In this document: one piece after another, positions 1-59,426 of the stretch
How positions within the stretch are numbered: the stretch's first letter is position 1
Layout of the letters: every line of letters begins with the position of its first letter
NCBI GenBank assembly: GCA_017516745.1
Contig: JAFXBF010000018.1
Coordinates: 1-59,426, forward strand
DNA length: 59,426 nucleotides
Source of the DNA: Clostridia bacterium
GTDB lineage: Bacteria; Bacillota; Clostridia; Oscillospirales; Acutalibacteraceae
Reading direction: 5' to 3'
Translations under genes and position numbers: made by a program
Notes under the pieces: model-generated
The model's input: the letters and a program-made list of their open reading frames with translations, nothing else
What the model was told of the DNA's origin: nothing
Database searches by the model: none

Positions 1-60
1 AATGACCAGATATCACTCAAAGAGTACATCGACCCGTTCACGGGTGACAAGAATAACTAA
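1..60 (+). CDS. tnpA: IS200-type transposase TnpA, C-terminal tail only
   Basis: The first 20 codons of the window are open and end in TAA at 58-60. The peptide starts NDQISLKEYIDPFTG, which matches the usual C-terminus of IS200/IS605-family Y1 transposases; the complete transposase at 195-656 ends in the related stretch SDQLTFKEYEDPF. The rest of the gene lies before the window, so intactness cannot be judged. It runs toward, and is convergent with, the next transposase. The call is inference from a short tail, so it is fairly but not fully secure. Confidence 0.6.
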   Translation, partial: NDQISLKEYIDPFTGDKNN

Positions 61-71
61 GCAAAAATAAA

Positions 72-167
72 CAGCCGCACGAGAGCGGCTGCTTGAGATA
101 GTAATGCGGTGTCAAACTTCAGTGCCGACTTTTAGTCGGCAAGCCAGTAGGCGGCCCTTATAGGGCC
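72..167. repeat. Cluster of three perfect hairpins between two IS200-type ends
   Basis: Three perfect stem-loops follow one another. CAGCCGC (72-78) pairs with GCGGCTG (85-91); GCCGACT (124-130) pairs with AGTCGGC (134-140); GGCCCT (153-158) pairs with AGGGCC (162-167). IS200/IS605 transposases recognise subterminal hairpins rather than inverted repeats, so these may be the right-end structures of the two convergent copies. The first hairpin, read on the minus strand, is followed by a T-rich tract and could also act as a terminator. Which hairpin belongs to which element cannot be decided here. Confidence 0.5.
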
Positions 168-173
168 TGTGCA

Positions 174-196
174 AACCACCAGTTTAACTGGTGGTT
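174..196. terminator. 11-bp perfect hairpin at the end of tnpA
   Basis: AACCACCAGTT (174-184) is the exact reverse complement of AACTGGTGGTT (186-196). It overlaps the stop codon of the minus-strand transposase. It could be the right-end recognition hairpin of the IS or a transcription block. No T-tract follows on the minus strand, so a classical terminator is less likely than an IS-end structure. Confidence 0.45.
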
Positions 197-656
197 ATGA
201 CTTTGCTATATGAGCAAACGGATCCTCATATTCCTTGAATGTCAGTTGGTCTGAAACCATATCCTGTGTTTCTTGCTCTTTTATGTACTTTTGGATTGCT
301 GCTTTGTTTCCTCCAACCGTACTCACATAATATCCTTTTGCCCAAAACACTCGCCTTCCATATTTATATTTTAGCTGTGCGTGCCTTTCAAAAATCATAA
401 GAGTACTTTTTCCCTTCAAGCATCCCATAAATTCTGACACGCATATACTTGGCGGTATCGACAACAACATATGTATGTGGTCTGGCATTGCGTGTGCTTC
501 TATTATTTCAACATGCTTGTAATCACACAACCGCCTCAAGATTGCTCCTATATCCTTTCTTAACTTCCCGTACACTACCTTCCTTCTGTACTTCGGTACA
601 AGAACTATGTGATATTGACACTTCCATCTTGTGTGTGATAAACTACTTGCATCCAC
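195..656 (-). CDS. tnpA: IS200/IS605-family Y1 transposase TnpA
   Basis: Single-strand DNA transposase of the HUH (REP-type) class, 153 aa from the chosen start, the usual family length. The HxH metal-binding motif is seen in PDHIHMLLS (H60 and H62), and the nucleophilic tyrosine is in IQKYIKEQ (about Y124). Conserved blocks LSHTRWKCQYHIV and YKYGRRVFW fit the family. I chose the GTG at 656 because AAAGGAGGT lies about 10 nt upstream and the family N-terminus (DASSLSHT) starts there; an upstream ATG at 704 would add 16 residues that contain the ribosome binding site sequence itself. It looks intact. Translation is probably repressed by the stem described at 665-727. Confidence 0.93.
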   Translation of the reverse strand: MDASSLSHTRWKCQYHIVLVPKYRRKVVYGKLRKDIGAILRRLCDYKHVEIIEAHAMPDHIHMLLSIPPSICVSEFMGCLKGKSTLMIFERHAQLKYKYGRRVFWAKGYYVSTVGGNKAAIQKYIKEQETQDMVSDQLTFKEYEDPFAHIAKS

Positions 657-664
657 AGTTATTC

Positions 665-727
665 GACCTCCTTTGATTTTTGGTTTTTGCAGTTGGTGTT
701 GCATTTCCTATTATATCAAAGGAGGTC
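665..727 (-). promoter_or_regulatory. Stem that sequesters the tnpA ribosome binding site
   Basis: On the minus strand GACCTCCTTTGAT (727 to 715) is the exact complement of ATCAAAGGAGGTC (677 to 665), 13 bp with a 37-nt loop. The second arm contains the AAAGGAGGT Shine-Dalgarno sequence of tnpA. Masking of the tnpA ribosome binding site by a 5' leader hairpin is known for enterobacterial IS200; the same logic is seen here directly in sequence, and function is inferred. Confidence 0.75.
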
Positions 728-804
728 TTTTTTTCTAACAATCAACGCTTTCGCTTTGGCGTTTCCCATAAGTATAACTTGTGGTTGATTTCATAAATCG
801 AAAA

Positions 805-836
805 CAGGAACAACTTTTAGACTCATGTTGTCCCTG
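805..836 (-). terminator. Terminator after tnpV
   Basis: On the minus strand CAGGGACAAC, a 12-nt loop and GTTGTTCCTG form a 10-bp stem with one mismatch or wobble, followed by TTTTCGATTT. It lies 9 nt beyond the tnpV stop, so it plausibly ends the tnpV transcript. Confidence 0.7.
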
Positions 837-844
837 CTATTTAT

Positions 845-1222
845 CTATATATTGAAAATCAGTTCGTGATTAACAACCTCTCTGACCCGTGCTTCAATAT
901 TATTCATTCGAGCAACCCATTCCATTTGGTCATCTGCTTTGAGTTGTTCTGTGATACCCTCATTAAATTTCATCTGTTCTACCAGCCGAGAGAACATATC
1001 TGTTGCCTGTTCATCAACCTCTGCAAGATGAGCCCATAGTGTTCCTGACATAAGCATAATGTTAAACTGTACTCGTTTGTGGTGCATTAGATAATCTTTA
1101 CGCTTCAATCCCCACACACCAAGTGGTTTGTTTGCTTCGGCAGGTAATGTGATGTTGGGGATTTTGTAATCACCAACAACTCTATAACTTCCGCCGTTTT
1201 GTTCAAATGATGATTTATTCAT
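845..1222 (-). CDS. tnpV: Transposon-encoded protein TnpV
   Basis: A 125-aa protein of the TnpV family found in integrative and mobilisable elements of Clostridia such as Tn4451-like elements. Features seen are YKIPNITLP, KPLGVWGLKRKDYLMHHK, LWAHLAEVDEQA and the block DQMEWVARMNNIEARVREVV, all family hallmarks as I know them. The molecular role is not established; it is a small accessory protein of unknown activity. The start ATG is preceded by GAAAGGAAGGTAT. It lies 15 nt after the DUF6809 gene and is likely cotranscribed with it. No recombinase or mobilisation gene is nearby, so this is probably a remnant of a larger element. Confidence 0.85.
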   Translation of the reverse strand: MNKSSFEQNGGSYRVVGDYKIPNITLPAEANKPLGVWGLKRKDYLMHHKRVQFNIMLMSGTLWAHLAEVDEQATDMFSRLVEQMKFNEGITEQLKADDQMEWVARMNNIEARVREVVNHELIFNI

Positions 1223-1237
1223 AACTATACCTTCCTT

Positions 1238-1507
1238 TCATTCAGTAACAAATGTGTCGTATGTAAATTTAGCACCGAGCCTGAAGCCTGCGATAAAGCT
1301 GTCAGCATTGCTCACGCAAAGAAATTCATTGGATTGACTTGCATATTTCAAGAACAAATCTTTTTCTTCCTCGGTTAATTTTGAAGTAAGTTGTTCTTCA
1401 GTTTGCGACAGGGCATCCAACTTCTTCTTGATTTCTGATTTTAGTTCTGTTATACTTTCTTGGGGTTCAATATTTCCGTAATAAAAATCTTCAATAAAAT
1501 GTGACAT
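1238..1507 (-). CDS. DUF6809-type small protein of mobile elements
   Basis: An 89-aa protein starting MSHFIEDFYYGNI, with a predicted central helical or coiled segment (roughly residues 20-50, rich in E/K/L) and an ending NADSFIAGFRLGAKFTYD. This pattern (short FYYGNI head and FxxGFxLGAK tail) matches the DUF6809 family commonly carried on conjugative or mobilisable elements of Clostridia. Function is unknown. GGAG lies about 8 nt before the ATG. It precedes tnpV in the same direction, consistent with a decayed mobile-element module. Confidence 0.75.
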   Translation of the reverse strand: MSHFIEDFYYGNIEPQESITELKSEIKKKLDALSQTEEQLTSKLTEEEKDLFLKYASQSNEFLCVSNADSFIAGFRLGAKFTYDTFVTE

Positions 1508-1625
1508 AACAATCTCCTTGTAATTAAGTTGTTATTTTCAGCAAAAGTACAAGTGTAGAATATGTATGTTACTGCCGATAAACATTTATTTTATTGAATC
1601 CGTTATTAACAATCGTACCAAAGAA

Positions 1626-1652
1626 AAAAGCTCACGCATAGCGTGGGCTTTT
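1626..1652. terminator. Bidirectional hairpin terminator
   Basis: AAAAGCTCACGC (1626-1637) pairs with GCGTGGGCTTTT (1641-1652) with one G-U wobble and a 3-nt loop. Both strands end the stem in T-rich sequence. It separates the mobile-element genes from the XRE gene. Confidence 0.8.
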
Positions 1653-1655
1653 TTC

Positions 1656-1732
1656 AATGATGTTTGCCTATGGCAAATGATGTCGTTTACACTAATGATG
1701 TCACTGCGTTAGTGATGCCGCTTCGCTGATTT
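1656..1732. repeat. Tandem small hairpins linked by ATGATG
   Basis: Successive mini-hairpins are joined by ATGATG or GTGATG spacers: TTTGCC (1663-1668)/GGCAAA (1672-1677), CACTAA (1690-1695)/TTAGTG (1709-1714), and a short CGCTTCGC-type turn. Apart from this block and the terminator, the 344-nt gap 1508-1851 shows only the ribosome binding site for the next gene. I have the impression that such ATGATG hairpin strings recur near mobile elements in Clostridia, but cannot verify it here. Confidence 0.5.
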
Positions 1733-1851
1733 TTTCTACATATCAACCGTTACTCTCAATAAAACTCCGGATGATATCTTTAATTTATCCGTTTTATTCC
1801 GTATAATGAAATCAACGAATATGAAGCGTTGATGAAAGGGGTTTGTAAAAA

Positions 1852-2253
1852 ATGAAAACAAACATAGGAGAACGTATTGCATATTACAGAAGGCTGAATG
1901 CAATGACACAGGAAGAGTTTGCCGAGCGGTTGAATGTTTCTGCGCAGGCGGTTTCAAAGTGGGAGCAGAAAATCAACCTGCCCGATATTATGCTTTTGCC
2001 CGAAATTGCGGATGTGTTTATGATAAGCACGGATGAGCTGTTCGGGAGACGGGTAAATACCGAGCCTGTGTTTGAGCTTGTCGAAAGCGTACCGTGGGAT
2101 GACGACAGGAAAATCCGATTCGCAGTTTATCACGGAAAAAAGCTTATGCAGCAATCGGCTTATGAGCTTGAGCAGGGCTCAAACGCAATCAATATTCATT
2201 TCGATTACGGAAACGAATATAAGATACACGGTATTTGTAAATTGCATTTATAA
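1852..2253 (+). CDS. XRE-family transcriptional regulator, possibly C-terminally shortened
   Basis: A 133-aa DNA-binding protein. Residues 1-60 form a Cro/CI helix-turn-helix: IGERIAYYRRLNAMTQEEFAERLNVSAQAVSKWEQ, with recognition helix around SAQAVSKWE, followed by LPDIMLLPEIADVFMISTDELFG. The remainder contains WDDDRKIRFAVYHGKKL and an FDYGNEYKIHG strand, resembling the N-terminal part of the longer C-terminal regions seen in some clostridial XRE regulators, so it may be truncated; I cannot prove this. GAAAGGGG lies before the ATG. Target genes are unknown; the next genes are co-directional but a promoter separates them. Confidence 0.8.
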   Translation: MKTNIGERIAYYRRLNAMTQEEFAERLNVSAQAVSKWEQKINLPDIMLLPEIADVFMISTDELFGRRVNTEPVFELVESVPWDDDRKIRFAVYHGKKLMQQSAYELEQGSNAINIHFDYGNEYKIHGICKLHL

Positions 2254-2270
2254 ATTTTAATCAGCCTTTA

Positions 2271-2299
2271 TTGCTCTTTTTTGTTGCTTATGGTATTAT
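2271..2299 (+). promoter_or_regulatory. Probable promoter of the CapA-like gene
   Basis: TTGCTC (2271-2276), a 17-nt spacer and TATTAT (2294-2299) resemble a sigma-A promoter. The start codon follows 33 nt later with GAAAGGAAAGAG as ribosome binding site. Confidence 0.5.
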
Positions 2300-2331
2300 A
2301 ATTTTATCCTTCTTAAAGAAAGGAAAGAGTT

Positions 2332-3495
2332 ATGAAAAACAAATCATCCATTGTGTTTACGGGTGACATCGGCTTTGACAGATTTATGTACGGCAAGTGG
2401 AATGACGAAGAGCTTATTTCCTCCGAAGTGCTCCGATTTATGCGCTCGGCAGACCACGTTGTTGCCAATGTCGAGGGTCCTGTTGCGCCCGTTGAACAGA
2501 ACACAACTAATGACGGTGCAAAACAGCTGCTTCACACAATTGACCCTGAGGCAGTAAAGGTGCTCAATAACTGCCACGCCGATATATGGAACATCTGCAA
2601 TAATCATATTATGGATGCAGGGGAGTACGGTATTAAAAGTACGCTCGAAATTGCCGCCGAAAACTCGGTGCAGACCATAGGCGCAGGTATGAATATTTTT
2701 GAAGCACGCAAGCCCGTGATTCTGGATGAGGCAGGAGGAATAGGTCTGTTTGGTGTCGGGTATCAGCGTGCGTGCCGTAAGGCGGACGAAAACAAGGCAG
2801 GCTGTTACAGTTGGAGCGACCTTGATGAAATACAAAACACGATAAATGAAATAAAGGCGAAATGCCGTTGGTGCGTTGTTGTTGCCCACGCAGGCGAAGA
2901 GTTTACGCCGCTGCCCTCACCCTATACAAGAGAGAGGTATCACAAATACCTTGAAATGGGTGCGGATATTGTTGTTGCGCATCATCCTCACGTGCCGATG
3001 AATTATGAAACGGTAGGGGATAAGGTAATCTTTTATTCGCTGGGCAATTTTATTTTTGATACACCGTATCAGCGTTCGCAGTTCAATACCGAGTTCGGTC
3101 TGCTTGTTAAAATCAATTTCACCGAAACCGAATTTTCGTGGGAGCCTATGGGGCTTGAAATTATCCGTGGCGATGAAAAAATTGTAAAAGCACCGTTACC
3201 GAGGATTTTTACCGATGTGCAGGAGGAAGAATATGAGCTTCTCTCTCCGCTTTCGGCTAAAATGCACATTGCCGCCACAAAACGGCAGATGACCTTTTTA
3301 AAACCCGACCGCTTTAAAAACGCAACCAAGGAGGAGTGGGCTGAGCATTTTGCCGAGCCGCTTCGTACAGGTCGTGTACCCGGCGAAACGCTCGATTTCT
3401 TCATCCTTGTTCCCCTTGCCGAAAAAGAAAAGGAAAAGGCGTGGGAAAAGAGCAAATTAGAGGACGTAAAACAGTATATATTGGAGCAGATGTAA
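2332..3495 (+). CDS. CapA-family metallophosphatase-like protein
   Basis: A 387-aa protein of the CapA/PGA_cap family (calcineurin-like fold), members of which include the CapA/PgsA protein of poly-gamma-glutamate capsule systems. Seen here: the N-terminal FTGDIGFDRF metal-binding motif (GD), VVANVEGPVAP, the NICNNHIMDAGEYG block (N-H), WCVVVAHAGEEF and ADIVVAHHPHVPMNYE (H-H), VIFYSLGNFIFD. No signal peptide or membrane segment is visible, unlike capsule CapA proteins, and no capB/capC lies nearby, so a role in capsule is doubtful; many family members are uncharacterised phosphoesterase-like proteins. The C-terminal about 110 residues are charged and not recognised. Confidence 0.85.
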   Translation: MKNKSSIVFTGDIGFDRFMYGKWNDEELISSEVLRFMRSADHVVANVEGPVAPVEQNTTNDGAKQLLHTIDPEAVKVLNNCHADIWNICNNHIMDAGEYGIKSTLEIAAENSVQTIGAGMNIFEARKPVILDEAGGIGLFGVGYQRACRKADENKAGCYSWSDLDEIQNTINEIKAKCRWCVVVAHAGEEFTPLPSPYTRERYHKYLEMGADIVVAHHPHVPMNYETVGDKVIFYSLGNFIFDTPYQRSQFNTEFGLLVKINFTETEFSWEPMGLEIIRGDEKIVKAPLPRIFTDVQEEEYELLSPLSAKMHIAATKRQMTFLKPDRFKNATKEEWAEHFAEPLRTGRVPGETLDFFILVPLAEKEKEKAWEKSKLEDVKQYILEQM

Positions 3496-3598
3496 AATTT
3501 AGCTTTTTTGTAAGAATTTTGTTCCTTATTTTTAATTAAATAAACTGTAAAATAACCTTAGGTAAGTTCAGCTTAACTTATCCCGAGGAGAAATACAG

Positions 3599-4873
3599 AT
3601 GAAAATAAAAACAAAGGACTTGAGCTACGAAAAGGTTATCGCTTTGCCGAGGTGCGAACGCATCAAACCGCAAAAGCCCAATATATTGCTTTCAAGTGTT
3701 ATCCGTCTTGCATCAATACCCGATTTGCTTGCAACAAATTTTTCTTACACAACGCAGCGGATGGAAGAAGTTAAGGACAAGCCCTGCCTTATCCTTATGA
3801 ATCATTCGAGTTTTATTGACCTTAAAATTGCATCAAGAATATTTTATCCCAAGCCCTACGGCATAGTCTGCACCTCGGACGGCTTTGTCGGCAAGAAAAA
3901 GCTTATGAGCATGATAGGCTGTATTCCGACACGAAAATTTGTCAGCGATTTTACGCTTATTGAGGATATGCAGTATCTGCTCAAAGAGAAAAACACAAGC
4001 GTTCTAATGTACCCCGAAGCCAGCTACTCGTTTGATGGCACGGCCACCGCCTTGCCGAGGAAAATGGGTGTGCTTCTCAAAAGGCTGGGAGTGCCCGTTG
4101 TTACGGTAATAACAAAGGGCGCTTTTGCCCGTGACCCGCTTTACAATATGCTCCAAAAGCGAAAGGTAAAGGTAAGCGCTCACGTGAAATGCCTGCTGAC
4201 ACCGCAGGAAATTAAAGAAAAGTCAACGAAAGAGCTGGACGAGCTTCTGGACAGGGAATTCAGCTTCGACAATTTTGCATGGCAGAAGGTTAACGGCGTT
4301 GAGATTAATGAGCCGTTTCGTGCCGATGGGCTGCACAGAATACTTTATAAGTGCTGTGAGTGCGGTGATGAGAAGAAAATGAACGGCAAGGGTACCCGTC
4401 TTTCTTGCTCAAACTGCGGTAAGGAGTGGGAGCTTACACCGCTTGGTGAGCTTTCCGCAACCGACGGAAAAACCAAATTTTCCCATATACCCGATTGGTA
4501 TGCGTGGGAGCGGAAATGTGTCCGTGAGGAGCTTGAAAACGGCACATACAATATGGAAACCGATGTTATAATCAGAATGATGGTCGATTATAAAGCGATT
4601 TACAATGTTGGCAAGGGTAAACTGCTTCACACTGTTGACGGCTTTCGGCTGACGGGCTGTGACGGAAAGCTCAGATTTGAGCAGAATCCTCTTGCAAGCT
4701 ACAGTTTGTATGCAGATTATTATTGGTATGAGATTGGCGACGTTATCTGTATAGGTAATAATGATGTGCTGTATTACTGCTTTCCGCAGGATAATACACC
4801 CGTTGCCAAAACAAGACTGGCGGCAGAGGAGCTTTACAAGCAGACAAAACAAAAGCGTAAAAAGACGAAGTAA
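3599..4873 (+). CDS. PlsC-type acyltransferase with zinc-ribbon C-terminal region
   Basis: A 424-aa member of the 1-acyl-sn-glycerol-3-phosphate acyltransferase superfamily, which transfers acyl chains to lysophospholipids at the membrane. The catalytic HX4D motif is NHSSFID (about residues 65-71), and the second block is MYPEASYSF, a variant of the usual PEGTRS. After the about 220-residue acyltransferase domain comes a Cys4 zinc-ribbon (CCECG...CSNCG, about residues 249-273), then a distinctive region with IPDWYAWERKCVREEL and a beta-rich tail. The enlarged C-terminus makes its substrate uncertain. GAGGAGA precedes the ATG. It follows the CapA-like gene by about 100 nt and may share its transcript. 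Confidence 0.85.
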   Translation: MKIKTKDLSYEKVIALPRCERIKPQKPNILLSSVIRLASIPDLLATNFSYTTQRMEEVKDKPCLILMNHSSFIDLKIASRIFYPKPYGIVCTSDGFVGKKKLMSMIGCIPTRKFVSDFTLIEDMQYLLKEKNTSVLMYPEASYSFDGTATALPRKMGVLLKRLGVPVVTVITKGAFARDPLYNMLQKRKVKVSAHVKCLLTPQEIKEKSTKELDELLDREFSFDNFAWQKVNGVEINEPFRADGLHRILYKCCECGDEKKMNGKGTRLSCSNCGKEWELTPLGELSATDGKTKFSHIPDWYAWERKCVREELENGTYNMETDVIIRMMVDYKAIYNVGKGKLLHTVDGFRLTGCDGKLRFEQNPLASYSLYADYYWYEIGDVICIGNNDVLYYCFPQDNTPVAKTRLAAEELYKQTKQKRKKTK

Positions 4874-4901
4874 GGAAAGTTTCCTTGCTCCGCCTTTTTT
4901 C

Positions 4902-5693
4902 TTATCTGCAAAGTTCAAATTTATCGCTTTCTTTTAAATCAAGCAGGGTTATTACATCCTCAAAATTCTGCTTGACATCAACCAATGCGGATTGCCTGTG
5001 TGAATCGCTGCCGAGGTAGAATTTGCAGCCGCAGTCCTTGGCTATGTGATAGGGCTTGAGCAGAATTTCCTTTGCTTCCTCGCTCATGTTAAGTGTTTTC
5101 ATATTCAGCTCAATTCCTAAAGCTTTTTCAGCACAGTCGGCAAAAAAAGCGTACAGCCTTTTTTCGTCAAGCAGCTTTATAACCTCGGGTGTACGCTCTT
5201 TTAAAATATGTCCGCAGGTCAGGTGTGCTATGCCGATTTTGTGCCACGGCAGATTTTTTTGAAGCAACGCTTCGTTGCGTTCAAACCATAGCTTTGCCGC
5301 TTCTTCGGGGGACTGAATTTTCGTCCTCACCGTGTTGCCGTCAAGGTGCATGTGTGTTGTGGCAACGGTCACAAAGTCAAATTTTTCAAGCCTTTCGGGG
5401 CTTATGCCGAAAACGAAATTGTAGTCCATATCCGCTTCCGCACCGAAAAGAAACTGCACGTTTTCGCTTTGCGGTAAGGGCAAAACAGAGCACACGGGCT
5501 CAAAATAATGTTCCTCAATCCACTCGGCTTCGCTTTCAACCGTTTCATCCCAGAAATGGTTGGTCAGGCAGATTTTTTTATAGCTGTTTTCTTCGGCATA
5601 GCGGAGTAAGGCTTCGGGTGTCTGCTTTTCGTCCCTACAGCAGCTCGAAACCGTGGAATGAATATGAAAATCGTGGTCAGCAGCAAATCGCAT
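4902..5693 (-). CDS. PHP-domain phosphoesterase
   Basis: A 263-aa PHP (polymerase and histidinol phosphatase) superfamily protein, a trinuclear-metal phosphoesterase fold. Motifs seen: DHDFHIHSTVSSCC at residues 6-19 (HxH), KICLTNHFWD (about 40), FLFGAEADMD (E), VATTHMHL (H), IAHLTCGH (H) and YLGSDSHRQ (D-H) near the C-terminus. Overall it resembles HisK-type histidinol phosphatases, but no his genes are nearby and its substrate is unknown. It is the last gene of the ribU-rsmE-rsmF unit, 18 nt after rsmF, and is convergent with the acyltransferase gene. Confidence 0.85.
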   Translation of the reverse strand: MRFAADHDFHIHSTVSSCCRDEKQTPEALLRYAEENSYKKICLTNHFWDETVESEAEWIEEHYFEPVCSVLPLPQSENVQFLFGAEADMDYNFVFGISPERLEKFDFVTVATTHMHLDGNTVRTKIQSPEEAAKLWFERNEALLQKNLPWHKIGIAHLTCGHILKERTPEVIKLLDEKRLYAFFADCAEKALGIELNMKTLNMSEEAKEILLKPYHIAKDCGCKFYLGSDSHRQSALVDVKQNFEDVITLLDLKESDKFELCR

Positions 5694-5711
5694 AATATCA
5701 GCTCGCTTTTT

Positions 5712-7064
5712 TTATTTTGTGCGTAATCCTTTGGGATAGTGGTTTTTTGCCGTGCCGTTGGAAACCTTGACTCCGCCCACAGCACAGCCGTCCACCGTAA
5801 CAACAGCCCAGCCGTTTTCGCAGTTTGCGGATATCTCTTCGCCGTGGAGATATTTTTTGATTTCCTCGTTGTCGGCTTTAAGTTCGATTTTACGCCTGAA
5901 TTTATCGCCCATAGCCATAAAAAACTGGTGGTGAGGCTGAATGTAATTCTTCTTGATTTCGCCTATGGTCACTCCGCAGCAGAAGGCAGCGCCTTTAGGT
6001 ACATCGAAATCAGGTGTAAAGTAAACGGGATTGCCGTTGTACATCTTCACGTTTTCTTTATCATAATCAGTCAATACGCTGTCAAGAAAATCAAAAACGG
6101 TTTTGTCTTGTTTTTCTGTTTTTATTTTCACGGGTTTTGCGTATTCTTCGGGTGCGGTATTGTGAAGCACCGCCATAAACTGCCCCTCACCCTTGGATTT
6201 GTGGGGGTAAAAACGCCTTGCAAAATGAATATTCTCGCATCTGCAGCCGTCAAATTTTATGCCGTCTGCCGTGGCTTTCCTGACCTCTTCTTTAACGGGT
6301 ACAAGCTCAAATTCGGGGTGGTTGGTGAGGAATTCATCAACCGTCATTTCGTTTTCCTCGAGGGAGTATGTGCAGGTGGCATAGACTATATAGCCGCCGT
6401 CTTTTACGCAGACGGCAGCGTTTTCAAGTATGCCGCTTTGCCTTTGGGCGCACATTTTTACGTTGTCCTCACTCCACTCATCAATGGCGATATCGTCCTT
6501 GCGGAACATACCCTCGCCCGAACAAGGTGCGTCAACCATAACAAGGTCAAATGTCTTGGGGAAGGTTTTTGCAAGTTTTGTCGTGTCCATACAGGTGGTG
6601 ACGGTGTTTTTCAAGCCCAGCCTTTCGACGTTACCCGTGAGGATTTTACAGCGTGAGGCTATGATTTCGTTTGAAACAAGCACGCCGTTTTCACCGAGTT
6701 TATTTTTAAGCTGTGTGCTTTTACCACCCGGTGCGGCACACATATCGAGTATGTGCCAATCGGGCTGAATTTCAACACATTCCGCCGTTGCCATTGCACC
6801 CGGGTCCTGAACGTAAATCATACCTGCGTGGTGGTAGGGGTGGTTGCCCACCTTGTCATATTCAAGATAATAGCCCGTTTCAACATAAGGGATTTTTTCC
6901 TTGCCGAAGATGTTTATTTTCTCAAAATCCTCAAGGCTGATTTTATCTGTATTGACTCTGTACGCCTTTACACACGGCTCGTGCATAGCTTTTTCAAAAT
7001 CGTCGTACTCGTCACCGAGGATTTTTTTCATACGCTCTGTAAAAGCAGAAGGTAACTCTTTCAT
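5712..7064 (-). CDS. rsmF: RsmF-type rRNA (cytosine-C5) methyltransferase
   Basis: A 450-aa SAM-dependent RNA m5C methyltransferase of the NOP2/Sun (RsmB/RsmF) family acting on 16S rRNA. Seen: DPGAMATAE then HILDMCAAPGGKSTQL (SAM-binding motif I), VMVDAPCSGEGMFRK (motif IV catalytic-type Cys) and YATCTYSLEENE (motif VI with the nucleophilic Cys). The C-terminal about 150 residues match the extra RsmF domains (PUA-like RNA-binding end, HGEEISANCENGWAVVTVDG). Its start overlaps the rsmE stop by 4 nt (ATGA), indicating translational coupling. It is probably in the FMN-riboswitch controlled transcript. Confidence 0.92.
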   Translation of the reverse strand: MKELPSAFTERMKKILGDEYDDFEKAMHEPCVKAYRVNTDKISLEDFEKINIFGKEKIPYVETGYYLEYDKVGNHPYHHAGMIYVQDPGAMATAECVEIQPDWHILDMCAAPGGKSTQLKNKLGENGVLVSNEIIASRCKILTGNVERLGLKNTVTTCMDTTKLAKTFPKTFDLVMVDAPCSGEGMFRKDDIAIDEWSEDNVKMCAQRQSGILENAAVCVKDGGYIVYATCTYSLEENEMTVDEFLTNHPEFELVPVKEEVRKATADGIKFDGCRCENIHFARRFYPHKSKGEGQFMAVLHNTAPEEYAKPVKIKTEKQDKTVFDFLDSVLTDYDKENVKMYNGNPVYFTPDFDVPKGAAFCCGVTIGEIKKNYIQPHHQFFMAMGDKFRRKIELKADNEEIKKYLHGEEISANCENGWAVVTVDGCAVGGVKVSNGTAKNHYPKGLRTK

Positions 7065-7807
7065 TTCTGTTCACTCATTTCAATATGAAGCATACACATT
7101 GCTGTTGCGGTGATTGCGGCTGTTTCCGTGCGCAGTATTCTGCTGCCAAGCGAAATTGCTTCACCGCCCAGCGAGATTGCCGCCTCGACCTCCGCTTCTT
7201 CAAAACCGCCTTCGGGGCCTATGAGTATGCCGACCTTCATACCGCTTTTGATTTTGTCAAGTGCCGCCTTTGTTGCCGCCATACCGTCCTTGTTTTCATA
7301 AGGCACAAGGAAAATGTCAAGTGCTTTTGCCTCTTCAAGCATCTGCTTAAAGGTTAAAACGTTGCCGATTTCGGGTATAACCGTGCGCTTGCTCTGCTTT
7401 GCTGCGCTTTCGGCAATTGCCTGCCAACGGATGACCTTGGCATTCTTTTTCTTTTCGTCCAGCTTTACCACACAGCGGCTCATTTCAACGGGCACGATTT
7501 TTGTTACGCCAAGCTCAACCGTTTTCTGTATAATAAGCTCGAGCTTGTCCGCCTTGGGCAAGCCCTGAAACAGTATTATTTCTACGGGCAACTCTGTGCT
7601 TTGGTAATTTTCGCAGGTTATTTTTACAACTGCCGTGTCGCCGTCAAGGCTTTCAATTTCGCAAAGGTGGCTTGTGCCAAGAGAGCTCACAAGCAATTCG
7701 TCACCCACACGCATACGAAGCACGTTTTTAATGTGGTTGAAATCCGTGCCGTCAATATAAAATATATCTCCCTGACGCTTTGAGTCATCAACAAAAAAAT
7801 TAAACAT
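7061..7807 (-). CDS. rsmE: RsmE, 16S rRNA (uracil-1498-N3)-methyltransferase
   Basis: A 248-aa SPOUT-class methyltransferase that methylates U1498 of 16S rRNA. Seen: an N-terminal PUA-like barrel (NFFVDDSK, HIKNVLRMRVGDEL), the FQGLPKADKLELIIQKTVELGV block, RCVVKL, WQAIAESAAKQSKR, and the trefoil-knot SAM pocket ILIGPEGGFEEAEVE followed by SLGSRILRTETAA. Length is normal for the family. It lies 13 nt after ribU with an AAAGG site upstream of the ATG and overlaps rsmF by 4 nt, so it is part of the same transcript. Confidence 0.95.
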   Translation of the reverse strand: MFNFFVDDSKRQGDIFYIDGTDFNHIKNVLRMRVGDELLVSSLGTSHLCEIESLDGDTAVVKITCENYQSTELPVEIILFQGLPKADKLELIIQKTVELGVTKIVPVEMSRCVVKLDEKKKNAKVIRWQAIAESAAKQSKRTVIPEIGNVLTFKQMLEEAKALDIFLVPYENKDGMAATKAALDKIKSGMKVGILIGPEGGFEEAEVEAAISLGGEAISLGSRILRTETAAITATAMCMLHIEMSEQK

Positions 7808-7820
7808 TTTTCAAGTACCT

Positions 7821-8384
7821 TTAAATTCTGTATTTCTTTACAAAGTAAGCAAGCCTCTTGAACATTACACCCGTAATAAGGCTGATTGAAGCGGTTTTGA
7901 TAAGGTTGAATGCAACCGCAAACCAGAAGGCGCTCTCAAATACTGCCGCAGCACCGTCGCCCATATACATCGGGAAAATAATAAAGCGGTTTGTAACAAG
8001 CGCAACAGCCGTGCCGATAAGGCAGGCAGGTATAAGCGAAATAATAGCAGCCTTTGTGCTTTTCTTTATTCGGTAAATAAGCGAGGGGAGAAGAATAAAC
8101 GAGGTTGTCATAATCGCATTTGCAAGCTCGCCCACACCGCCGCTTGAGCTGTTGGTGATGCCGATAATTTCCTTGAGTACGCAAACGACAATGCCTTCAA
8201 CAGGGCCGAAAAGCAGACCCGTCAGCAGAATGAAAACGTTGCTGAAATCGAGCTTCATATACGGCGTCGCAGGAAAAATCGGGAACGAGAAGAAGCTTAA
8301 CGCAAAGCTGAGCGCCACAAAAAGCGCAATGAAAACAATTCGCTTCGTTGTGAATTTTTTTGTACCGTTTTCGTGTGTTGACAT
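7821..8384 (-). CDS. ribU: RibU, riboflavin-specific S component of an ECF transporter
   Basis: A 187-aa integral membrane substrate-binding (S) subunit of an energy-coupling-factor vitamin transporter; it would work with the EcfAA'T module encoded elsewhere. About six membrane segments are visible, with the RibU-like signature FFSFPIFPATPYMKLDFSNV near residue 35 and GPVEGIVVCVLKEIIG. Riboflavin specificity follows from the FMN riboswitch directly upstream. I chose the ATG at 8384 (an adjacent ATG at 8387 is also possible) because GAGGTG lies 6 nt before it; an in-frame upstream ATG at 8471 would translate through the riboswitch terminator. Confidence 0.93.
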   Translation of the reverse strand: MSTHENGTKKFTTKRIVFIALFVALSFALSFFSFPIFPATPYMKLDFSNVFILLTGLLFGPVEGIVVCVLKEIIGITNSSSGGVGELANAIMTTSFILLPSLIYRIKKSTKAAIISLIPACLIGTAVALVTNRFIIFPMYMGDGAAAVFESAFWFAVAFNLIKTASISLITGVMFKRLAYFVKKYRI

Positions 8385-8421
8385 CATTTTCACCTCAAAA
8401 AATATTTGCGGATATTCTTCA

Positions 8422-8459
8422 AGAAAAAAGAAGCCTTCCCGATTTAAGGGCGGCTTCTT
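8422..8459 (-). terminator. Riboswitch-linked intrinsic terminator before ribU
   Basis: Minus-strand RNA: AAGAAGCC (8459 to 8452), a 16-nt loop, GGCTTCTT (8435 to 8428), then TTTTTC. It lies between the FMN aptamer and the ribU start. FMN binding would favour this terminator and reduce ribU and downstream expression. Confidence 0.8.
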
Positions 8460-8483
8460 AAAATCAAACACAATAAGTGTTTT

Positions 8484-8502
8484 GCGAAGTATGATACTTC
8501 GC
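8484..8502 (-). promoter_or_regulatory. Perfect 8-bp hairpin between aptamer and terminator
   Basis: GCGAAGTA (8484-8491) and TACTTCGC (8495-8502) pair around a 3-nt loop. The hairpin shares bases with the 3' edge of the aptamer P1 stem, so it may belong to the switching (expression platform) structures. Confidence 0.45.
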
Positions 8503-8624
8503 CTTTTCCCATCCGGACTGTTACCGTCGGTATCGGAATTGCACCGATTCGGGGAAAACCGCAGCCGGTTTTCCTTCGCAGACTTTTACTGCCGGTGAGG
8601 ATTTTCACCTCGCCCCAAAGAATA
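8501..8624 (-). ncRNA. FMN riboswitch (RFN element)
   Basis: Read on the minus strand the element shows the conserved RFN blocks in order: GGGGCGAGGTGAAAATCCTC, ACCGGCAGTAAAAGTCTGCG, a variable arm, CGGTGCAATTCCGATACCGA, CGGTAACAGTCCGGATGGGA. A short P1 helix (CTTT with AAAG) closes it. It sits immediately downstream of a consensus promoter and upstream of a terminator and ribU, the standard arrangement for FMN-repressed riboflavin uptake. Four genes (ribU, rsmE, rsmF, PHP) follow without another obvious promoter. Confidence 0.96.
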
Positions 8625-8638
8625 TTCACTTTATATGT

Positions 8639-8667
8639 ATTATAAGCCTGTCAGAGTGGACTGTCAA
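8639..8667 (-). promoter_or_regulatory. Consensus promoter of the FMN-riboswitch operon
   Basis: On the minus strand TTGACA (8667 to 8662), a 17-nt spacer and TATAAT (8644 to 8639) are a perfect sigma-A promoter. Transcription would start near 8632, directly before the aptamer. Confidence 0.92.
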
Positions 8668-9147
8668 CAGTTTTTTATTTTGACAAATTTACCATACACA
8701 AATTATAAAGTCAACATAGAAATAAACTATGTCGGCAGTTTGAACGAAGCAGGCTGACGGGCACCAAACCTAATTCATTTATCCAAGCGAAGTTCCGCAG
8801 GCGACAACACGAACATTAAAAGTCTGAACAGATCTTGAGAGCCGTTGCGGCAGCAGAACAAAACTTTTTTTGTTCTGTCTGCTGAGCGGACTGATTGTCG
8901 TCAGCCGTAAGCGGAGTGCACCAAGCCCCAAAGTTCTTTTGGTTACTTTTGTAACGCTTGACAAAAGTAACATAATCCGTACGAGTGGGACGTCGAGGTT
9001 ACGGCTTTGCCATTACCCTTTTGTCACTTTGTGACATTTCCCCTATTAGGGGAATAACGCCGTCCCCTACAAATTGCAAACAATCTATGCAAGATAAGAT
9101 TTTCAATAACTAACATTTTAAAAAGTATAATATTTATCGTGTTGTTC
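8668..9147. other. 480-nt gap with several hairpins and no convincing gene
   Basis: This stretch holds inverted repeats but no credible gene: GAACAAAA/TTTTGTTC at about 8857-8877, GTTACTTTTGT/ACAAAAGTAAC at about 8940-8971, TTGTCACTTTGTGACA at about 9021-9036 and CCCCTATTAGGGG at about 9040-9053. A 64-codon minus-strand reading frame at 8779-8973 overlaps the hairpins and has no family resemblance or ribosome binding site, so I do not call it. The composition suggests a dispersed intergenic repeat. Confidence 0.5.
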
Positions 9148-9176
9148 TTTACAATTTTTTATTAAGATGTTATATT
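9148..9176 (+). promoter_or_regulatory. Promoter of the sialic-acid/glycan operon
   Basis: TTTACA (9148-9153), a 17-nt spacer and TATATT (9171-9176) form a good sigma-A promoter. It lies 35 nt before the first gene of a run of seven co-directional genes reaching 16742. Confidence 0.75.
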
Positions 9177-9210
9177 AAAATTTAATAAGAGACAAACAGG
9201 AGAAAATGAT

Positions 9211-9495
9211 ATGGATTTTCTTATGGAGTTCTTCGTTGAGTTTTTTGTTGAGGCAATATCCGAACTGTTCCCCAACAAGAAACTGAGTAAAAAGGCATTC
9301 GTCAGGCAGAAAAGAATAGCGGCGGTTGTTACAGGCGTTTTTATTCTTCTGCTGGTTATAGGTATCTGTATGGTTGGAGAAACCGAAGGCAAAAGTGTTT
9401 TGGGCAAGGTGTTTATAGCTCTGTTGCCGGCAGAAATATTGGTTTTAATAATTTTGAACATAATCAGATTAATTCGTAAGAAAGGCAGAAAATAA
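9211..9495 (+). CDS. Small two-segment membrane protein, unknown
   Basis: A 94-aa protein not recognised as a known family. The N-terminus (MDFLMEFFVEFFVEAISELF) is amphipathic and rich in Phe/Glu; two membrane segments follow at about residues 35-56 and 68-88, and the C-terminus is basic (RLIRKKGRK). CAGGAG lies before the ATG. It is the first gene after the operon promoter and ends 2 nt before the AGE epimerase, so it is cotranscribed and perhaps coupled. It could be an accessory subunit of the membrane proteins in the operon, but nothing in the sequence shows that. Confidence 0.7.
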   Translation: MDFLMEFFVEFFVEAISELFPNKKLSKKAFVRQKRIAAVVTGVFILLLVIGICMVGETEGKSVLGKVFIALLPAEILVLIILNIIRLIRKKGRK

Positions 9496-9497
9496 CT

Positions 9498-10697
9498 ATG
9501 GACAAGCAAAAACTTCTTGAAGTAAAGAATTCGGTCAGAGAGCAGCTTGACGGCTGTATAAGCTTCTGGCTGAATAACGGTATTGATAAAGAAAACGGCG
9601 GCGTTTACACCTGCCTTGACCGTGAGGGTAAAATATATTCAACCGACAAGAGCGTGTGGATGCAGGGCCGCTGTGCGTGGACGTTTGCCTGGCTTTGCAA
9701 AAATTACGGCGTAAAGCCCGAGTGGCTGCAGGCGAGCAAATCCTGCCTTGACTTTATGGAAAAATACTGCATCAACCGTGAGGCAGGCGACAGAATGTAT
9801 TTCACCGTCACGGGTGACGGTAAGCCGCTGCGCCAGCGCAGATATTTTTATTCCGAGGCTTTTTATGCGATTGCAAACGCCGAATACTACGGCGTAACGG
9901 GTGAAGAGGTGTGCCTTGAAAGAGCACGCAAGGCTTACGATATGTACTGGAATCTCTGGCACGGTATGCCCGACCCGACAGGTCTTGGTGCAAAGACAAT
10001 TCCCGAAACCCGTACGGGCAGGGGCTTTGGCTACCCGATGATTTATCTTAATATGACCGCTGTTATGCTCGGCGTTGATCCCGAAAGAAAGGCTCTTTAT
10101 GAAGAAAGAGCAAATGAGTGTGTAAGCGACATTTTAAAATATCACCTTCACCCCGAGCTTGGCTGTCTGCTTGAAAACGTAGGCCCCAACGGCGAAGCAA
10201 GGCTTGAATTCACCGAGGGCAGAGTAATCAACCCCGGCCACGATATTGAGGGCGTATGGTTCCTTCTCGAACACGCAAAGCGCACCGGTGACAAGGAGCT
10301 TATTGAAAAAGCCGAGCTGATTTTCAATCAGGCGTTCAACGCAGGCTGGGACAAGGAATACGGCGGACTGCTCTATTTTATTGATGCATGCGGTCTTCCT
10401 CCCGAAAGCTACGAGCACGATATGAAGCTCTGGTGGCCTCACAACGAAATTCTCATTTCTGCGCTGATGCTTTACCGTGACACGGGCAAGGAAGAATACC
10501 TTGATAAGTTCTATATGACCTTTGACTATTGCCTCAAGGTTTTTTACGATAAGGAATTCGGCGAGTGGTACGGTTATCTTCGCCGTGACGGTAAGCCGAC
10601 TATGCCTCCCTGCAAGGGCTCAACCTTCAAGGGCCCCTTCCACCTGCCGAGAATGCTCGTAATGGTCGATAAGATGATTGACGAACTCACTAAATAA
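9498..10697 (+). CDS. AGE-family N-acylglucosamine 2-epimerase
   Basis: A 399-aa (alpha/alpha)6-barrel protein of the N-acylglucosamine 2-epimerase (AGE/RenBP) family, which interconverts N-acetylmannosamine and N-acetylglucosamine. Seen: WMQGRCAWTFAWL, FYSEAFYAIANAEYY, INPGHDIEGVWFLLEHA (catalytic-type His region, about residues 238-254), DMKLWWPHNEILISAL (second His region) and KGPFHLPRMLV. Length matches the family. Together with the neuraminate lyase 24 nt downstream it forms the ManNAc to GlcNAc step of the AGE-type route known from Bacteroides (nanLET), in place of the NanE/NanK route. Aldose-ketose isomerases of this fold cannot be excluded from sequence alone. Confidence 0.85.
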   Translation: MDKQKLLEVKNSVREQLDGCISFWLNNGIDKENGGVYTCLDREGKIYSTDKSVWMQGRCAWTFAWLCKNYGVKPEWLQASKSCLDFMEKYCINREAGDRMYFTVTGDGKPLRQRRYFYSEAFYAIANAEYYGVTGEEVCLERARKAYDMYWNLWHGMPDPTGLGAKTIPETRTGRGFGYPMIYLNMTAVMLGVDPERKALYEERANECVSDILKYHLHPELGCLLENVGPNGEARLEFTEGRVINPGHDIEGVWFLLEHAKRTGDKELIEKAELIFNQAFNAGWDKEYGGLLYFIDACGLPPESYEHDMKLWWPHNEILISALMLYRDTGKEEYLDKFYMTFDYCLKVFYDKEFGEWYGYLRRDGKPTMPPCKGSTFKGPFHLPRMLVMVDKMIDELTK

Positions 10698-10720
10698 ACT
10701 AACGAAAAGAGGAAATAAAA

Positions 10721-11644
10721 ATGGATGTAACAAAATATCAGGGTGTTATCCCTGCTTTCTATGCCTGCTATGACGATAACGGCGAAATTTCTCCCGAAAG
10801 AATAGAGGCGTTCACACGTTGGCTTATCAAAAAAGGTGTCAAGGGCGTTTACGTCGGCGGCAGCTCGGGCGAATGTATTTACCACGGAGTTGAAGAACGC
10901 AAAACCGTGCTTGAGCACGTTGTAAAGGCAGCCGAGGGTAAGCTCACAATTATTGCTCACGTTGCCTGTAACAACACCCGTGACAGTATGGCTCTTGCTG
11001 CACACGCAGAAAGCCTCGGTGTTGATGCAATTGCCGCAATTCCGCCTATCTATTTCAAGCTCCCCGAGCACGCAATTGCAAAGTACTGGAACGATATTTC
11101 CTCCGCCGCCCCCAACACAGATTTTATTATCTACAATATCCCCCAGCTTGCAGGTATTGCGCTTACTTTGCCTCTGCTTCGTGAAATGCTCAAAAATCCG
11201 AGGATGATAGGCGTTAAAAACAGCTCAATGCCCACTATGGATATTCAGGTTTTCAAGCACGAGGGCACACTCGGCGGCAGAGATTTTGTTGTATTCAACG
11301 GCCCTGACGAGCAGTTTATCAGCGGCCTTCTTATCGGTGCTGACGGTGGCATCGGCGGCACTTATTCCGCTATGCCCGAGCTTTATCTCAAGCTCGTCGA
11401 GCTTCTGGGCAACGGCGAAATTGAAACCGCAAGAAAATTGCAGAACGATGTCAACAATATCATTTATAAGCTCTGTTCCGCAAAGGGCAATATGTACGCC
11501 GTAATCAAGGCAACGCTCAAAAAGCGTGAGGGTCTCGAGCTCGGCGGTGTCCGTGCTCCTCTTGCCAACCTCGTTGAAGCCGATGATGCAGTAGTCAACG
11601 AGGCAGTTGAAATGATTAACAAGGCAATAGAAAAGTATATGTAA
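10721..11644 (+). CDS. nanA: N-acetylneuraminate lyase
   Basis: A 307-aa class I aldolase of the DapA/NanA family that cleaves sialic acid to N-acetylmannosamine and pyruvate through a Schiff-base lysine. Seen: VGGSSGECIYHGVEERK (carboxylate-binding GSSGE), IIYNIPQLAGIAL (catalytic Tyr; NanA-like YNIP), MIGVKNSSMP (Schiff-base Lys), FNGPDEQFISGLLIGADGGIGGTYSAMPEL (sugar pocket). These favour NanA over dihydrodipicolinate synthase. It has a GAGG ribosome binding site and sits between the AGE epimerase and an AGCS symporter. Confidence 0.92.
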   Translation: MDVTKYQGVIPAFYACYDDNGEISPERIEAFTRWLIKKGVKGVYVGGSSGECIYHGVEERKTVLEHVVKAAEGKLTIIAHVACNNTRDSMALAAHAESLGVDAIAAIPPIYFKLPEHAIAKYWNDISSAAPNTDFIIYNIPQLAGIALTLPLLREMLKNPRMIGVKNSSMPTMDIQVFKHEGTLGGRDFVVFNGPDEQFISGLLIGADGGIGGTYSAMPELYLKLVELLGNGEIETARKLQNDVNNIIYKLCSAKGNMYAVIKATLKKREGLELGGVRAPLANLVEADDAVVNEAVEMINKAIEKYM

Positions 11645-11648
11645 TTTG

Positions 11649-11672
11649 TAGGGGAGGCGTTACGCCTCCCGC
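11649..11672. repeat. GTAGGGGAGGCG/CGCCTCCC palindrome
   Basis: GGGAGGCG TTA CGCCTCCC is a perfect hairpin 5 nt after the nanA stop. No T-tract follows, so it is unlikely to be a strong terminator. Its GTAGGGG start resembles the arms of the inverted repeat at 58342-58420. It could partly uncouple expression of nanA from the symporter gene. Confidence 0.6.
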
Positions 11673-11707
11673 ATTTACGATAATTATCTGAGGGAAAAAA
11701 CTTATTT

Positions 11708-13108
11708 ATGCTTGACAGTATTGTAGCGTCGATAAGCGATGCGCTTTACAGCTATGTGCTTATCATTCTTCTTGTTGCGGGCGGTCTTTATTTCACCTTC
11801 CGCACGAAATTTGTGCAGTTCAGACTTTTTAAGGAACAAATCAGAGCGGTCACCGAAAAGCCTGCCGACGGTAAGGGCGTTTCGTCCTTCCAGGCGCTTA
11901 TGGTTTCAACCGCTTCCCGTGTCGGCACGGGTAATATCGTCGGTGTTTCAACGGCACTTTGTCTGGGCGGCTTCGGCTCGGTTTTCTGGATGTGGCTGAT
12001 TGCGATTATCGGCTGTGCTTCCGCTCTTGTGGAAAGCACGCTTGCACAGATTTACAAAAAGAAAACGCCTGACGGCTGCAGCGGCGGCCCTGCCTACTAT
12101 ATTGAAGCGGCACTCAAAAGCCGTCTGTTGGCACTTGTTTTCACTTTCTTTCTCGTTGCAACCTTCGGCTTCGGCTTCAATATGCTCGCTTCCTACAATC
12201 TGCAGTCCACATTTTCGGGCTACAGCTTTTATGATGCCAAAACCTCACCGTGGATAATCGGCTTTATCCTTGCCGCAATCGTGTGCTACTGCCTTATGGG
12301 CGGCGGCAAGCGTGTTATCAAGGTAACGAGCTTTATGGTGCCGATTATGGGTGTAATCTATATTCTCGTTGCACTCATTATGGTTGTAATTAATTTCAAA
12401 ACCCTGCCCGGTATATTCGCACGCATTTTCGAGGAAGCCTTTGATTTCAAGGCTATCTTCGGCGGATTTACAGGCTCCTGCGTAATGTTCGGCATCAAGC
12501 GTGGCCTTTTCAGCAACGAAGCCGGTGTCGGCTCTGCGCCCAACGCTTCCGCTTCCGCCGTGGTAAAGCACCCGATTAAGCAGGGCCTTGTGCAGGTGCT
12601 CTCCGTTTTCCTTGATACAGTTCTTATCTGCTCCGCAACGGCATTTATGTGTATGTCCTCGGGCGTTGAGCCTATCAAAGAACTCTCGGGTGCACCGTAT
12701 GTGCAGGCAGCTCTTTCTTCCGCATTCGGCGAAATCGGCCCGATATTTATTACGGTTTCAATGATACTCTTTGCCTTCACAACACTTCTGGGCAATCTTT
12801 ATTATGTTGACCAGGCGCTTATCTATATTCTCAAAAAACAGCCGAGTAAAGCATTTATGACGGTGTATCATATTGTTGCTTCTCTCGTTATTTTTGTCGG
12901 CGCAGGCTTAAGTGCCGATTTGCTGTGGAATATTGCCGATATTACTATGGGCGGTATGGCACTTATAAATATGCCCGTAATTCTTTATCTGAGCAAGTAT
13001 GCCTTCCGTGCGCTTAAGGATTACGACAGCCGGCGCAAAGCAGGCGAAGAGCCAGTATTCAAGGCAAAAGATATCGGTCTGCCGCATAAGGTGGATTATT
13101 GGCAATAA
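11708..13108 (+). CDS. AGCS-family sodium:amino-acid-type symporter
   Basis: A 466-aa membrane transporter of the alanine/glycine:cation symporter family (AlsT/DagA type), with about 11 hydrophobic segments. Signatures: STASRVGTGNIVGVSTAL near residue 66 and KRGLFSNEAGVGSAPNASASA near residue 263, and GGPAYYIEAAL. Family substrates are alanine, glycine or related amino acids with Na+. Here it sits between nanA and a BNR-repeat gene in a sialic-acid-like operon where a sialic-acid transporter (SSS, MFS or TRAP) would be expected, so either it imports an amino-acid-like product or it has another substrate; both are inference. The nearest purine-rich ribosome binding site (GAGGG) is about 13 nt from the ATG, which is long. 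Confidence 0.9.
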   Translation: MLDSIVASISDALYSYVLIILLVAGGLYFTFRTKFVQFRLFKEQIRAVTEKPADGKGVSSFQALMVSTASRVGTGNIVGVSTALCLGGFGSVFWMWLIAIIGCASALVESTLAQIYKKKTPDGCSGGPAYYIEAALKSRLLALVFTFFLVATFGFGFNMLASYNLQSTFSGYSFYDAKTSPWIIGFILAAIVCYCLMGGGKRVIKVTSFMVPIMGVIYILVALIMVVINFKTLPGIFARIFEEAFDFKAIFGGFTGSCVMFGIKRGLFSNEAGVGSAPNASASAVVKHPIKQGLVQVLSVFLDTVLICSATAFMCMSSGVEPIKELSGAPYVQAALSSAFGEIGPIFITVSMILFAFTTLLGNLYYVDQALIYILKKQPSKAFMTVYHIVASLVIFVGAGLSADLLWNIADITMGGMALINMPVILYLSKYAFRALKDYDSRRKAGEEPVFKAKDIGLPHKVDYWQ

Positions 13109-13127
13109 TAGGAATGGGGGTACGCAG

Positions 13128-14372
13128 ATGAATAAAAAAGCTATAAAAAAGATATTAGCATTTGTAAAGCTTCTCAAGGCACCTGCAAAGATGATGCCTT
13201 ACATCATAGCGCTTGTCATAGGTATCATCCGCCGCATTACGGATAATGACGATGCGGTGCTTGTTGATTTAAAGGAGCAGGGCTTTGTCTGCCGCAAGAG
13301 TGAGCAGATTGTCGGCGGCTGCGGGTCGCCTGCTGTTGCGGTGTGTTCAAACGGCAGCGTTGCCGTTGCCTTTGCCTGCACAAGGGTAAAAGAAAACACG
13401 CTTGTGTCCTCAATCTGCCTGATGCGCTCATCTGACCCGAAGCAGATTGCCTCGGCCGGCAAACGCTATGTCGTAACAACTCCGTTGCAAATCGGCAACG
13501 TCACCCTGACACAAACTCCGCAGGGTCTGTTGCTCGGTTGGCGCACGAGGAGCAATGCTTATCTTCACTATCCCTCACGCCTTGAAGGCTCTGTGCTCAA
13601 CACCTTCAAGGCGAACAACACAGCCGCCGCTACGCTGCTGTCGGCAGAGGAAAGACAGGGCGGTATTCACTATGCCCTCATCCCCGATAACGGCGAGGAA
13701 ATCAAAGAAATATACGAAGCACCTGCCTTGTTTTCACAGAGCGCAGCCGTGCTTTCGGGCGGTGAAATTCTGTGGCTCGGTGTTAAAGACGGCAAAGCAC
13801 TTGCATACAGAACACAGAACGTCTGTAAAGGCTTCGCACTTGTCGGAACTGTGCCTGAAATCGAAACTGGCAGAACTTATTCCCACGCCGGCGTAGTTAA
13901 ACTGAAAAACGGCAGAGTGCTTGCCGTTCTCTGTTCATCGGGTGAGCTTTTTGCCTCTTATTCGGACGATATGGGTGTACGCTGGACCGTGCCTAAACCG
14001 CTTGATATCAAGGGAACAGCACCTTCACTCTCTGTACGTGAGGACGGCGTGGTGTCTTTGAGCTTTGTTGAGTCCGATAAAAAGTTTGCAATACGCTCAA
14101 GCATAAATAAAGATGGCGAAAGCGAATGGTGTAAAGTTAGGCTGCTTGTCAGCTCTGTCGGGGATAACAGCCGCCGTCCGTATACCGTTTCAGTTGGCGA
14201 CAGCTTCTTCACAACAAGCAGAATACGCTTCTGCGGCGAGAAGGAAAGCTCAATTCTCTATACACTTTGGAAACCTCTTAAGGAAGATTATGACCCCGTG
14301 CTTGAAGCACAGCTTGCAAAAGAAAGCAAGAAGAAAAAGAGAGGAAGGAAAAAGAAAGATGCAATACAGTAA
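13128..14372 (+). CDS. Membrane-anchored BNR-repeat, sialidase-like protein
   Basis: A 414-aa protein with an N-terminal hydrophobic anchor (about residues 20-34, MMPYIIALVIGIIRR) and a predicted beta-propeller. One clear Asp-box is visible, SYSDDMGVRWT (about residues 280-290), and further strands such as SHAGVVKLKNGRVLAV and GTAPSLSVREDGVVSLSF fit a sialidase/BNR fold. The context (AGE epimerase, nanA) supports sialic-acid release. However, I see no obvious FRIP arginine motif near the N-terminus, so GH33 activity is not certain; a carbohydrate-binding or other GH propeller is possible. I used the ATG at 13128 because GGAATGGGGG lies upstream and the family-like sequence begins there. It overlaps the next gene by 14 nt. 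Confidence 0.7.
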   Translation: MNKKAIKKILAFVKLLKAPAKMMPYIIALVIGIIRRITDNDDAVLVDLKEQGFVCRKSEQIVGGCGSPAVAVCSNGSVAVAFACTRVKENTLVSSICLMRSSDPKQIASAGKRYVVTTPLQIGNVTLTQTPQGLLLGWRTRSNAYLHYPSRLEGSVLNTFKANNTAAATLLSAEERQGGIHYALIPDNGEEIKEIYEAPALFSQSAAVLSGGEILWLGVKDGKALAYRTQNVCKGFALVGTVPEIETGRTYSHAGVVKLKNGRVLAVLCSSGELFASYSDDMGVRWTVPKPLDIKGTAPSLSVREDGVVSLSFVESDKKFAIRSSINKDGESEWCKVRLLVSSVGDNSRRPYTVSVGDSFFTTSRIRFCGEKESSILYTLWKPLKEDYDPVLEAQLAKESKKKKRGRKKKDAIQ

Positions 14373-15342
14373 GGTAATTCTCACAGGTGCGGCAGGCTTT
14401 ATCGGCAGTCATCTTGCAAAGCGTCTGCTTGAAACGGGAGTTGAAGTTGTCGGCATAGACAACATAAACGATTATTACGATGTGAGTCTTAAATACCACA
14501 GACTTTCTCTGCTTGAAAAATACGAAAACTTCACCTTTATCCGTTGCGATATTTCCAATAAGGTCGAGCTTACCGGAATTTTTGAAGAGCACAAGGCGGA
14601 CGTTGTAATCAATCTTGCCGCACAGGCAGGCGTACGCTACAGCATTGAAAATCCTCAGGTGTATATCGACAGCAACGTAATCGGCTTTTTCAATATTTTA
14701 GAGGCGTGCCGCAACAACCCCGTAAAGCATCTCGTTTATGCATCGTCAAGCTCTGTTTACGGCAACAGCGACAAAGTTCCGTTTTCCGTTGACGATAGGG
14801 TGGATAACCCCATCAGCCTTTATGCGGCTACGAAAAAGTCAAACGAGCTTATGGCTTACACCTACAGCCACCTTTTCGGCATACCCGCAACGGGTTTGCG
14901 CTTCTTCACGGTTTACGGCCCTGCAGGTCGTCCCGATATGGCTTACTTCAGCTTTACGAAAAAAATCCTTGCAGGCGAGCCGATAAAGCTCTTTAACTAC
15001 GGCGAGCTTGAAAGAGATTTCACCTATGTTGACGATATCGTCGAGGGCATAATGAACATAATTCCCACCGTGCCCGAAGAGAAAAACGGCGCAAGAGCAA
15101 AGGTCTATAACATCGGCAACAATAAGCCCGTAGCGCTCAAGGAGTTTGTTGCGGCACTCGAAGAGGCGATAGGTGTCAAGGCGAAAATCGAGTATCTCCC
15201 GATGCAGCCGGGCGACGTTTACCGCACCTACGCCGATATATCCGAGCTCGAAAAAGACTTCGGCTTCAGACCGCAAACCGATATCCGCACGGGTCTCAAG
15301 AGATTTGCAGAGTGGTATAAAGATTATTATAAAGAGGTATAA
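14359..15342 (+). CDS. UDP-glucuronate 4-epimerase-like NAD-dependent epimerase
   Basis: A 327-aa extended short-chain dehydrogenase. Seen: ILTGAAGFIGSHLAKRL (GxxGxxG NAD site, residues 7-23), VVGIDNINDYYDVSLK, a hallmark of UDP-glucuronate 4-epimerases, YASSSSVYGN (catalytic Ser), YAATKKSNELMAYTYS (YxxxK) and LERDFTYVDDIVEGI. It probably makes UDP-galacturonate or a related nucleotide sugar. The ATG at 14359 lies within the end of the BNR gene and follows GAAAGATG-rich sequence with GAGGAAGG upstream; longer upstream reading is overlap of the previous gene. Why an anabolic nucleotide-sugar enzyme sits in a catabolic-looking operon is unclear. Confidence 0.85.
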   Translation: MQYSKVILTGAAGFIGSHLAKRLLETGVEVVGIDNINDYYDVSLKYHRLSLLEKYENFTFIRCDISNKVELTGIFEEHKADVVINLAAQAGVRYSIENPQVYIDSNVIGFFNILEACRNNPVKHLVYASSSSVYGNSDKVPFSVDDRVDNPISLYAATKKSNELMAYTYSHLFGIPATGLRFFTVYGPAGRPDMAYFSFTKKILAGEPIKLFNYGELERDFTYVDDIVEGIMNIIPTVPEEKNGARAKVYNIGNNKPVALKEFVAALEEAIGVKAKIEYLPMQPGDVYRTYADISELEKDFGFRPQTDIRTGLKRFAEWYKDYYKEV

Positions 15343-15344
15343 GA

Positions 15345-16742
15345 ATGTCTTTTTTAAATAAGATAGTCAGCTTACTTACCGCACTGGCGGTTATGATTTT
15401 CCCTTCGCTTGGCGATAAGCCTGAAAAGCCGCAGTACACTGAGGACGACCCGCAGTATGTAGTCTTTATGGTTACAAACGTGCATTATTTTAATCTTGAG
15501 CCGTATGTCAAGCAGATGGTGGAGCTTCACGGTGAAATTGACCCCGACTCAAAGCGTATGTATGCCTTTGGTGTAGTCGGTCCGATGTGCCTGACACAGT
15601 CAATCGAGCAGATGAACGAGGAAGTCAACCACGTTTTTGCGCTTGCTGAAAAGTACAATGTGCCCGTTTATTTCCAGATGGATGACTGCACAAATTATTC
15701 AACCTATTTCGGCGACGGTGCAACAACCGAAGATGGCGGAAAGTTTTATAACGACCCCGAAATGTGCGAATGGATATCCTTCCCCGAAGAGGGCGAGGAA
15801 TGGGGCGGTCAGTCCTACGGTATGCTGCCAAGGTGGCATTGCAATTGGAGCGGTGTGCCGTTTGCAACGGCAGGCGGTTTTCCGTGCTTCAATTCGCCCA
15901 AATATCTCAACTGGTATTCAAACCAGGTCACAAAGGGCTTTATAGAGCCACTGCTCGAAAATTATAACAGACTCAAAGAGCAGGGTAAGGCATACCTTTT
16001 TGCAGGTATTAACACCGGTTGGGAAACACAGATTCCCGATTACAGCGGCAACGACAGCGCTTCAATGCAGGATTTTGAGCGTGCACAGTACGGTATGCAC
16101 GCCCTGTACAATATGGGTTACAATGAAGAAAGCCTGAAAAAAGAAGCCCGTAAAAACCTTATGTCTGTTGAGGACTACACGAAAGAGTTGCTTTACGGTG
16201 TAATTCACGATTATATTGAGTTTACCTGCAAGCTGTTTTATGATGCGGGAATTGAGAAACACAAGATTGTTTCGCATATAGTTTCAATTTCTTCTTACAC
16301 GGAAGAATACACTACGGAGCATCCGCCTACGTGGGTTTGCATCAACGATTATTGCACACCCGGCTGGACTATGAGCCCGAAAACCTGCCCGTATGACCTT
16401 GATACGCTTTATATGCAGCTTGCGCAGAACGGCAGAAATGAGTACGCCAACGCAGAGGGCTATGCACACTATGACAATGAAGAAACCTGCCGTGAGTATT
16501 TTAAGGAAAGTCTGCTCGGCAACGCAAAGCTGATTACCGTTTACGGCTACGACCAGGAAGTCGGCGCTTACGGCTATGTGAAAAGCCCTGATTTCTATTT
16601 CGTAAAAGTAGTGCGTGAATGGCTGGGTTACGAGCTTGGCGCAGATTATAAATGGAGCGAGCGCCCCGATTTGTCGGAAGAATACGGCGGCTGGGAACCG
16701 TTTGTAAAATTGAAAATAAAGTTTAAGAAATTGTTTGGATAA
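15345..16742 (+). CDS. Membrane-anchored or secreted glycosidase-like protein, unrecognised family
   Basis: A 465-aa protein that I cannot place in a family. The N-terminus (KIVSLLTALAVMIFP) is a signal peptide or anchor. The body is rich in Trp, Tyr, Asp and Glu, with stretches such as YNVPVYFQMDDCTNYS, RWHCNWSGVPFA, AGINTGWETQIPDY and WVCINDYCTPGWTM, and alternates strand-like and helix-like blocks, suggesting a TIM-barrel glycoside hydrolase; GWETQ and QMDDC hold candidate acidic catalytic residues. Eight or more cysteines are spread along it. It starts 2 nt after the epimerase and is the last gene of the operon, ahead of a repeat and a terminator. Role in sialoglycan breakdown is inference from context only. 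Confidence 0.6.
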   Translation: MSFLNKIVSLLTALAVMIFPSLGDKPEKPQYTEDDPQYVVFMVTNVHYFNLEPYVKQMVELHGEIDPDSKRMYAFGVVGPMCLTQSIEQMNEEVNHVFALAEKYNVPVYFQMDDCTNYSTYFGDGATTEDGGKFYNDPEMCEWISFPEEGEEWGGQSYGMLPRWHCNWSGVPFATAGGFPCFNSPKYLNWYSNQVTKGFIEPLLENYNRLKEQGKAYLFAGINTGWETQIPDYSGNDSASMQDFERAQYGMHALYNMGYNEESLKKEARKNLMSVEDYTKELLYGVIHDYIEFTCKLFYDAGIEKHKIVSHIVSISSYTEEYTTEHPPTWVCINDYCTPGWTMSPKTCPYDLDTLYMQLAQNGRNEYANAEGYAHYDNEETCREYFKESLLGNAKLITVYGYDQEVGAYGYVKSPDFYFVKVVREWLGYELGADYKWSERPDLSEEYGGWEPFVKLKIKFKKLFG

Positions 16743-16766
16743 TTACAGTTTGTCGGGGACAAACAA

Positions 16767-16907
16767 TGCAAAATGCAAAGTTCAAAATGCAAAATTGTGG
16801 GAGGGCTTTGCCCTCACCCATTTGTATAAATCGCTCTAAATTAACATTTTATAAAATCGGAGCGAAGCGACCCTTAACTTTGCACTTTGCGTTTTGCACT
16901 TTGCACT
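16767..16907. repeat. Dispersed palindromic repeat, copy A
   Basis: The left arm is made of TGCAAAAT-like units (16767-16797) and the right arm of ACTTTGCA-like units (about 16877-16907), imperfect reverse complements. Inside are the hairpin GAGGGC (16801-16806)/GCCCTC (16810-16815) and the conserved stretch ATTTTATAAAATCGGAGCGAAGCGACCCTTAA. Related copies are at 49836, 51410 and 53553. No coding capacity, so it is a non-autonomous element if mobile. Confidence 0.8.
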
Positions 16908-16911
16908 AATT

Positions 16912-16946
16912 AAAAAGAGCAAGGCGGTTGATGCCTTGCTCTTTTT
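16912..16946. terminator. Bidirectional terminator between operon and aminotransferase
   Basis: AAAAAGAGCAAGGC (16912-16925) and GCCTTGCTCTTTTT (16933-16946) form a perfect 14-bp stem with a 7-nt loop, T-rich on both strands. It ends the plus-strand glycan operon and the minus-strand aminotransferase gene. Confidence 0.9.
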
Positions 16947-16956
16947 TTATATACGC

Positions 16957-18453
16957 TTACTTATCGAGGTTTCTTGTGCAGACCTTGACGTTCTTGAATA
17001 CGTCTTCGAAGCGGTTGAGTGCATCGTCGATGATGTCGTCTGTATCTGCAAGTGATGTGTAAAGGCGGCTGCCTGCGAGGGTAACGATACCGTGAGCCAT
17101 GTAAGCTGCGCCCATTTCCTCCATAGCAACCTTGCGGCGAAGCATTTCGGGCTTTGCCTTGAGAAGCGGAATAACGGAGCCAAGAAGGTTCATTGAGCTG
17201 AAGTCGTAGCTCATTGCGCCTGTACACTCAAGGTGAACGATTGAGCCCTGGTTGTAAACAACATAGGGAAGAGCGTACTTATCAACAAGCTGCTGAAGGC
17301 CTGCTGTAAGTCTGTCACCTGCCTGACCTGCCTTGACGCAAGCGTCTGTCTTTTCAATTTCCTGAATTGCGCAGTAGCCTGCATAAGAGGAAAGCGGGTT
17401 AGCAGCGAGTGTACCGCCGACGTATGCACGCTTCATCATTGTGCCGACACCTGCAGCCATACCGCTGACAAATTCCTTCTTGCCGCCGACACCGCCTGCT
17501 GACGGATAGCCGCCTGCAACAACCTTACCGAAGATTGTGAGGTCGGGAACTACGTTGAAGTAGCCCTGTGCACCGCCGAGACCTACACGGAAGCCTGTAA
17601 CAACCTCGTCGAAGATGAACAGACAGCCGTACTTGTCGCAAAGCTCACGAACGCCCTTGTTGTAGTCCTTATCAATGGGACGTGTGCCGCTTTCGGGGCC
17701 GACGGGCTCTACGATAACTGCTGCTGTGCCGCCACGCATCTTGTTGCGCTTGAGCATCTTTTCAAGCATATGAAGGTCATTGGGACGAACTTCGTCTGTT
17801 GTGCCGTAAGCACTGCCGGGAATACCGTGGGATTCAAGGAACTGACGGCTGCCCGGAATCTTAAGACCGTATACCATCTGGTCGGACCAGCCGTGGTAAG
17901 CACCGCCAACCTTGATGATTCTCTTTGCCTTTGTTGCGTTTCTTGCAACACGGATTGCTGCCATAACGGACTCTGTACCTGAACCGAGCATACGGAACAT
18001 TTCAACGTTGGGCATATGCTTGTTGATTTCCTTTGCAAGGAGAAGCTCACCCTCGTGGAAAAGGCCTGTTACGGGGCCGCAGGTGTTGAGAAGTTCCATA
18101 ACCTTCTCACGTACGGGCTCGTAGTTACTGCCGAGGATTGTGGGACCGCCTGCCTGAAGGAAGTCGATGTACTGATTGCCGTCGAGGTCGTAGAGGTAGG
18201 CACCCTCTGCCTTAGTTACGCAGATGGGGAAGGGGAAGTTGAATGCGAGGTTGTGCTGAACACCGCCGGGGATGTACTTCTTTGCCTCGGTTGTGATTTC
18301 CTTGGACTTTGCGCACTTTGTGTCGAAGTGCTCGAGAACTCTCTTGAGTTCGTCATCGGAAATGCTGTAGATGGGCTGTGATGTGAGTTTGGCAAGGCGT
18401 GCGTAAATGTCTTTTGCGTCCTGCCAGTTGCTGATTGCGTAACCGTTGCTCAT
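16957..18453 (-). CDS. Class III PLP aminotransferase related to glutamate-1-semialdehyde aminomutase
   Basis: A 498-aa PLP enzyme. Seen: AKKYIPGGVQHNLAF, LYDLDGNQYIDFLQAGGPTILGSNY, MLGSGTESVMAAIRVARNATKAKRI, AAVIVEPVGPESGTRP, LFIFDEVVTGFRVGLGGAQGYF, LTIFGKVVAGGYPSAGGVGG (PLP lysine in GKVVAGG). The organisation is closest to HemL, but HemL proteins are usually about 430 aa; here about 50 extra N-terminal residues (TSQPIYSISDDELKRV) precede the core and no haem genes are nearby, so a different amine/semialdehyde substrate is likely. GGAGG lies 7 nt from the ATG. It is paired with a TetR gene 12 nt upstream, which probably regulates it. Confidence 0.85.
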   Translation of the reverse strand: MSNGYAISNWQDAKDIYARLAKLTSQPIYSISDDELKRVLEHFDTKCAKSKEITTEAKKYIPGGVQHNLAFNFPFPICVTKAEGAYLYDLDGNQYIDFLQAGGPTILGSNYEPVREKVMELLNTCGPVTGLFHEGELLLAKEINKHMPNVEMFRMLGSGTESVMAAIRVARNATKAKRIIKVGGAYHGWSDQMVYGLKIPGSRQFLESHGIPGSAYGTTDEVRPNDLHMLEKMLKRNKMRGGTAAVIVEPVGPESGTRPIDKDYNKGVRELCDKYGCLFIFDEVVTGFRVGLGGAQGYFNVVPDLTIFGKVVAGGYPSAGGVGGKKEFVSGMAAGVGTMMKRAYVGGTLAANPLSSYAGYCAIQEIEKTDACVKAGQAGDRLTAGLQQLVDKYALPYVVYNQGSIVHLECTGAMSYDFSSMNLLGSVIPLLKAKPEMLRRKVAMEEMGAAYMAHGIVTLAGSRLYTSLADTDDIIDDALNRFEDVFKNVKVCTRNLDK

Positions 18454-18465
18454 TGGGTTTCCTCC

Positions 18466-19026
18466 TTAATTCTTAAAAAACTTTATAAGTTTTTGTATTT
18501 TTTGGTTGGTTTCGTCCGGATTTTCAAAGGGCTCGTCGTTCATAAACTTCTGGAAAATCAGGCCGAAATAAGCGCCGAAAATAAATGCGGAAATGTCCTT
18601 GCTTGAAAACTGTTCACGCATTTTTGAGTAGTCACCCTGCTCGATTTCCTGCCGCAGCAGAGCATCTACACGGGCAGCAGGGCTGGTACCCTGGTTGATA
18701 ATGCTTCTCATAAAAAGCTCGCCCATAAGATAGGGGTAGGGGTATGTATCCGCATTGAGCCTTGAGAAAACAGTTTCGATTGTGGGCTTGCCGTCGTCCT
18801 CAAGAGGGGAGAGGATATCGCCGATTTCCTCTGCCGCAATTTCGCCAAGCAGAGCATCCAGCGACTCAAAGTGCGTAAAGAAGGTGGAGCGTGAAATATC
18901 GGCTTCTTCTGCTATGCGGTCAATCGTCACGTTGTTGATGCCGTTTTTTTCAAACAGTACCTTGGCGCTGTGCATTATGGCACGGTGGGTCTGTTCTTTT
19001 TTTCTTGAACGCCTTGTCTGCTCCAT
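18466..19026 (-). CDS. TetR-family transcriptional regulator
   Basis: A 186-aa repressor-type protein. The N-terminal about 50 residues form the TetR DNA-binding domain: RAIMHSAKVLFEKNGINNVTIDRIAEEADISRSTFFTHFESLDALL, with recognition helix SRSTFFTHF. The all-helical C-terminal half is the ligand/dimer domain and is not assignable. It is first in a two-gene unit with the aminotransferase and has its own promoter with a perfect palindrome next to the -35 box, so autoregulation and control of the aminotransferase are likely. Ligand unknown. Confidence 0.92.
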   Translation of the reverse strand: MEQTRRSRKKEQTHRAIMHSAKVLFEKNGINNVTIDRIAEEADISRSTFFTHFESLDALLGEIAAEEIGDILSPLEDDGKPTIETVFSRLNADTYPYPYLMGELFMRSIINQGTSPAARVDALLRQEIEQGDYSKMREQFSSKDISAFIFGAYFGLIFQKFMNDEPFENPDETNQKIQKLIKFFKN

Positions 19027-19053
19027 AATTCACCTTCTTTTTCTTTCTTCTTA

Positions 19054-19082
19054 ATTATATAGCATATTTTCCGTTTTGTAAA
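19054..19082 (-). promoter_or_regulatory. Promoter of the tetR-aminotransferase unit
   Basis: On the minus strand TTTACA (19082 to 19077), a 17-nt spacer and TATAAT (19059 to 19054). The start codon follows after GAAGGTGAATT. Confidence 0.88.
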
Positions 19083-19086
19083 GAGC

Positions 19087-19108
19087 TTTTTGTACTACAG
19101 TACAAAAA
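19087..19108. promoter_or_regulatory. Palindromic operator candidate for the TetR protein
   Basis: TTTTTGTACT (19087-19096) AC AGTACAAAAA (19099-19108) is a perfect 22-bp inverted repeat. It lies 4 bp upstream of the -35 box of the tetR promoter. Position and symmetry fit a TetR-dimer site; the assignment is inference. Confidence 0.75.
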
Positions 19109-19125
19109 TATATCTATGTAGAAAA

Positions 19126-19164
19126 AACCTCTCTTTTTGTGAACAAATTACAAAAAGAGAGGTT
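19126..19164. terminator. Bidirectional terminator with 15-bp stem
   Basis: AACCTCTCTTTTTGT (19126-19140) and ACAAAAAGAGAGGTT (19150-19164) pair perfectly. It lies between the small membrane-protein gene (minus) and the tetR promoter, and would end the former. Confidence 0.85.
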
Positions 19165-19191
19165 TGATTCAATGCGTTAAGCGAAATATGT

Positions 19192-19629
19192 TTATTTGCT
19201 AATTCTGTTTTCTATCATTTCACAGACCTCTTTGGCGTCTTTGATTGATAGATTATATCTTGCGTTTTTACAGTCAATAATGAGTGTGTTTGCTGCAGCG
19301 CTGACGTTATTGATGTCACAGTACAATACTTCAAAGGATTGCGACAATAGGCCTTTTGGAGCAACTCCGCTAATTCCTCTTTCACAAACACATATAAATT
19401 GTTTTACTCTGTTATAGGTGACAAAGCCAGAAAATGCAGCAGCTGCCAAACCAATAAAAGCATATAAATAGAATTCATTTCGTGCATCATCATAATATCC
19501 CCAGCTTGGTAAATCAGCAGCCGTTAAAAATCCGTACACAGCAAGTCCAAGTCCGCCTATAGTAAGTACAAGGTAGCAATATACACTCCCTGAACGCACG
19601 GCTTTTTTTAAAACATTTCCTAAATCCAT
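19192..19629 (-). CDS. Two-segment membrane protein with cytosolic C-terminal domain, unknown
   Basis: A 145-aa protein, not recognised. Two membrane segments lie near residues 17-40 (YCYLVLTIGGLGLAVYGFL) and 53-72 (LYAFIGLAAAAFSGFV). The C-terminal about 75 residues have alternating strands (QFICVCERGISGV, EVLYCDINNVSAAANTLIIDC) ending in a helix (KDAKEVCEMIENRI), like a small PH-type domain. I chose the ATG at 19629 because AGGAG is 8 nt upstream; a GTG three codons earlier would overlap that site. Its promoter is divergent from the XRE gene at 19836, and the two may form a regulatory pair. Confidence 0.75.
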   Translation of the reverse strand: MDLGNVLKKAVRSGSVYCYLVLTIGGLGLAVYGFLTAADLPSWGYYDDARNEFYLYAFIGLAAAAFSGFVTYNRVKQFICVCERGISGVAPKGLLSQSFEVLYCDINNVSAAANTLIIDCKNARYNLSIKDAKEVCEMIENRISK

Positions 19630-19715
19630 ATTTAACACTCCTATATAATTTTACGATTGACTAATATGGTTAGTAAATATTTCGCCTCCTTGTTAACCGT
19701 AAATTTATTAATGAT

Positions 19716-19744
19716 ATTGTAACGCAAATTATATGCATTGTCAA
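19716..19744 (-). promoter_or_regulatory. Promoter of the small membrane-protein gene
   Basis: Minus strand TTGACA (19744 to 19739), 17-nt spacer, TACAAT (19721 to 19716). A long leader with a second AAGGAGG-like sequence (about 19683-19691) lies between promoter and start codon. Confidence 0.75.
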
Positions 19745-19794
19745 TACATAAATATGAACTTTAAAGCTCTTAAAATATAAGGAGGCATAGCCTA

Positions 19795-19816
19795 AAATTG
19801 TTTTGTAAAACAATTT
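19795..19816. promoter_or_regulatory. Perfect 22-bp inverted repeat before the XRE gene
   Basis: AAATTGTTTT (19795-19804) GT AAAACAATTT (19807-19816). It lies 19 nt upstream of the XRE start codon, between an AAGGAGG sequence and the real ribosome binding site AAAAGGAG. It could be an XRE operator or an mRNA hairpin controlling translation. Confidence 0.6.
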
Positions 19817-19835
19817 ACCCAAAAGGAGAATCTAT

Positions 19836-20063
19836 ATGGATAAAGCTTTTATTCAAGAATATAAAAAAATAGGACTGAATATTGCTTATTACAGGCGTAT
19901 GAAAAGCCTTACACAGGAAAAACTTGCCGAATTAGTCGATATAGACCAAACTCATATGAGTAAAATTGAACGTGCTACTATAGGAGTATCACTTGATTTA
20001 TTGTTCAGGATAGCTGAAGCGCTTGAAATAGAAGCGTATAAGCTGTTAATATTTCGTGATTAA
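19836..20063 (+). CDS. Small XRE-family regulator
   Basis: A 75-aa protein that is almost entirely one Cro/CI helix-turn-helix: GLNIAYYRRMKSLTQEKLAELVDIDQTHMSKIERATIGVSLDLLFRIAEALEI, with recognition helix DQTHMSKIE. No effector domain, so it likely acts as a simple dimeric repressor. AAAAGGAG precedes the ATG. The gene is more A/T-rich than its neighbours. Its last 4 nt overlap the end of the convergent DNA glycosylase gene. Divergent partner: the membrane protein at 19192. Confidence 0.9.
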   Translation: MDKAFIQEYKKIGLNIAYYRRMKSLTQEKLAELVDIDQTHMSKIERATIGVSLDLLFRIAEALEIEAYKLLIFRD

Positions 20064-20875
20064 AAGTAGTTTCTGCGCCAATGAAAGAGGTACTGCTGCG
20101 CTATTCCCTGCACCTTGTCGGCACATTCGGGAAAGCCGTCGGGGTACATTTCCTCCATTATCCGTCTTACCCACACGTCAACGGGGAAGGCTTCAACCTT
20201 ATAAAAGCCGTACAGCAGCGTGCACTCGGCAACCTTTGCGCCGACGCCCTTGATTTTCTGCAGCTCTGCTCTGCCGAATTCAATTGGCTCGGCTTTTATT
20301 TTTTCAAAATCAACCTCTTTGTTTGAAACCTTGCGTGCGGCGTCAATAATATACTTGGCACGAAAGCCAGCCCGAAGCGGTGCAAGGTCCTCAGGCTCAA
20401 GCACGGCAAGCCTTTCGGCGCTCGGAAAGGTGTAGCCGAAATCGGTCTTTTCACCGAAGGCTTCGCAAAGCCGGTCGATAATACCCTTAATCCTCGGTAT
20501 GTTGTTATTCTGTGAAATAATAAACGAGCACAGGGCTTCCCACGGCTCTTGTTTGAGAATGTGTATGCCCGGGCAGGCGGCTGTTGCCGCTTTGAGATGT
20601 TTGTCAGCGCTTAATTTTTCACAGATTGCAGCATAGTCCGTGTCAAGGTCAAAGTAATCACGCCAGAAGCCTTCAAATTCGCTTTCGTCGGTGTAAAAAA
20701 TCAGCTTATCGCTGTGTTGCTCGGCTTCAAGGTATCTGCTGCCGACAACGGCACACCAGCGACCATCGGCGTTTTGTGCCCAACGGAAGGACTGACCGCA
20801 GTCAACGCTCACGCTTAAATCAAACGAGCCGAAATCTTCAATTTCTATTCTGTTGTCAACTTTTGTTATTTTCAT
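20060..20875 (-). CDS. ogg: OGG1-type 8-oxoguanine DNA glycosylase/AP lyase
   Basis: A 271-aa base-excision repair enzyme that removes 8-oxoguanine and nicks the AP site. Seen: the N-terminal OGG domain (FDLSVSVDCGQSFRW, residues 17-32), SFIISQNNNIPRIKGIIDRLC, the helix-hairpin-helix LQKIKGVGAKVAECTLL with catalytic Lys about 214, and the aspartate in FPVDVW (about D233), as in human OGG1 (K249/D268). Length fits bacterial OGG1-like (Clostridium Ogg) enzymes rather than AlkA. It is a single gene, convergent with the XRE gene (4-nt overlap). Confidence 0.93.
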   Translation of the reverse strand: MKITKVDNRIEIEDFGSFDLSVSVDCGQSFRWAQNADGRWCAVVGSRYLEAEQHSDKLIFYTDESEFEGFWRDYFDLDTDYAAICEKLSADKHLKAATAACPGIHILKQEPWEALCSFIISQNNNIPRIKGIIDRLCEAFGEKTDFGYTFPSAERLAVLEPEDLAPLRAGFRAKYIIDAARKVSNKEVDFEKIKAEPIEFGRAELQKIKGVGAKVAECTLLYGFYKVEAFPVDVWVRRIMEEMYPDGFPECADKVQGIAQQYLFHWRRNYF

Positions 20876-21272
20876 TTAAAACCTCAAAAATATGCCCAAA
20901 AATAAAGGCGGTTTTATGCTTTTATTATAGTATTTTACTATATGATTATAATTCTCAAAAAGAACTAAAATCGACAAAAATTTGCCTTTTTCCGCTCGTT
21001 TTGTAAGGGCTAAATAACTTTAAGTAATTTAACATACTGTAAACATTTCAGCTTTCCAAGGCGAAATGCACGCAGAATTGCGGAAAAACGGGCACTTATT
21101 CACATTTTTCACACGGTTTTCCACACAGAATAAATGTTTTTCACTATACAGATTGTAAAAGTTGAAAAGTTTTCCTAAAGGATAAGCGGAATAGATAAAT
21201 TTTTCGGGGATAAAATATCTTTGCGCTTAAAACCTGAAAAAACGCAAACGGGCAAGAGGAAAGGATTTATAT
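20876..21272. promoter_or_regulatory. 397-nt gap with DnaA-box-like motifs
   Basis: The gap is A/T-rich and holds no gene I can support. TTATTCACA (21096-21104) fits the relaxed DnaA box TTATNCACA and TTTTCCACA (21117-21125) differs from the consensus at one position; both are in the same orientation 12 nt apart. No dnaA, dnaN or other origin genes are near, so this may be a DnaA titration or regulatory spot or chance. A GGAAAGG ribosome binding site for the next gene lies at its end. Confidence 0.3.
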
Positions 21273-21539
21273 ATGCTTAAAGGTACTAACAGACAGGTAA
21301 TCGAAATTACGCAGACCGACTGCGAGTATTTTGAAAAGGTAATGTTTTTCGTCAAGCCTGAATGCGTAAACGTGAGTGACGGCAAGCTCAGAGAAAGAGC
21401 AAATCTGATTGCAGGCACAGACAACAGGCCGCCTGCAACCAAGCAGCGCAGAAACCGTATGGTTTTTGCCGCACAGCTTGCCGCCGCAGCAGGTGCAGGT
21501 GCAGGAGTAACGGCCGTGATAGCCGCAATACTGATGTAG
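21273..21539 (+). CDS. Small tail-anchored protein, unknown
   Basis: An 88-aa protein of no recognised family. Residues 1-48 are soluble (ITQTDCEYFEKVMFFVKPEC), residues 49-65 are basic and polar (RPPATKQRRNR), and residues 66-88 form one Ala/Gly-rich C-terminal membrane segment (AAQLAAAAGAGAGVTAVIAA). This is the shape of a tail-anchored protein with the N-terminus in the cytosol. GGAAAGG precedes the ATG. It is first of three tightly spaced tiny genes ending at a strong terminator. Confidence 0.7.
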   Translation: MLKGTNRQVIEITQTDCEYFEKVMFFVKPECVNVSDGKLRERANLIAGTDNRPPATKQRRNRMVFAAQLAAAAGAGAGVTAVIAAILM

Positions 21540-21574
21540 CAGGCTGTCATACGGGCCGAAAGGGGAAAGGCACA

Positions 21575-21757
21575 ATGCTTTTTAACAAAAACGACTCACG
21601 GCAGAAATTCGGCAAAAACAAGCATATCGTTGAGCGTATGGTCAATCTCTGGGAAACTGCGGATGAATCAAGCCCGATTGATGTGTTGGGCAGTTACACG
21701 GGTGCACCCTACGATGCGGATGACCTGGTACCTGAGCAGGATCCTGACGATTTATAA
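21575..21757 (+). CDS. 60-aa acidic protein, unknown
   Basis: A small soluble protein, not recognised. The N-terminal half is basic (RQKFGKNKHIVERMVNLWE), and the C-terminal half is strongly acidic (DADDLVPEQDPDDL). GGGGAAAGG lies before the ATG. It sits 35 nt after the tail-anchored protein and 21 nt before the lipoprotein gene, so all three are probably cotranscribed. Codon use and ribosome binding site spacing support it being real despite the short length. Confidence 0.65.
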   Translation: MLFNKNDSRQKFGKNKHIVERMVNLWETADESSPIDVLGSYTGAPYDADDLVPEQDPDDL

Positions 21758-21778
21758 GGTAAGGGAGGGATAAGGACA

Positions 21779-22027
21779 ATGAAATTAAAAGCAGCGGCAA
21801 CAGTGGGACTTATTGCGGTTATTGCAACGGTTATGACAGCTTGCGGCAATGCCGAGGACGGCAAGGTGACAACCACAACCACGGGCGGCACATCAACAAC
21901 CGCTTCGACAACCGGCACAAGAACAACGCAGTCTGACACCTCCCGTACGGGAGATGGCCTTGGCGAAAAGGTAAGCGAAGGCATTACAGAGCTTGAAAGC
22001 GGAATGTCAAGAATGTTCGGCAGATAA
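21779..22027 (+). CDS. Small Thr-rich lipoprotein
   Basis: An 82-aa predicted lipoprotein. Signal peptide MKLKAAATVGLIAVIATVMTAC with the lipidated Cys at about residue 22 (VMTAC is a relaxed lipobox), then a Thr/Ser/Gly-rich linker (TTTTTGGTSTTASTTGTRTT), then a short amphipathic helix (EKVSEGITELESGMSRMFG). No enzymatic domain. GGGAGG precedes the ATG. Last gene of the three-gene unit, directly followed by a 13-bp terminator. Confidence 0.75.
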   Translation: MKLKAAATVGLIAVIATVMTACGNAEDGKVTTTTTGGTSTTASTTGTRTTQSDTSRTGDGLGEKVSEGITELESGMSRMFGR

Positions 22028-22029
22028 AA

Positions 22030-22061
22030 AATGCCCTGATACGTCAAAGTATCAGGGCATT
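22030..22061. terminator. Bidirectional terminator, 13-bp stem
   Basis: AATGCCCTGATAC (22030-22042) pairs with GTATCAGGGCATT (22049-22061). It ends the three-gene unit on the plus strand and the DUF4474-type gene on the minus strand. Confidence 0.9.
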
Positions 22062-22071
22062 AATTTTTGTT

Positions 22072-23337
22072 TTAGTCTACAACAACGGGTTCTGTAACTA
22101 CGGGCTGAGTTGTTGTGGGAGCCTGAGTTGTGGGCTCTGTTGTAACAGGAGTCTTTGTTGTTGTTTCAGAGGGCTTTGTTGTAGTGGTTGTTACGGGCTT
22201 TGAGGGGTTCTTGCGGTCGTCGTCAAGGTTACGCCATACAAGGTCAACAGTTGCGCCGTTGCGCTTGAAGGTTTCGGGCTTGTTCTTGGAAATGCTGCTT
22301 GCTTCCTTGAACTGGTTGCCGTCAACGTCCTTGATCTTCTTGAGTGCGTTACAGAAGAGGATACATTCTTCTTCTGTCTTGAAGGTGAGCTTTGCAACCA
22401 TTGTAAGCTCGCTGCGGTCGTCAAACTTGACAAGCTTGCCGGGAACGAAAGCGGTAATCCACCAGTGTGACTTGTAGGGACGTGTGAAGAGTTCGCCGTA
22501 ACCGTCTCTGTAGAGGGTCATCTGCATCATGATTTCCATGTTCTCTTCAGCGCAGTTGTAGTGAGCTGTGGACTTGGAGGGCTCTTTGTAGTAAAGGCCG
22601 ATTTCGGAACCGACGAAGAGCAGACCGTACTGACCCTTCCAGAGCTGTACCATCCAGTCGTAATCGCCGTAGCTGTAGTAAACATGGATAGTGTCAAGGA
22701 ACATAAAGGTGAATACAGCGCCGATATCGTAAAGGCGGTTGAAGCCGAAGTTTCTCTGCCAGGGGTCGTCGTCTGTGTAGAAGTAGTTACCTGCAGCATC
22801 GTAGGAATAGCTGAGTGCAATTGTACCGTCGGGCTTAACTATGTTTGCGTTGCCGTTCTTGTCGATTTCAACTGTGTTGTTGCCAACCTGTGTGCCCGAG
22901 GAAATACCGCCGCTGGAAGAGGGCTTCTGAGTAGCACCGGGCTTCTTGGTTGTAGAGGGCTTCTTTGTTGAGGAAGGCTTCTTTGTTACTGAGGGCTTTG
23001 CTGCCTGTGTAACCTTGTTGCCGTCGCCGTCTGTAACGGCTTCGCCGTTTACATCTGTTTGAATAACAGCTTCAAAGGTGTTGCCTTCTGCATCTGTAAC
23101 AAGCTCAATAAGCTCGCCGTTTTCGTTGGTAAGGGGTTCATCATCGTCGATTGAAGAGGGCTCAACAATTGTGTAACCGTCCTGGTTGAAATCCTCTTCA
23201 GTTTCCTGGTAGTAGCCGTCTGTTGTGGAGTTTGCCTGGTTGTCGTTGTGCTTCTTGAGAGCGATAACGCCTACCGTGGCAAGACCTGCAAGAACAATGG
23301 CACCTGCAACGATGTAGATGATAATATTCTTCTTCAT
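22072..23337 (-). CDS. Membrane-anchored surface protein with DUF4474-like domain and Thr-rich tail
   Basis: A 421-aa protein with one N-terminal membrane segment (about residues 4-27), an acidic stretch with NENGE and DVNGE motifs, a Lys/Pro/Ser/Thr repeat linker (TKKPSSTKKPSTTKKPG, about residues 117-137), and a globular domain with DDPWQRNFGFNRLYDIGAVF and WMVQLWKGQYGLLFVGSEIGLYY that I recognise as DUF4474-like, function unknown. The last about 50 residues are a Thr/Pro-rich tail (TTTTTKPSETTTKTP). It is probably exposed on the cell surface and its tail may be glycosylated or wall-embedded. GGAGAC precedes the ATG. Transcribed alone. Confidence 0.75.
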   Translation of the reverse strand: MKKNIIIYIVAGAIVLAGLATVGVIALKKHNDNQANSTTDGYYQETEEDFNQDGYTIVEPSSIDDDEPLTNENGELIELVTDAEGNTFEAVIQTDVNGEAVTDGDGNKVTQAAKPSVTKKPSSTKKPSTTKKPGATQKPSSSGGISSGTQVGNNTVEIDKNGNANIVKPDGTIALSYSYDAAGNYFYTDDDPWQRNFGFNRLYDIGAVFTFMFLDTIHVYYSYGDYDWMVQLWKGQYGLLFVGSEIGLYYKEPSKSTAHYNCAEENMEIMMQMTLYRDGYGELFTRPYKSHWWITAFVPGKLVKFDDRSELTMVAKLTFKTEEECILFCNALKKIKDVDGNQFKEASSISKNKPETFKRNGATVDLVWRNLDDDRKNPSKPVTTTTTKPSETTTKTPVTTEPTTQAPTTTQPVVTEPVVVD

Positions 23338-23490
23338 TGTGCGTCTCCTTTAAAATATTAATATACTTTATCAGTTCTGTAGGAATACATACAGTATATC
23401 AAATGTTCACAATTTAGTCAAATATTTTTTAGTATTTTTTAAAAAATATCAAATAACGGTTTATATATTTCGTGTTGATTGTTTAAAATG

Positions 23491-23524
23491 GACAAAAAAA
23501 TGACCGTTTTTTCAAACAGTCATT
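23491..23524 (-). terminator. Terminator after folK
   Basis: On the minus strand AATGACTGTTT (23524 to 23514), a 4-nt loop and AAACGGTCATT (23509 to 23499) pair with one mismatch, followed by a run of seven T. It closes the folate gene set. Confidence 0.85.
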
Positions 23525-23541
23525 AAAAAATAATTAATAAA

Positions 23542-24036
23542 TCACACATGGCGGATTTCAAGCTCCGTCTTTACAACTCCCTCGGTGCCTATCTCCTTGA
23601 GGCAGGGCGCAAAATAAAGACCGGGTGCTCTGCCCGACGGGAAAAGCTCAAGCAGCGGTACCATTACAAAAGCACGCTCCTTGATTCTCGGGTGGGGGAG
23701 TGTGAGCTCGAACGAGTCGGAAAAATAGCTCTCGTAAAGCAGTACGTCAATATCAATTATTCTCGGGCCGTTTTTCAGCCTGCGTACCCTGCCCATTGCG
23801 GCTTCAATGCCAAGACACGCACCGAGCACGGCATTGGGAGAGAGATTTGTTTCTATTGTAATTACTGCGTTGTAAAAATCGTCCTGCTCGGCAAAGCCGA
23901 CGGGCTTTGTTATGTAAACGCCTGAAATTTTATCAACTTCGGTATTCGGCAGCAGGGAAATTGCGTGAACTGCCTCGTTTAAATTTTTGAGCCTGTCACC
24001 CATATTAGTGCCAAGACCCAGTACAACTGTGCTCAT
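23542..24036 (-). CDS. folK: FolK, hydroxymethyldihydropterin pyrophosphokinase
   Basis: A 164-aa enzyme that transfers pyrophosphate from ATP to 6-hydroxymethyl-7,8-dihydropterin, the step before dihydropteroate synthase. Seen: LGLGTNMGDRLKNL near the N-terminus, KPVGFAEQDDFYNAVITIETNL, and the signature GPRIIDIDVLLYE followed by LPHPRIKERAFVMVPLLEL. Length is typical. Its start overlaps the folB stop by 4 nt. Last gene of folE-folP-folB-folK. Confidence 0.96.
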   Translation of the reverse strand: MSTVVLGLGTNMGDRLKNLNEAVHAISLLPNTEVDKISGVYITKPVGFAEQDDFYNAVITIETNLSPNAVLGACLGIEAAMGRVRRLKNGPRIIDIDVLLYESYFSDSFELTLPHPRIKERAFVMVPLLELFPSGRAPGLYFAPCLKEIGTEGVVKTELEIRHV

Positions 24037-24395
24037 TTTCTTACCCTCTCTATTTCAACTGCAACATAGCCGAAGTCTGCCTTCATCGGTGCTTCGGGCT
24101 TTTTTAGTGTCACCGTCAGTGTTTCAATCTGATTAAACTCGGCAAAAAGTGCATCTGCAACACGCTGTGCGGCGTGTTCAAGCAGCTTGCAGTTTTTTTC
24201 AAGCATTACTTTTTTTACAGTTTTTATGATTGCCGCATAGCTTACGGTTTCGTCTATGTTGTCCGTACGGCAGGCAGTATCAATGCTGACACCTGCCGTA
24301 ATATCAAGCTCAAAATTCTGCCCGAATTGAGTTTCCTCGGGGTTGACACCGTGGCAGGCAAAAACCCGAAGCCCCTTTACGATTATTTTATCCAA
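24033..24395 (-). CDS. folB: FolB, dihydroneopterin aldolase
   Basis: A 120-aa enzyme converting 7,8-dihydroneopterin to 6-hydroxymethyldihydropterin and glycolaldehyde. Seen: IIVKGLRVFACHGVNPEETQFGQNFELDI (GxHGVxxxE core), DETVSYAAIIKTV, KLLEHAAQRVADALF and TVTLKKPEAPMKADFGYVAVEIER with the catalytic-type Lys. It overlaps the folP end by 8 nt and folK start by 4 nt, so translation is tightly coupled. Confidence 0.95.
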   Translation of the reverse strand: MDKIIVKGLRVFACHGVNPEETQFGQNFELDITAGVSIDTACRTDNIDETVSYAAIIKTVKKVMLEKNCKLLEHAAQRVADALFAEFNQIETLTVTLKKPEAPMKADFGYVAVEIERVRK

Positions 24396-25188
24396 GAGTT
24401 TTATCTCCTTTGATTAACGATAGCATCTTCACCTGTGCGGCTGCTTTGTCAACGTCGTGCACACGGATTATTCCTGCACCGCCGAGGATGCAGGCGGTGT
24501 TGAGAGCAATTGTGCCCGTGAGTGCGTCGCCGCAAAGGCGTGTGACCCTTTTGCGTGAAAGTGCCGCCATTGTAACACAGCCGTGCTGCTGAAATTCGGA
24601 AAAGCTTGAAACGATTTCAAGGTCGTCCTCTCTGCTTTTGCCAAAGCCTATGCCGGGGTCAAGGCAGAGGTTTTCTCTTTTCAAACCTGCTGCTTCTGCG
24701 GCTTTGATTGCTTTTTCAAAAAACAGGTTGATGTCATTTATCACGCCGTTCTCATATTTGCCCTCCTGTGAGGAATTAAGGTTGCCTGTGTGCATAACAA
24801 CCCAGCCTGCGTTATGCTTGGCGGCAAGCTGAGCCATTTCGGAGTCTGCCTTGCCGCTGACATCGTTGATGATGTCGGCACCGTTTTCAAGGGCTTGTCC
24901 GGCAACAAACGGATAAAAGGTGTCAACGCTTATGGGCACGTTTACGGCTTTTCTTATTTCCTTAAGCGGAGTAATCAGCCTTGCAAGCTCTTCTTCGACA
25001 GTAATTTCCCTGCTGTCCGGTGCTGTGGACTGTGCACCGAGGTCAAGGATATCCGCACCGTCCGCAACCGCCTTCAATGCGGCTTCAACAGCTCTGTCGG
25101 CGGTAACTCTGCTGTCCTCATAAAACGAATCGGGGGTCAGGTTGATAACCGCCATTACAAGTGCACGTTTTTTTGCTTCAAAAATCAT
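24388..25188 (-). CDS. folP: FolP, dihydropteroate synthase
   Basis: A 266-aa TIM-barrel enzyme joining hydroxymethyldihydropterin pyrophosphate and p-aminobenzoate; target of sulfonamides. Seen: VMAVINLTPDSFYEDSR (loop 1), ADILDLGAQSTAPDSREI (loop 2), VPISVDTFYPFVAGQAL, ADIINDVSGKAD, CLDPGIGFGKSREDDLEIV, and SRKRVTRLCG (Lys/Arg pocket), IIRVHDVDKA. It starts 9 nt after folE. No resistance-type insertions are obvious. Confidence 0.96.
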   Translation of the reverse strand: MIFEAKKRALVMAVINLTPDSFYEDSRVTADRAVEAALKAVADGADILDLGAQSTAPDSREITVEEELARLITPLKEIRKAVNVPISVDTFYPFVAGQALENGADIINDVSGKADSEMAQLAAKHNAGWVVMHTGNLNSSQEGKYENGVINDINLFFEKAIKAAEAAGLKRENLCLDPGIGFGKSREDDLEIVSSFSEFQQHGCVTMAALSRKRVTRLCGDALTGTIALNTACILGGAGIIRVHDVDKAAAQVKMLSLIKGDKTLG

Positions 25189-25197
25189 AACAGCCTC

Positions 25198-25755
25198 TTA
25201 TTTTGAAAGCAGGGACATAGCCTCTGCCCTTGTCCTTGCATCGCTTCGCATAATTCCTCTCATAGCAGAGGTGCGTGTCTGGCTACCTGAAGCACGTGCA
25301 CCTCTCATAGTCATGCAAAGGTGCTCTGCCTCAACAACAACGGCTACGCCCTGAGGCTGAAGGTTGTCGAAAAGGAAGTCCGCCACCTGTGAGGTGAGCC
25401 TTTCCTGAAGCTGGGGTCGGCGTGCAAAGCAGTTGACTATTCTTGCAAGCTTTGAAAGGCCTATAACTCTGCCCTCACCGGGAATGTAGGCAATGTGTGC
25501 TTTGCCGATAAAGGGAATCAGGTGGTGCTCGCACATTGAGTAGAGCGGAATATCACGGACAACGACCATTTCGTCGTTATCCTCCTCCGTGAATATCTTG
25601 AGGTGCTTCTCGGGGTCTTCTTCAAGGCCAGAAAAAATCTCCTCGTACATTCTTGCAACTCTGTCGGGCGTTTCAACAAGACCCTCTCTGTCGGGGTCTT
25701 CGCCAATGGCTATGAGTATTTCTCTGATTGCCGCTTCTATGCGTGGCTTATCCAT
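25198..25755 (-). CDS. folE: FolE, GTP cyclohydrolase I
   Basis: A 185-aa zinc enzyme making dihydroneopterin triphosphate from GTP, the first step of folate synthesis. Seen: [45 protein letters not shown] (zinc Cys and His), [27 protein letters not shown] and [19 protein letters not shown] (second zinc Cys). I chose the ATG at 25755 (AAGGA 8-9 nt upstream); the reading frame extends to a TTG seven codons upstream that lies inside the previous gene. It starts 4 nt after the transglutaminase-like gene and so may be read from upstream promoters. Confidence 0.96.
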
Positions 25756-25759
25756 AATA

Positions 25760-26893
25760 TCAGTCCTTATATTCAAAATATACGGTTATTAAATTAGCGT
25801 TATAATCGAGGCTGTAGCGGATTGAGGTCGTTACAAGCCTGCCGTCTTTTTTCAGGTTTGCCGTTTCAAGCGAGCGGTAAATTTCTTCGCCCTTGAACAG
25901 CTTGTGCACCGCCGTTTCAAAAACAGAAGAATCGGCAAACATAAATTCAGCCTCACCGTTTTCGCTTTCTGCAATAAGCTCTGCGATACTTAATATAGTA
26001 TTTTTATTATATACATTATAATAAGCGTTGTTGTGTGCGTAGTAATACAGGGAAATATCCGTGCACGGATATGTAAAGGAATATTCGCTGTGTGTACGGT
26101 TAAGCATAGCCGCATTCATATTGAAAAACGTGTGGCGGCAATACTCAGCTCCGTCGTCGCTTACGGGGTCATCCCACGTTGTGTCCGTGAAACACCAGCT
26201 GCCATCAATTTTCACGGCATTCCACATATGCTTTACGGAATTACCGTCGTAATCCGTTGCCGTTCCGTGAATGAGCACGCTTTCAATGCCTGCCTTTTGA
26301 AGCAACAGCTTGAATGCCCGTGAATAACCCGAGCATTTGGCTCTTTTCTCAACGAAAACGCCTTCAACCGTGCTTTCGCTGATGATATCCTCGTCGCTGT
26401 AAACGCAGGAATTTATTATAGCATCGTGTATGAAAAGCTCTTTGTCGTAGTCGTTTCCTTCGGGCAAGCCGACAAGCATATCATCTGCCGCTTTTTCGAC
26501 TTGCTCTTTTATCCGCTCGTATTTTTCAATGCTCATAAGGTAGTCGGGCACAAAGTAGTTGCGCTTGCCGACTGTCATAAGCGAGCCGCTGTCAAACATA
26601 AACAGATACGGGTCATCACAAAGCAGGGCATCAAGCACGTGGGAAAGGGAGCACGATTCGGGTGCAGGAATTTCTATCTGCACCGGAAAAGTGTAAATGC
26701 TTTCCCTTATTGCCGTGTATGCCTTTTTTTGTGTGCTGTCAAGCTCGAGGTAGTAGTAATCGGTGTAGCTGCCTTCCTCGAATTCGGGGAGCTTTGTGAA
26801 ATCCAGTACACCCGTGCTGAAAAGAATACGTGAAAACAGCACCATTGCGAGAGTTGCCGCAAGGCAGATTAAAACCTTACTCAGCCTTTTCAT
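25760..26893 (-). CDS. Secreted or membrane-anchored transglutaminase-like protein
   Basis: A 377-aa protein with an N-terminal membrane segment (about residues 6-26, [17 protein letters not shown]). The central domain has the papain-like transglutaminase triad: Cys in [18 protein letters not shown] (about residue 190), His in [16 protein letters not shown], Asp in [13 protein letters not shown]. Such extracellular domains act as proteases or cross-linking enzymes on the cell wall or on surface proteins; the substrate here is unknown. Its start overlaps the stop of the LCP-like gene by 4 nt, so the two are coupled, and folE follows 4 nt later. Confidence 0.85.
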
Positions 26894-27732
26894 TTAACGC
26901 TTACCTTTACCGCCTCGCCGCTGTAAAGCAGGGCATCAATTCCCGTTTTTACCGAGGCAAAGTCAACAACGGATATGTCACTCTTGACAAGGTTGATAAC
27001 CCTTGTGTAGTGGCTGTCTGCCTTTTTGAAGTTTGCAGGCGTGATTTCCTGCTCAATAATATCTGCAATAATTTCCGCTTGCGTTTTCGGCTCGTTTTCA
27101 TAATAGCGGAGGTATTTGAGCAGCGTGTCGCCCGTCATTGACTGCTTGCCTGCGCCGATAATGGCGGTCAGCTTGTCGGAGCGAACGTCAATCGCCTCTT
27201 CAACCGTTGTTTCAAAGCCGCCAAAGCTGTTAATCAACGATTTGAAGGAGCTGTCCGTGCTGCGTATGAATTTGTCGATTTTTAGGCCGTTGTTCGCTTC
27301 GAGTGCCGAGGCAAGCTGCTTTTCGCCGCCGAAATCAAGCTGTGCGGAAAGGTTACCCGTACAGCCGCCGTAGCTTAATTTCTGCGAAGCATCAAGCGGA
27401 GTAACGCTTAATTCAAGTGCTTCCATATCCGCATTGAGTACGGCTGCAAAGCGTAGTTCGTTGTCAGCGTCTGCCGTACAAAGCAGCAGGTAGCGGTAGC
27501 TGCCGCTTACCTGAGGCTCGGGCTTGACCGTGGTTTCTTCAACCGTGGTTTCCTCTGCAGGGTTGCCTATAGCGGATAAATCGAAGTTATAGTAGCGAAG
27601 CAGGAGCAAAAATGAGATGCCGCCCAGCAGCACGAAAAAGCAGGAAAACGCCGCAGCAAAGCGTTTTACACGCATTGAGCGGACGTTCTTCCGTGTGTCA
27701 AAGCGAAGCGGTCTGTTGTTACCTTTTTTCAA
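26890..27732 (-). CDS. Degenerate LCP (LytR-CpsA-Psr)-like membrane protein
   Basis: A 280-aa protein with a basic cytosolic head (RPLRFDTRKNVRSMRVKR), one membrane segment (about residues 25-46), a short Glu/Thr linker (EETTVEETTVKPEP) and an extracellular domain. The order of blocks resembles LCP ligases: YRYLLLCTADADN, ANNGLKIDKFIRSTDSSFKSLINSFGGFETTV and GKQSMTGDTLLKYLRYYEN. However the SIPRD-type arginine is replaced (SVTPLDAS), so wall-polymer transfer activity is doubtful. It may be a binding or regulatory paralogue. Coupled to the transglutaminase-like gene by a 4-nt overlap. Confidence 0.65.
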   Translation of the reverse strand: MKKGNNRPLRFDTRKNVRSMRVKRFAAAFSCFFVLLGGISFLLLLRYYNFDLSAIGNPAEETTVEETTVKPEPQVSGSYRYLLLCTADADNELRFAAVLNADMEALELSVTPLDASQKLSYGGCTGNLSAQLDFGGEKQLASALEANNGLKIDKFIRSTDSSFKSLINSFGGFETTVEEAIDVRSDKLTAIIGAGKQSMTGDTLLKYLRYYENEPKTQAEIIADIIEQEITPANFKKADSHYTRVINLVKSDISVVDFASVKTGIDALLYSGEAVKVSVK

Positions 27733-27747
27733 TGCTTTGCCCTCACA

Positions 27748-27981
27748 TTATTTTTTTGAAACCTTGGGTATGATTACACAAGCGGCGATAAGAAGCACCG
27801 CAACTATGCCGACAACAATCGGCACGACGGGCGGACCGTCCGTGCCTGTGTCAGGTGTGGCAGATGCGGCAAGCACAGCCGCATCTGCCGCAAAAACGCT
27901 TGTGAAAGCCGTGACAAGCACACCACCTGCGATGATAACCGCAAGCACTATTGCCACTATTCTTACAAATTTCTGATTCAT
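27748..27981 (-). CDS. Small surface protein with TPDTG tail
   Basis: A 77-aa protein: signal peptide (IVAIVLAVIIAGGVLVTAFTSVFA), about 18 mature residues (ADAAVLAASATPDTGTDG), a second hydrophobic segment (PIVVGIVAVLLIAACVII) and a KVSKK tail. The TPDTG-hydrophobic-basic end resembles a sortase sorting signal and is shared with the protein at 44216-44890. Almost nothing remains between signal peptide and sorting signal, so it may be a minimal wall-anchored or membrane peptide. GAGGAAAG precedes the ATG. It lies between pgcA and the LCP-like gene. Confidence 0.7.
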   Translation of the reverse strand: MNQKFVRIVAIVLAVIIAGGVLVTAFTSVFAADAAVLAASATPDTGTDGPPVVPIVVGIVAVLLIAACVIIPKVSKK

Positions 27982-27999
27982 TTCAACTTTCCTCGAATT

Positions 28000-29715
28000 T
28001 TAACTTAAAGCCTTCTTCATATCATCGCCGATTTTATCGGAAAGAGCAGTTGCCTTTTCTCTGTCAGCGGCACAGGCTGTGACATAAATCTTGATTTTGG
28101 GCTCGGTGCCTGAGGGACGGATGATGGCGCTGCTGCCGCCGGGAAGTTTGTACTGAAGCACATTTGACTTGGGCAGGGTGATTGCGGTTTCTTCGCCCGT
28201 AGCAACCTTGCGTGAAACGCTTGTAAGGTAGTCGGAAACCTCTGTTACCTCAAGGCCGCCTATACTTTCGGGCGGATTGTTACGCAGAGAATTCATGATG
28301 TTCTTCATCTTCTCCATACCGCTTGCGCCCTCAAAGCCGATGTTGATGAGAGTATTTATATACATACCGTGCTCGGCATAAAGGTCTTCCATAACCTCAA
28401 CAAGGTTTTTGCCAAGGCTCTTGTAGTAAGCAGCCATTTCGACAATCATTGTTGAAGCAACAACGCCGTCCTTATCTCTTGCGTGTGTACCGCTCAGGTA
28501 ACCGTAGCTTTCTTCCATACCTACTACGTAGCGGTCGGCTTCGCCTGCCTCGTCAAGCTCGGTAACGATTTCGCCGATATACTTGAAGCCTGTGAGAGTG
28601 TTGCGTACCTGAGCGCCGTACTTGTCGGCAACAGCCTGAATAAGGTCTGTTGTAACAAAGGACTTGATAACAATGGGCTTTTCGGGAAGTGTGCCCATAG
28701 CCTTGCGGCGTGAAAGGAGATATTCGGCAAGCATAACGCCTACCTCGTTACCCGTCATAAGCTTGTATTCGCCGTTGTGGCGTACTGCAATACCTACACG
28801 GTCACAGTCGGGGTCGGTTGCAAGAATGAGGTCGGCAGGGAACTCTTCCGTCATTTTGATTGCAAGCTCAAAAACCTGCTGAATTTCGGGGTTGGGGAAG
28901 GGGCAGGTCGGGAAGTTGCCGTCGGGAAGCTCCTGCTCCTTGACAATTCTTACGTCCTTAAGGCCGAGTCTTGCAAGCATAGCTCTTACGGGAACATTGC
29001 CCGTGCCGTTAAGGGGAGTGTAGATAATTTTAAGGCCGCTCTTTTCGCAGATATCCTTGTCAAGACGCTGAAGGTCGCAGGCATCGTAGAATTCGTTGAA
29101 AACCTCTTCGCCGATGTAGGTGATCATACCGCTTTCGACAGCCTCGTCAAAGCTCATACGCTTTACGTCTTCAAAAATATCCGTGCGGTTGATGTAGCCG
29201 AGTGTTCTCTCTGCGGCTTCATCCGTCATCTGGTAGCCACGTGCATCGTAGCACTTGTAGCCGTTGTACTTGGAGGGGTTGTGGCTTGCCGTGAGAACGA
29301 TACCCGAGCTGCAGTTAAATCTGCGTACGGCAAAGGAAACCATGGGTGTGGGAACAAGCGTGGGGTAGAAATATACCTTGATGCCGTTTGCGGCAAGAAC
29401 GCCTGCTGCCTCACGGGCAAAAACGTCGGACTTTATTCTGGAGTCGTGGCCGATTGCAACACTGGGGTTTTCAAATGCCTCGTTGAGGTAGTTTGCAAGG
29501 CCCTGCGTAGCCTGACCTACCGTGTAGATGTTCATTCTGTTTGTGCCTGCGCCGATAACGCCACGCAGACCGCCTGTGCCGAATTCAAGGCAGCGGTAGA
29601 ATCTGTCCAGAATTTCCTCTTCGTTGCCTGCAATGCCGTTGAGTTCTTCGACAAGGTCAGGGTCGAGAGTGGCTTCCTTGAGCCAGAGTTCGTAGAGTTT
29701 GTTGATATCGTTCAT
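28000..29715 (-). CDS. pgcA: Phosphoglucomutase/phosphomannomutase
   Basis: A 571-aa alpha-D-phosphohexomutase that interconverts glucose 1- and 6-phosphate (and perhaps mannose phosphates), feeding nucleotide-sugar and wall-polymer synthesis. Four domains are visible: catalytic phosphoserine loop IVLTASHNPSKYNGYK (about residues 138-155), metal loop LILATDPDCDRVGIAV (about 300), sugar loop VVGMEESYGYLSG (about 400), phosphate loop IIRPSGTEPKIKIYVT near the C-terminus. Length fits PgcA/ManB-type clostridial enzymes. An upstream lipoprotein gene and downstream surface genes are co-directional. Confidence 0.93.
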   Translation of the reverse strand: MNDINKLYELWLKEATLDPDLVEELNGIAGNEEEILDRFYRCLEFGTGGLRGVIGAGTNRMNIYTVGQATQGLANYLNEAFENPSVAIGHDSRIKSDVFAREAAGVLAANGIKVYFYPTLVPTPMVSFAVRRFNCSSGIVLTASHNPSKYNGYKCYDARGYQMTDEAAERTLGYINRTDIFEDVKRMSFDEAVESGMITYIGEEVFNEFYDACDLQRLDKDICEKSGLKIIYTPLNGTGNVPVRAMLARLGLKDVRIVKEQELPDGNFPTCPFPNPEIQQVFELAIKMTEEFPADLILATDPDCDRVGIAVRHNGEYKLMTGNEVGVMLAEYLLSRRKAMGTLPEKPIVIKSFVTTDLIQAVADKYGAQVRNTLTGFKYIGEIVTELDEAGEADRYVVGMEESYGYLSGTHARDKDGVVASTMIVEMAAYYKSLGKNLVEVMEDLYAEHGMYINTLINIGFEGASGMEKMKNIMNSLRNNPPESIGGLEVTEVSDYLTSVSRKVATGEETAITLPKSNVLQYKLPGGSSAIIRPSGTEPKIKIYVTACAADREKATALSDKIGDDMKKALS

Positions 29716-29748
29716 TTATATGTGACCTCCCGTGTGGAAATTATTAAA

Positions 29749-30528
29749 TTAACCGTAAATTGCACCGATTATGTCAATTATCGGGCCGAAGCGGCTTTCG
29801 TCAATGTTCAGGTCGGCAACCTTGCAGGAGTTGTAGAAGCTTGCAAGGGGGCTGCTTTCACCGCCGAGCACACCTGTGAGCAGGTAGCCGACAAAGTGAA
29901 CTTCAAGCTCACCGACAAGGTGAGTGTAATCCATAAGCGCATAGTCCTCGCCCTCAGCCTTTTCCTGCTGGATTGCTTCAAGCTCCTTGCAAAGCGCACG
30001 AAGCACCTGCGGATTTGCGAGCGTGAGTGCCTGAGCGGTCTGCAAATCAACGGCAATGTAGTAGGTCTGTGTGCCGTCCTGAAGGCGGACATAGTAAACA
30101 TCACTTTTCTGTGCCATATCGGCGGCGGTTTCGTTGATTTTTTCGGGTGTCATAAAGTAACAGCCGAGTATTGTTGCAGTGCCCTCCATAACCTTGCGGA
30201 AATCACTCTTTTCGGGCAGAGTGGTGGTTTCCGGTACAGTCGTGGTTTCGGGCACGGTTGTTGTCGGTGCCGTTGTCTGCGGACGGGGCTTGGTGGTCGG
30301 CTGAGTCGCAGGCTGTGTTGTGGGCTCAACCGTGGTTGTATCTTGTGTTGACGGTTCTTCGGTTGTGCTTTCTTCCGCTACGGTTGTGGTTACGGCGGCA
30401 GTTGTACCTTCTGTTGTTTTTTCGGTCGGGGGCTCTTTTTGTGACTGCGGTGTGCAGGCGCTTAAAATACAGCCTGCGCAAAGTACAATACCTATAGCCC
30501 TTATAAGTTTATTCGTTAAAGGTTTCAT
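29749..30528 (-). CDS. Thr-rich lipoprotein, unknown domain
   Basis: A 259-aa predicted lipoprotein. Signal peptide with lipobox ILSAC (Cys about residue 25), then a Thr/Glu/Pro-rich spacer of about 80 residues (EKTTEGTTAAVTTTVAEEST and TTQPATQPTTKP), then a folded C-terminal domain (FRKVMEGTATILGCYFM, YYVRLQDGTQTYYIAVDLQ, YALMDYTHLVGELEVHFVGYL) which I do not recognise. Exposed on the outer face of the membrane. It is followed 33 nt later by pgcA and preceded 26 nt by the beta-propeller lipoprotein. Confidence 0.75.
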   Translation of the reverse strand: MKPLTNKLIRAIGIVLCAGCILSACTPQSQKEPPTEKTTEGTTAAVTTTVAEESTTEEPSTQDTTTVEPTTQPATQPTTKPRPQTTAPTTTVPETTTVPETTTLPEKSDFRKVMEGTATILGCYFMTPEKINETAADMAQKSDVYYVRLQDGTQTYYIAVDLQTAQALTLANPQVLRALCKELEAIQQEKAEGEDYALMDYTHLVGELEVHFVGYLLTGVLGGESSPLASFYNSCKVADLNIDESRFGPIIDIIGAIYG

Positions 30529-30554
30529 TATGCCGCCAACTTTCTCTTTTATGA

Positions 30555-32459
30555 TTAATAAATTTTATATTTTCCTATGAACGCTGTGCCGTTGTTGCGC
30601 TTTGCCGCAGGTGTTACCGAAGCAAGTGCGCCGTCTGTTGCATAGGTTTCGCCGACAATGATGAATGTCTTGCTGTCAAGTGCACAGATATCGTTGCAGG
30701 AATCGTTGCCTGTGCCTGCTACTGACTTGACGTGCTCGATTTCGCCGTCTTTATTGATTGCTAAAATGAAGCCGTCTGTGCCGCCCTTGTTGCCGATATC
30801 GGCAAAGTCACGGTTTTCGGAAGAGGTCATACCTACTGCCGCATAGCCGAAGCCTGTTTTTGCAAGGCTGTTGATGGTGTCGTTTTCAAGGCCGCCGTAG
30901 GTGCGAAGCCACTCAAGCTGGCCGTCGGCACTGTAGCGTGCCATATAAGCGTCATATCCGCCTCTGTTTACGGTGAATGCCCCGTCGGGGGAAGCGTATC
31001 TGCCAACGATAATGCAGCCTGAGCCGTCTGCGTAAATATCGTTTACTTCTTCCGTGCGTGAGCCCTCAAGAGTCTTTATCCAAAGCTGGCTGCCCGAGGG
31101 AGAGTATTTTGCGGTGACAACATTCTGCGAAACGGGTGTGAGCTTATTGTATTCCTTGGAGTTGGAATGGCAGGTGACATATATATTGCCGCTGCCGTCA
31201 CAGGCAATGCCACGCAGCGTTTCGTTTGCCGCACCGCCTATTCTGCCTGCCCATTCAACCGTACCGCTTGCGGAGAATTTGGCGACAACCGCATCTGTGC
31301 CCTGAAGGCCGAGGTCAGAAAAATCGCCGTCGGTTGAAAGGAACTTACCGCCTGCGGCAAAGCCGCCGTCAGGTGTTGCGGTTACTGCAACAAAGTAGTC
31401 CGTAGCCGTACCGCCGATGTGCTTGTACCACTGTACGTTGCCGTCTGCGGAAATCTTTGCGATAACGGAAAGGTAGGTCTTACCTGCGTTTTCGTAGCCG
31501 AGGTCAGCAGCGTTAGACTCGCCTACAGCAATGAAGCTGCCGTCGGAAAGCTGTGCAAAGTCATACATTCTTGTGTGACCCGATGTACCGATGGGGCAAA
31601 TCCATTTTACGCTGCCGTCAGCATCGTACTTGGCAAGGAATGAATAGAAGCCTGTCTGTGAAAAATCTGCAAAGTCTGCATCGGTGGATTCCGTGTTACC
31701 CAGGGCAACAAAGCTGTTCTTGCCAAGCGGAAGCACCTTGACAAACTTGTCGTTTTTCTTGCCGCCCAGACCCTTGAGCCAATCTACAGTGGAAGCGATG
31801 TTGATTTCGGGAATATCGATTGCGGGCTTGTCTTTTCCGGTTGTTGTGGGTGCGTAAAGGGGATTGTCGATAACATCGGTTGTTGTAACCTTGTCACTCT
31901 TCTTTGTGGTATAGTGCTTTGTTACCTGGTGCTCAAGTGTAATTTCAACCGTGTGGGTTATGTTTTCGGTGCGTGTTTCCGTTACAACCTCGGTAACTGC
32001 TTCGCCGTTTTCCTTGGTGACGGAGTTGCCGTCCTTGTCGGTTACGGCCTGTGTGACGTTGCTGCCGTCCTTGTTTGTTACATTTTCGGTGAATACAACG
32101 GTCTGGTTGACCATTGTTGTTTCGCCGTTTTTGTCCGTTACAAGCTCGCCGTTTTCATCACGCAGGGGATAGGTGTGGTAAACAACGCTTGTAACAACGG
32201 GGCGTGTCTGCTTGACTGTAACCTTTTCGCCGTTGGCGTTTGTGTAGGTTTCGCCGTTTTCGTCTGTTGCGTAAACAACGCTTGTAATCCATTCCTCGGT
32301 AAGAGGCTCGCCATCGGGGCCGAGAACGGTACAGCCGTTTTCATCTGTTACAAATACGTTGATTCCCGTTTTACCGTCGTTTTGCTTGTTGCAGGCGGTA
32401 AACAGCAGTGCTGCGGCAACGAGCAGTATTGCTACGGGTATGAGTGCTTTTCCTTTCAT
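30555..32459 (-). CDS. Beta-propeller lipoprotein with NG-type spacer repeats
   Basis: A 634-aa predicted lipoprotein (signal peptide and lipobox LFTAC, Cys about residue 23). Residues about 30-200 are a repeated spacer with DENGE, DKNGE, NKDGS and ENGEAVT motifs spaced 8-20 residues apart. From about residue 225 a repeat of about 45-55 residues (IAVGESNAAD, GFAAGGKFLSTDGDF, CIIVGRYASPDGAF, YAAVGMTSSENRDF, FIIVGETYATDGAL) forms a likely SBBP-type seven-bladed propeller. A binding or sensing role at the cell surface is inferred. The gene has its own promoter. Confidence 0.8.
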   Translation of the reverse strand: MKGKALIPVAILLVAAALLFTACNKQNDGKTGINVFVTDENGCTVLGPDGEPLTEEWITSVVYATDENGETYTNANGEKVTVKQTRPVVTSVVYHTYPLRDENGELVTDKNGETTMVNQTVVFTENVTNKDGSNVTQAVTDKDGNSVTKENGEAVTEVVTETRTENITHTVEITLEHQVTKHYTTKKSDKVTTTDVIDNPLYAPTTTGKDKPAIDIPEINIASTVDWLKGLGGKKNDKFVKVLPLGKNSFVALGNTESTDADFADFSQTGFYSFLAKYDADGSVKWICPIGTSGHTRMYDFAQLSDGSFIAVGESNAADLGYENAGKTYLSVIAKISADGNVQWYKHIGGTATDYFVAVTATPDGGFAAGGKFLSTDGDFSDLGLQGTDAVVAKFSASGTVEWAGRIGGAANETLRGIACDGSGNIYVTCHSNSKEYNKLTPVSQNVVTAKYSPSGSQLWIKTLEGSRTEEVNDIYADGSGCIIVGRYASPDGAFTVNRGGYDAYMARYSADGQLEWLRTYGGLENDTINSLAKTGFGYAAVGMTSSENRDFADIGNKGGTDGFILAINKDGEIEHVKSVAGTGNDSCNDICALDSKTFIIVGETYATDGALASVTPAAKRNNGTAFIGKYKIY

Positions 32460-32522
32460 TTCTTAACTCCTCCTATGTATATATTTGTGTTTATAAATTG
32501 TCAAATCAAAACAGTTAACGTA

Positions 32523-32551
32523 ATTATAGCACAACACATATTTCATTTCAA
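32523..32551 (-). promoter_or_regulatory. Promoter of the beta-propeller lipoprotein
   Basis: Minus strand TTGAAA (32551 to 32546), 17-nt spacer, TATAAT (32528 to 32523). The leader ends in AGGAGGAG before the ATG. Confidence 0.8.
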
Positions 32552-32643
32552 GATGAATATATAGTGTTTTTAATTCTATAATATAAAAAGTGTGGGTTTT
32601 GTTTGCCGTAATTTTTACGCAGATGTAAATTTAAGGAAAAATA

Positions 32644-32672
32644 TTTACAAACGGATAAAACTATAGTATAAT
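32644..32672 (+). promoter_or_regulatory. Promoter of the manganese-riboswitch gene
   Basis: TTTACA (32644-32649), 17-nt spacer, TATAAT (32667-32672). Transcription would begin a few nucleotides before the conserved GGGGAGTAG of the riboswitch. Confidence 0.85.
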
Positions 32673-32683
32673 ATTTTCCAAAT

Positions 32684-32855
32684 AAAGGGGAGTAGCTCGC
32701 ACCGCTTATCCCGAATACGGCGGTGTAATATTGGGCGTCATCCACGACTCTTTTGCAGAGTCCGCCGATATTTTAAAGAGTGAGACTTTTATCGCACAGA
32801 GTTTTTACAGCCGTTGCGATAAGGGTCTTTATTTTTTTAACGGGCAAGACCTTGT
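32684..32855 (+). ncRNA. yybP-ykoY-type (Mn2+) riboswitch
   Basis: The two most conserved strands of the yybP-ykoY aptamer are present: AAAGGGGAGTAGC at 32684-32696 and CGGGCAAGACCTTG at 32841-32854. Between them are GGGCGTCATCC at about 32733-32743 and two helical arms. It lies between a strong promoter and a P-type ATPase gene. Downstream, TTATTT/AAATAA pairing partly masks the AAGGAG ribosome binding site (32872-32877), which suggests translational control. The family is known to sense Mn2+ and to activate exporters. Confidence 0.85.
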
Positions 32856-32885
32856 TTTTATTTCATTAAATAAGGAGTTGAAACA

Positions 32886-35567
32886 ATGCAATTCTATCTT
32901 CAGGAAACCAAGGACGTTTTCTCTGCCGTAGGCAGTAACGAAAACGGTCTGTCCTCGCAGGAGGCAGCAAGCCGTCTTGAAAAGAATGGCAAAAACAAGC
33001 TCGCAGAGGCCAAGAAGGACTCTATGTTCAAACGCTTCGTCAACCAGATGAAGGACCCGATGATTATCATTCTTCTCGTTGCCGCAGTTATTTCTGCCGC
33101 TACGGAAATGATTGAGCACGGCGGCTGGACAACACCGACTGATTCAATAATCATTCTTACCGTTGTTCTTATCAACGCTGTTCTCGGTGTTCTTCAGGAA
33201 AGCAAGGCGGAAAAGGCCGTTGAGGCACTTCAGAAGATGTCTGCCGCAACAACAAAGACCCTTCGTGACGGCAAGGTTGAAACCGTCAAGAGTGAAGACC
33301 TTGTTGTGGGTGACGTTGTTCTTCTTGACGCAGGTGACGCTATTCCTGCCGACTGCCGTATTTTTGAATGTGCCAGTATGAAGATTGAAGAAGCTGCACT
33401 TACGGGTGAATCTGTTCCCGTAACAAAGCTCGTTAAGGCTCTTATGGGCAAGAACGACAGCGATGAAATTCCGCTTGGCGACCGCAAGAACATGGCTTAT
33501 ATGGGCTCTACTCTTGTTTACGGCCGTGGTAAGGCTGTTGTCACCGCAACGGGTATGGACACCGAAATGGGCAAGATTGCCAACGCCATCACCCTTGCAG
33601 AGGAAGGTAAAACTCCGCTTGAAATCAAGCTCGAGCAGCTTTCCAAAATCCTTACAAAGCTCGTTATCGGCGTTTGCGTATTTATTTTCGCATTCAACAT
33701 TGTAACAAAGTACTTTATGGGCCCCGAGGGCGCAGAGCTTTTCCCGATTGCGCTTGATTCGTTTATCACCGCTATCGCACTTGCTGTTGCCGCTATTCCC
33801 GAAGGCCTTGTAGCAGTTATGACCATCGTTCTTTCAATGGGCGTTACGAATATGTCCAAAAAGAACGCAATCATCCGTAAAATGACGGCGGTTGAAACGC
33901 TCGGCTGCACACAGATTATCTGCTCGGATAAGACGGGTACACTCACACAGAACGTTATGACCGTTGTTGACCACTATGCAGAGGACGAAATCCGCCTTGC
34001 AACGGCAATGGCTCTTTGCACAAACGCACAGGTTGAGCCCGACGGCAAATCCACCGGCGAGCCCGACGAGGTAGCACTTATTAACTACGCAAAGACACTT
34101 GGACTTGCAAAGGAAGAGCTTGTTGCAAAGACTCCCAGAGTCGGCGAAGTGCCGTTCGATTCCGGCAGAAAGATGATGAGCACCGTTCACTCGGCTGACG
34201 GCAAGTACGTTCAGTTCACAAAGGGTGCTCCCGACGAAATTCTCAAGAAGTGCTCCCACGCCTTTGTCGGCGGTCAGGTTGTAGCCATGACTGACGAAAT
34301 CAAGGCAAAGGCAGCCGAAGAAAACACAAGAATGGGCAACAAGGCTCTTCGTGTTTTCGCCGTTGCATATAAGATGTACGATGCAGAGCCTGCGGTTTAC
34401 GATTCCGCTTCGCTCGAGTACGATATGATATTCATCGGCCTCACCGGTATGATTGACCCTGTCCGTCCCGAGGTTAAGGACGCTATCGCAGAATGCCGTA
34501 CAGCAGGCATCAAGCCGATTATGATTACGGGCGACCACATCAACACCGCAAAGGCTATTGCAAGAGAGCTCGGTATTCTTTCCGACGACTCACAGGCTAT
34601 GATGGGTGTTGATATTGACAAGTACACCGACGAAGAGTTCGAGGCGATTGTCGAGAACATCAACGTTTACGCCCGTGTTCAGCCCGAGCACAAGACAAGA
34701 ATTGTCAACGCATGGCGCAGCAAGGGCTACGTTACCGCTATGACGGGTGACGGCGTTAACGATGCACCGTCAATCAAGAGTGCCGATATCGGTGTCGGTA
34801 TGGGTATCACAGGTACGGACGTTACAAAGAACGTTGCAGATATGGTTCTTGCAGACGATAACTTTGCAACAATCGTTTCCGCAGTCGGCGAAGGCAGAAG
34901 AATTTACGACAACATCCGTAAGGCTATTCAGTTCCTTCTCGGTTCCAACCTTTCCGAGGTTATCTCGATTTTCTTCGCTTCCCTTATGAATTTCACAATT
35001 CTTCAGGCGCCGCACCTTCTCTTCATCAACCTCATCACCGACTCTCTGCCCGCACTTGCACTCGGTACAGAAAGACCCGAGGCGGACATTATGAGAAGAA
35101 AGCCCAGAAGCAAGAACGACGGTATTTTCGCAGGCGGTCTCGGTGTTGACTGTGCTTACCAGGGTATCATCGTTTCAATCCTTACAGTTGCCGCTTTCTA
35201 TATCGGTGAGTTCCTTGAAACAGGTCACCTTATCTGGAGAAATATTCCCGACAGCAGCGAGGGTATGACAATGGCATTCTTCACCATGGCTATGTGTGAA
35301 ATCTTCCATTCGTTCAATATGCGCTCGCAGCGTGGCTCAGCCGTTGCAATGGTATTCAAGGGCAGCCACAATATCCTTCTCTACGGCGCAATGGCTCTCT
35401 CCTTCGTCCTCACAACAGCCGTTGTTGAGATTGACTTCCTTTCCAACCTCTTCGGCTTTGCTCACCTCGACCTCAAGGCATACCTCATTTCTCTCGGTCT
35501 TGCCTTCCTCGTCATCCCGATTGTCGAAGTTGTAAAGCTCATCCAGAGAAAAACAGCGAAGAACTAA
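32886..35567 (+). CDS. P2-type cation ATPase, probably manganese (or calcium) exporter
   Basis: An 893-aa P-type ATPase of the Ca2+/PMCA-like group. Seen: LTGESVPV (actuator loop), AVAAIPEGLVAV (M4 metal-site PEGL), CSDKTGTLTQN with the phosphorylated Asp at about residue 348, KGAPDEI (nucleotide domain), MITGDH, and MTGDGVNDAPSIKSADIGVGMG (hinge), plus about ten membrane segments with NLITDSLPALALG in M6. Sequence class alone says Ca2+; the upstream yybP-ykoY riboswitch argues for Mn2+ export, as in Lactococcus yoaB and Streptococcus MgtA-type pumps. ATG follows AAGGAG by about 8 nt. Single-gene unit with terminator. Confidence 0.92.
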   Translation: MQFYLQETKDVFSAVGSNENGLSSQEAASRLEKNGKNKLAEAKKDSMFKRFVNQMKDPMIIILLVAAVISAATEMIEHGGWTTPTDSIIILTVVLINAVLGVLQESKAEKAVEALQKMSAATTKTLRDGKVETVKSEDLVVGDVVLLDAGDAIPADCRIFECASMKIEEAALTGESVPVTKLVKALMGKNDSDEIPLGDRKNMAYMGSTLVYGRGKAVVTATGMDTEMGKIANAITLAEEGKTPLEIKLEQLSKILTKLVIGVCVFIFAFNIVTKYFMGPEGAELFPIALDSFITAIALAVAAIPEGLVAVMTIVLSMGVTNMSKKNAIIRKMTAVETLGCTQIICSDKTGTLTQNVMTVVDHYAEDEIRLATAMALCTNAQVEPDGKSTGEPDEVALINYAKTLGLAKEELVAKTPRVGEVPFDSGRKMMSTVHSADGKYVQFTKGAPDEILKKCSHAFVGGQVVAMTDEIKAKAAEENTRMGNKALRVFAVAYKMYDAEPAVYDSASLEYDMIFIGLTGMIDPVRPEVKDAIAECRTAGIKPIMITGDHINTAKAIARELGILSDDSQAMMGVDIDKYTDEEFEAIVENINVYARVQPEHKTRIVNAWRSKGYVTAMTGDGVNDAPSIKSADIGVGMGITGTDVTKNVADMVLADDNFATIVSAVGEGRRIYDNIRKAIQFLLGSNLSEVISIFFASLMNFTILQAPHLLFINLITDSLPALALGTERPEADIMRRKPRSKNDGIFAGGLGVDCAYQGIIVSILTVAAFYIGEFLETGHLIWRNIPDSSEGMTMAFFTMAMCEIFHSFNMRSQRGSAVAMVFKGSHNILLYGAMALSFVLTTAVVEIDFLSNLFGFAHLDLKAYLISLGLAFLVIPIVEVVKLIQRKTAKN

Positions 35568-35585
35568 TCGCACAATAAAGTAATT

Positions 35586-35617
35586 AAGCCGTCAGCTTGA
35601 AAGTAAGCTGACGGCTT
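35586..35617 (+). terminator. Terminator after the P-type ATPase
   Basis: AAGCCGTCAGCTT (35586-35598) and AAGCTGACGGCTT (35605-35617) form a perfect 13-bp stem, followed by TT. Confidence 0.9.
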
Positions 35618-35685
35618 TTGCTATAATAGAACAGTACAGTTTTTTGTGAATTATAGTTTGTATAAGTGCATTCTGCACTAAAAAG

Positions 35686-35715
35686 CCGCCCGTACTGCAT
35701 TTACAACACGGGCGG
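35686..35715 (-). terminator. Terminator after the ABC exporter pair
   Basis: Minus strand CCGCCCGT (35715 to 35708), a 14-nt loop, ACGGGCGG (35693 to 35686), then CTTTTTAG. It lies 46 nt past the second exporter stop codon. Confidence 0.85.
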
Positions 35716-35761
35716 TAAAACTATTGAGGTTTTTAAGAATTAAAGAGCAAAGTATGCGCCA

Positions 35762-37561
35762 TCAGCTTTCCTTGTACTTTTCCGCCTGTAAACGGAACAT
35801 ATAGGCGTATTTGCCGTTTTGCTCCATCAGCTCGTCGTGGCTGCCGCACTCAATTACCCTGCCGTTTTCGAGCATAAGTATTCTGTCGGCGTGGCGTGTG
35901 GTGGAAAGACGGTGCGATATGAACACAACCGTTGAGTCCGTACAGCTTTCGCTTATCGCCCTGTTCAGCTCGTATTCCGAAACGGGGTCAAGGTTAGCGC
36001 TCGGCTCGTCGAGAATGATATACGGGCTTTGCTTATAGAACACTCTTGCAATTGCCAGCTTCTGCTGTTCGCCGCCCGAAAGCATTAAACCTTCGTCGCT
36101 GAATTCACGCAGCAGCATGGTATCCGCACCGTTGGGAAGCTCTTTTGTAAAGCCTGCCAGTTCGAGTGCCTTCATCACACGGTCGCTGTCGTATTTCGGA
36201 GAAAGTGCCACGTTTTCGCCGACGGTTGCGCCGAAAATGCAAAAGTCCTGGAACACTGCGGAAAAGCGGCTGCGGTGGGAGGCAACCGTTACATCCCGTA
36301 TATCTCTGCCGCCTATTTCGATTGAGCCCGAATCAACGTCATAGAGCCTTAACAAAAGGTTGGTGAGCGTTGTTTTGCCGGCTCCGTTGTAGCCGACAAG
36401 AGCTATTTTTTCGCAGGGCTTTATTTCAAAGGAAACGCCGTTTATGCTCTCCTTTTCGCCGCCCTCATAAGTAAAGGAGATATCCTTTACAGATATCGTT
36501 TCGGGTTTGTCGCATTCAGCCGTATGGGCACCGTCCTTGATTTTGCTGTCGGTAGCTAAAAAGCTGCGGCATTTTTCAATCATCTTCGACCGCTCGGTAA
36601 AGCTCCTTAAGCTGTAAACCGTAAGGTACAGCACACTCGCACCAATCTGCGTGGCACCGTTGAAGGTGGCAACGAAATCGCCTGCGCCCATCTTACCCGT
36701 AACTATTGTCTGATAGCCTATGTAAAGGCTGAGAATAAGCATAAAGCCGACAACCTGAACCGAAAATTCCTGCACGAAGAAAAGCCCGTCCAGCTTTCGG
36801 ATAAAGCCCTTCTGCGTTTTGATAAGGTCGTTTGCACTTTCGTTGAAGCGTTTGCGCAGCAAGGGATATATACCGCTCGTGCGGATTTCGCCTGCATAAT
36901 CGGGCAGGTAAAACACCCTTGCAAAATAGTCGCTTCTGCGGTGCTTTTCGGTTACCGCTTCACGGCGCTTTGTCTGCAGATTGCCCGTATATTTGCCAAG
37001 CGGAATGAAAAGAATTACCGAGCCGAGCACAATAACAAGGCAAATCGGGTCAATAGTGAGCATAATTGCCGCTATTGCAAGGAAGGACAGAATCTGCTCA
37101 ATATAGCCCTTGATAATGCTGAGAATGTTTGTGAGGTTATCTGACACATTTTCTATAGACAGAATAAAATCGCTGTAATAACCCGGGTCGTCGTACTTGG
37201 CAAGGTCAAGCTCTGCCGCTTTACGGTAGAACATCGACTGAATTATCAGATCCATTTTCTCACGCTCACGGTGAACAAAAAGCTCATAGAAAACATTTGA
37301 GAAAATTTCGCACACAACGATTACGGCAAGCATAATTATAATGCCCGTGATTATCTTTTTCGGCTCACCGCCGCTTTGCACCTCGTCAATTATGTATTTA
37401 AGGCCTATAACGGATATGAGCTTACCCGGCATTGCGCCGACAATCTGCTCAAAAATGCTGCCGATTACAAGCCACGGCGAAGCCTTGAACATAAGCGAGA
37501 GCATATAGATTATATTTGAAACAGTGCTGTGCTTCTTCCTTATTTTCGCTTTCATTTTCAT
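35762..37561 (-). CDS. ABC exporter half-transporter, second of a pair
   Basis: A 599-aa fused permease-ATPase. Six membrane segments lie in residues about 20-310, then the ATPase: Walker A ALVGYNGAGKTTLTNLLL, signature LMLSGGEQQKLAIARVF, Walker B YIILDEPSANLDP, and H-loop VVFISHRLSTTRHADRI. Its start overlaps the end of the first exporter gene by 4 nt, so the two likely form a heterodimer in equal amounts. No peptidase C39 domain is present. The peptide gene upstream of the pair (39488-39553) makes peptide export the leading hypothesis, but lipid or drug export is possible. Confidence 0.92.
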   Translation of the reverse strand: MKMKAKIRKKHSTVSNIIYMLSLMFKASPWLVIGSIFEQIVGAMPGKLISVIGLKYIIDEVQSGGEPKKIITGIIIMLAVIVVCEIFSNVFYELFVHREREKMDLIIQSMFYRKAAELDLAKYDDPGYYSDFILSIENVSDNLTNILSIIKGYIEQILSFLAIAAIMLTIDPICLVIVLGSVILFIPLGKYTGNLQTKRREAVTEKHRRSDYFARVFYLPDYAGEIRTSGIYPLLRKRFNESANDLIKTQKGFIRKLDGLFFVQEFSVQVVGFMLILSLYIGYQTIVTGKMGAGDFVATFNGATQIGASVLYLTVYSLRSFTERSKMIEKCRSFLATDSKIKDGAHTAECDKPETISVKDISFTYEGGEKESINGVSFEIKPCEKIALVGYNGAGKTTLTNLLLRLYDVDSGSIEIGGRDIRDVTVASHRSRFSAVFQDFCIFGATVGENVALSPKYDSDRVMKALELAGFTKELPNGADTMLLREFSDEGLMLSGGEQQKLAIARVFYKQSPYIILDEPSANLDPVSEYELNRAISESCTDSTVVFISHRLSTTRHADRILMLENGRVIECGSHDELMEQNGKYAYMFRLQAEKYKES

Positions 37562-39384
37562 TCCACGCTCCCCTCATCATCTGTGTAGCTTGAAGCCTGG
37601 AGCGTGAACATTTCGCAGTAGCCGCCCTTAGCCGCCATAAGCTGTTCGTGCGTGCCGCACTCGGTAACCGTACCGCCATCGAAGACATAAATTCTGTCCG
37701 AAAGCACGGCGGAAGAAAGCCTGTGAGAAATGTAGATAACCGTTTTTTCCTCGGTTGCTTCAATAAGGCTTTCGTACATTTTGTATTCTGCTATGGGGTC
37801 AAGCGCTGACGAGGGCTCATCCAGAATTGCAAAATCAAAGTTCTTTGCAAACATTCTGGCGGCACACAGCTTCTGCTGTTCACCGCCCGAAAGTCCTGTG
37901 CCCTTTTCGTCAAACTCACGGGTAAACACGGTCTGCCTGCCCTCGGGCATGGACATAATCCGCTCGTAAATACCTGCAGCTTTGAGGGCTTTGTCAGTAA
38001 CGGCATCGTCCGCTTCGCCCTCACATTCACGGCACAGCACGTTTTCGCCAACGGTCAGTGCAAAGACCTTGTAATCCTGAAAAACGGTTGCAAGTCTTTC
38101 GTGAAGGGAAGCGATTTCATATTCCCGTATATCCGTGCCGTTGTATAGAATTTCTCCGCTGTCGGGGTCGTAAAAGCGCAGTAGCAGTTTAACAAAGGTT
38201 GTTTTGCCTGCACCGTTGTGACCGACAACGGCTACGGTTTCACCTTTGCTGATTTTAAAGCTGAGGTTTGTCAGAGAGGCTTTCTTTGCACCGGGATAGG
38301 TAAAGCTGACGTTTCTGAATTCGAGACTTTCAAATTCTTCGGCCTTTTTGTCGCCGCCGACAACCCTTTCTTCGTACTCAAAAAAGTCTTTCAGGTTGCC
38401 GAAATAAGCGGCTTCCTTCCTGACATTTGAAATGGCGTCACTCAAATCCTTGAGCACATCTTTGAGGTTGCTTACAGCCGTGACGATAACGGAAAAATCC
38501 GACACGGCGAGGTTTCTTTTCACAACAAAGCGGTATGCGGCATAGCCGTAGGTTGCAGCAACGGGCACAGCCTTACCGAAAAGACCCGAAACCGTTTCAA
38601 GCAGCATTACCTTAACGCCGTATTTTTTGATTATTGCCCTGTTGGTTTCAACCGCCGTTTTAAGCCGCTCAAGCATAACGGAAAATATGTCCGAGGTGCG
38701 CATATCCTTGGAAAAATCCTTGAGAAAAACCGTACGCTTGACGTATTCCTTTGAACGCTTGTGCGGTGTCATTTCCTTGTCTTTCTTCACATCGATTTTG
38801 CCGATTGCAATACCTGCCAGCACAACGAAAACGCCGACGGAAAGTATGAGCAACAGCCTCGGGTCAATTGAAACAATGTAAATAACAAGGAAAACACCCG
38901 TAAGCGTGCTTGCAAAAACATTTGAAAGATTAAAGGCAAATTCCATATTGTGCTCGTTGGTTATGATTTCCGTTGCACGCTTGTATTTGTCATAGAAATC
39001 GGGATTCTCAAAACAAGCCATATCAACGCTTACAGCCTTTCTGAAAATCCTGTCGTTGAGCCTTTTGTAGAATAATTTTGCTCTTGTGCAGACAAAATAG
39101 TCCGTAATGCAGTCCGTTGCCTTTGCAAGCAGACCTGCACCGGCAAACATCAGCACGAGCATTACATACTGCTTGTAGCTGCCGCCTTCTTCTATAAGCT
39201 CAAGCAAAAACTTGAGAAACAGTATTTCCTGAATAAAGCCCGTAAAAAACCAATAGGCTGTCTGGGTCATAATGAATGCAGTAAGCAGTAACGGTGCACA
39301 CTGCGCACAGATTTTTACGGCATAGAGCGTATCCTTAAGAGCCTTGAAGCGCTCTCCACCTTGTTTTTTGGGATTTTGTTTCAC
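37558..39384 (-). CDS. ABC exporter half-transporter, first of a pair
   Basis: A 608-aa fused permease-ATPase: six predicted membrane segments (about residues 25-320), Walker A AVVGHNGAGKTTFVKLLL, signature TGLSGGEQQKLCAARMF, Walker B FAILDEPSSALDP, H-loop VIYISHRLSSAVLSDRI. I chose the GTG at 39384 because AAGGAG lies 7 nt upstream; an in-frame ATG at 39468 sits inside the preceding terminator hairpin and is unlikely. There is no protease domain. It lies about 100 nt downstream of a 21-codon peptide gene, behind an intrinsic terminator, so read-through would supply the exporter at lower level than the peptide. Confidence 0.92.
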   Translation of the reverse strand: MKQNPKKQGGERFKALKDTLYAVKICAQCAPLLLTAFIMTQTAYWFFTGFIQEILFLKFLLELIEEGGSYKQYVMLVLMFAGAGLLAKATDCITDYFVCTRAKLFYKRLNDRIFRKAVSVDMACFENPDFYDKYKRATEIITNEHNMEFAFNLSNVFASTLTGVFLVIYIVSIDPRLLLILSVGVFVVLAGIAIGKIDVKKDKEMTPHKRSKEYVKRTVFLKDFSKDMRTSDIFSVMLERLKTAVETNRAIIKKYGVKVMLLETVSGLFGKAVPVAATYGYAAYRFVVKRNLAVSDFSVIVTAVSNLKDVLKDLSDAISNVRKEAAYFGNLKDFFEYEERVVGGDKKAEEFESLEFRNVSFTYPGAKKASLTNLSFKISKGETVAVVGHNGAGKTTFVKLLLRFYDPDSGEILYNGTDIREYEIASLHERLATVFQDYKVFALTVGENVLCRECEGEADDAVTDKALKAAGIYERIMSMPEGRQTVFTREFDEKGTGLSGGEQQKLCAARMFAKNFDFAILDEPSSALDPIAEYKMYESLIEATEEKTVIYISHRLSSAVLSDRIYVFDGGTVTECGTHEQLMAAKGGYCEMFTLQASSYTDDEGSVE

Positions 39385-39420
39385 GTTACATCTCCTTAGT
39401 GGCAACTGAGTCAGCTTGAT

Positions 39421-39462
39421 AAAAAGCAAAACAATCCCGAAAACGCAATGTCCTCGGGATTG
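39421..39462 (-). terminator. Attenuating terminator between peptide gene and exporters
   Basis: Minus strand CAATCCCGA (39462 to 39454), a 13-nt loop, TCGGGATTG (39440 to 39432), then TTTTGCTTTTT. A 9-bp perfect stem with an interrupted T-tract, so partial read-through is plausible. Confidence 0.8.
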
Positions 39463-39487
39463 ACACATTGGCTTATGTTTTCGCTTT

Positions 39488-39553
39488 TCAGCAAGCAGAA
39501 ACGGACACAGCTACCCGAATTTCAGTTTTGTTGAATAAAGTTGTCATCATCAT
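39488..39553 (-). CDS. 21-aa peptide, candidate exported or modified peptide precursor
   Basis: An open frame of 21 codons plus TGA starts with three ATG codons, MMMTTLFNK, and ends RVAVSVSAC with a C-terminal cysteine. GGAG lies 6 nt before the first ATG. A near-consensus promoter (39611-39639) lies about 50 nt upstream and an intrinsic terminator follows 26 nt after the stop, then two ABC exporter genes. Small size, own strong promoter, terminator read-through into exporters and a Cys/Ser/Val-rich end are what a peptide pheromone, bacteriocin or RiPP precursor would show. No maturation enzyme gene is adjacent. Alternatively it is a regulatory leader peptide. I know no named family for it. 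Confidence 0.6.
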   Translation of the reverse strand: MMMTTLFNKTEIRVAVSVSAC

Positions 39554-39579
39554 GTCCGTCTCCTTTCTTAAAAATTTCA

Positions 39580-39612
39580 TTGCACCTTAACACGGTCAGT
39601 GCCAAGGTGCAA
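39580..39612. promoter_or_regulatory. Inverted repeat over the start site of the peptide gene
   Basis: TTGCACCTT (39580-39588) and AAGGTGCAA (39604-39612) are perfect 9-bp arms with a 15-bp centre. The distal arm touches the -10 box and the likely start site lies within the repeat, so it could be an operator or a partial leader hairpin. Confidence 0.6.
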
Positions 39613-39639
39613 TATAGCATATTTTACTTTGTTTGTCAA
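39611..39639 (-). promoter_or_regulatory. Promoter of the peptide-exporter unit
   Basis: Minus strand TTGACA (39639 to 39634), 17-nt spacer, TATATT (39616 to 39611). The predicted start is near 39604, about 50 nt before the first ATG. Confidence 0.88.
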
Positions 39640-39649
39640 ATTAAATTAC

Positions 39650-41806
39650 TTAATTAAACAGCGTCTTCGTGCCTGCGCTGTACACCCACGGGGTGAAGCC
39701 TGTTTCGAGTGCGGGTGAATTTTTGGCAAGCGTGAAATCACGGTTTTGGGCATCCTTGAAAACAGGGTCGGCAAACACGGCGTTGTTGTAATAGCCTCTT
39801 GCAACCATAAGGGGAATACTTTTTTTGTCAACCAGCTTCATCGAGTAGCCCGAAGTGACATTTCCGCCGTTGGCATAATCCCAGTAAAGGTTGCTGTCAT
39901 CAACAAACCAGTTGCTTTCTATTGTACGTGCATACATCGGTGCGTTGTCGGTTACAAGAATGTTGTTGGTAAGGGTGAGGGAATTGTGTTCTTCGTGTCT
40001 TGAAATTATGAATGCTCCCTCACCGCCAAAAGCAAAAATATTGTTTCTTATTATATTATCCTTACCGTAGTGCTGGTGGAAGGTCTGTGAGGAGCAATCA
40101 TAAGCGAGGTTGTTTTCAACAAGTATGCCGCTTGAGCCCTCGTCAAGGTATATACCCCAGCCACCGTAGCCGTAAGCGCCCTCGTCACAGCCGACATCGT
40201 GAACGATGTTCCCACTGATGACGGAATCGGGCTGAATACCGAGCGTATATATACCGCCCATATCGGAAAGCCAGCCGTTGCCGATGTTGTAAATGAGGTT
40301 ATCGCAGATTTTAATTCCGTTTGTCGGGTTGGGTGCATAGCCCCAGTTCCAGCCGACAGAAACACCCGTGTACCAACCGTCGTGAATTTCGTTGTTTGTG
40401 ATATTACAGTCGATTGCATGGGTAAGCAAAACGCCGATAGCATTATTGAAAATTCTGCCGTAGTTACTGATGTGACAGTCTGTTACATTGATGCGCTGAG
40501 TATTGGCAGGCACAACAGCATCGCCGTGGATGAATACTGCGTTTGCACCGATTTCGTTGAAGTAGCAGCTTGTTATATCACAGTCGGTGGATGCTTTGTC
40601 AAACTTAACAGCCGTATAAGAAATATTTTCAAAGCGGCAGTCGGTGAAATTGACACCGGATGAAGCTGTGACATAAATTGCGGCAGGAATTTCGAAAGCC
40701 GCCTGCGGATGCACGCCGCCGTATTTAATATTGCCGTACATCGGGCTTGACTCAAGCATAGACTCATCAAAGAAAGCACCGTCAACATGAGTCCAGTCTG
40801 TATTCTCGAAATTGATACCACGGAAAGAAATGTTTTCAACACCGTCAAGCGTTACAAGCAGCTCACAGCCACCTGCACAGAGCACGGTATTATCAACCGT
40901 ATCGCCTTCCTGCGGTATATAGTAGAGCTTTTCTTCACTGCGGTCAAGGTACCACTCGCCCGGAAGACTGAGTGCTTCTTTTACGTTTTCAAAAATGTAG
41001 TTATCGTCAACTCTTAAAGTCATTGATGAAACTTTTGACACTTCTATTCTGCCTGTCGAGGTATTAACAGAGTGAATCGGCAGAAGTTCATCGCACCAAT
41101 AATGCATAACTCTTACATCAACGTCATTAATGTTTGTAAAGCTAAGCAAATCTTTGGTATGCGCAACAAAAGCCACTGTATGGGTAAAAAATTCGGGTGA
41201 CCAGTCGGAAGGCACGCCTTCTTCAATTATCGGGTCAGCAATTTTGAAAACACCCTGCTTGGGATAATTGGAGCGTGAAAGCCTTTTGCCGTCTTTGAAA
41301 AGTGAGTGGAAGTAATCGGCCTCACTCTTGATAGGCATATCGGTAACAAAAGCCCTTACGCCGTTAACGGTTGTTTCACTCCAGCTGCCGCTTATTTCCT
41401 TTGCGCCCGAGAAGATAACCTCTTCACCCGGGTAGGAACGGTAAAGCACATCTTTTCTGTCTGCTGAAGTAAACTCAACCGTATCCTTTATTGTATATGT
41501 ACCCTCTCTGAACCATACGGTAATTGTGCCGACGTCACCGAGCTTAATTGCCTTTAACTTTTCTTTTGCCGCTTCAAAGGTTTTCAGCGGATTTTCAAGA
41601 GAACCGTTGTTGCTGTCGTTACCGTTGGGGGAAACAACTATATCGTATTCGCCCATTGTAAATTCTCCTTCGTCAAATGCTTGCTTTACGGCAGGTGTCA
41701 CCTCGTCAAACTCGCCTTCGACGGGCTCGGCAGGGTTGAAAATAAGGCTGAACATAGTAAAAATTGCGGTTATAAACGAAACAATTTTTGCAAAAAACAT
41801 ATCCAT
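39650..41806 (-). CDS. Secreted or anchored right-handed beta-helix glycan enzyme
   Basis: A 718-aa protein with an N-terminal hydrophobic signal or anchor (KIVSFITAIFTMFSLIF), very like that of the protein at 15345. A DUF1565-type start follows (DIVVSPNGNDSNNGSLENPLKTFEAAKEKL, cited in part), then RLSRSNYPKQGVF and many short beta-helix coils (NITNNEIHDGWYTG, ISGNIVHDVGCDEGAYG, ILVENNLAYDCSSQTF, IIRNNIFAFGGEG). The layout resembles GH141-like or polysaccharide-lyase-like beta-helix enzymes; the exact family and substrate are not certain. AGGAGG lies before the ATG. Transcribed alone, divergent from the permease gene. Confidence 0.8.
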   Translation of the reverse strand: MDMFFAKIVSFITAIFTMFSLIFNPAEPVEGEFDEVTPAVKQAFDEGEFTMGEYDIVVSPNGNDSNNGSLENPLKTFEAAKEKLKAIKLGDVGTITVWFREGTYTIKDTVEFTSADRKDVLYRSYPGEEVIFSGAKEISGSWSETTVNGVRAFVTDMPIKSEADYFHSLFKDGKRLSRSNYPKQGVFKIADPIIEEGVPSDWSPEFFTHTVAFVAHTKDLLSFTNINDVDVRVMHYWCDELLPIHSVNTSTGRIEVSKVSSMTLRVDDNYIFENVKEALSLPGEWYLDRSEEKLYYIPQEGDTVDNTVLCAGGCELLVTLDGVENISFRGINFENTDWTHVDGAFFDESMLESSPMYGNIKYGGVHPQAAFEIPAAIYVTASSGVNFTDCRFENISYTAVKFDKASTDCDITSCYFNEIGANAVFIHGDAVVPANTQRINVTDCHISNYGRIFNNAIGVLLTHAIDCNITNNEIHDGWYTGVSVGWNWGYAPNPTNGIKICDNLIYNIGNGWLSDMGGIYTLGIQPDSVISGNIVHDVGCDEGAYGYGGWGIYLDEGSSGILVENNLAYDCSSQTFHQHYGKDNIIRNNIFAFGGEGAFIISRHEEHNSLTLTNNILVTDNAPMYARTIESNWFVDDSNLYWDYANGGNVTSGYSMKLVDKKSIPLMVARGYYNNAVFADPVFKDAQNRDFTLAKNSPALETGFTPWVYSAGTKTLFN

Positions 41807-41837
41807 AAGAATTTACCTCCTGTTTTACTATTATAAC

Positions 41838-41867
41838 ATAACAGTTAAAATAATTTCAATAATTATT
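41838..41867 (-). promoter_or_regulatory. Promoter of the beta-helix enzyme gene
   Basis: On the minus strand TTGAAA, an 18-nt spacer and TATAAT can be read within this interval, about 30 nt before the AGGAGG and ATG. Coordinates are approximate to a few bases. Confidence 0.65.
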
Positions 41868-41925
41868 TACGCCGTGATTTGTTTGTGATAATATATGATC
41901 TGTAACAAAACAAAAGGTGTATTAT

Positions 41926-43029
41926 ATGGTAACAGTAAAAGAGTTCTTAAAAAAAGAAGCCGTGCTTGTAATATCGTTTGTGCTTGCCTTGGCTTCAATG
42001 TTTTTTGTAGTCCCGAGCGCAGAATATCTCGGCTATATTGACTTTCGCACGCTGGCACTTTTGCTGTGCCTTATGCTTGTTATGGCAGGGCTAAATGCAC
42101 TCGGTGTATTCCGCCTGCTTGCGGATAAGCTCTTAAGTAAGACAAACAGCACACGCACGTTGGGATTAACGCTCAATCTTCTGTGCTTTTTCTTCTCGAT
42201 GCTGATAACAAACGATGTAGCGCTGATAACCTTTGTGCCCTTCACGCTGATAGTGCTGAAATTATCGGACAAGATGAATAAGGCCATACTGCTCGTCGTG
42301 CTTGAAACGGTTGCGGCAAACCTCGGCAGTATGCTCACTCCCATAGGCAATCCGCAGAATCTCTACCTTTTTTCTGCGTTCAATATGGGAACAGGCGAAT
42401 TTGCAGGCGCAGTTGCACCATATGCCATACTGTCGCTTGTGCTTATTGCAATAAGCTCGTTTTTGCTCGGCAATGAAAAAATCACGGTTAAAGCAGACGA
42501 AAACACGCCAAAAATAAACAAGGTAAAGGCGCTGGTTTATGCAGGTCTGTTTGCCGTTTCGCTGCTGACGGTTTTCCGTGTTATCCCCTACCCCGTAACG
42601 CTTGGCATCACGCTTGCGGCTGTAATTATCGCAGACAGGAAAACGCTTATAAAGGCGGACTACAGCCTGCTTTTAACCTTTGTTTTCCTCTTTGTTTTCA
42701 TAGGTAACCTCGGCGAAATTGAGGCGGTGAGCACCTTCCTCAAATCAATAGTTTCAGGCAGAGAGGTGCTTGTCGGCATTGCGGCAAGCCAGGTTTTCTC
42801 CAACGTACCTGCGGCACTTCTTCTGTCCAACTTCACGCAGAATGCAACTGCTCTGCTTGTTGGCGTAAACCTCGGCGGATTGGGCACACTTATAGCGTCT
42901 ATGGCAAGCCTGATTTCCTTCAAGCTCATTGCAAAGGAAAACATAAATACGGGCAGATATCTGCTCGTGTTTACGGTTGTGAATATAGTGTTTTTATCAC
43001 TTAACCTGATACTTTGGTTTATTATGTAA
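41926..43029 (+). CDS. Ion-transporter (CitMHS/ArsB/NhaD-like) superfamily permease
   Basis: A 367-aa protein with about 10 membrane segments. Seen: FFFSMLITNDVALITFVPFTLIVL and ANLGSMLTPIGNPQNLYLFS (the TPxGNPQN signature of anion permeases of the IT superfamily), repeated weakly later as ASQVFSNVPAALLLSNFT. Substrate cannot be read from sequence; family members move citrate, dicarboxylates, sulfate or arsenite. I chose the ATG at 41926 (AAAAGG 8 nt upstream) over a GTG three codons earlier. It ends 13 nt before cysK, so sulfate or another sulfur-related anion is an attractive guess, not proven. Confidence 0.85.
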   Translation: MVTVKEFLKKEAVLVISFVLALASMFFVVPSAEYLGYIDFRTLALLLCLMLVMAGLNALGVFRLLADKLLSKTNSTRTLGLTLNLLCFFFSMLITNDVALITFVPFTLIVLKLSDKMNKAILLVVLETVAANLGSMLTPIGNPQNLYLFSAFNMGTGEFAGAVAPYAILSLVLIAISSFLLGNEKITVKADENTPKINKVKALVYAGLFAVSLLTVFRVIPYPVTLGITLAAVIIADRKTLIKADYSLLLTFVFLFVFIGNLGEIEAVSTFLKSIVSGREVLVGIAASQVFSNVPAALLLSNFTQNATALLVGVNLGGLGTLIASMASLISFKLIAKENINTGRYLLVFTVVNIVFLSLNLILWFIM

Positions 43030-43042
43030 AGGAGTTTTTGTT

Positions 43043-43972
43043 ATGGCAAAAATTTATTCCTCTGCCGCAGATTTAATCGGCAAAACCCCGTTGGTAAGGC
43101 TTCACAATATCGAAAAAGAATACGGCTTGAAGGCTGAAATTCTTGCAAAGCTCGAATATCTCAACCCCGCAGGCTCTGTCAAGGACAGAGTTGCAAAGGC
43201 TATGATAGAGAACGCCGAAAAAAGCGGCGCATTAAAGCCCGACAGCGTTATAATCGAGCCGACAAGCGGTAACACGGGTATAGGCCTGTGCCTTATGGCG
43301 GCGGCAAAGGGCTACAGAATAATTATCGTTATGCCCGAAACCATGTCTGTTGAGCGCAGATTGCTTATGAAGGCGTACGGCGCAGAGCTTATTCTGACAG
43401 ACGGTGAGAAAGGCATGAGCGGTGCAATTGAAAGAGCGGAACAGCTCAGCCGTGAAAATCCGAACAGCTTTATACCGGGGCAGTTTGTAAATCCTGCCAA
43501 CCCCGAGGCACATTACAACACAACCGGCCCCGAAATTTTTGAAGACACTGACGGCGAAGTTGATTTCTTTGTCGCAGGCATCGGCACAGGCGGCACAATA
43601 ACCGGCACGGGCAAATATCTGAAGGAAAACATTCCCGATATAAAGATTGTCGGTGTCGAGCCTGCCTCCTCTGCTGTCCTCACGGGCGGTGAGGCAGGCG
43701 CACATAAATTGCAGGGCATAGGTGCAGGCTTCGTACCCGAAGTACTTGACACTTCTGTTTACGATGAAGTAATACCCGTTGAAAACGAGGCAGCTTTTGA
43801 AGCAGGCAGAGTGATAGCCAAAAGAGAAGGCGTGCTTGTCGGCATATCTTCGGGTGCCGCTCTGTTTGCGGCAATCGAGCTTGCAAAGCGCCCCGAAAAC
43901 AAGGGCAAAAGAATAGTTGTTCTCCTGCCCGACACAGGCGACAGATATCTGTCAACGGAATTATTCAATTAA
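43043..43972 (+). CDS. cysK: CysK, cysteine synthase
   Basis: A 309-aa PLP enzyme (O-acetylserine sulfhydrylase) making cysteine from O-acetylserine and sulfide. Seen: AKLEYLNPAGSVKDRVAKAM (PLP Lys, about residue 46), IEPTSGNTGIGLCLMAAAKG (substrate loop), FVAGIGTGGTITGTGKYLKE (phosphate-binding glycines), IVGVEPASSAVLTGG and GVLVGISSGAALFA. Length is standard. AAAGGAG before ATG. In a two-gene unit with the permease at 41926. Confidence 0.96.
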   Translation: MAKIYSSAADLIGKTPLVRLHNIEKEYGLKAEILAKLEYLNPAGSVKDRVAKAMIENAEKSGALKPDSVIIEPTSGNTGIGLCLMAAAKGYRIIIVMPETMSVERRLLMKAYGAELILTDGEKGMSGAIERAEQLSRENPNSFIPGQFVNPANPEAHYNTTGPEIFEDTDGEVDFFVAGIGTGGTITGTGKYLKENIPDIKIVGVEPASSAVLTGGEAGAHKLQGIGAGFVPEVLDTSVYDEVIPVENEAAFEAGRVIAKREGVLVGISSGAALFAAIELAKRPENKGKRIVVLLPDTGDRYLSTELFN

Positions 43973-43977
43973 AATTC

Positions 43978-44029
43978 AACAAAAGCACCAAAGGCTTTGC
44001 ACAGGTGAATTCCTGTGTGAGCTTTTGTT
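43978..44029 (+). terminator. Terminator after cysK
   Basis: AACAAAAGC (43978-43986) and GCTTTTGTT (44021-44029) pair, with an inner hairpin CACAGG (44000-44005)/CCTGTG (44012-44017), followed by TTTTATTTTG. Confidence 0.75.
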
Positions 44030-44215
44030 TTTTATTTTGTTTCTTTTGTTCTTCGCTGCGTCAGGCAGTTCTTTTCCAATATTTGTGCGTTGACTGTAAT
44101 ATGCTGATGATGTTAGTATCTTTTTGTCGAACAAAACAGTTTCGCACATTTACACAGCTTCGGGCGGCCGTCAACCGTCTGGGGCAAAAAATCAGAAAAG
44201 GAAGGATTTTGGCAA

Positions 44216-44890
44216 ATGACACTCAAGAAAATTCTTGCAACTGTTATTGCTGCGGTAATGTGCCTGTCACTCGGTATGACTGCTTTTGCGGCACCCGAGG
44301 ACGAGTCCGCCACCGAGGCTGTAACAAACGAAGAAATCACAAGCGAGGAAGCAAGCTCCGAAGAAGCTACATCCGAAGAAAACGTTTCCGAAGAGGAAAC
44401 AAGTGAAGAGCCCTCCTCCGAAGAGGCTTCAAGCGAAGAAAACTCCACAGAAGAGCCCGGCAAGGATGATGTTATTTCTCTTATCGTAAAGCTTCTCGGT
44501 CAGATTGACTTTGAAGAGGTAAAGAACACACTCAACGACATCAACGAGGCGCTCGGCCTTCCCAGAGTCGAGGACTTCACAGACATCCCTGCTTATGCGG
44601 ATGCTCTCTACAAGAAGCTTGACGAAATGGGTCTGGGCTACGACGATATCATCAACGGTATTGCTTCAAGCGACCTGCTCGACTGGCTCAATAACCTCCT
44701 CTTCGGCGGCGGTAACAAGCCCGGCAGCACTACCACCACAGTTGTTGATTCCGAAAACAACGGCTCCGACAGCGGTGAGAGCACACCCGATACAGGTATT
44801 GCAGTAGGCGGTACAATTGCCGCAGTTGCTGCCCTCAGCGGCTCTTCCGCACTCGCCTTCGTGCTCCGCAAGCGCAACGACGAGGAATAA
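44216..44890 (+). CDS. Ser/Glu-repeat surface protein with TPDTG sorting-like tail
   Basis: A 224-aa secreted protein. Signal peptide (residues 1-24, ending in MTAFAAPED), then about 55 residues of SEEA/TSEE/SSEE repeats, an about 80-residue helical domain (DDVISLIVKLLGQIDFEEVK, ALYKKLDEMGLGYDDIINGI), a Gly/Thr/Ser linker, and the tail ESTPDTG, hydrophobic segment IAVGGTIAAVAALSG...ALAFVL and RKRNDEE. This looks like a sortase-type or membrane-retained wall protein. AAGGA lies about 9 nt before the ATG. Function unknown; the acidic repeat is likely extended and highly charged. Single gene with a terminator downstream. Confidence 0.8.
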   Translation: MTLKKILATVIAAVMCLSLGMTAFAAPEDESATEAVTNEEITSEEASSEEATSEENVSEEETSEEPSSEEASSEENSTEEPGKDDVISLIVKLLGQIDFEEVKNTLNDINEALGLPRVEDFTDIPAYADALYKKLDEMGLGYDDIINGIASSDLLDWLNNLLFGGGNKPGSTTTTVVDSENNGSDSGESTPDTGIAVGGTIAAVAALSGSSALAFVLRKRNDEE

Positions 44891-44970
44891 TCGGACAATT
44901 AAAATTTTCTCAATTCCAAAAAATCAAAGTGAACGTGAAAATTAAATCATAGTCATAAGTTTAACCTCCG

Positions 44971-45002
44971 AAGGTCTGCTCTGATTAACCAGGGCAGACC
45001 TT
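44971..45002 (+). terminator. Terminator after the Ser/Glu-repeat protein
   Basis: AAGGTCTGCTCTG (44971-44983) pairs with CAGGGCAGACCTT (44990-45002) with one wobble, followed by TTCCTTG. Confidence 0.8.
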
Positions 45003-45093
45003 TTCCTTGTTAAATAGTGAAATAGTGAAATAATAATGTAAATTAGTGAAAAAATAGTGAAATTTTCAAATCTGTTCTTTGACTTTTATCTAA

Positions 45094-45111
45094 AGGTCAA
45101 AGAAAGTCAAA
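45094..45111 (+). promoter_or_regulatory. CtsR operator-like site 1
   Basis: AGGTCAAA GAA AGTCAAA is a direct heptad repeat closely matching the known CtsR box (RGTCAAANANRGTCAAA). It lies about 110 nt upstream of the putative -10 box of the ctsR operon. Confidence 0.75.
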
Positions 45112-45180
45112 ATCCAAGAAAATTGAAGAAAAACGGAGTATTCGGGAGCTATTTTCAAAAATCGGGGCACAGAAAACAGT

Positions 45181-45203
45181 TTTGACCTTTATTGACCTTT
45201 GAC
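45181..45203 (-). promoter_or_regulatory. CtsR operator-like site 2
   Basis: Read on the minus strand it contains AGGTCAATAAAGGTCAA, two heptads with the CtsR spacing. It overlaps the proposed -35 region. Confidence 0.75.
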
Positions 45204-45225
45204 GGTTTGATCAAAATCGTATAGA
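45198..45225 (+). promoter_or_regulatory. Probable promoter of the ctsR operon
   Basis: TTTGAC (45198-45203), a 16-nt spacer and TATAGA (45220-45225). It is flanked by CtsR-like sites 2 and 3, which would allow repression by occlusion. Confidence 0.55.
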
Positions 45226-45229
45226 CTAA

Positions 45230-45246
45230 AGTCAAAGAAAGTCAAA
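45230..45246 (+). promoter_or_regulatory. CtsR operator-like site 3
   Basis: AGTCAAA GAA AGTCAAA, a direct heptad repeat directly downstream of the -10 box and about 48 nt before the ctsR start. Confidence 0.78.
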
Positions 45247-45293
45247 GTCAATGTTTTACTTTGAGAACTTCAAGGAAAGGTAGTGAGCGTTAA

Positions 45294-45752
45294 GTGAACA
45301 TCAGCAACACTATCGCAAAGCTCATTATGGATATGCTTGAGGCAGACGGCGGAAGCGCTGAAATGCAGCGAAACGAGCTGGCGCAGCTTGTCGGCTGTGT
45401 GCCAAGCCAGATTAACTACGTTATCTCCTCACGCTTTACGCCCGAGCAGGGTTATATCGTCGAAAGCCGCAGAGGCGGCGGCGGTTATATCCGCATCACC
45501 CGTGCGGCATACACTACCCCCGGCGATATGATAATGCACCTGCTCAATCATATCGGCACAGGTATTGATGAAAAGACGGCACGTGCGCATATAATAAATC
45601 TCGCAGGCAGAGAAATTATTTCAAACAAAACGGCAAAAATTATGCTTGCGGCTGTCAGCGACAACTGCTACAGAAATTTAAACCAACCCGTCAGAGACAC
45701 AGTCAGAGCATCTGTAATCAAACAGATGTTACTTCAGGTAATAAATTCATAA
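45294..45752 (+). CDS. ctsR: CtsR, heat-shock repressor of clp genes
   Basis: A 152-aa winged-helix repressor of class III heat-shock genes. Seen: NISNTIAKLIMDML, QRNELAQLVGCVPSQINYVISSRFTPEQGYIVESRRGGGGYIRI (DNA-binding domain with the Gly-rich beta-wing RGGGG that also senses heat), and a C-terminal domain that McsB-type kinase would phosphorylate. Start is GTG at 45294; the nearest purine-rich site AAGGAAAGG is about 13 nt away, so the start is likely but the spacing is long. First gene of ctsR-mcsA-mcsB-clpC, with its own operator sites upstream. Confidence 0.94.
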   Translation: MNISNTIAKLIMDMLEADGGSAEMQRNELAQLVGCVPSQINYVISSRFTPEQGYIVESRRGGGGYIRITRAAYTTPGDMIMHLLNHIGTGIDEKTARAHIINLAGREIISNKTAKIMLAAVSDNCYRNLNQPVRDTVRASVIKQMLLQVINS

Positions 45753-45777
45753 AAGGAAAGGTAAGGAGGAATATATT

Positions 45778-46293
45778 ATGTTATGTCAGAATTGCGCAAA
45801 GGCGCAGGCAACCACACACATCAAAAGAGTTGTAAACGGCGAAACAACTCAGCATCACCTCTGCTCACAGTGTGCAAAGGAATTGGGCTACACCGATATG
45901 TTTTCGGGCTTTGCGCCGTTGAGCTTAAGTGATTTCTTTTCGGATTTTCTCGGCGATGTCGGCAGAAAGGCTGTGGGCACAAAGGTCGAGCGCTGTCCGA
46001 AATGCGGCAACTCCTTTAACGATATCGTAAGGGAAAGCCAACTCGGCTGTGCCGAATGCTACAGAATTTTCTTTGACAAGCTCCAGCCCTCGCTCGAAAG
46101 AATTCACGGCAGAGCGCTTCACTCGGGTAAGAAAATCGAAGTCACCCACGAGGAAGCGGCCGTACCTACAAAGGAGGAGCAGATTGCACAGCTTAAAGTT
46201 AAACTTGAAGAAGCCGTAAAAGAGCAGGAATTTGAACAGGCAGCAAAGCTCAGGGATGAAATACGAGAGCTTGAAGGAGGCGAAGGAAAATGA
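45778..46293 (+). CDS. mcsA: McsA, zinc-finger adaptor of the McsB arginine kinase
   Basis: A 171-aa protein that activates McsB. Two Cys4 zinc modules are visible: MLCQNCAKAQ...HLCSQCAKELG (residues 1-37) and ERCPKCGNSF...GCAECYRIF (about residues 77-106), and a C-terminal UVR motif (QEFEQAAKLRDEIRELE). AAGGAGG lies before the ATG. It ends within the start of mcsB (4-nt overlap). Confidence 0.94.
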   Translation: MLCQNCAKAQATTHIKRVVNGETTQHHLCSQCAKELGYTDMFSGFAPLSLSDFFSDFLGDVGRKAVGTKVERCPKCGNSFNDIVRESQLGCAECYRIFFDKLQPSLERIHGRALHSGKKIEVTHEEAAVPTKEEQIAQLKVKLEEAVKEQEFEQAAKLRDEIRELEGGEGK

Positions 46294-47297
46294 GTAAATG
46301 GTATATAGGCAACAGCGAAAAATGCAGGGTGGTCGTCAGCACGAGAATACGCCTTGCAAGAAACCTTGAGGATTACCCCTTCCCCGCAAAGCTCGATGCT
46401 TCGGGCAAGGCGCAGGTAAACGCACTTGTAAGAGATGCGCTTCTGGGCAGCTGCGGCGAGGATTTGAGCTACATCGAAATGGAAAACCTCACCCGTGCGC
46501 AGGCGGTTTCAATGGCTGAACGCCACCTTGTGAGCCCCGAATTCGCAAGCGAGGTCAAGGGCAGAGCGCTTCTGCTTTCCGAGGATGAGTCAGTGAGCAT
46601 AATGCTGTGCGAAGAAGACCACATCCGCCTGCAGGTTATGGAGGCAGGCCTTGCTCTGGACAGCGCATACAAGCGTGCAGATGACCTTGACAACGCTATC
46701 TCTTCTAAACTGAAGCTTGCTTTTGACGAGCGCATCGGCTTCCTTACACAGTGCCCGACAAACCTCGGCACGGCTATGAGAGCCTCGGTTATGCTTCACC
46801 TGCCTGCACTTGCAAAAAGCGGTCAGATTACAAAAATCGCCGCAACCGTATCAAAGCTCGGTCTTATTATCCGAGGTGCTTACGGCGAAGGCTCAAGCCC
46901 CAACGGCGATATGTATCAGCTTAGCAATCAGGTAACACTCGGCATCAGCGAAGAAACAGCTTTGAGCAACCTTAAATCAATAGCACAGCAGCTTGTTGCG
47001 CAGGAGCTTTCACTTCGTGAACAGATTATCAAAAATCCTGTTTGGGAGGACAAAATCTTCCGTGCGCTGGGAATACTGAAAAATGCAAGACTTATGAGCT
47101 GTGAAGAATTCATGCAGCTTTCGTCACTCGTGCGTCTCGGCGCGGCAGAGGGCTTGCTCGACGTCAGCCTTGAAGCATTAAGCGAGCTGAACGTCGATAT
47201 GCAGCCGGCAACCGTAAACGCAAGGGAAGGCAGAACACTTGAGCCTGCCGAAAGAGATGCAATACGGGCAAAGGCTGTTCGTGAGGCATTGGGTTAA
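46290..47297 (+). CDS. mcsB: McsB, protein arginine kinase
   Basis: A 335-aa phosphagen-kinase-like enzyme that phosphorylates arginines on proteins, marking them for ClpCP. Seen: VVSTRIRLARNLEDYPFPAKL (N-terminal nucleotide-binding loop), LMLCEEDHIRLQVME-type block (SIMLCEEDHIRLQVM), RIGFLTQCPTNLGTAMRASVMLHLPAL (catalytic Cys) and LSNQVTLGISEETAL. The pArg-binding tail with DAIRAKAVREALG is present. Overlaps mcsA by 4 nt. Confidence 0.95.
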   Translation: MSKWYIGNSEKCRVVVSTRIRLARNLEDYPFPAKLDASGKAQVNALVRDALLGSCGEDLSYIEMENLTRAQAVSMAERHLVSPEFASEVKGRALLLSEDESVSIMLCEEDHIRLQVMEAGLALDSAYKRADDLDNAISSKLKLAFDERIGFLTQCPTNLGTAMRASVMLHLPALAKSGQITKIAATVSKLGLIIRGAYGEGSSPNGDMYQLSNQVTLGISEETALSNLKSIAQQLVAQELSLREQIIKNPVWEDKIFRALGILKNARLMSCEEFMQLSSLVRLGAAEGLLDVSLEALSELNVDMQPATVNAREGRTLEPAERDAIRAKAVREALG

Positions 47298-47348
47298 TTA
47301 AGAATTAGGAATTAAAATCATACTTTGTGGAAGGAGTAGTGATTTAAT

Positions 47349-49796
<2,448 letters not shown>

Positions 49797-49803
49797 TAAC
49801 ACC

Positions 49804-49832
49804 AAAGGCTTATCCGTTGCGGATAAGCCTTT
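49804..49832 (+). terminator. Terminator of the ctsR-clpC operon
   Basis: AAAGGCTTATCCG (49804-49816), TTG loop, CGGATAAGCCTTT (49820-49832), then TA. A perfect 13-bp stem. Confidence 0.92.
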
Positions 49833-49835
49833 TAA

Positions 49836-50030
49836 AATGCAAAGTGCAAAAGGCTAAATGCAAAATTGTGGGAGGGCTTCGCCCTCACCCAAATTATAAA
49901 AATTATTATCTCATATTTATTATCTTTTATCTCTTATCTCACGTTGATTTCAAATGTCGTTTAGATAATATTGAATAGATAATCATCGGAGCGTAGCGAC
50001 CCTTAACTTTGCATTTTGCACTTTGCATTC
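49836..50030. repeat. Dispersed palindromic repeat, copy B
   Basis: Left arm TGCAAAGTGCAAAAGG-like units from 49838; right arm ACTTTGCATTTTGCACTTTG (about 50006-50025). Contains the hairpin GAGGGC TTC GCCCTC (49873-49887), and the conserved ATCGGAGCGTAGCGACCCTT. The centre is longer than in other copies, with an A/T-rich insertion of TTATCTCATATTTATTATC type. Fills the 49797-50104 gap with a promoter at its end. Confidence 0.75.
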
Positions 50031-50043
50031 AATAATAATCCGA

Positions 50044-50072
50044 TTGACTAATTCTCCTTGTTATGGTAAAAT
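50044..50072 (+). promoter_or_regulatory. Promoter of the lipoprotein-HAD unit
   Basis: TTGACT (50044-50049), 17-nt spacer, TAAAAT (50067-50072), followed by AAAAGGAG and the ATG at 50105. Confidence 0.7.
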
Positions 50073-50104
50073 AATTTGTAATTCTTTAAAAGGAGATATG
50101 AGAA

Positions 50105-50800
50105 ATGAAAAAATATATTGCCGTTGTTATTGTTTTTGCCATGATTTTTGCTTTCGCAGCCTGCAAAAATGATGTTGACGAGGGTCAGACAACCGAGCCC
50201 GTTGCAGAGGAAACGGGCAGACCCGGCGACTGGGTTACAAACGCTTCGGGCGAATTGCAGACAACTGCCGTCAGCTACATAATTGCAGATGAGTACAGCA
50301 ATCCTGTGACTGAAATCATAACCGATGAGAACGGCTCTGAAAAAGTACAGTTTGTAACGACACTTATTTATGACATTGAAACAAATCCCGGTGCAACACA
50401 GGCGCCTACCGTTGCACCCGGCTTTACGCTGGCAGACAAGGATATGAGGTGGCCTGCACATAAGTTTATGGACAAAGTGCCCGTGCTTAAAGATAAGATT
50501 TCCGACAGCAGCTATTCCAAAACCGAAGATGGCGAGGTTGCCGTTATATACCTCAACGATATTAGCTATGCCGATTACCTCAAGTATATCGAAAAGTGCA
50601 AGACAGCAGGCTTTGAGCAAACCCTCGGTGACAACCTGCCCGAAAAGGAAGAAGACGGCAGAAGCTACAGCTATTACTCAATTGCAAACGGTCTTTATCT
50701 CAACGTTATCTACAACACACATTCCGCTCCCTACCGCAACTTCGACGTTAAAATTGCCATTGCAAATTATGATGTTGCAAGCATAAGCTCGGACAAATAA
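50105..50800 (+). CDS. Lipoprotein with spacer and small C-terminal domain, unknown
   Basis: A 231-aa predicted lipoprotein: signal peptide with lipobox AFAAC (Cys about residue 20), an acidic Thr-containing spacer with TDENGS (an NG-type motif also in the lipoproteins at 22072 and 30555), and a C-terminal domain of about 100 residues (YLNDISYADYLKYIEKCKTAGFEQ, SYSYYSIANGLYLNVIYN). The latter pattern is seen in clostridial lipoproteins of DUF6591 type, as I recall; not certain. It ends 3 nt before the HAD-phosphatase gene. Confidence 0.75.
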   Translation: MKKYIAVVIVFAMIFAFAACKNDVDEGQTTEPVAEETGRPGDWVTNASGELQTTAVSYIIADEYSNPVTEIITDENGSEKVQFVTTLIYDIETNPGATQAPTVAPGFTLADKDMRWPAHKFMDKVPVLKDKISDSSYSKTEDGEVAVIYLNDISYADYLKYIEKCKTAGFEQTLGDNLPEKEEDGRSYSYYSIANGLYLNVIYNTHSAPYRNFDVKIAIANYDVASISSDK

Positions 50801-50803
50801 GAA

Positions 50804-51370
50804 ATGAACGTATTTGATTTTGACAACACAATTTACAGGGGCGAGAGCTTTGTTGACCTGTTTATAATGGTGCTCAAAAAAGACCCTACTCTGCTTAAAA
50901 ATGTTCCTCACATGGTTTCGGGCGTGGCACAGTACAAGCTGGGCACACTCCGCCTTGAAACTGCACTTGCAAAATACGGTGAAATTTTTGAGGAATATGT
51001 TTCGGGGCTTGATGACCTTGACAGCCTTGTAAATGAATTCTGGGACAAGCACATACATAAGGTAAAGCCGTTTTATTCGGACGTGAGAAGTGAGGACGAT
51101 ATCGTAATTTCCGCCTCACCCGAAATTGTAATAGCCGAGGTATGCCGAAGAATAGGCATCAACAACTACGTCGGCACAAAGTTTGACGTTGAAACAGGCA
51201 AGCTCGGTATGGTGTGCTTTCGTGAAAACAAGATAAAGGCTTTTTACGAGCGCTATCCCGACGGAAAGATTGACACACTCTACACCGATTCAATGCACGA
51301 CAAACCGCTTATGGATATTTCCGACAAGGTGTTTTTCGTGACAGGAAACAGGATAAATAGAATAAAATGA
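50804..51370 (+). CDS. HAD-family phosphatase (HAD-IB type)
   Basis: A 188-aa phosphatase of the haloacid dehalogenase superfamily. Seen: motif I MNVFDFDNTIYRGES (nucleophile Asp about residue 5), motif II DIVISASPEIV (Ser/Thr position), and motif IV-like IDTLYTDSMHDKPLM. The layout resembles phosphoserine-phosphatase-like HAD-IB proteins with a helical cap; substrate unknown. The start codon is 3 nt after the lipoprotein stop, so it is cotranscribed. Confidence 0.88.
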   Translation: MNVFDFDNTIYRGESFVDLFIMVLKKDPTLLKNVPHMVSGVAQYKLGTLRLETALAKYGEIFEEYVSGLDDLDSLVNEFWDKHIHKVKPFYSDVRSEDDIVISASPEIVIAEVCRRIGINNYVGTKFDVETGKLGMVCFRENKIKAFYERYPDGKIDTLYTDSMHDKPLMDISDKVFFVTGNRINRIK

Positions 51371-51371
51371 A

Positions 51372-51400
51372 AAAACTCTCTGCTTTAAGCGGAGAGTTTT
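51372..51400 (+). terminator. Terminator after the HAD gene
   Basis: AAAACTCTCTGC (51372-51383), TTTAA loop, GCGGAGAGTTTT (51389-51400) with one wobble, then TCTTTATAA. Confidence 0.85.
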
Positions 51401-51409
51401 TCTTTATAA

Positions 51410-51472
51410 ATGCAAAGTGCAAAATGCAAAATGCAGAATTGTAGGTGGGCTTTGCCCACACCCAAATTGTAA
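51410..51472. repeat. Dispersed palindromic repeat, half copy C
   Basis: Only the left half is present: TGCAAAGTGCAAAATGCAAA units, then GTGGGC TTT GCCCAC (51453-51467), a changed but still paired version of the GAGGGC/GCCCTC hairpin. The right arm is missing and the downstream gene ends at 51483. Confidence 0.7.
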
Positions 51473-51482
51473 AAATAACGAA

Positions 51483-53468
51483 TTAAAAATAGTAATTTAT
51501 CAGCTTTCTCAAATCCGCATACTGTCTTTCATACTTCTCAAAAAGCGGCTTGAAAAGTCTTGCAAAAATGTTTTCTTCGGCTTCTCTCGGGGGTATTTCT
51601 TCTCCGTCTGCCGTACTGTCAAAAACGAAGGTAAATCTTCCTCCGGGGGCAACGTCGCCGTCGGTGTAGAAATCCATAATGTCTTCACTTTGCACATTGT
51701 CCGCCCATTTGAAGTTGAATTTTACATTTTTGCCGTCAAGACCGAGTGCGTTTCTCGGCACGGCTATCTGCAGAACATTGCCGTTCACGCTGTAATCGGC
51801 CAAAGCAACCGTTTCAAAGCTCCAGCCGCCATTTGAACGTTCAACCGTAACCTTACCGTTTTCGGGCGAATTGCGGTTGATGATATACTCGAAGCCCTCC
51901 CAGTTGGGTGAAACACCGCTTGTGTCGATATCTATAAACAGACGCATCCACGCATTGTCGGTTTCGGGGGTGAGGTCGTCAACGGTTTCGACATAGAAGT
52001 AAACGTTTTCGCTGTCGTAAGCCACCTTTGCCTTTGCGATATCGTTGCGGCGTGTGTCGTTAGTGTAATATGTGCCGAGCCAACCTGCGCTGTCACGGTT
52101 TTCTCCGCCCGTGTAGTGGTTGTACTCGGGCTTTACACTGTCCCACTGCACCGAACCTTGTGAAATATCAATTGTTTTTTCCGCATCTGTTGCAGGCATA
52201 TTGTCAACGCCCTTGAAGCGGCGGATATTTTCACAAAGCTGGTAGTAATAGTAGTCCTTCAGCACGCCCTTACTCGGCTCAATATCACGGCTGTATTCGG
52301 GGCTGAACTGGTCGGGAAAGGCGTTTTCCGTACCCATCCATTCCTTCCATCGGCCTGCAATCCACTCGTTGAAGCCCGTTACAAAAATGAACTCGGGGTC
52401 ATTTTTGAGTGCGTAATTCCACTGCTGCTGGAAATTCAAGCCGTAGAAAAGTGAGTTTTCAATATTCTTATCAACCGTTATTTTCTTGCCTGCGTAGGAG
52501 TAGGTATAGGAAAATGCTCCGTCGGTAAAGCTTCTGCCCTGAACGGTGCCTTCGGGACAGTTAAGAGCGTTGAGCCCGTTTTCGTTTGCGTTCTGTGCAA
52601 CGGAAACACACATCTGCTCAACGCCGCCGAAAAGGCGCTTGCCGAACTTGGTCTGCTTGTAATCGGAGCACCAGCCCCAGGTATCCTCAAGGAATGTTGT
52701 ATCGTCCGCAAAATAGGTTGACTCGTTATCACGGAAGGTGAAGAAATCGAAAATCTCCTTATCAATTTCATCATCAAGGTCAAGGCAACGGATATCCGCC
52801 ATTACAAGGGGCTTACCCTCCCACATAAACCACAGTTCCTCATAAAGACCTTTTGAATACATTATATCGTAAAGCGTTCTGAGCTGTGTGCGTGCTTCCT
52901 CACCGGCTCCGAAATTGAGAATAAAGGCAACCTGCGGCACGTCAACGCCGTCTGCCTTTGCCTTGCTCCACACCTCAAGAAGCACGGAGGCAGCAGGCTC
53001 AAACAGAAGCGTTCCGTTGGTTGTGTCGAATATAACCACGTCAACATCGGCATCGGCAAGCAGCTCGGCGTGCTTGCGCAGAACATATCTGTCCGTGCTC
53101 GTATAGAAGCCGTAAAGAGGCTCATCCCAGAAATACGGTCTGCCGTCGTAGGTGTTGCCCCAGGCAGGGTGTTCCCAATCGTTTTTTGCTTCGGGGTATT
53201 TGTCAAGCACACTGCCCGTAGTCAACGGCTCGTGGTCGTTAATCCATCGGTAATGCCACGTCCAGTAGAAAACTCCTACAAATTTGTCCTGCCTTCTGCC
53301 GCCGACAGCTTGCGCATCGGAAAGCGTTCTTCCGAGACCGTCAACAGCCGCCCAGGTAGAAGGCAGCACCTTCTGCGCAGTTTCTTGAGCACCCGAAGCA
53401 CAAACAGCACCGAGCCCGAGAAGAACCGCAAGGCACAGTAACACGGATATAAAACGCTTGAATTTCAT
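51483..53468 (-). CDS. Secreted GH99/GH71-like glycan hydrolase with CBM9-like module
   Basis: A 661-aa secreted protein (signal peptide about residues 1-27, VLLGLGAVCASGAQE). The catalytic part resembles the GH99/GH71-type TIM-barrel: GVFYWTWHYRWIND, KHAELLADADVDVVIFDTTN, LWFMWEGKPLVMAD, FIFVTGFNEWIAGRW (candidate acidic residues in FNEW). The C-terminal about 170 residues are CBM9-like (AKVAYDSENVYFYVET, WMRLFIDIDTSGVSPNW). I chose the ATG at 53468 because AGGAG is 9 nt upstream; an ATG three codons earlier touches that site. Substrate (alpha-mannan or host glycan) is inference. Transcribed alone. Confidence 0.75.
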   Translation of the reverse strand: MKFKRFISVLLCLAVLLGLGAVCASGAQETAQKVLPSTWAAVDGLGRTLSDAQAVGGRRQDKFVGVFYWTWHYRWINDHEPLTTGSVLDKYPEAKNDWEHPAWGNTYDGRPYFWDEPLYGFYTSTDRYVLRKHAELLADADVDVVIFDTTNGTLLFEPAASVLLEVWSKAKADGVDVPQVAFILNFGAGEEARTQLRTLYDIMYSKGLYEELWFMWEGKPLVMADIRCLDLDDEIDKEIFDFFTFRDNESTYFADDTTFLEDTWGWCSDYKQTKFGKRLFGGVEQMCVSVAQNANENGLNALNCPEGTVQGRSFTDGAFSYTYSYAGKKITVDKNIENSLFYGLNFQQQWNYALKNDPEFIFVTGFNEWIAGRWKEWMGTENAFPDQFSPEYSRDIEPSKGVLKDYYYYQLCENIRRFKGVDNMPATDAEKTIDISQGSVQWDSVKPEYNHYTGGENRDSAGWLGTYYTNDTRRNDIAKAKVAYDSENVYFYVETVDDLTPETDNAWMRLFIDIDTSGVSPNWEGFEYIINRNSPENGKVTVERSNGGWSFETVALADYSVNGNVLQIAVPRNALGLDGKNVKFNFKWADNVQSEDIMDFYTDGDVAPGGRFTFVFDSTADGEEIPPREAEENIFARLFKPLFEKYERQYADLRKLINYYF

Positions 53469-53537
53469 AATTAACATCTCCTTACAAACAGGATTGTGTA
53501 ACTATTTTATCATTTTCAGCTGTTTAAATCAATAAAT

Positions 53538-53717
53538 AAATTGCAGTTTGTTTAAACGCAGAGTGCAGAGTTCAGAACGCAGAACGGTGGGAGGGCTTCG
53601 CCCTCACCCATTATAATAATCGCCCTAAATCAACATTTTATAAAATCGGAGCCAAGCGACCCTTCGTTCTGCACTCTGCGTTCTGCATTCTGCACTAAAC
53701 CAGCGGAACTGCAATTT
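53538..53717. repeat. Dispersed palindromic repeat, copy D, with extra flanking inverted repeat
   Basis: Arms are GCAGAGTGCAGAGTTCAGAA-like (53557-53585) and TTCTGCACTCTGCGTTCTGC-like (about 53675-53697), around GAGGGC TTC GCCCTC (53591-53605) and the conserved ATTTTATAAAATCGGAGC. Outside, AAATTGCAGTT (53538-53548) is the perfect inverse of AACTGCAATTT (53707-53717). It fills the gap between the hydrolase and typA. Confidence 0.78.
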
Positions 53718-53778
53718 GTTCTGCTAACTTATTACAATTTTAATTTATCCCCAGCATAAATTTTCGACAAATCTGCCA

Positions 53779-53807
53779 TTGGAAATTTATAAAATAAGGT
53801 ATATAAT
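53779..53807 (+). promoter_or_regulatory. Possible promoter of typA
   Basis: TTGGAA (53779-53784), 17-nt spacer, TATAAT (53802-53807). The -10 is perfect, the -35 weak. The ribosome binding site GGAG lies at 53833-53836. Confidence 0.55.
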
Positions 53808-53844
53808 AAATAACCGTGAATTTATGTATATTGGAGTCAAAAAT

Positions 53845-55659
53845 ATGGAGCGCAGAGAAATCAGAAATATTGCCATTATCGCTCACGTTGACCACGGCAA
53901 AACAACCCTTGTTGACGAGCTGCTCAAGCAGAGCGGTACCTTCCGTGAAAACGAGCAGGTTGAGGACAGAGTTATGGACTCAAACGACCTTGAGCGTGAA
54001 AGAGGCATTACCATACTTTCAAAGAATACGTCCATCCGCTATATGGACACGAAAATCAACGTTGTCGATACCCCCGGCCATGCCGATTTCGGCGGTGAGG
54101 TTGAGCGTATACTGATGATGGTTGACGGCGTTTTGCTGCTTGTTGATGCATTTGAGGGCTGTATGCCGCAGACACGCTTTGTTCTCAAAAAAGCACTGGG
54201 TCTTGGCAAAAAGGTACTCGTTGTTGTCAATAAAATCGACCGTCCGGGCGCAAGACCTGCCGAGGTGCTTGACGAGGTGCTTGATTTGTTTATCGAGCTC
54301 GGTGCGGATGACGACCAGCTTGAATTCCCCGTTGTCTATGCCAGCGCAAGGGACGGCTATTCTTCACTCGACCCCGATGTGCGTGAGGGCGATATGAGAC
54401 CGCTTCTCGATGCTATTCTTGAAAATATTGATGCACCCAAGGGTGATGTTGATGCACCGCTTCAGATTCTTTTCTCTTCACTTGAATATGACGATTATGT
54501 CGGCAGAATCGGTGTAGGCAGAGTCGAAAGAGGCACGGTTAAGAAAAATCAGATTGTAACGCTGTGCAAAACAGACGGCTCACAGAAAAACGAGCGTATC
54601 ACAAGACTTTACCAGTTTGAAGGCCTTAAGAGAGTTGAGGTTGAGGAAGCCAAGGCAGGCGACCTTATCTGTGTTTCGGGCATTCCCGAAATTAATATCG
54701 GCGAAACCGCCTGTGCACCTGACTGTGTTGAACCGCTGCCCTTTGTCAAGATTGACGAGCCCACAATTTCAATGAACTTCATTGTAAACGACAGCCCGTT
54801 TGCAGGTCAGGAGGGCAAGTTTGTAACCTCCCGTAATATCCGTGACCGCCTTTTCAAAGAGGTTGAAACAAACGTAAGTATGCGTGTTGAGGAAACCGAA
54901 ACGACCGATACCTTCAAGGTTTCGGGCAGAGGCGAGCTTCACCTTTCAATCCTTATTGAAACAATGCGCCGCCAGGGCTACGAATTCCAGGTTTCACGCC
55001 CGAAGGTTATTCTTAAGGAAATCAACGGTGAAATTTACGAGCCCGTCGAGCTTCTTATTGTCGAAGTGCCCGAGCAGTATGTCGGTGCGGTTATCGAAAA
55101 GCTTGGCTCACGCAAGGCAGAGCTTGAAAATATGGGCGTGCGTGACGGCGGCTCAACTCACCTTGAGTTCAAAATTCCATCCCGTGGCCTTATCGGCTAC
55201 CGCTCCGAATTCCTTACCGATACAAACGGCAACGGTATTATGAACCAGCTTTTCCACGGCTATGAGCCCTATGCAGGCGATATCCAGACAAGGGAAAGAG
55301 GCTCAATCGTTGTTCACGAGGCAGGCGAGTCAACGGGCTACGGACTGTTCAACACACAGGACAGAGGCAGACTTTTCATCGGCCCGGGTGTGCCCGTTTA
55401 CGAGGGTATGATAGTCGGCGAATGTGCAAAGAACGAGGATATTGTCTGTAACGTCTGCAAGAAAAAGCAGCTCACCAATACCCGTGCCGCAGGCAGCGAT
55501 GATGCCCTGCGCCTTGTTCCGCCCTCAAACCTTTCACTCGAGCAGTGTATGGAGTTTATCAAGGATGACGAGCTTCTCGAGGTTACACCCAAATCACTCC
55601 GCCTTCGCAAAATGATACTCTCAAAAGAACTCCGCCTTAAAAAGCAGTTCAAGAAATAA
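53845..55659 (+). CDS. typA: TypA/BipA, ribosome-associated GTPase
   Basis: A 604-aa translational GTPase that acts in ribosome assembly, particularly under stress or cold. Seen: [21 protein letters not shown] (P-loop, residues 8-28), [12 protein letters not shown] (switch I), [14 protein letters not shown] (G3), [12 protein letters not shown] (NKxD), then domain II, EF-G-like domain III and the BipA-specific C-terminal region ([37 protein letters not shown]). I chose ATG 53845 (GGAG 8 nt upstream); reading upstream continues 22 codons to a TTG with no family match. Length then fits BipA. Confidence 0.96.
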
Positions 55660-55672
55660 GCATAAATCAAAG

Positions 55673-55702
55673 AAACCTCTCCACCGTTTGATGGAGAGGT
55701 TT
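55673..55702 (+). terminator. Terminator after typA
   Basis: AAACCTCTCCA (55673-55683) and TGGAGAGGTTT (55692-55702), perfect 11-bp stem. T-tracts on both sides make it possibly bidirectional and also the end of glnA. Confidence 0.88.
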
Positions 55703-55719
55703 TAGTGTTATATGAGCTA

Positions 55720-57144
55720 TTAAAGGTTGAAGTACTTGTCGAATTCTGCCGGGTGGGGAATAGCGGAAAGCTGGCGGCAGTCCTCACGCTTGGACTTGAT
55801 GAAGTTCTTGATAAGCTCTTCGGGGAATACGCCGCCCTCTGTGAGGTAGTCGTGGTCGGCCTCAAGTGCGTCAAGTGCTTCTTCAAGCGATGTGGGCAGA
55901 CCCTGAAGCTTTGCTTTTTCCTCATCGGAAAGGTGGTAAAGGTTGAAGTCGTAGGGTCCCCAGCCGTTTGCAGACGGATCAATCTTGTTCTTGATGCCGT
56001 CAAGACCTGCCATAAGAATAGCGGCATAGCAGAAGTAGGGGTTGCAGGTTGCGTCGGGGTTGCGAAGCTCGAAACGGCGCTTGTCCGGAGCCTTTGCGTA
56101 AGCAGGAATACGGATAACGGCGCTGCGGTTGGAGGTTGCGTAGCCGACTGTAACGGGTGCCTCAAAACCGGGGATAAGGCGCTTGAAGGAGTTTGTGCTG
56201 GGGTTGGTGATAGCACAAAGTGAGTGGATGTGCTTGAGCAGACCGCCCATAAACCAGTGAGCTTCCTTGCTCAGGTGTGCATAACCCTCGTCGTCGGAGA
56301 ATACGGGCTGACCGTCCTTGAAGAGAATCATGTGAACGTGCATACCGCTGCCTGCCTCACCCCATACGGGCTTGGGCATAAATGTTGCAGCCTTGCCGTA
56401 CTTGAGGGCTGTGTTGTGGATGATGTACTTAATCATCATTGTGGCATCTGCCATGTGTACTACTTCACCGAGCTGAGGCTCAATTTCAAACTGACCGGAT
56501 GCGGCAACCTCGGGATGGTGGTAGTTGATTTCAATACCTGCATCCTGCATATGCATACACATTTCGCTGCGGCACTCGTAGGAAATATCAAAGGGCTTTG
56601 CAATGTGGTAGTTCTTCTGCTTGGGAACAACAACACCCAGACCCTCTGTGCCGGAGTTCCAGTAGGACTGCTGTGCGTCAACATCAACAGCAATCTGTCT
56701 GCCCTCAACGTTCCATGTAACGTTGTCGAACAGATAGAATTCAAACTCGGGCAGAATCTTCATCTCGTCAGCAACGCCGCTGTTCTTCATATACTCAACA
56801 GCTGCCTTGATGATGTTACGGGGATACTGTGCAAGGGGACGGTTTTCGGGGCTGTCGATAATCATTGCGTTACCTGTCATTGACAGTGTGGGAACAGAGC
56901 AGAAGGGGTCAATAACCGCCGTGTCAGGGTCGGGGATAAAGACCATATCGCTCTTTTCAACAACGGCATAGCCGTAGTTGGAGGCATCAAAGCCGATGCC
57001 GCTTTTCATTGTGTCTTCCGAAAAGTTCTGTGCAGGGATTGTAACGTGGCGGTACTGACCGTTGATGTCAACCATCTTGAAGTCAACCATCTGAATACCG
57101 TTTTCTTCAATCATTGCAAGAATGTCTTTAACGCTCTTACTCAT
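55720..57144 (-). CDS. glnA: Type I glutamine synthetase
   Basis: A 474-aa enzyme making glutamine from glutamate, ammonia and ATP; dodecameric in the family. Seen: MVDFKMVDINGQYRHVTIP near the N-terminus, QFEIEPQLG (metal Glu), KPVWGEAGSGMHVHM (His/Glu loop), NPSTNSFKRLIPGFEAPV, and SNRSAVIRIP...KRRFELRNPDATCNPYFCYAAILMAGLDG (catalytic region, quoted in parts). I chose the ATG at 57144 with GAGGT 6 nt upstream; an ATG two codons earlier abuts that site. It is a single gene under a promoter bracketed by an 8-bp inverted repeat. Confidence 0.95.
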   Translation of the reverse strand: MSKSVKDILAMIEENGIQMVDFKMVDINGQYRHVTIPAQNFSEDTMKSGIGFDASNYGYAVVEKSDMVFIPDPDTAVIDPFCSVPTLSMTGNAMIIDSPENRPLAQYPRNIIKAAVEYMKNSGVADEMKILPEFEFYLFDNVTWNVEGRQIAVDVDAQQSYWNSGTEGLGVVVPKQKNYHIAKPFDISYECRSEMCMHMQDAGIEINYHHPEVAASGQFEIEPQLGEVVHMADATMMIKYIIHNTALKYGKAATFMPKPVWGEAGSGMHVHMILFKDGQPVFSDDEGYAHLSKEAHWFMGGLLKHIHSLCAITNPSTNSFKRLIPGFEAPVTVGYATSNRSAVIRIPAYAKAPDKRRFELRNPDATCNPYFCYAAILMAGLDGIKNKIDPSANGWGPYDFNLYHLSDEEKAKLQGLPTSLEEALDALEADHDYLTEGGVFPEELIKNFIKSKREDCRQLSAIPHPAEFDKYFNL

Positions 57145-57173
57145 AAACATACCTCTTTTTTGTTTGGTTAATT

Positions 57174-57226
57174 TTAGGTTACCGTTTCAATAATACAATA
57201 TCTTCCCGAAAATGACAATAACCTAA
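57174..57226 (-). promoter_or_regulatory. glnA promoter with flanking inverted repeat
   Basis: Minus strand TTGTCA (57218 to 57213), 17-nt spacer, TATTAT (57195 to 57190). TTAGGTTA (57174-57181) and TAACCTAA (57219-57226) are perfect 8-bp inverted arms, one upstream of the -35 and one just after the expected start site. This could bind a nitrogen regulator; it is not a GlnR/TnrA-type sequence that I recognise. Confidence 0.7.
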
Positions 57227-57327
57227 CCAAAAATTTTTTAGCATAATATTAACAGAATAAATTTGTTTACAACGGATATTGTTATATGGTAATATAAAAA
57301 TATAATATTTGAAAGGAGCTGAAACCG

Positions 57328-57981
57328 TTGCCGGGTGAAAGAATAAACGCCTTTATGCACCGCCACAACAGGGATAAGCACCTGAACACCGTAACATTTA
57401 TAATGTTTATTCTGCTGGCGGTGGAAAAGGTTGCCTCGGGTGCGACAATGCGCCTTGAAGCAGGAAAAACCTTTTTCGATTTCACCTTTTCTCTCACCGA
57501 CGTTGTTCAGCTTCTGATTTATATTTCAATGGCGGTGCTCATTTCGCAGAAGGTAAACCGCAAATACCTGCTCATACCCGATTTTGTCCTGCTGTGCATA
57601 AAGCTTTATGCAGCCGTTTCGGGGCTGATAACGCTTTTCGGTGTGCATTACAGCAACCTGCTCGGTGAACTGTCCGTGCTCGAAAAAACGGTGGAAAGTC
57701 TGCTGTTTTCAGCGTTTCTGATTATCCTCTTTGCAGGCAAGCTCTCCCACGGCAAACGCCTGCCGGCCTATTGCCCGATAGCCTGCCTCACCGTGCTTTC
57801 ACTGTGCGTGCCCGTAACAGTCGTGTTCGAGGTGCTCAAATTCTATGTCGAGGAGCAGATGAATTATCCTCTATATATGGAAATCTTCATTTTCCTGCGT
57901 GGCCTGCTAAACGAAATCTTCCTCGACCTGCCCTACGCAATGCTCATATTACTTGTGTTCTATTGTCATACGGATGAATAA
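57328..57981 (+). CDS. Polytopic membrane protein, unknown
   Basis: A 217-aa protein with about six hydrophobic segments (TVTFIMFILLAVEKVA, VVQLLIYISMAVLI, LLIPDFVLLCIKLYAAVSGL, SLLFSAFLIILFAG, CLTVLSLCVPVTVVFEVL, LPYAMLILLVFYC). No family recognised. The start is TTG at 57328, supported by GAAAGGAG 9 nt upstream. It is a single gene divergent from glnA, followed by a hairpin shared with the convergent XRE gene. Confidence 0.75.
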   Translation: MPGERINAFMHRHNRDKHLNTVTFIMFILLAVEKVASGATMRLEAGKTFFDFTFSLTDVVQLLIYISMAVLISQKVNRKYLLIPDFVLLCIKLYAAVSGLITLFGVHYSNLLGELSVLEKTVESLLFSAFLIILFAGKLSHGKRLPAYCPIACLTVLSLCVPVTVVFEVLKFYVEEQMNYPLYMEIFIFLRGLLNEIFLDLPYAMLILLVFYCHTDE

Positions 57982-57994
57982 AATTCTCATTTAA

Positions 57995-58030
57995 AAAGCA
58001 GTACAACGTCACACAACGCTGTACTGCTTT
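57995..58030. terminator. Bidirectional terminator, 11-bp stem
   Basis: AAAGCAGTACA (57995-58005) and TGTACTGCTTT (58020-58030) pair perfectly around a 14-nt loop, with A/T-rich flanks on both strands. It separates the membrane-protein gene from the XRE gene. Confidence 0.85.
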
Positions 58031-58031
58031 A

Positions 58032-58226
58032 TTATTTTTCTTCAAATATGAATAAATCGTTTGGCTGACATTCAAGAATTTCGCACAGTTTTTCTATTGT
58101 TTCAAGCTGTAAGCCTGTCAGTGTATTGTCGCAGATTTTATTTACGGTTTTATAGGTTGTCTGCATTTCTTTAACTAACCAATATCTTGTCCTGTGCTTT
58201 TCGTCAAGCAGCTTTTGTACATTCAT
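58032..58226 (-). CDS. Small XRE-family regulator
   Basis: A 64-aa Cro/CI-type protein: NVQKLLDEKHRTRYWLVKEMQTTYKTVNKICDNTLTGLQLETIEKLCEILECQPNDLF, a common stand-alone clostridial regulator with recognition helix TYKTVNKICD. I take ATG 58226; a GTG at 58244 would add six residues, and neither has a clear Shine-Dalgarno sequence, so the transcript may be leaderless or weakly translated. A palindrome overlaps the start region and suggests autoregulation. Confidence 0.85.
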   Translation of the reverse strand: MNVQKLLDEKHRTRYWLVKEMQTTYKTVNKICDNTLTGLQLETIEKLCEILECQPNDLFIFEEK

Positions 58227-58234
58227 TTTAATCA

Positions 58235-58253
58235 ATTTAATCACCGATTAAAT
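58235..58253. promoter_or_regulatory. Palindrome at the XRE start, operator candidate
   Basis: ATTTAATC (58235-58242) ACC GATTAAAT (58246-58253). It lies just before the ATG and covers the alternative GTG. A second inverted pair, CTACCT and AGGTAG (about 58265-58295), surrounds the likely -10 region. Confidence 0.55.
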
Positions 58254-58341
58254 TTTAACATTAGTCTACCTAAAATATAATTAACCAATAGGTAGTATAC
58301 CAAGTGGTTGACTATTTTGTGAAAATGTGTATAATTTACCG

Positions 58342-58420
58342 TGTAGGGGTGATTCACGAATCACCCGTCGTAAAGGTGATATGACGGTAATTTTCGGGCG
58401 ATTCGTGAATCGCCCCTACA
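58342..58420. repeat. Inverted repeat of the GATTCACGAATC type
   Basis: Arms of 26 nt, starting TGTAGGGGTGATTCACGAAT (58342) and ending ATTCGTGAATCGCCCCTACA (58420), match at 24 of 26 positions as reverse complements. Each arm is also a palindrome by itself (GGTGATTC AC GAATCACC; GGGCGATTC GT GAATCGCCC). The element sits between the XRE gene and the CHAP gene, and no gene lies inside. Likely a small non-autonomous repeat. Confidence 0.75.
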
Positions 58421-58448
58421 AATCCATTTGATTTGGAGGTAATGTATA

Positions 58449-59426
58449 ATGATGAAAAAAATAGTATCTTATTTATTATGCTTAATTATTGTTTTAAGTC
58501 TTTCGTTGCAGTCTCTGGCTGCTACAGTTTGCTATCAGAATTTTTACAGTGCAGAATACTCAAGTGATCCAGGTCAATATATGGCTAACATTGCTCTTGC
58601 ACAAAACGAACGAACAGGTAGCAATTTAGGTTATTCTGATGAATGGTGTGCATATTTTGTATCTGACTGTGCACGAATAGCAGGACAAACTTCAGCTATT
58701 CCTGCACATGGTAACGTGTTGTATTTATATAACAACATTATGAATGCTGGAGGAAAATCAATTTATGATGCCAGAAATGGGACAGGTTCGTTAAGTGATG
58801 CAAAAATCGGAGATATTGCTATATTAGATACAACAACAGGTGGAAATACAAGCAGAGACCATGTTGAGATAGTATATAAGGTATCAGGAAGCAGTGTTTA
58901 TACTGTGGGCGGCAATTCAGGTAGCGGTAGTTCTTATTCGACTCGTAAGGTAACAAAACACAGCCCTTATTCCAGCTCAAGAATTGTTTATATTGTGAGA
59001 CCCAATTATACAGGAGCGATTGAGCCACCAAAAGATGTGTACGCCAATTTAGGTGATGATTTTTATGCATATATTGGACATGGCGATTTATACAAATGGG
59101 TTGAAAATTCAAATTATAATGTGCAATGCGGAAATGCTACAGCAAACAATAACCAAATTTGGCATTTCTTGAGACACAAAGATGGAAGTTATAGCATATT
59201 GTCATATGAAAACGGATATGCAATGGATGTCGCAGATGCATCGTACTCCGCCGGAGCAAATGTGCAAATGATGCCATATACCGGTAATTCAGCTCAAAAA
59301 TTTTATATCTACGAAATAAATGGATACTATCTATTTAAAAGTTCATATACAGATTTATGGTTTGATTTGAATTATGATAATTATAATGTAAAATTAGAGG
59401 AAAAAAGTGGAGCTGCTCCTCAAAAC
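58449..59426 (+). CDS. Secreted CHAP-domain protein with ricin-type lectin domain, 3' end outside window
   Basis: An open frame of 326 codons with no stop before the window ends. Signal peptide (IVSYLLCLIIVLSLSLQSLAA), CHAP domain with catalytic Cys about 67 in EWCAYFVSDCARIAG and His about 138 in SRDHVEIVYKV, then VYTVGGNSGSGSSYSTR. From about residue 200 a ricin B-type beta-trefoil begins (NQIWHFLRHKDGSYSILSYE, GYAMDVADASYSAGANVQ, QKFYIYEINGYY). This fits a wall peptidase/amidase or a secreted toxin-like hydrolase bound to sugars. GGAGG lies 9 nt before the ATG. It is clearly more A/T-rich than most of the window, hinting at transfer. Confidence 0.85.
   Translation, partial: MMKKIVSYLLCLIIVLSLSLQSLAATVCYQNFYSAEYSSDPGQYMANIALAQNERTGSNLGYSDEWCAYFVSDCARIAGQTSAIPAHGNVLYLYNNIMNAGGKSIYDARNGTGSLSDAKIGDIAILDTTTGGNTSRDHVEIVYKVSGSSVYTVGGNSGSGSSYSTRKVTKHSPYSSSRIVYIVRPNYTGAIEPPKDVYANLGDDFYAYIGHGDLYKWVENSNYNVQCGNATANNNQIWHFLRHKDGSYSILSYENGYAMDVADASYSAGANVQMMPYTGNSAQKFYIYEINGYYLFKSSYTDLWFDLNYDNYNVKLEEKSGAAPQN

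Follow-up and report, generated by a model that had tools for sequence, protein, structure and literature searches.

The 21-codon leader and the competing RNA segments that precede an ABC exporter pair in a 59,426-nucleotide stretch of Clostridia bacterium DNA (the window) very likely constitute a ribosome-dependent transcription attenuator of the leader-peptide type that controls the exporter genes; that the element is an attenuator leader is close to certain. This reading draws on what appears at the sequence level, namely the layout, its conservation, the competing pairings and a frame that is kept with little selection on its amino acids. A supposed new peptide, put forward in an earlier note as a pheromone, bacteriocin or RiPP exported by the pair, would be recast as a regulatory element whose switching can be tested.

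Layout of the locus and its conservation

All features described here lie on the minus strand. The promoter claimed in the earlier note is present (39611..39639): its -35 TTGACA (39639-39634), 17-nt spacer and -10 TATATT (39616-39611) match the consensus at 11 of 12 positions, with an extended TG, and it ranks best among 7 promoter-like sites in 4 kb, for which shuffled sequences give a mean of 5.3 sites of any quality. By eye, a similar arrangement stands upstream in other loci. Between this promoter and the Shine-Dalgarno (SD) sequence lies an inverted repeat, or 5' hairpin, that overlaps the transcript start (39578..39614); other loci have hairpins in the same position with changed stems, again by eye, and a CCGTGT loop occurs in many of them. 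The earlier note was silent on this hairpin and on two long-range complementarities behind the frame's end.

The SD (AAAGGAG) and the leader ORF are also where they had been described (21 codons and a stop, MMMTTLFNKTEIRVAVSVSAC, 39488..39553, with its ATG at 39553). The SD and start region, GGAGACGGACA (strand 1, 39553..39563), is complementary to the V-S-V-S codons of the leader, TGTCCGTTTC (strand 2b, 39498..39507), and TTCGGG, the putative antiterminator strand (strand 2a, 39514..39519), is complementary to the intrinsic terminator's 5' arm (strand 3, 39450..39462). The terminator stem, which the earlier note had correctly placed before the exporter pair, comprises 13 pairs (39462-39432, -18.3 kcal/mol) followed by TTTTGCTTTTT; the loop, the 3' arm (strand 4, 39444-39432) and the T tract occupy 39424..39449. 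Next come half-transporter 1 (37558..39384, GTG start at 39384) and half-transporter 2 (35762..37561), each with an ABC_tran and a weak ABC_membrane match, the start of the second overlapping the stop of the first in ATGA. The coupled pair was thus rightly recognised, and the interval first proposed began correctly at the promoter but ended with the first exporter, leaving the second outside. A domain search detected no C39 domain in either half-transporter, as had been claimed, and by eye no maturase was recognised among the ORFs listed for 33000-46000, both of which argue against a secreted peptide.

The promoter-leader-terminator order precedes the exporter in 24 of 34 related loci from other genomes, which indicates that the layout is more than chance and bears out the expectation of a conserved short frame upstream of related exporters; no leader was seen at this place in the other 10 of the 34. 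One leader scan of 24 other loci identified start codons only crudely, which makes its negative results weak. Among 17 examined loci scoring below 45 bits in the R1 search, a leader-like ORF is present in ten (L126-L129, L131-L133, L136, which is doubtful, L139 and L142) and missing from seven (L124, L125, L130, L134, L137, L138 and L140). The exporter leaders, 25 with that of the window, have 19-25 codons and are all in frame, in a set itself found as ORFs; the terminator begins 17-33 nt past the stop in all 25, and the distance from the ATG to strand 2b (43 to 58 nt) differs only in multiples of three. Many have a Cys close to the C-terminal end, and many open with two or three Met codons. 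Across the leaders compared, those of the wider family included, the terminal residues vary (VSVSA, VSASC, VSVSAR, VSIFCS, LSVCD, LSVCK, LSAD).

A second subfamily was found with a frame-blind pattern. Of the 30 matches to this pattern, 24 are short ORFs of the leader kind, and strand 2b keeps one and the same phase in every one of them; the ATG-2b distances (37 to 43 nt) differ by multiples of three only. The remaining six (L153, L158-L162) are not leaders, and a reversed control pattern gave 7 matches. An intrinsic terminator is present in 22 of 22 loci of this subfamily, and a model built from it alone recovers the element of the window at 39.9 bits (E 4.6e-5).

Selection on the leader and the RNA pairings

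The earlier note had called for a test of purifying selection, and the leader codons turned out near neutral. In the N-terminal part, differing codons are 54 nonsynonymous to 6 synonymous (nonsynonymous fraction 0.90 versus a neutral 0.80), and in the C-terminal block 219 to 105 (0.68 versus 0.69); for the exporter gene, in 9 of the 12 pairs of the leader test, the ratio is 677:1483 (0.31). Restricting the count to codons with a single base change gives 26:6 (0.81) for the N-terminal part and 144:105 (0.58) for the C-terminal block, the latter implying that mild constraint remains where the RNA pairings lie. The C-terminal part of the LSV leaders shows 536:138. The amino acids of the peptide thus seem to be under little or no purifying selection.

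The conserved end of the leader is readily attributed to RNA pairing, of the V-S-V-S codons with the SD and start region and of the codons just upstream with the terminator 5' arm. Opposite different SD sequences the leader residues read VSVS, VSAS, VSNF, VSIF or VSKF, as if amino acids were given up where RNA pairing demands it. A more general caution follows: where a tiny ORF has a conserved C-terminus, the conservation can reflect RNA structure rather than peptide.

Pairing 1:2b is stronger than in shuffled sequences at all 25 exporter loci (p 0.036 or less). For 2a:3, 18 of the 25 loci exceed shuffles (p below 0.05) and the other 7 do not; the 2a:3 pairing of the window is short, with 6 pairs at -8.8 versus -5.8 kcal/mol in shuffles (p 0.11-0.12). 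Among 18 dereplicated loci, cognate strands pair better than strands taken from different loci, both for 1:2b (-16.6 versus -14.8 kcal/mol) and for 2a:3 (-10.7 versus -8.8 kcal/mol), each with 0 of 5000 permutations as extreme, a figure that relatedness inflates. As for covariation in 1:2b, the SD GACAGACA stands opposite GTCTGTT in L039, L040, L042 and L043, and the other loci have GACGGACA with GTCCGTT. Covariation in 2a:3 is modest: G-C replaces C-G in 3 of 15 sequences, all from the window's own lineage, the doubly changed pairs are equalled in 95 of 500 shuffles, and the covariation score is reached by 472 of 500. These pair counts were made on alignment A2, which holds 15 of the 25 sequences (L036, L038-L040, L042, L043, L048, L052, L055 and L056 were left out) and whose L031 row is out of register at the SD. 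Its terminator register fits the window type and not the CCGG type (column pair 136/156 is unpaired in 10 of 15), and the evidence for the terminator was therefore taken from the stems of the individual loci (25 of 25).

Ribosome position and competing explanations

We propose the following sequence of events. RNA polymerase would initiate transcription from the strong promoter, and the leader would be loaded with a ribosome. During normal translation, the moving ribosome would cover strand 2a, so that terminator 3:4 forms and the exporter stays off; with no ribosome, strand 1 would pair with the last leader codons (2b), enclosing 2a, and 3:4 would again form. A ribosome held on the first codons, for instance by drugs that trap initiating ribosomes, would cover strand 1 and free 2a, which could then pair with strand 3, allowing transcription to continue into the exporter genes. 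We infer the antitermination, the kinetic decision and the export of translation inhibitors by the pump from these sequence-level pairings. A ribosome on the early codons is probably the main trigger, and ribosome-targeting drugs are, by a slightly less confident inference, a fairly likely signal.

The modelling consisted of ViennaRNA partition functions with the ribosome footprint masked, in which 1:2b competes with 2a:3 on an RNA ending before the terminator 3' arm; the two helices are not nested, a case in which the program does not separate mutual exclusion from a pseudoknot. In the exporter loci, 1:2b is the pairing of the free RNA at 22 of 25, a ribosome on codon 1 shifts the balance to 2a:3 in 24 of 25, and a ribosome in mid-frame gives 2a:3 in none (shuffled segments, 24% and 23%). 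In the second subfamily, a ribosome on codons 1-3 yields 2a:3 in all 22 loci, with shuffled segments still giving it in 60% of cases, and the free RNA is split between 1:2b (12 of 22) and 2a:3 (10 of 22). When the whole transcript is folded, terminator pairing dominates every computed state (3:4 at least 0.96), and the switch must therefore be kinetic. Among the features of an attenuator, the leader ORF has an SD and a kept frame, the intrinsic terminator occurs in 25 of 25 and 22 of 22 loci, and the competing antiterminator is seen in silico only.

In the best of the alternatives, which overlaps with the proposed mechanism, the same attenuator would take its signal from a ribosome halted on the leader's stop codon, by a TnaC-like arrest peptide or by slow termination. 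Such a ribosome, which could likewise allow read-through, covers 2b and not 2a, and in the modelling it gives 2a:3 in 17 of 25 exporter loci (15-19 over three footprints tried) and in 21 of 22 loci of the second subfamily (14-21 over three footprints); erythromycin, moreover, appears to stall the E. coli leader ToiL at termination, as described in PMC12121999. We nonetheless consider this unlikely as the principal signal, given that the terminal residues vary, unlike a selected arrest sequence, and that in exporter loci the effect is weaker than that of the start state.

Two further readings are improbable. An attenuator sensing amino-acid starvation through one charged tRNA would be a classical design, and two or three Met codons do open many leaders, but by eye there is no shared run of a single codon upstream of strand 2a, the N-terminal codons differ freely, and the targets are exporters and acetyltransferases rather than biosynthetic genes. 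Equally doubtful is an RNA that senses by itself, as a riboswitch or protein-binding site: both helices are conserved and topologically able to form an H-type pseudoknot (1:2b with 2a:3), and the 5' hairpin recurs with its loop, yet strand 1 is the SD itself, and start, stop and frame are kept, with the ATG-2b spacing varying only by whole codons. Finally, a secreted peptide with a dedicated exporter, for which the short frame with its strong SD and promoter, its conserved position next to the exporter pair and the Cys near the end of many leaders would speak, is very improbable and was rejected on the near-neutral codon changes and the complementarity of the conserved end to the SD and terminator, and related leaders precede non-exporter genes such as GNATs and phosphatases.

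Known attenuators and a wider family of leaders

The leader of vga(A) controls an ABC-F factor, and leaders preceding ABC transporter genes, named 'ABC-leaders', were reportedly predicted in a 2010 study by Naville and Gautheret. By its layout, the window element would work like BmrB before bmrCD of Bacillus subtilis, for which ribosome-mediated transcription attenuation is described and drug induction has been shown (PMC4191407); drug induction is carried over here by analogy. Alike in both, as far as PMC4191407 describes BmrB, are a translated short leader and a predicted terminator, antiterminator and anti-antiterminator before an ABC exporter pair. BmrB differs in having 53 residues with all three structures inside the coding region, compared with the shorter leaders and the terminator past the stop found here (PMC4191407), and the anti-antiterminator strand here is the leader's own SD, unlike in BmrB as described. 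In the account of PMC12121999, various drugs stall the ribosome of ToiL, an upstream ORF of topAI, either at its start or close to its stop, and the stalled ribosome rewires the leader RNA; ToiL acts on topAI translation and Rho, whereas the window has an intrinsic terminator. The leaders of vmlR, cplR and vga(A), as cited there, sense drugs whose probable effect is to stall the ribosome on a start codon; the comparison is by description, and the first two control ABC-F factors, not an ABC exporter pair. Premature terminators of this 'ABC-leader' kind, before ABC transporter genes, have been predicted in many genomes (PMC2965389), and the cases described there include no SD-complementary leader ORF like that of the window.

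In Rfam 15 at gathering score, the leader is unmatched and the sole match in the window is an FMN riboswitch elsewhere, and nine related loci match no family; sub-threshold matches to snoRNAs, microRNAs and a CRISPR repeat were taken as chance. Our literature searches found no report of this attenuator element. As to mobile context, the window leader was unmatched in phages, the strict pattern in viral contigs and one LSV leader in plasmids.

The window leader appears to belong to a wider family, with the same logic, that includes leaders ending in ...AVLSVCD*. These lie in front of phosphatase and ABC transporter genes as well as GNAT acetyltransferases, the last with 13 of 24 genes scanned. 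Related elements would thus occur ahead of a wide variety of genes within a single bacterial family, and in related gut bacteria sister elements seem to precede many genes of the detoxification type. There may even be, at a little less than even chance, a translation-stress regulon that extends across a lineage of uncultured gut Clostridia, in which unlinked GNAT, ABC exporter and phosphatase genes share one SD-strand attenuator that is switched on by any start-codon-trapped ribosome, whatever the drug; if so, the leader would mark resistance or detoxification genes of uncertain substrate. If the signal is indeed a stalled ribosome, the element would flag translation-inhibitor-responsive genes in uncultured gut bacteria, most of them without a known substrate.

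Layout and conservation of the leader ahead of the ABC exporters

The elements of the locus lie on the minus strand in this order: the promoter at 39639-39611, a hairpin at 39614-39578, a Shine-Dalgarno sequence (SD), the 21-codon leader frame at 39553-39488, an intrinsic terminator at 39462-39432, and a pair of ABC half-transporters at 39384-37558 and 37561-35762. The layout described in the earlier note is correct, with promoter, SD, frame, terminator and ABC pair all located. Both exporters contain an ABC_tran domain and an ABC_membrane match under the Pfam cut-off, and neither has a C39 domain in the Pfam scan. For each exporter, no NCBIfam model in the top 25 reached its cut-off, and the 60 solved structures closest in sequence include P-glycoprotein- and MsbA-like exporters. 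The hairpin between promoter and SD recurs at the same place in other loci, with a CCGTGT loop in many members of two groups and another loop in L036-L043, and is a candidate mRNA stabiliser or operator. Upstream of the operon, 39650-41806 (minus strand) encodes a large protein with a hydrophobic N-terminus and a weak match, far under cut-off, to the pectate lyase PelN; an FMN riboswitch lies at 8497-8626 (minus strand, 100.7 bits).

The conserved short frame upstream of related exporters, proposed as a check in the earlier note, was found in 24 of 34 loci (L031-L062, L066 and L093), which were retained from 79 loci with relatives of exporter 1 based on at least 49% identity and presence of the 5' end (L067, L069 and L097 were left out as incomplete). 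These leaders comprise 19-25 codons at the same position, with a promoter layout alike as judged by eye, and, counting the window, all 25 have a terminator hairpin 17-33 nt after the leader stop. The leader is missing in L034, L035, L046, L050, L051, L057 (with just 166 nt of upstream sequence to inspect), L058, L059, L060 and L061; L058 and L059 are second genes, downstream of another ABC gene. The contig of L128, equal in length to that of L059, carries a leader of the wider family described below ahead of an ABC gene, so that L059 may be covered as well. R1, a covariance model built from the exporter leaders and searched in 94 sources, finds no leader in the more distant paralogs L063-L065, L068 and L070-L110, L110 being a paralogous ABC pair of the window's own genome (G000:C26:196246-199822; 45% identical). 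In a rabbit-gut genome, a 36% identical exporter (L071) is preceded at about position 2726 by a different 31-codon leader (MTTYRNYEHNYENIILKRKRCLPISPLKAGE), the end of which is complementary to its own SD and is followed by a terminator-like hairpin, possibly the same design separately evolved.

Conserved RNA pairing and weak selection on the peptide

The leader C-termini look conserved (YPVIVSASC, YPVVVSVSA, RVAVSVSAC, YPVVVSIFCS), and their V-S-V-S codons (TGTCCGTTTC; strand 2b) are complementary to the SD/start region (GAGACGGACA; strand 1). The SD GACAGACA faces the codons GTCTGTT in L039, L040, L042 and L043, and in L053 the SD GTTGGACA faces GTCCAATTT, at the cost of N-F replacing V-S or A-S. 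This 1:2b pairing is better than in shuffles in 25 of 25 loci, and none of 5000 permutations across 18 dereplicated loci was as good as the cognate energies, although kinship makes this figure less than a strict probability. Codons just upstream of 2b (TATCCGG or TTCGGG; strand 2a) base-pair with the 5' terminator arm (strand 3; CCGGA or CCCGAG). The 2a:3 pairing beats shuffles at p < 0.05 in 18 of 25 loci, the window (0.12) and six others failing, and its cognate energies likewise surpass all 5000 permutations. In one column, three of 15 sequences, those of the window, L062 and L066, carry G-C in place of C-G, a change that may be a single event, and covariation measures for 2a:3 are overall little above shuffles.

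Purifying selection on the peptide, the other check proposed in the earlier note for an exported product, is little or none. Over 12 pairs, the N-terminal codons gave nonsynonymous to synonymous differences of 54:6 (neutral fraction 0.80), and over 83 pairs the C-terminal block gave 219:105 (neutral 0.69), compared with 677:1483 in the exporter gene for 9 of the same 12 pairs, with the pairs being non-independent and the N-terminal sample small. Restricted to single-base changes, the counts were 26:6 for the N-terminal part and 144:105 for the C-terminal block, where the fraction (0.58) is a little under neutral. L062 and L066 share the window's leader peptide except for one extra Met in the window. 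The reading frame itself is preserved: among leaders found as ORFs, the spacing between ATG and 2b has six values that all agree modulo three. Together, the two pairings and the little amino-acid selection argue for conservation of the RNA rather than the peptide.

A putative ribosome-controlled switch

We computed partition functions for RNA ending ahead of the 3' terminator arm (strand 4), keeping single-stranded a ribosome footprint that extends 15 nt to the 5' side and 17 nt to the 3' side of the P site. In this model, without a ribosome, 1:2b forms in 22 of 25 loci and 2a:3 in 2. With a ribosome on codon 1 or codon 4, 2a:3 appears in 24 and 21 loci, respectively; on codon 7, codon 10 or just before 2a, in none; and with the stop codon in the A site, in 17. 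The pattern was the same with 12/14 and 18/20 nt footprints, and in shuffled segments the two pairings attained a probability of 0.5 in 24% and 23% of cases. From these calculations, a ribosome held on the first codons would allow the 2a:3 antiterminator to form, as would, less uniformly, one held at the stop, whereas a passing ribosome, or none, would favor termination. In principle, the two pairings could also form together in a pseudoknot rather than compete. When the complete transcript is modelled, the terminator prevails in each computed state (at least 0.96), so the decision would have to be kinetic, as in other attenuators.

LSV leaders and the genes behind them

Searching 300 genomes of the family with R1 yielded 7 strong matches (at least 97 bits), mostly training loci, and a tail at 44 bits or below, in which ten of 17 loci read were cousins with leaders ending ...VLSVCK or ...ILSVSA and the SD AGGTGGACAAAATG facing GTTTTGTCC. 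A frame-blind pattern (GGACANNATG, 18-48 nt, TGTCCGYTT) matched 30 times in 22 of these genomes, compared with 7 for the reversed control; of these matches, 24 are leader ORFs that share one phase and have a stop two or three codons after TCC-GTT or TCC-GCT. A stricter pattern, run on 394 genomes of the order, matched 5, two of them outside the family. One, L177, was rejected as out of phase with no stop following; the other, L178 (G478), is a real LSV leader nearly identical to those in Acutalibacteraceae, reflecting either transfer or a misbinned contig.

Over 13 pairs in 22 loci of this second ('LSV') subfamily, strand 1 is paired with 2b in 99.3% of cells, 8 of the pairs being invariant. 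The codons CGGAGAGCC (R-R-A) pair with the terminator GGCATCTCCG in most loci, with a compensatory G-C to A-U change in 4. Nonsynonymous to synonymous codon differences were 135:13 for the N-terminal part (36 pairs; neutral fraction 0.79) and 536:138 for the C-terminal part (210 pairs; neutral fraction 0.71). In the model, 2a:3 forms in 22 of 22 loci with the ribosome on codons 1-3, 6 on codon 5, none on codons 7-15 and 21 at the stop; without a ribosome the loci are split, 12 with 1:2b and 10 with 2a:3. Shuffled segments exceed 0.5 for 2a:3 in 60% of cases, so the contrast is weaker than for the exporter loci.

A covariance model of this subfamily (R2), trained without exporter leaders of the window type, found 45 places, non-independent among related genomes, in 28 of 300 genomes (E up to 1e-6). 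In the window's genome it recovered three LSV copies and, fourth of five matches, the window element (39.9 bits, E 4.6e-5). The copies lie at G000:C14:101994-102131 (L189), C20:8300-8436 (L209) and C27:72656-72799 (L210); GNAT acetyltransferase genes follow L189 and L210, and no gene was delimited behind L209. Mechanical delimitation gave a gene behind 25 of the 32 R2 loci examined, possibly skipping a nearer one in a few. The 24 scanned against Pfam encode 13 GNAT acetyltransferases, 3 histidine phosphatases, an ABC transporter, a HAD hydrolase, a nucleoside phosphorylase, a xylose-isomerase-like protein, a small P-loop protein (under cut-off) and 3 proteins without a match. ABC transporter genes also follow the R1 loci L127, L128 and L136.

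In its predicted mode of action, the window element is like BmrB of Bacillus subtilis, a 53-residue leader whose drug-impaired translation permits transcription into the ABC exporter pair bmrCD (PMC4191407), and its start-codon logic resembles that of ToiL, a leader on whose start codon ribosomes are held by tetracycline and retapamulin (PMC12121999). Unlike both, the window family uses the SD itself as a switch strand, has its terminator behind the ORF and is spread ahead of many kinds of genes. Rfam contains no family that matches the element, and a literature search covering few subscription journals returned no report of it. Given these likenesses and differences, together with the Rfam and literature results, we class the element as a leader-peptide attenuator family, a variant on a known mechanistic type. 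The mechanism and the kinds of genes behind the leaders suggest that the signal would be a translation inhibitor, which the pump would remove.
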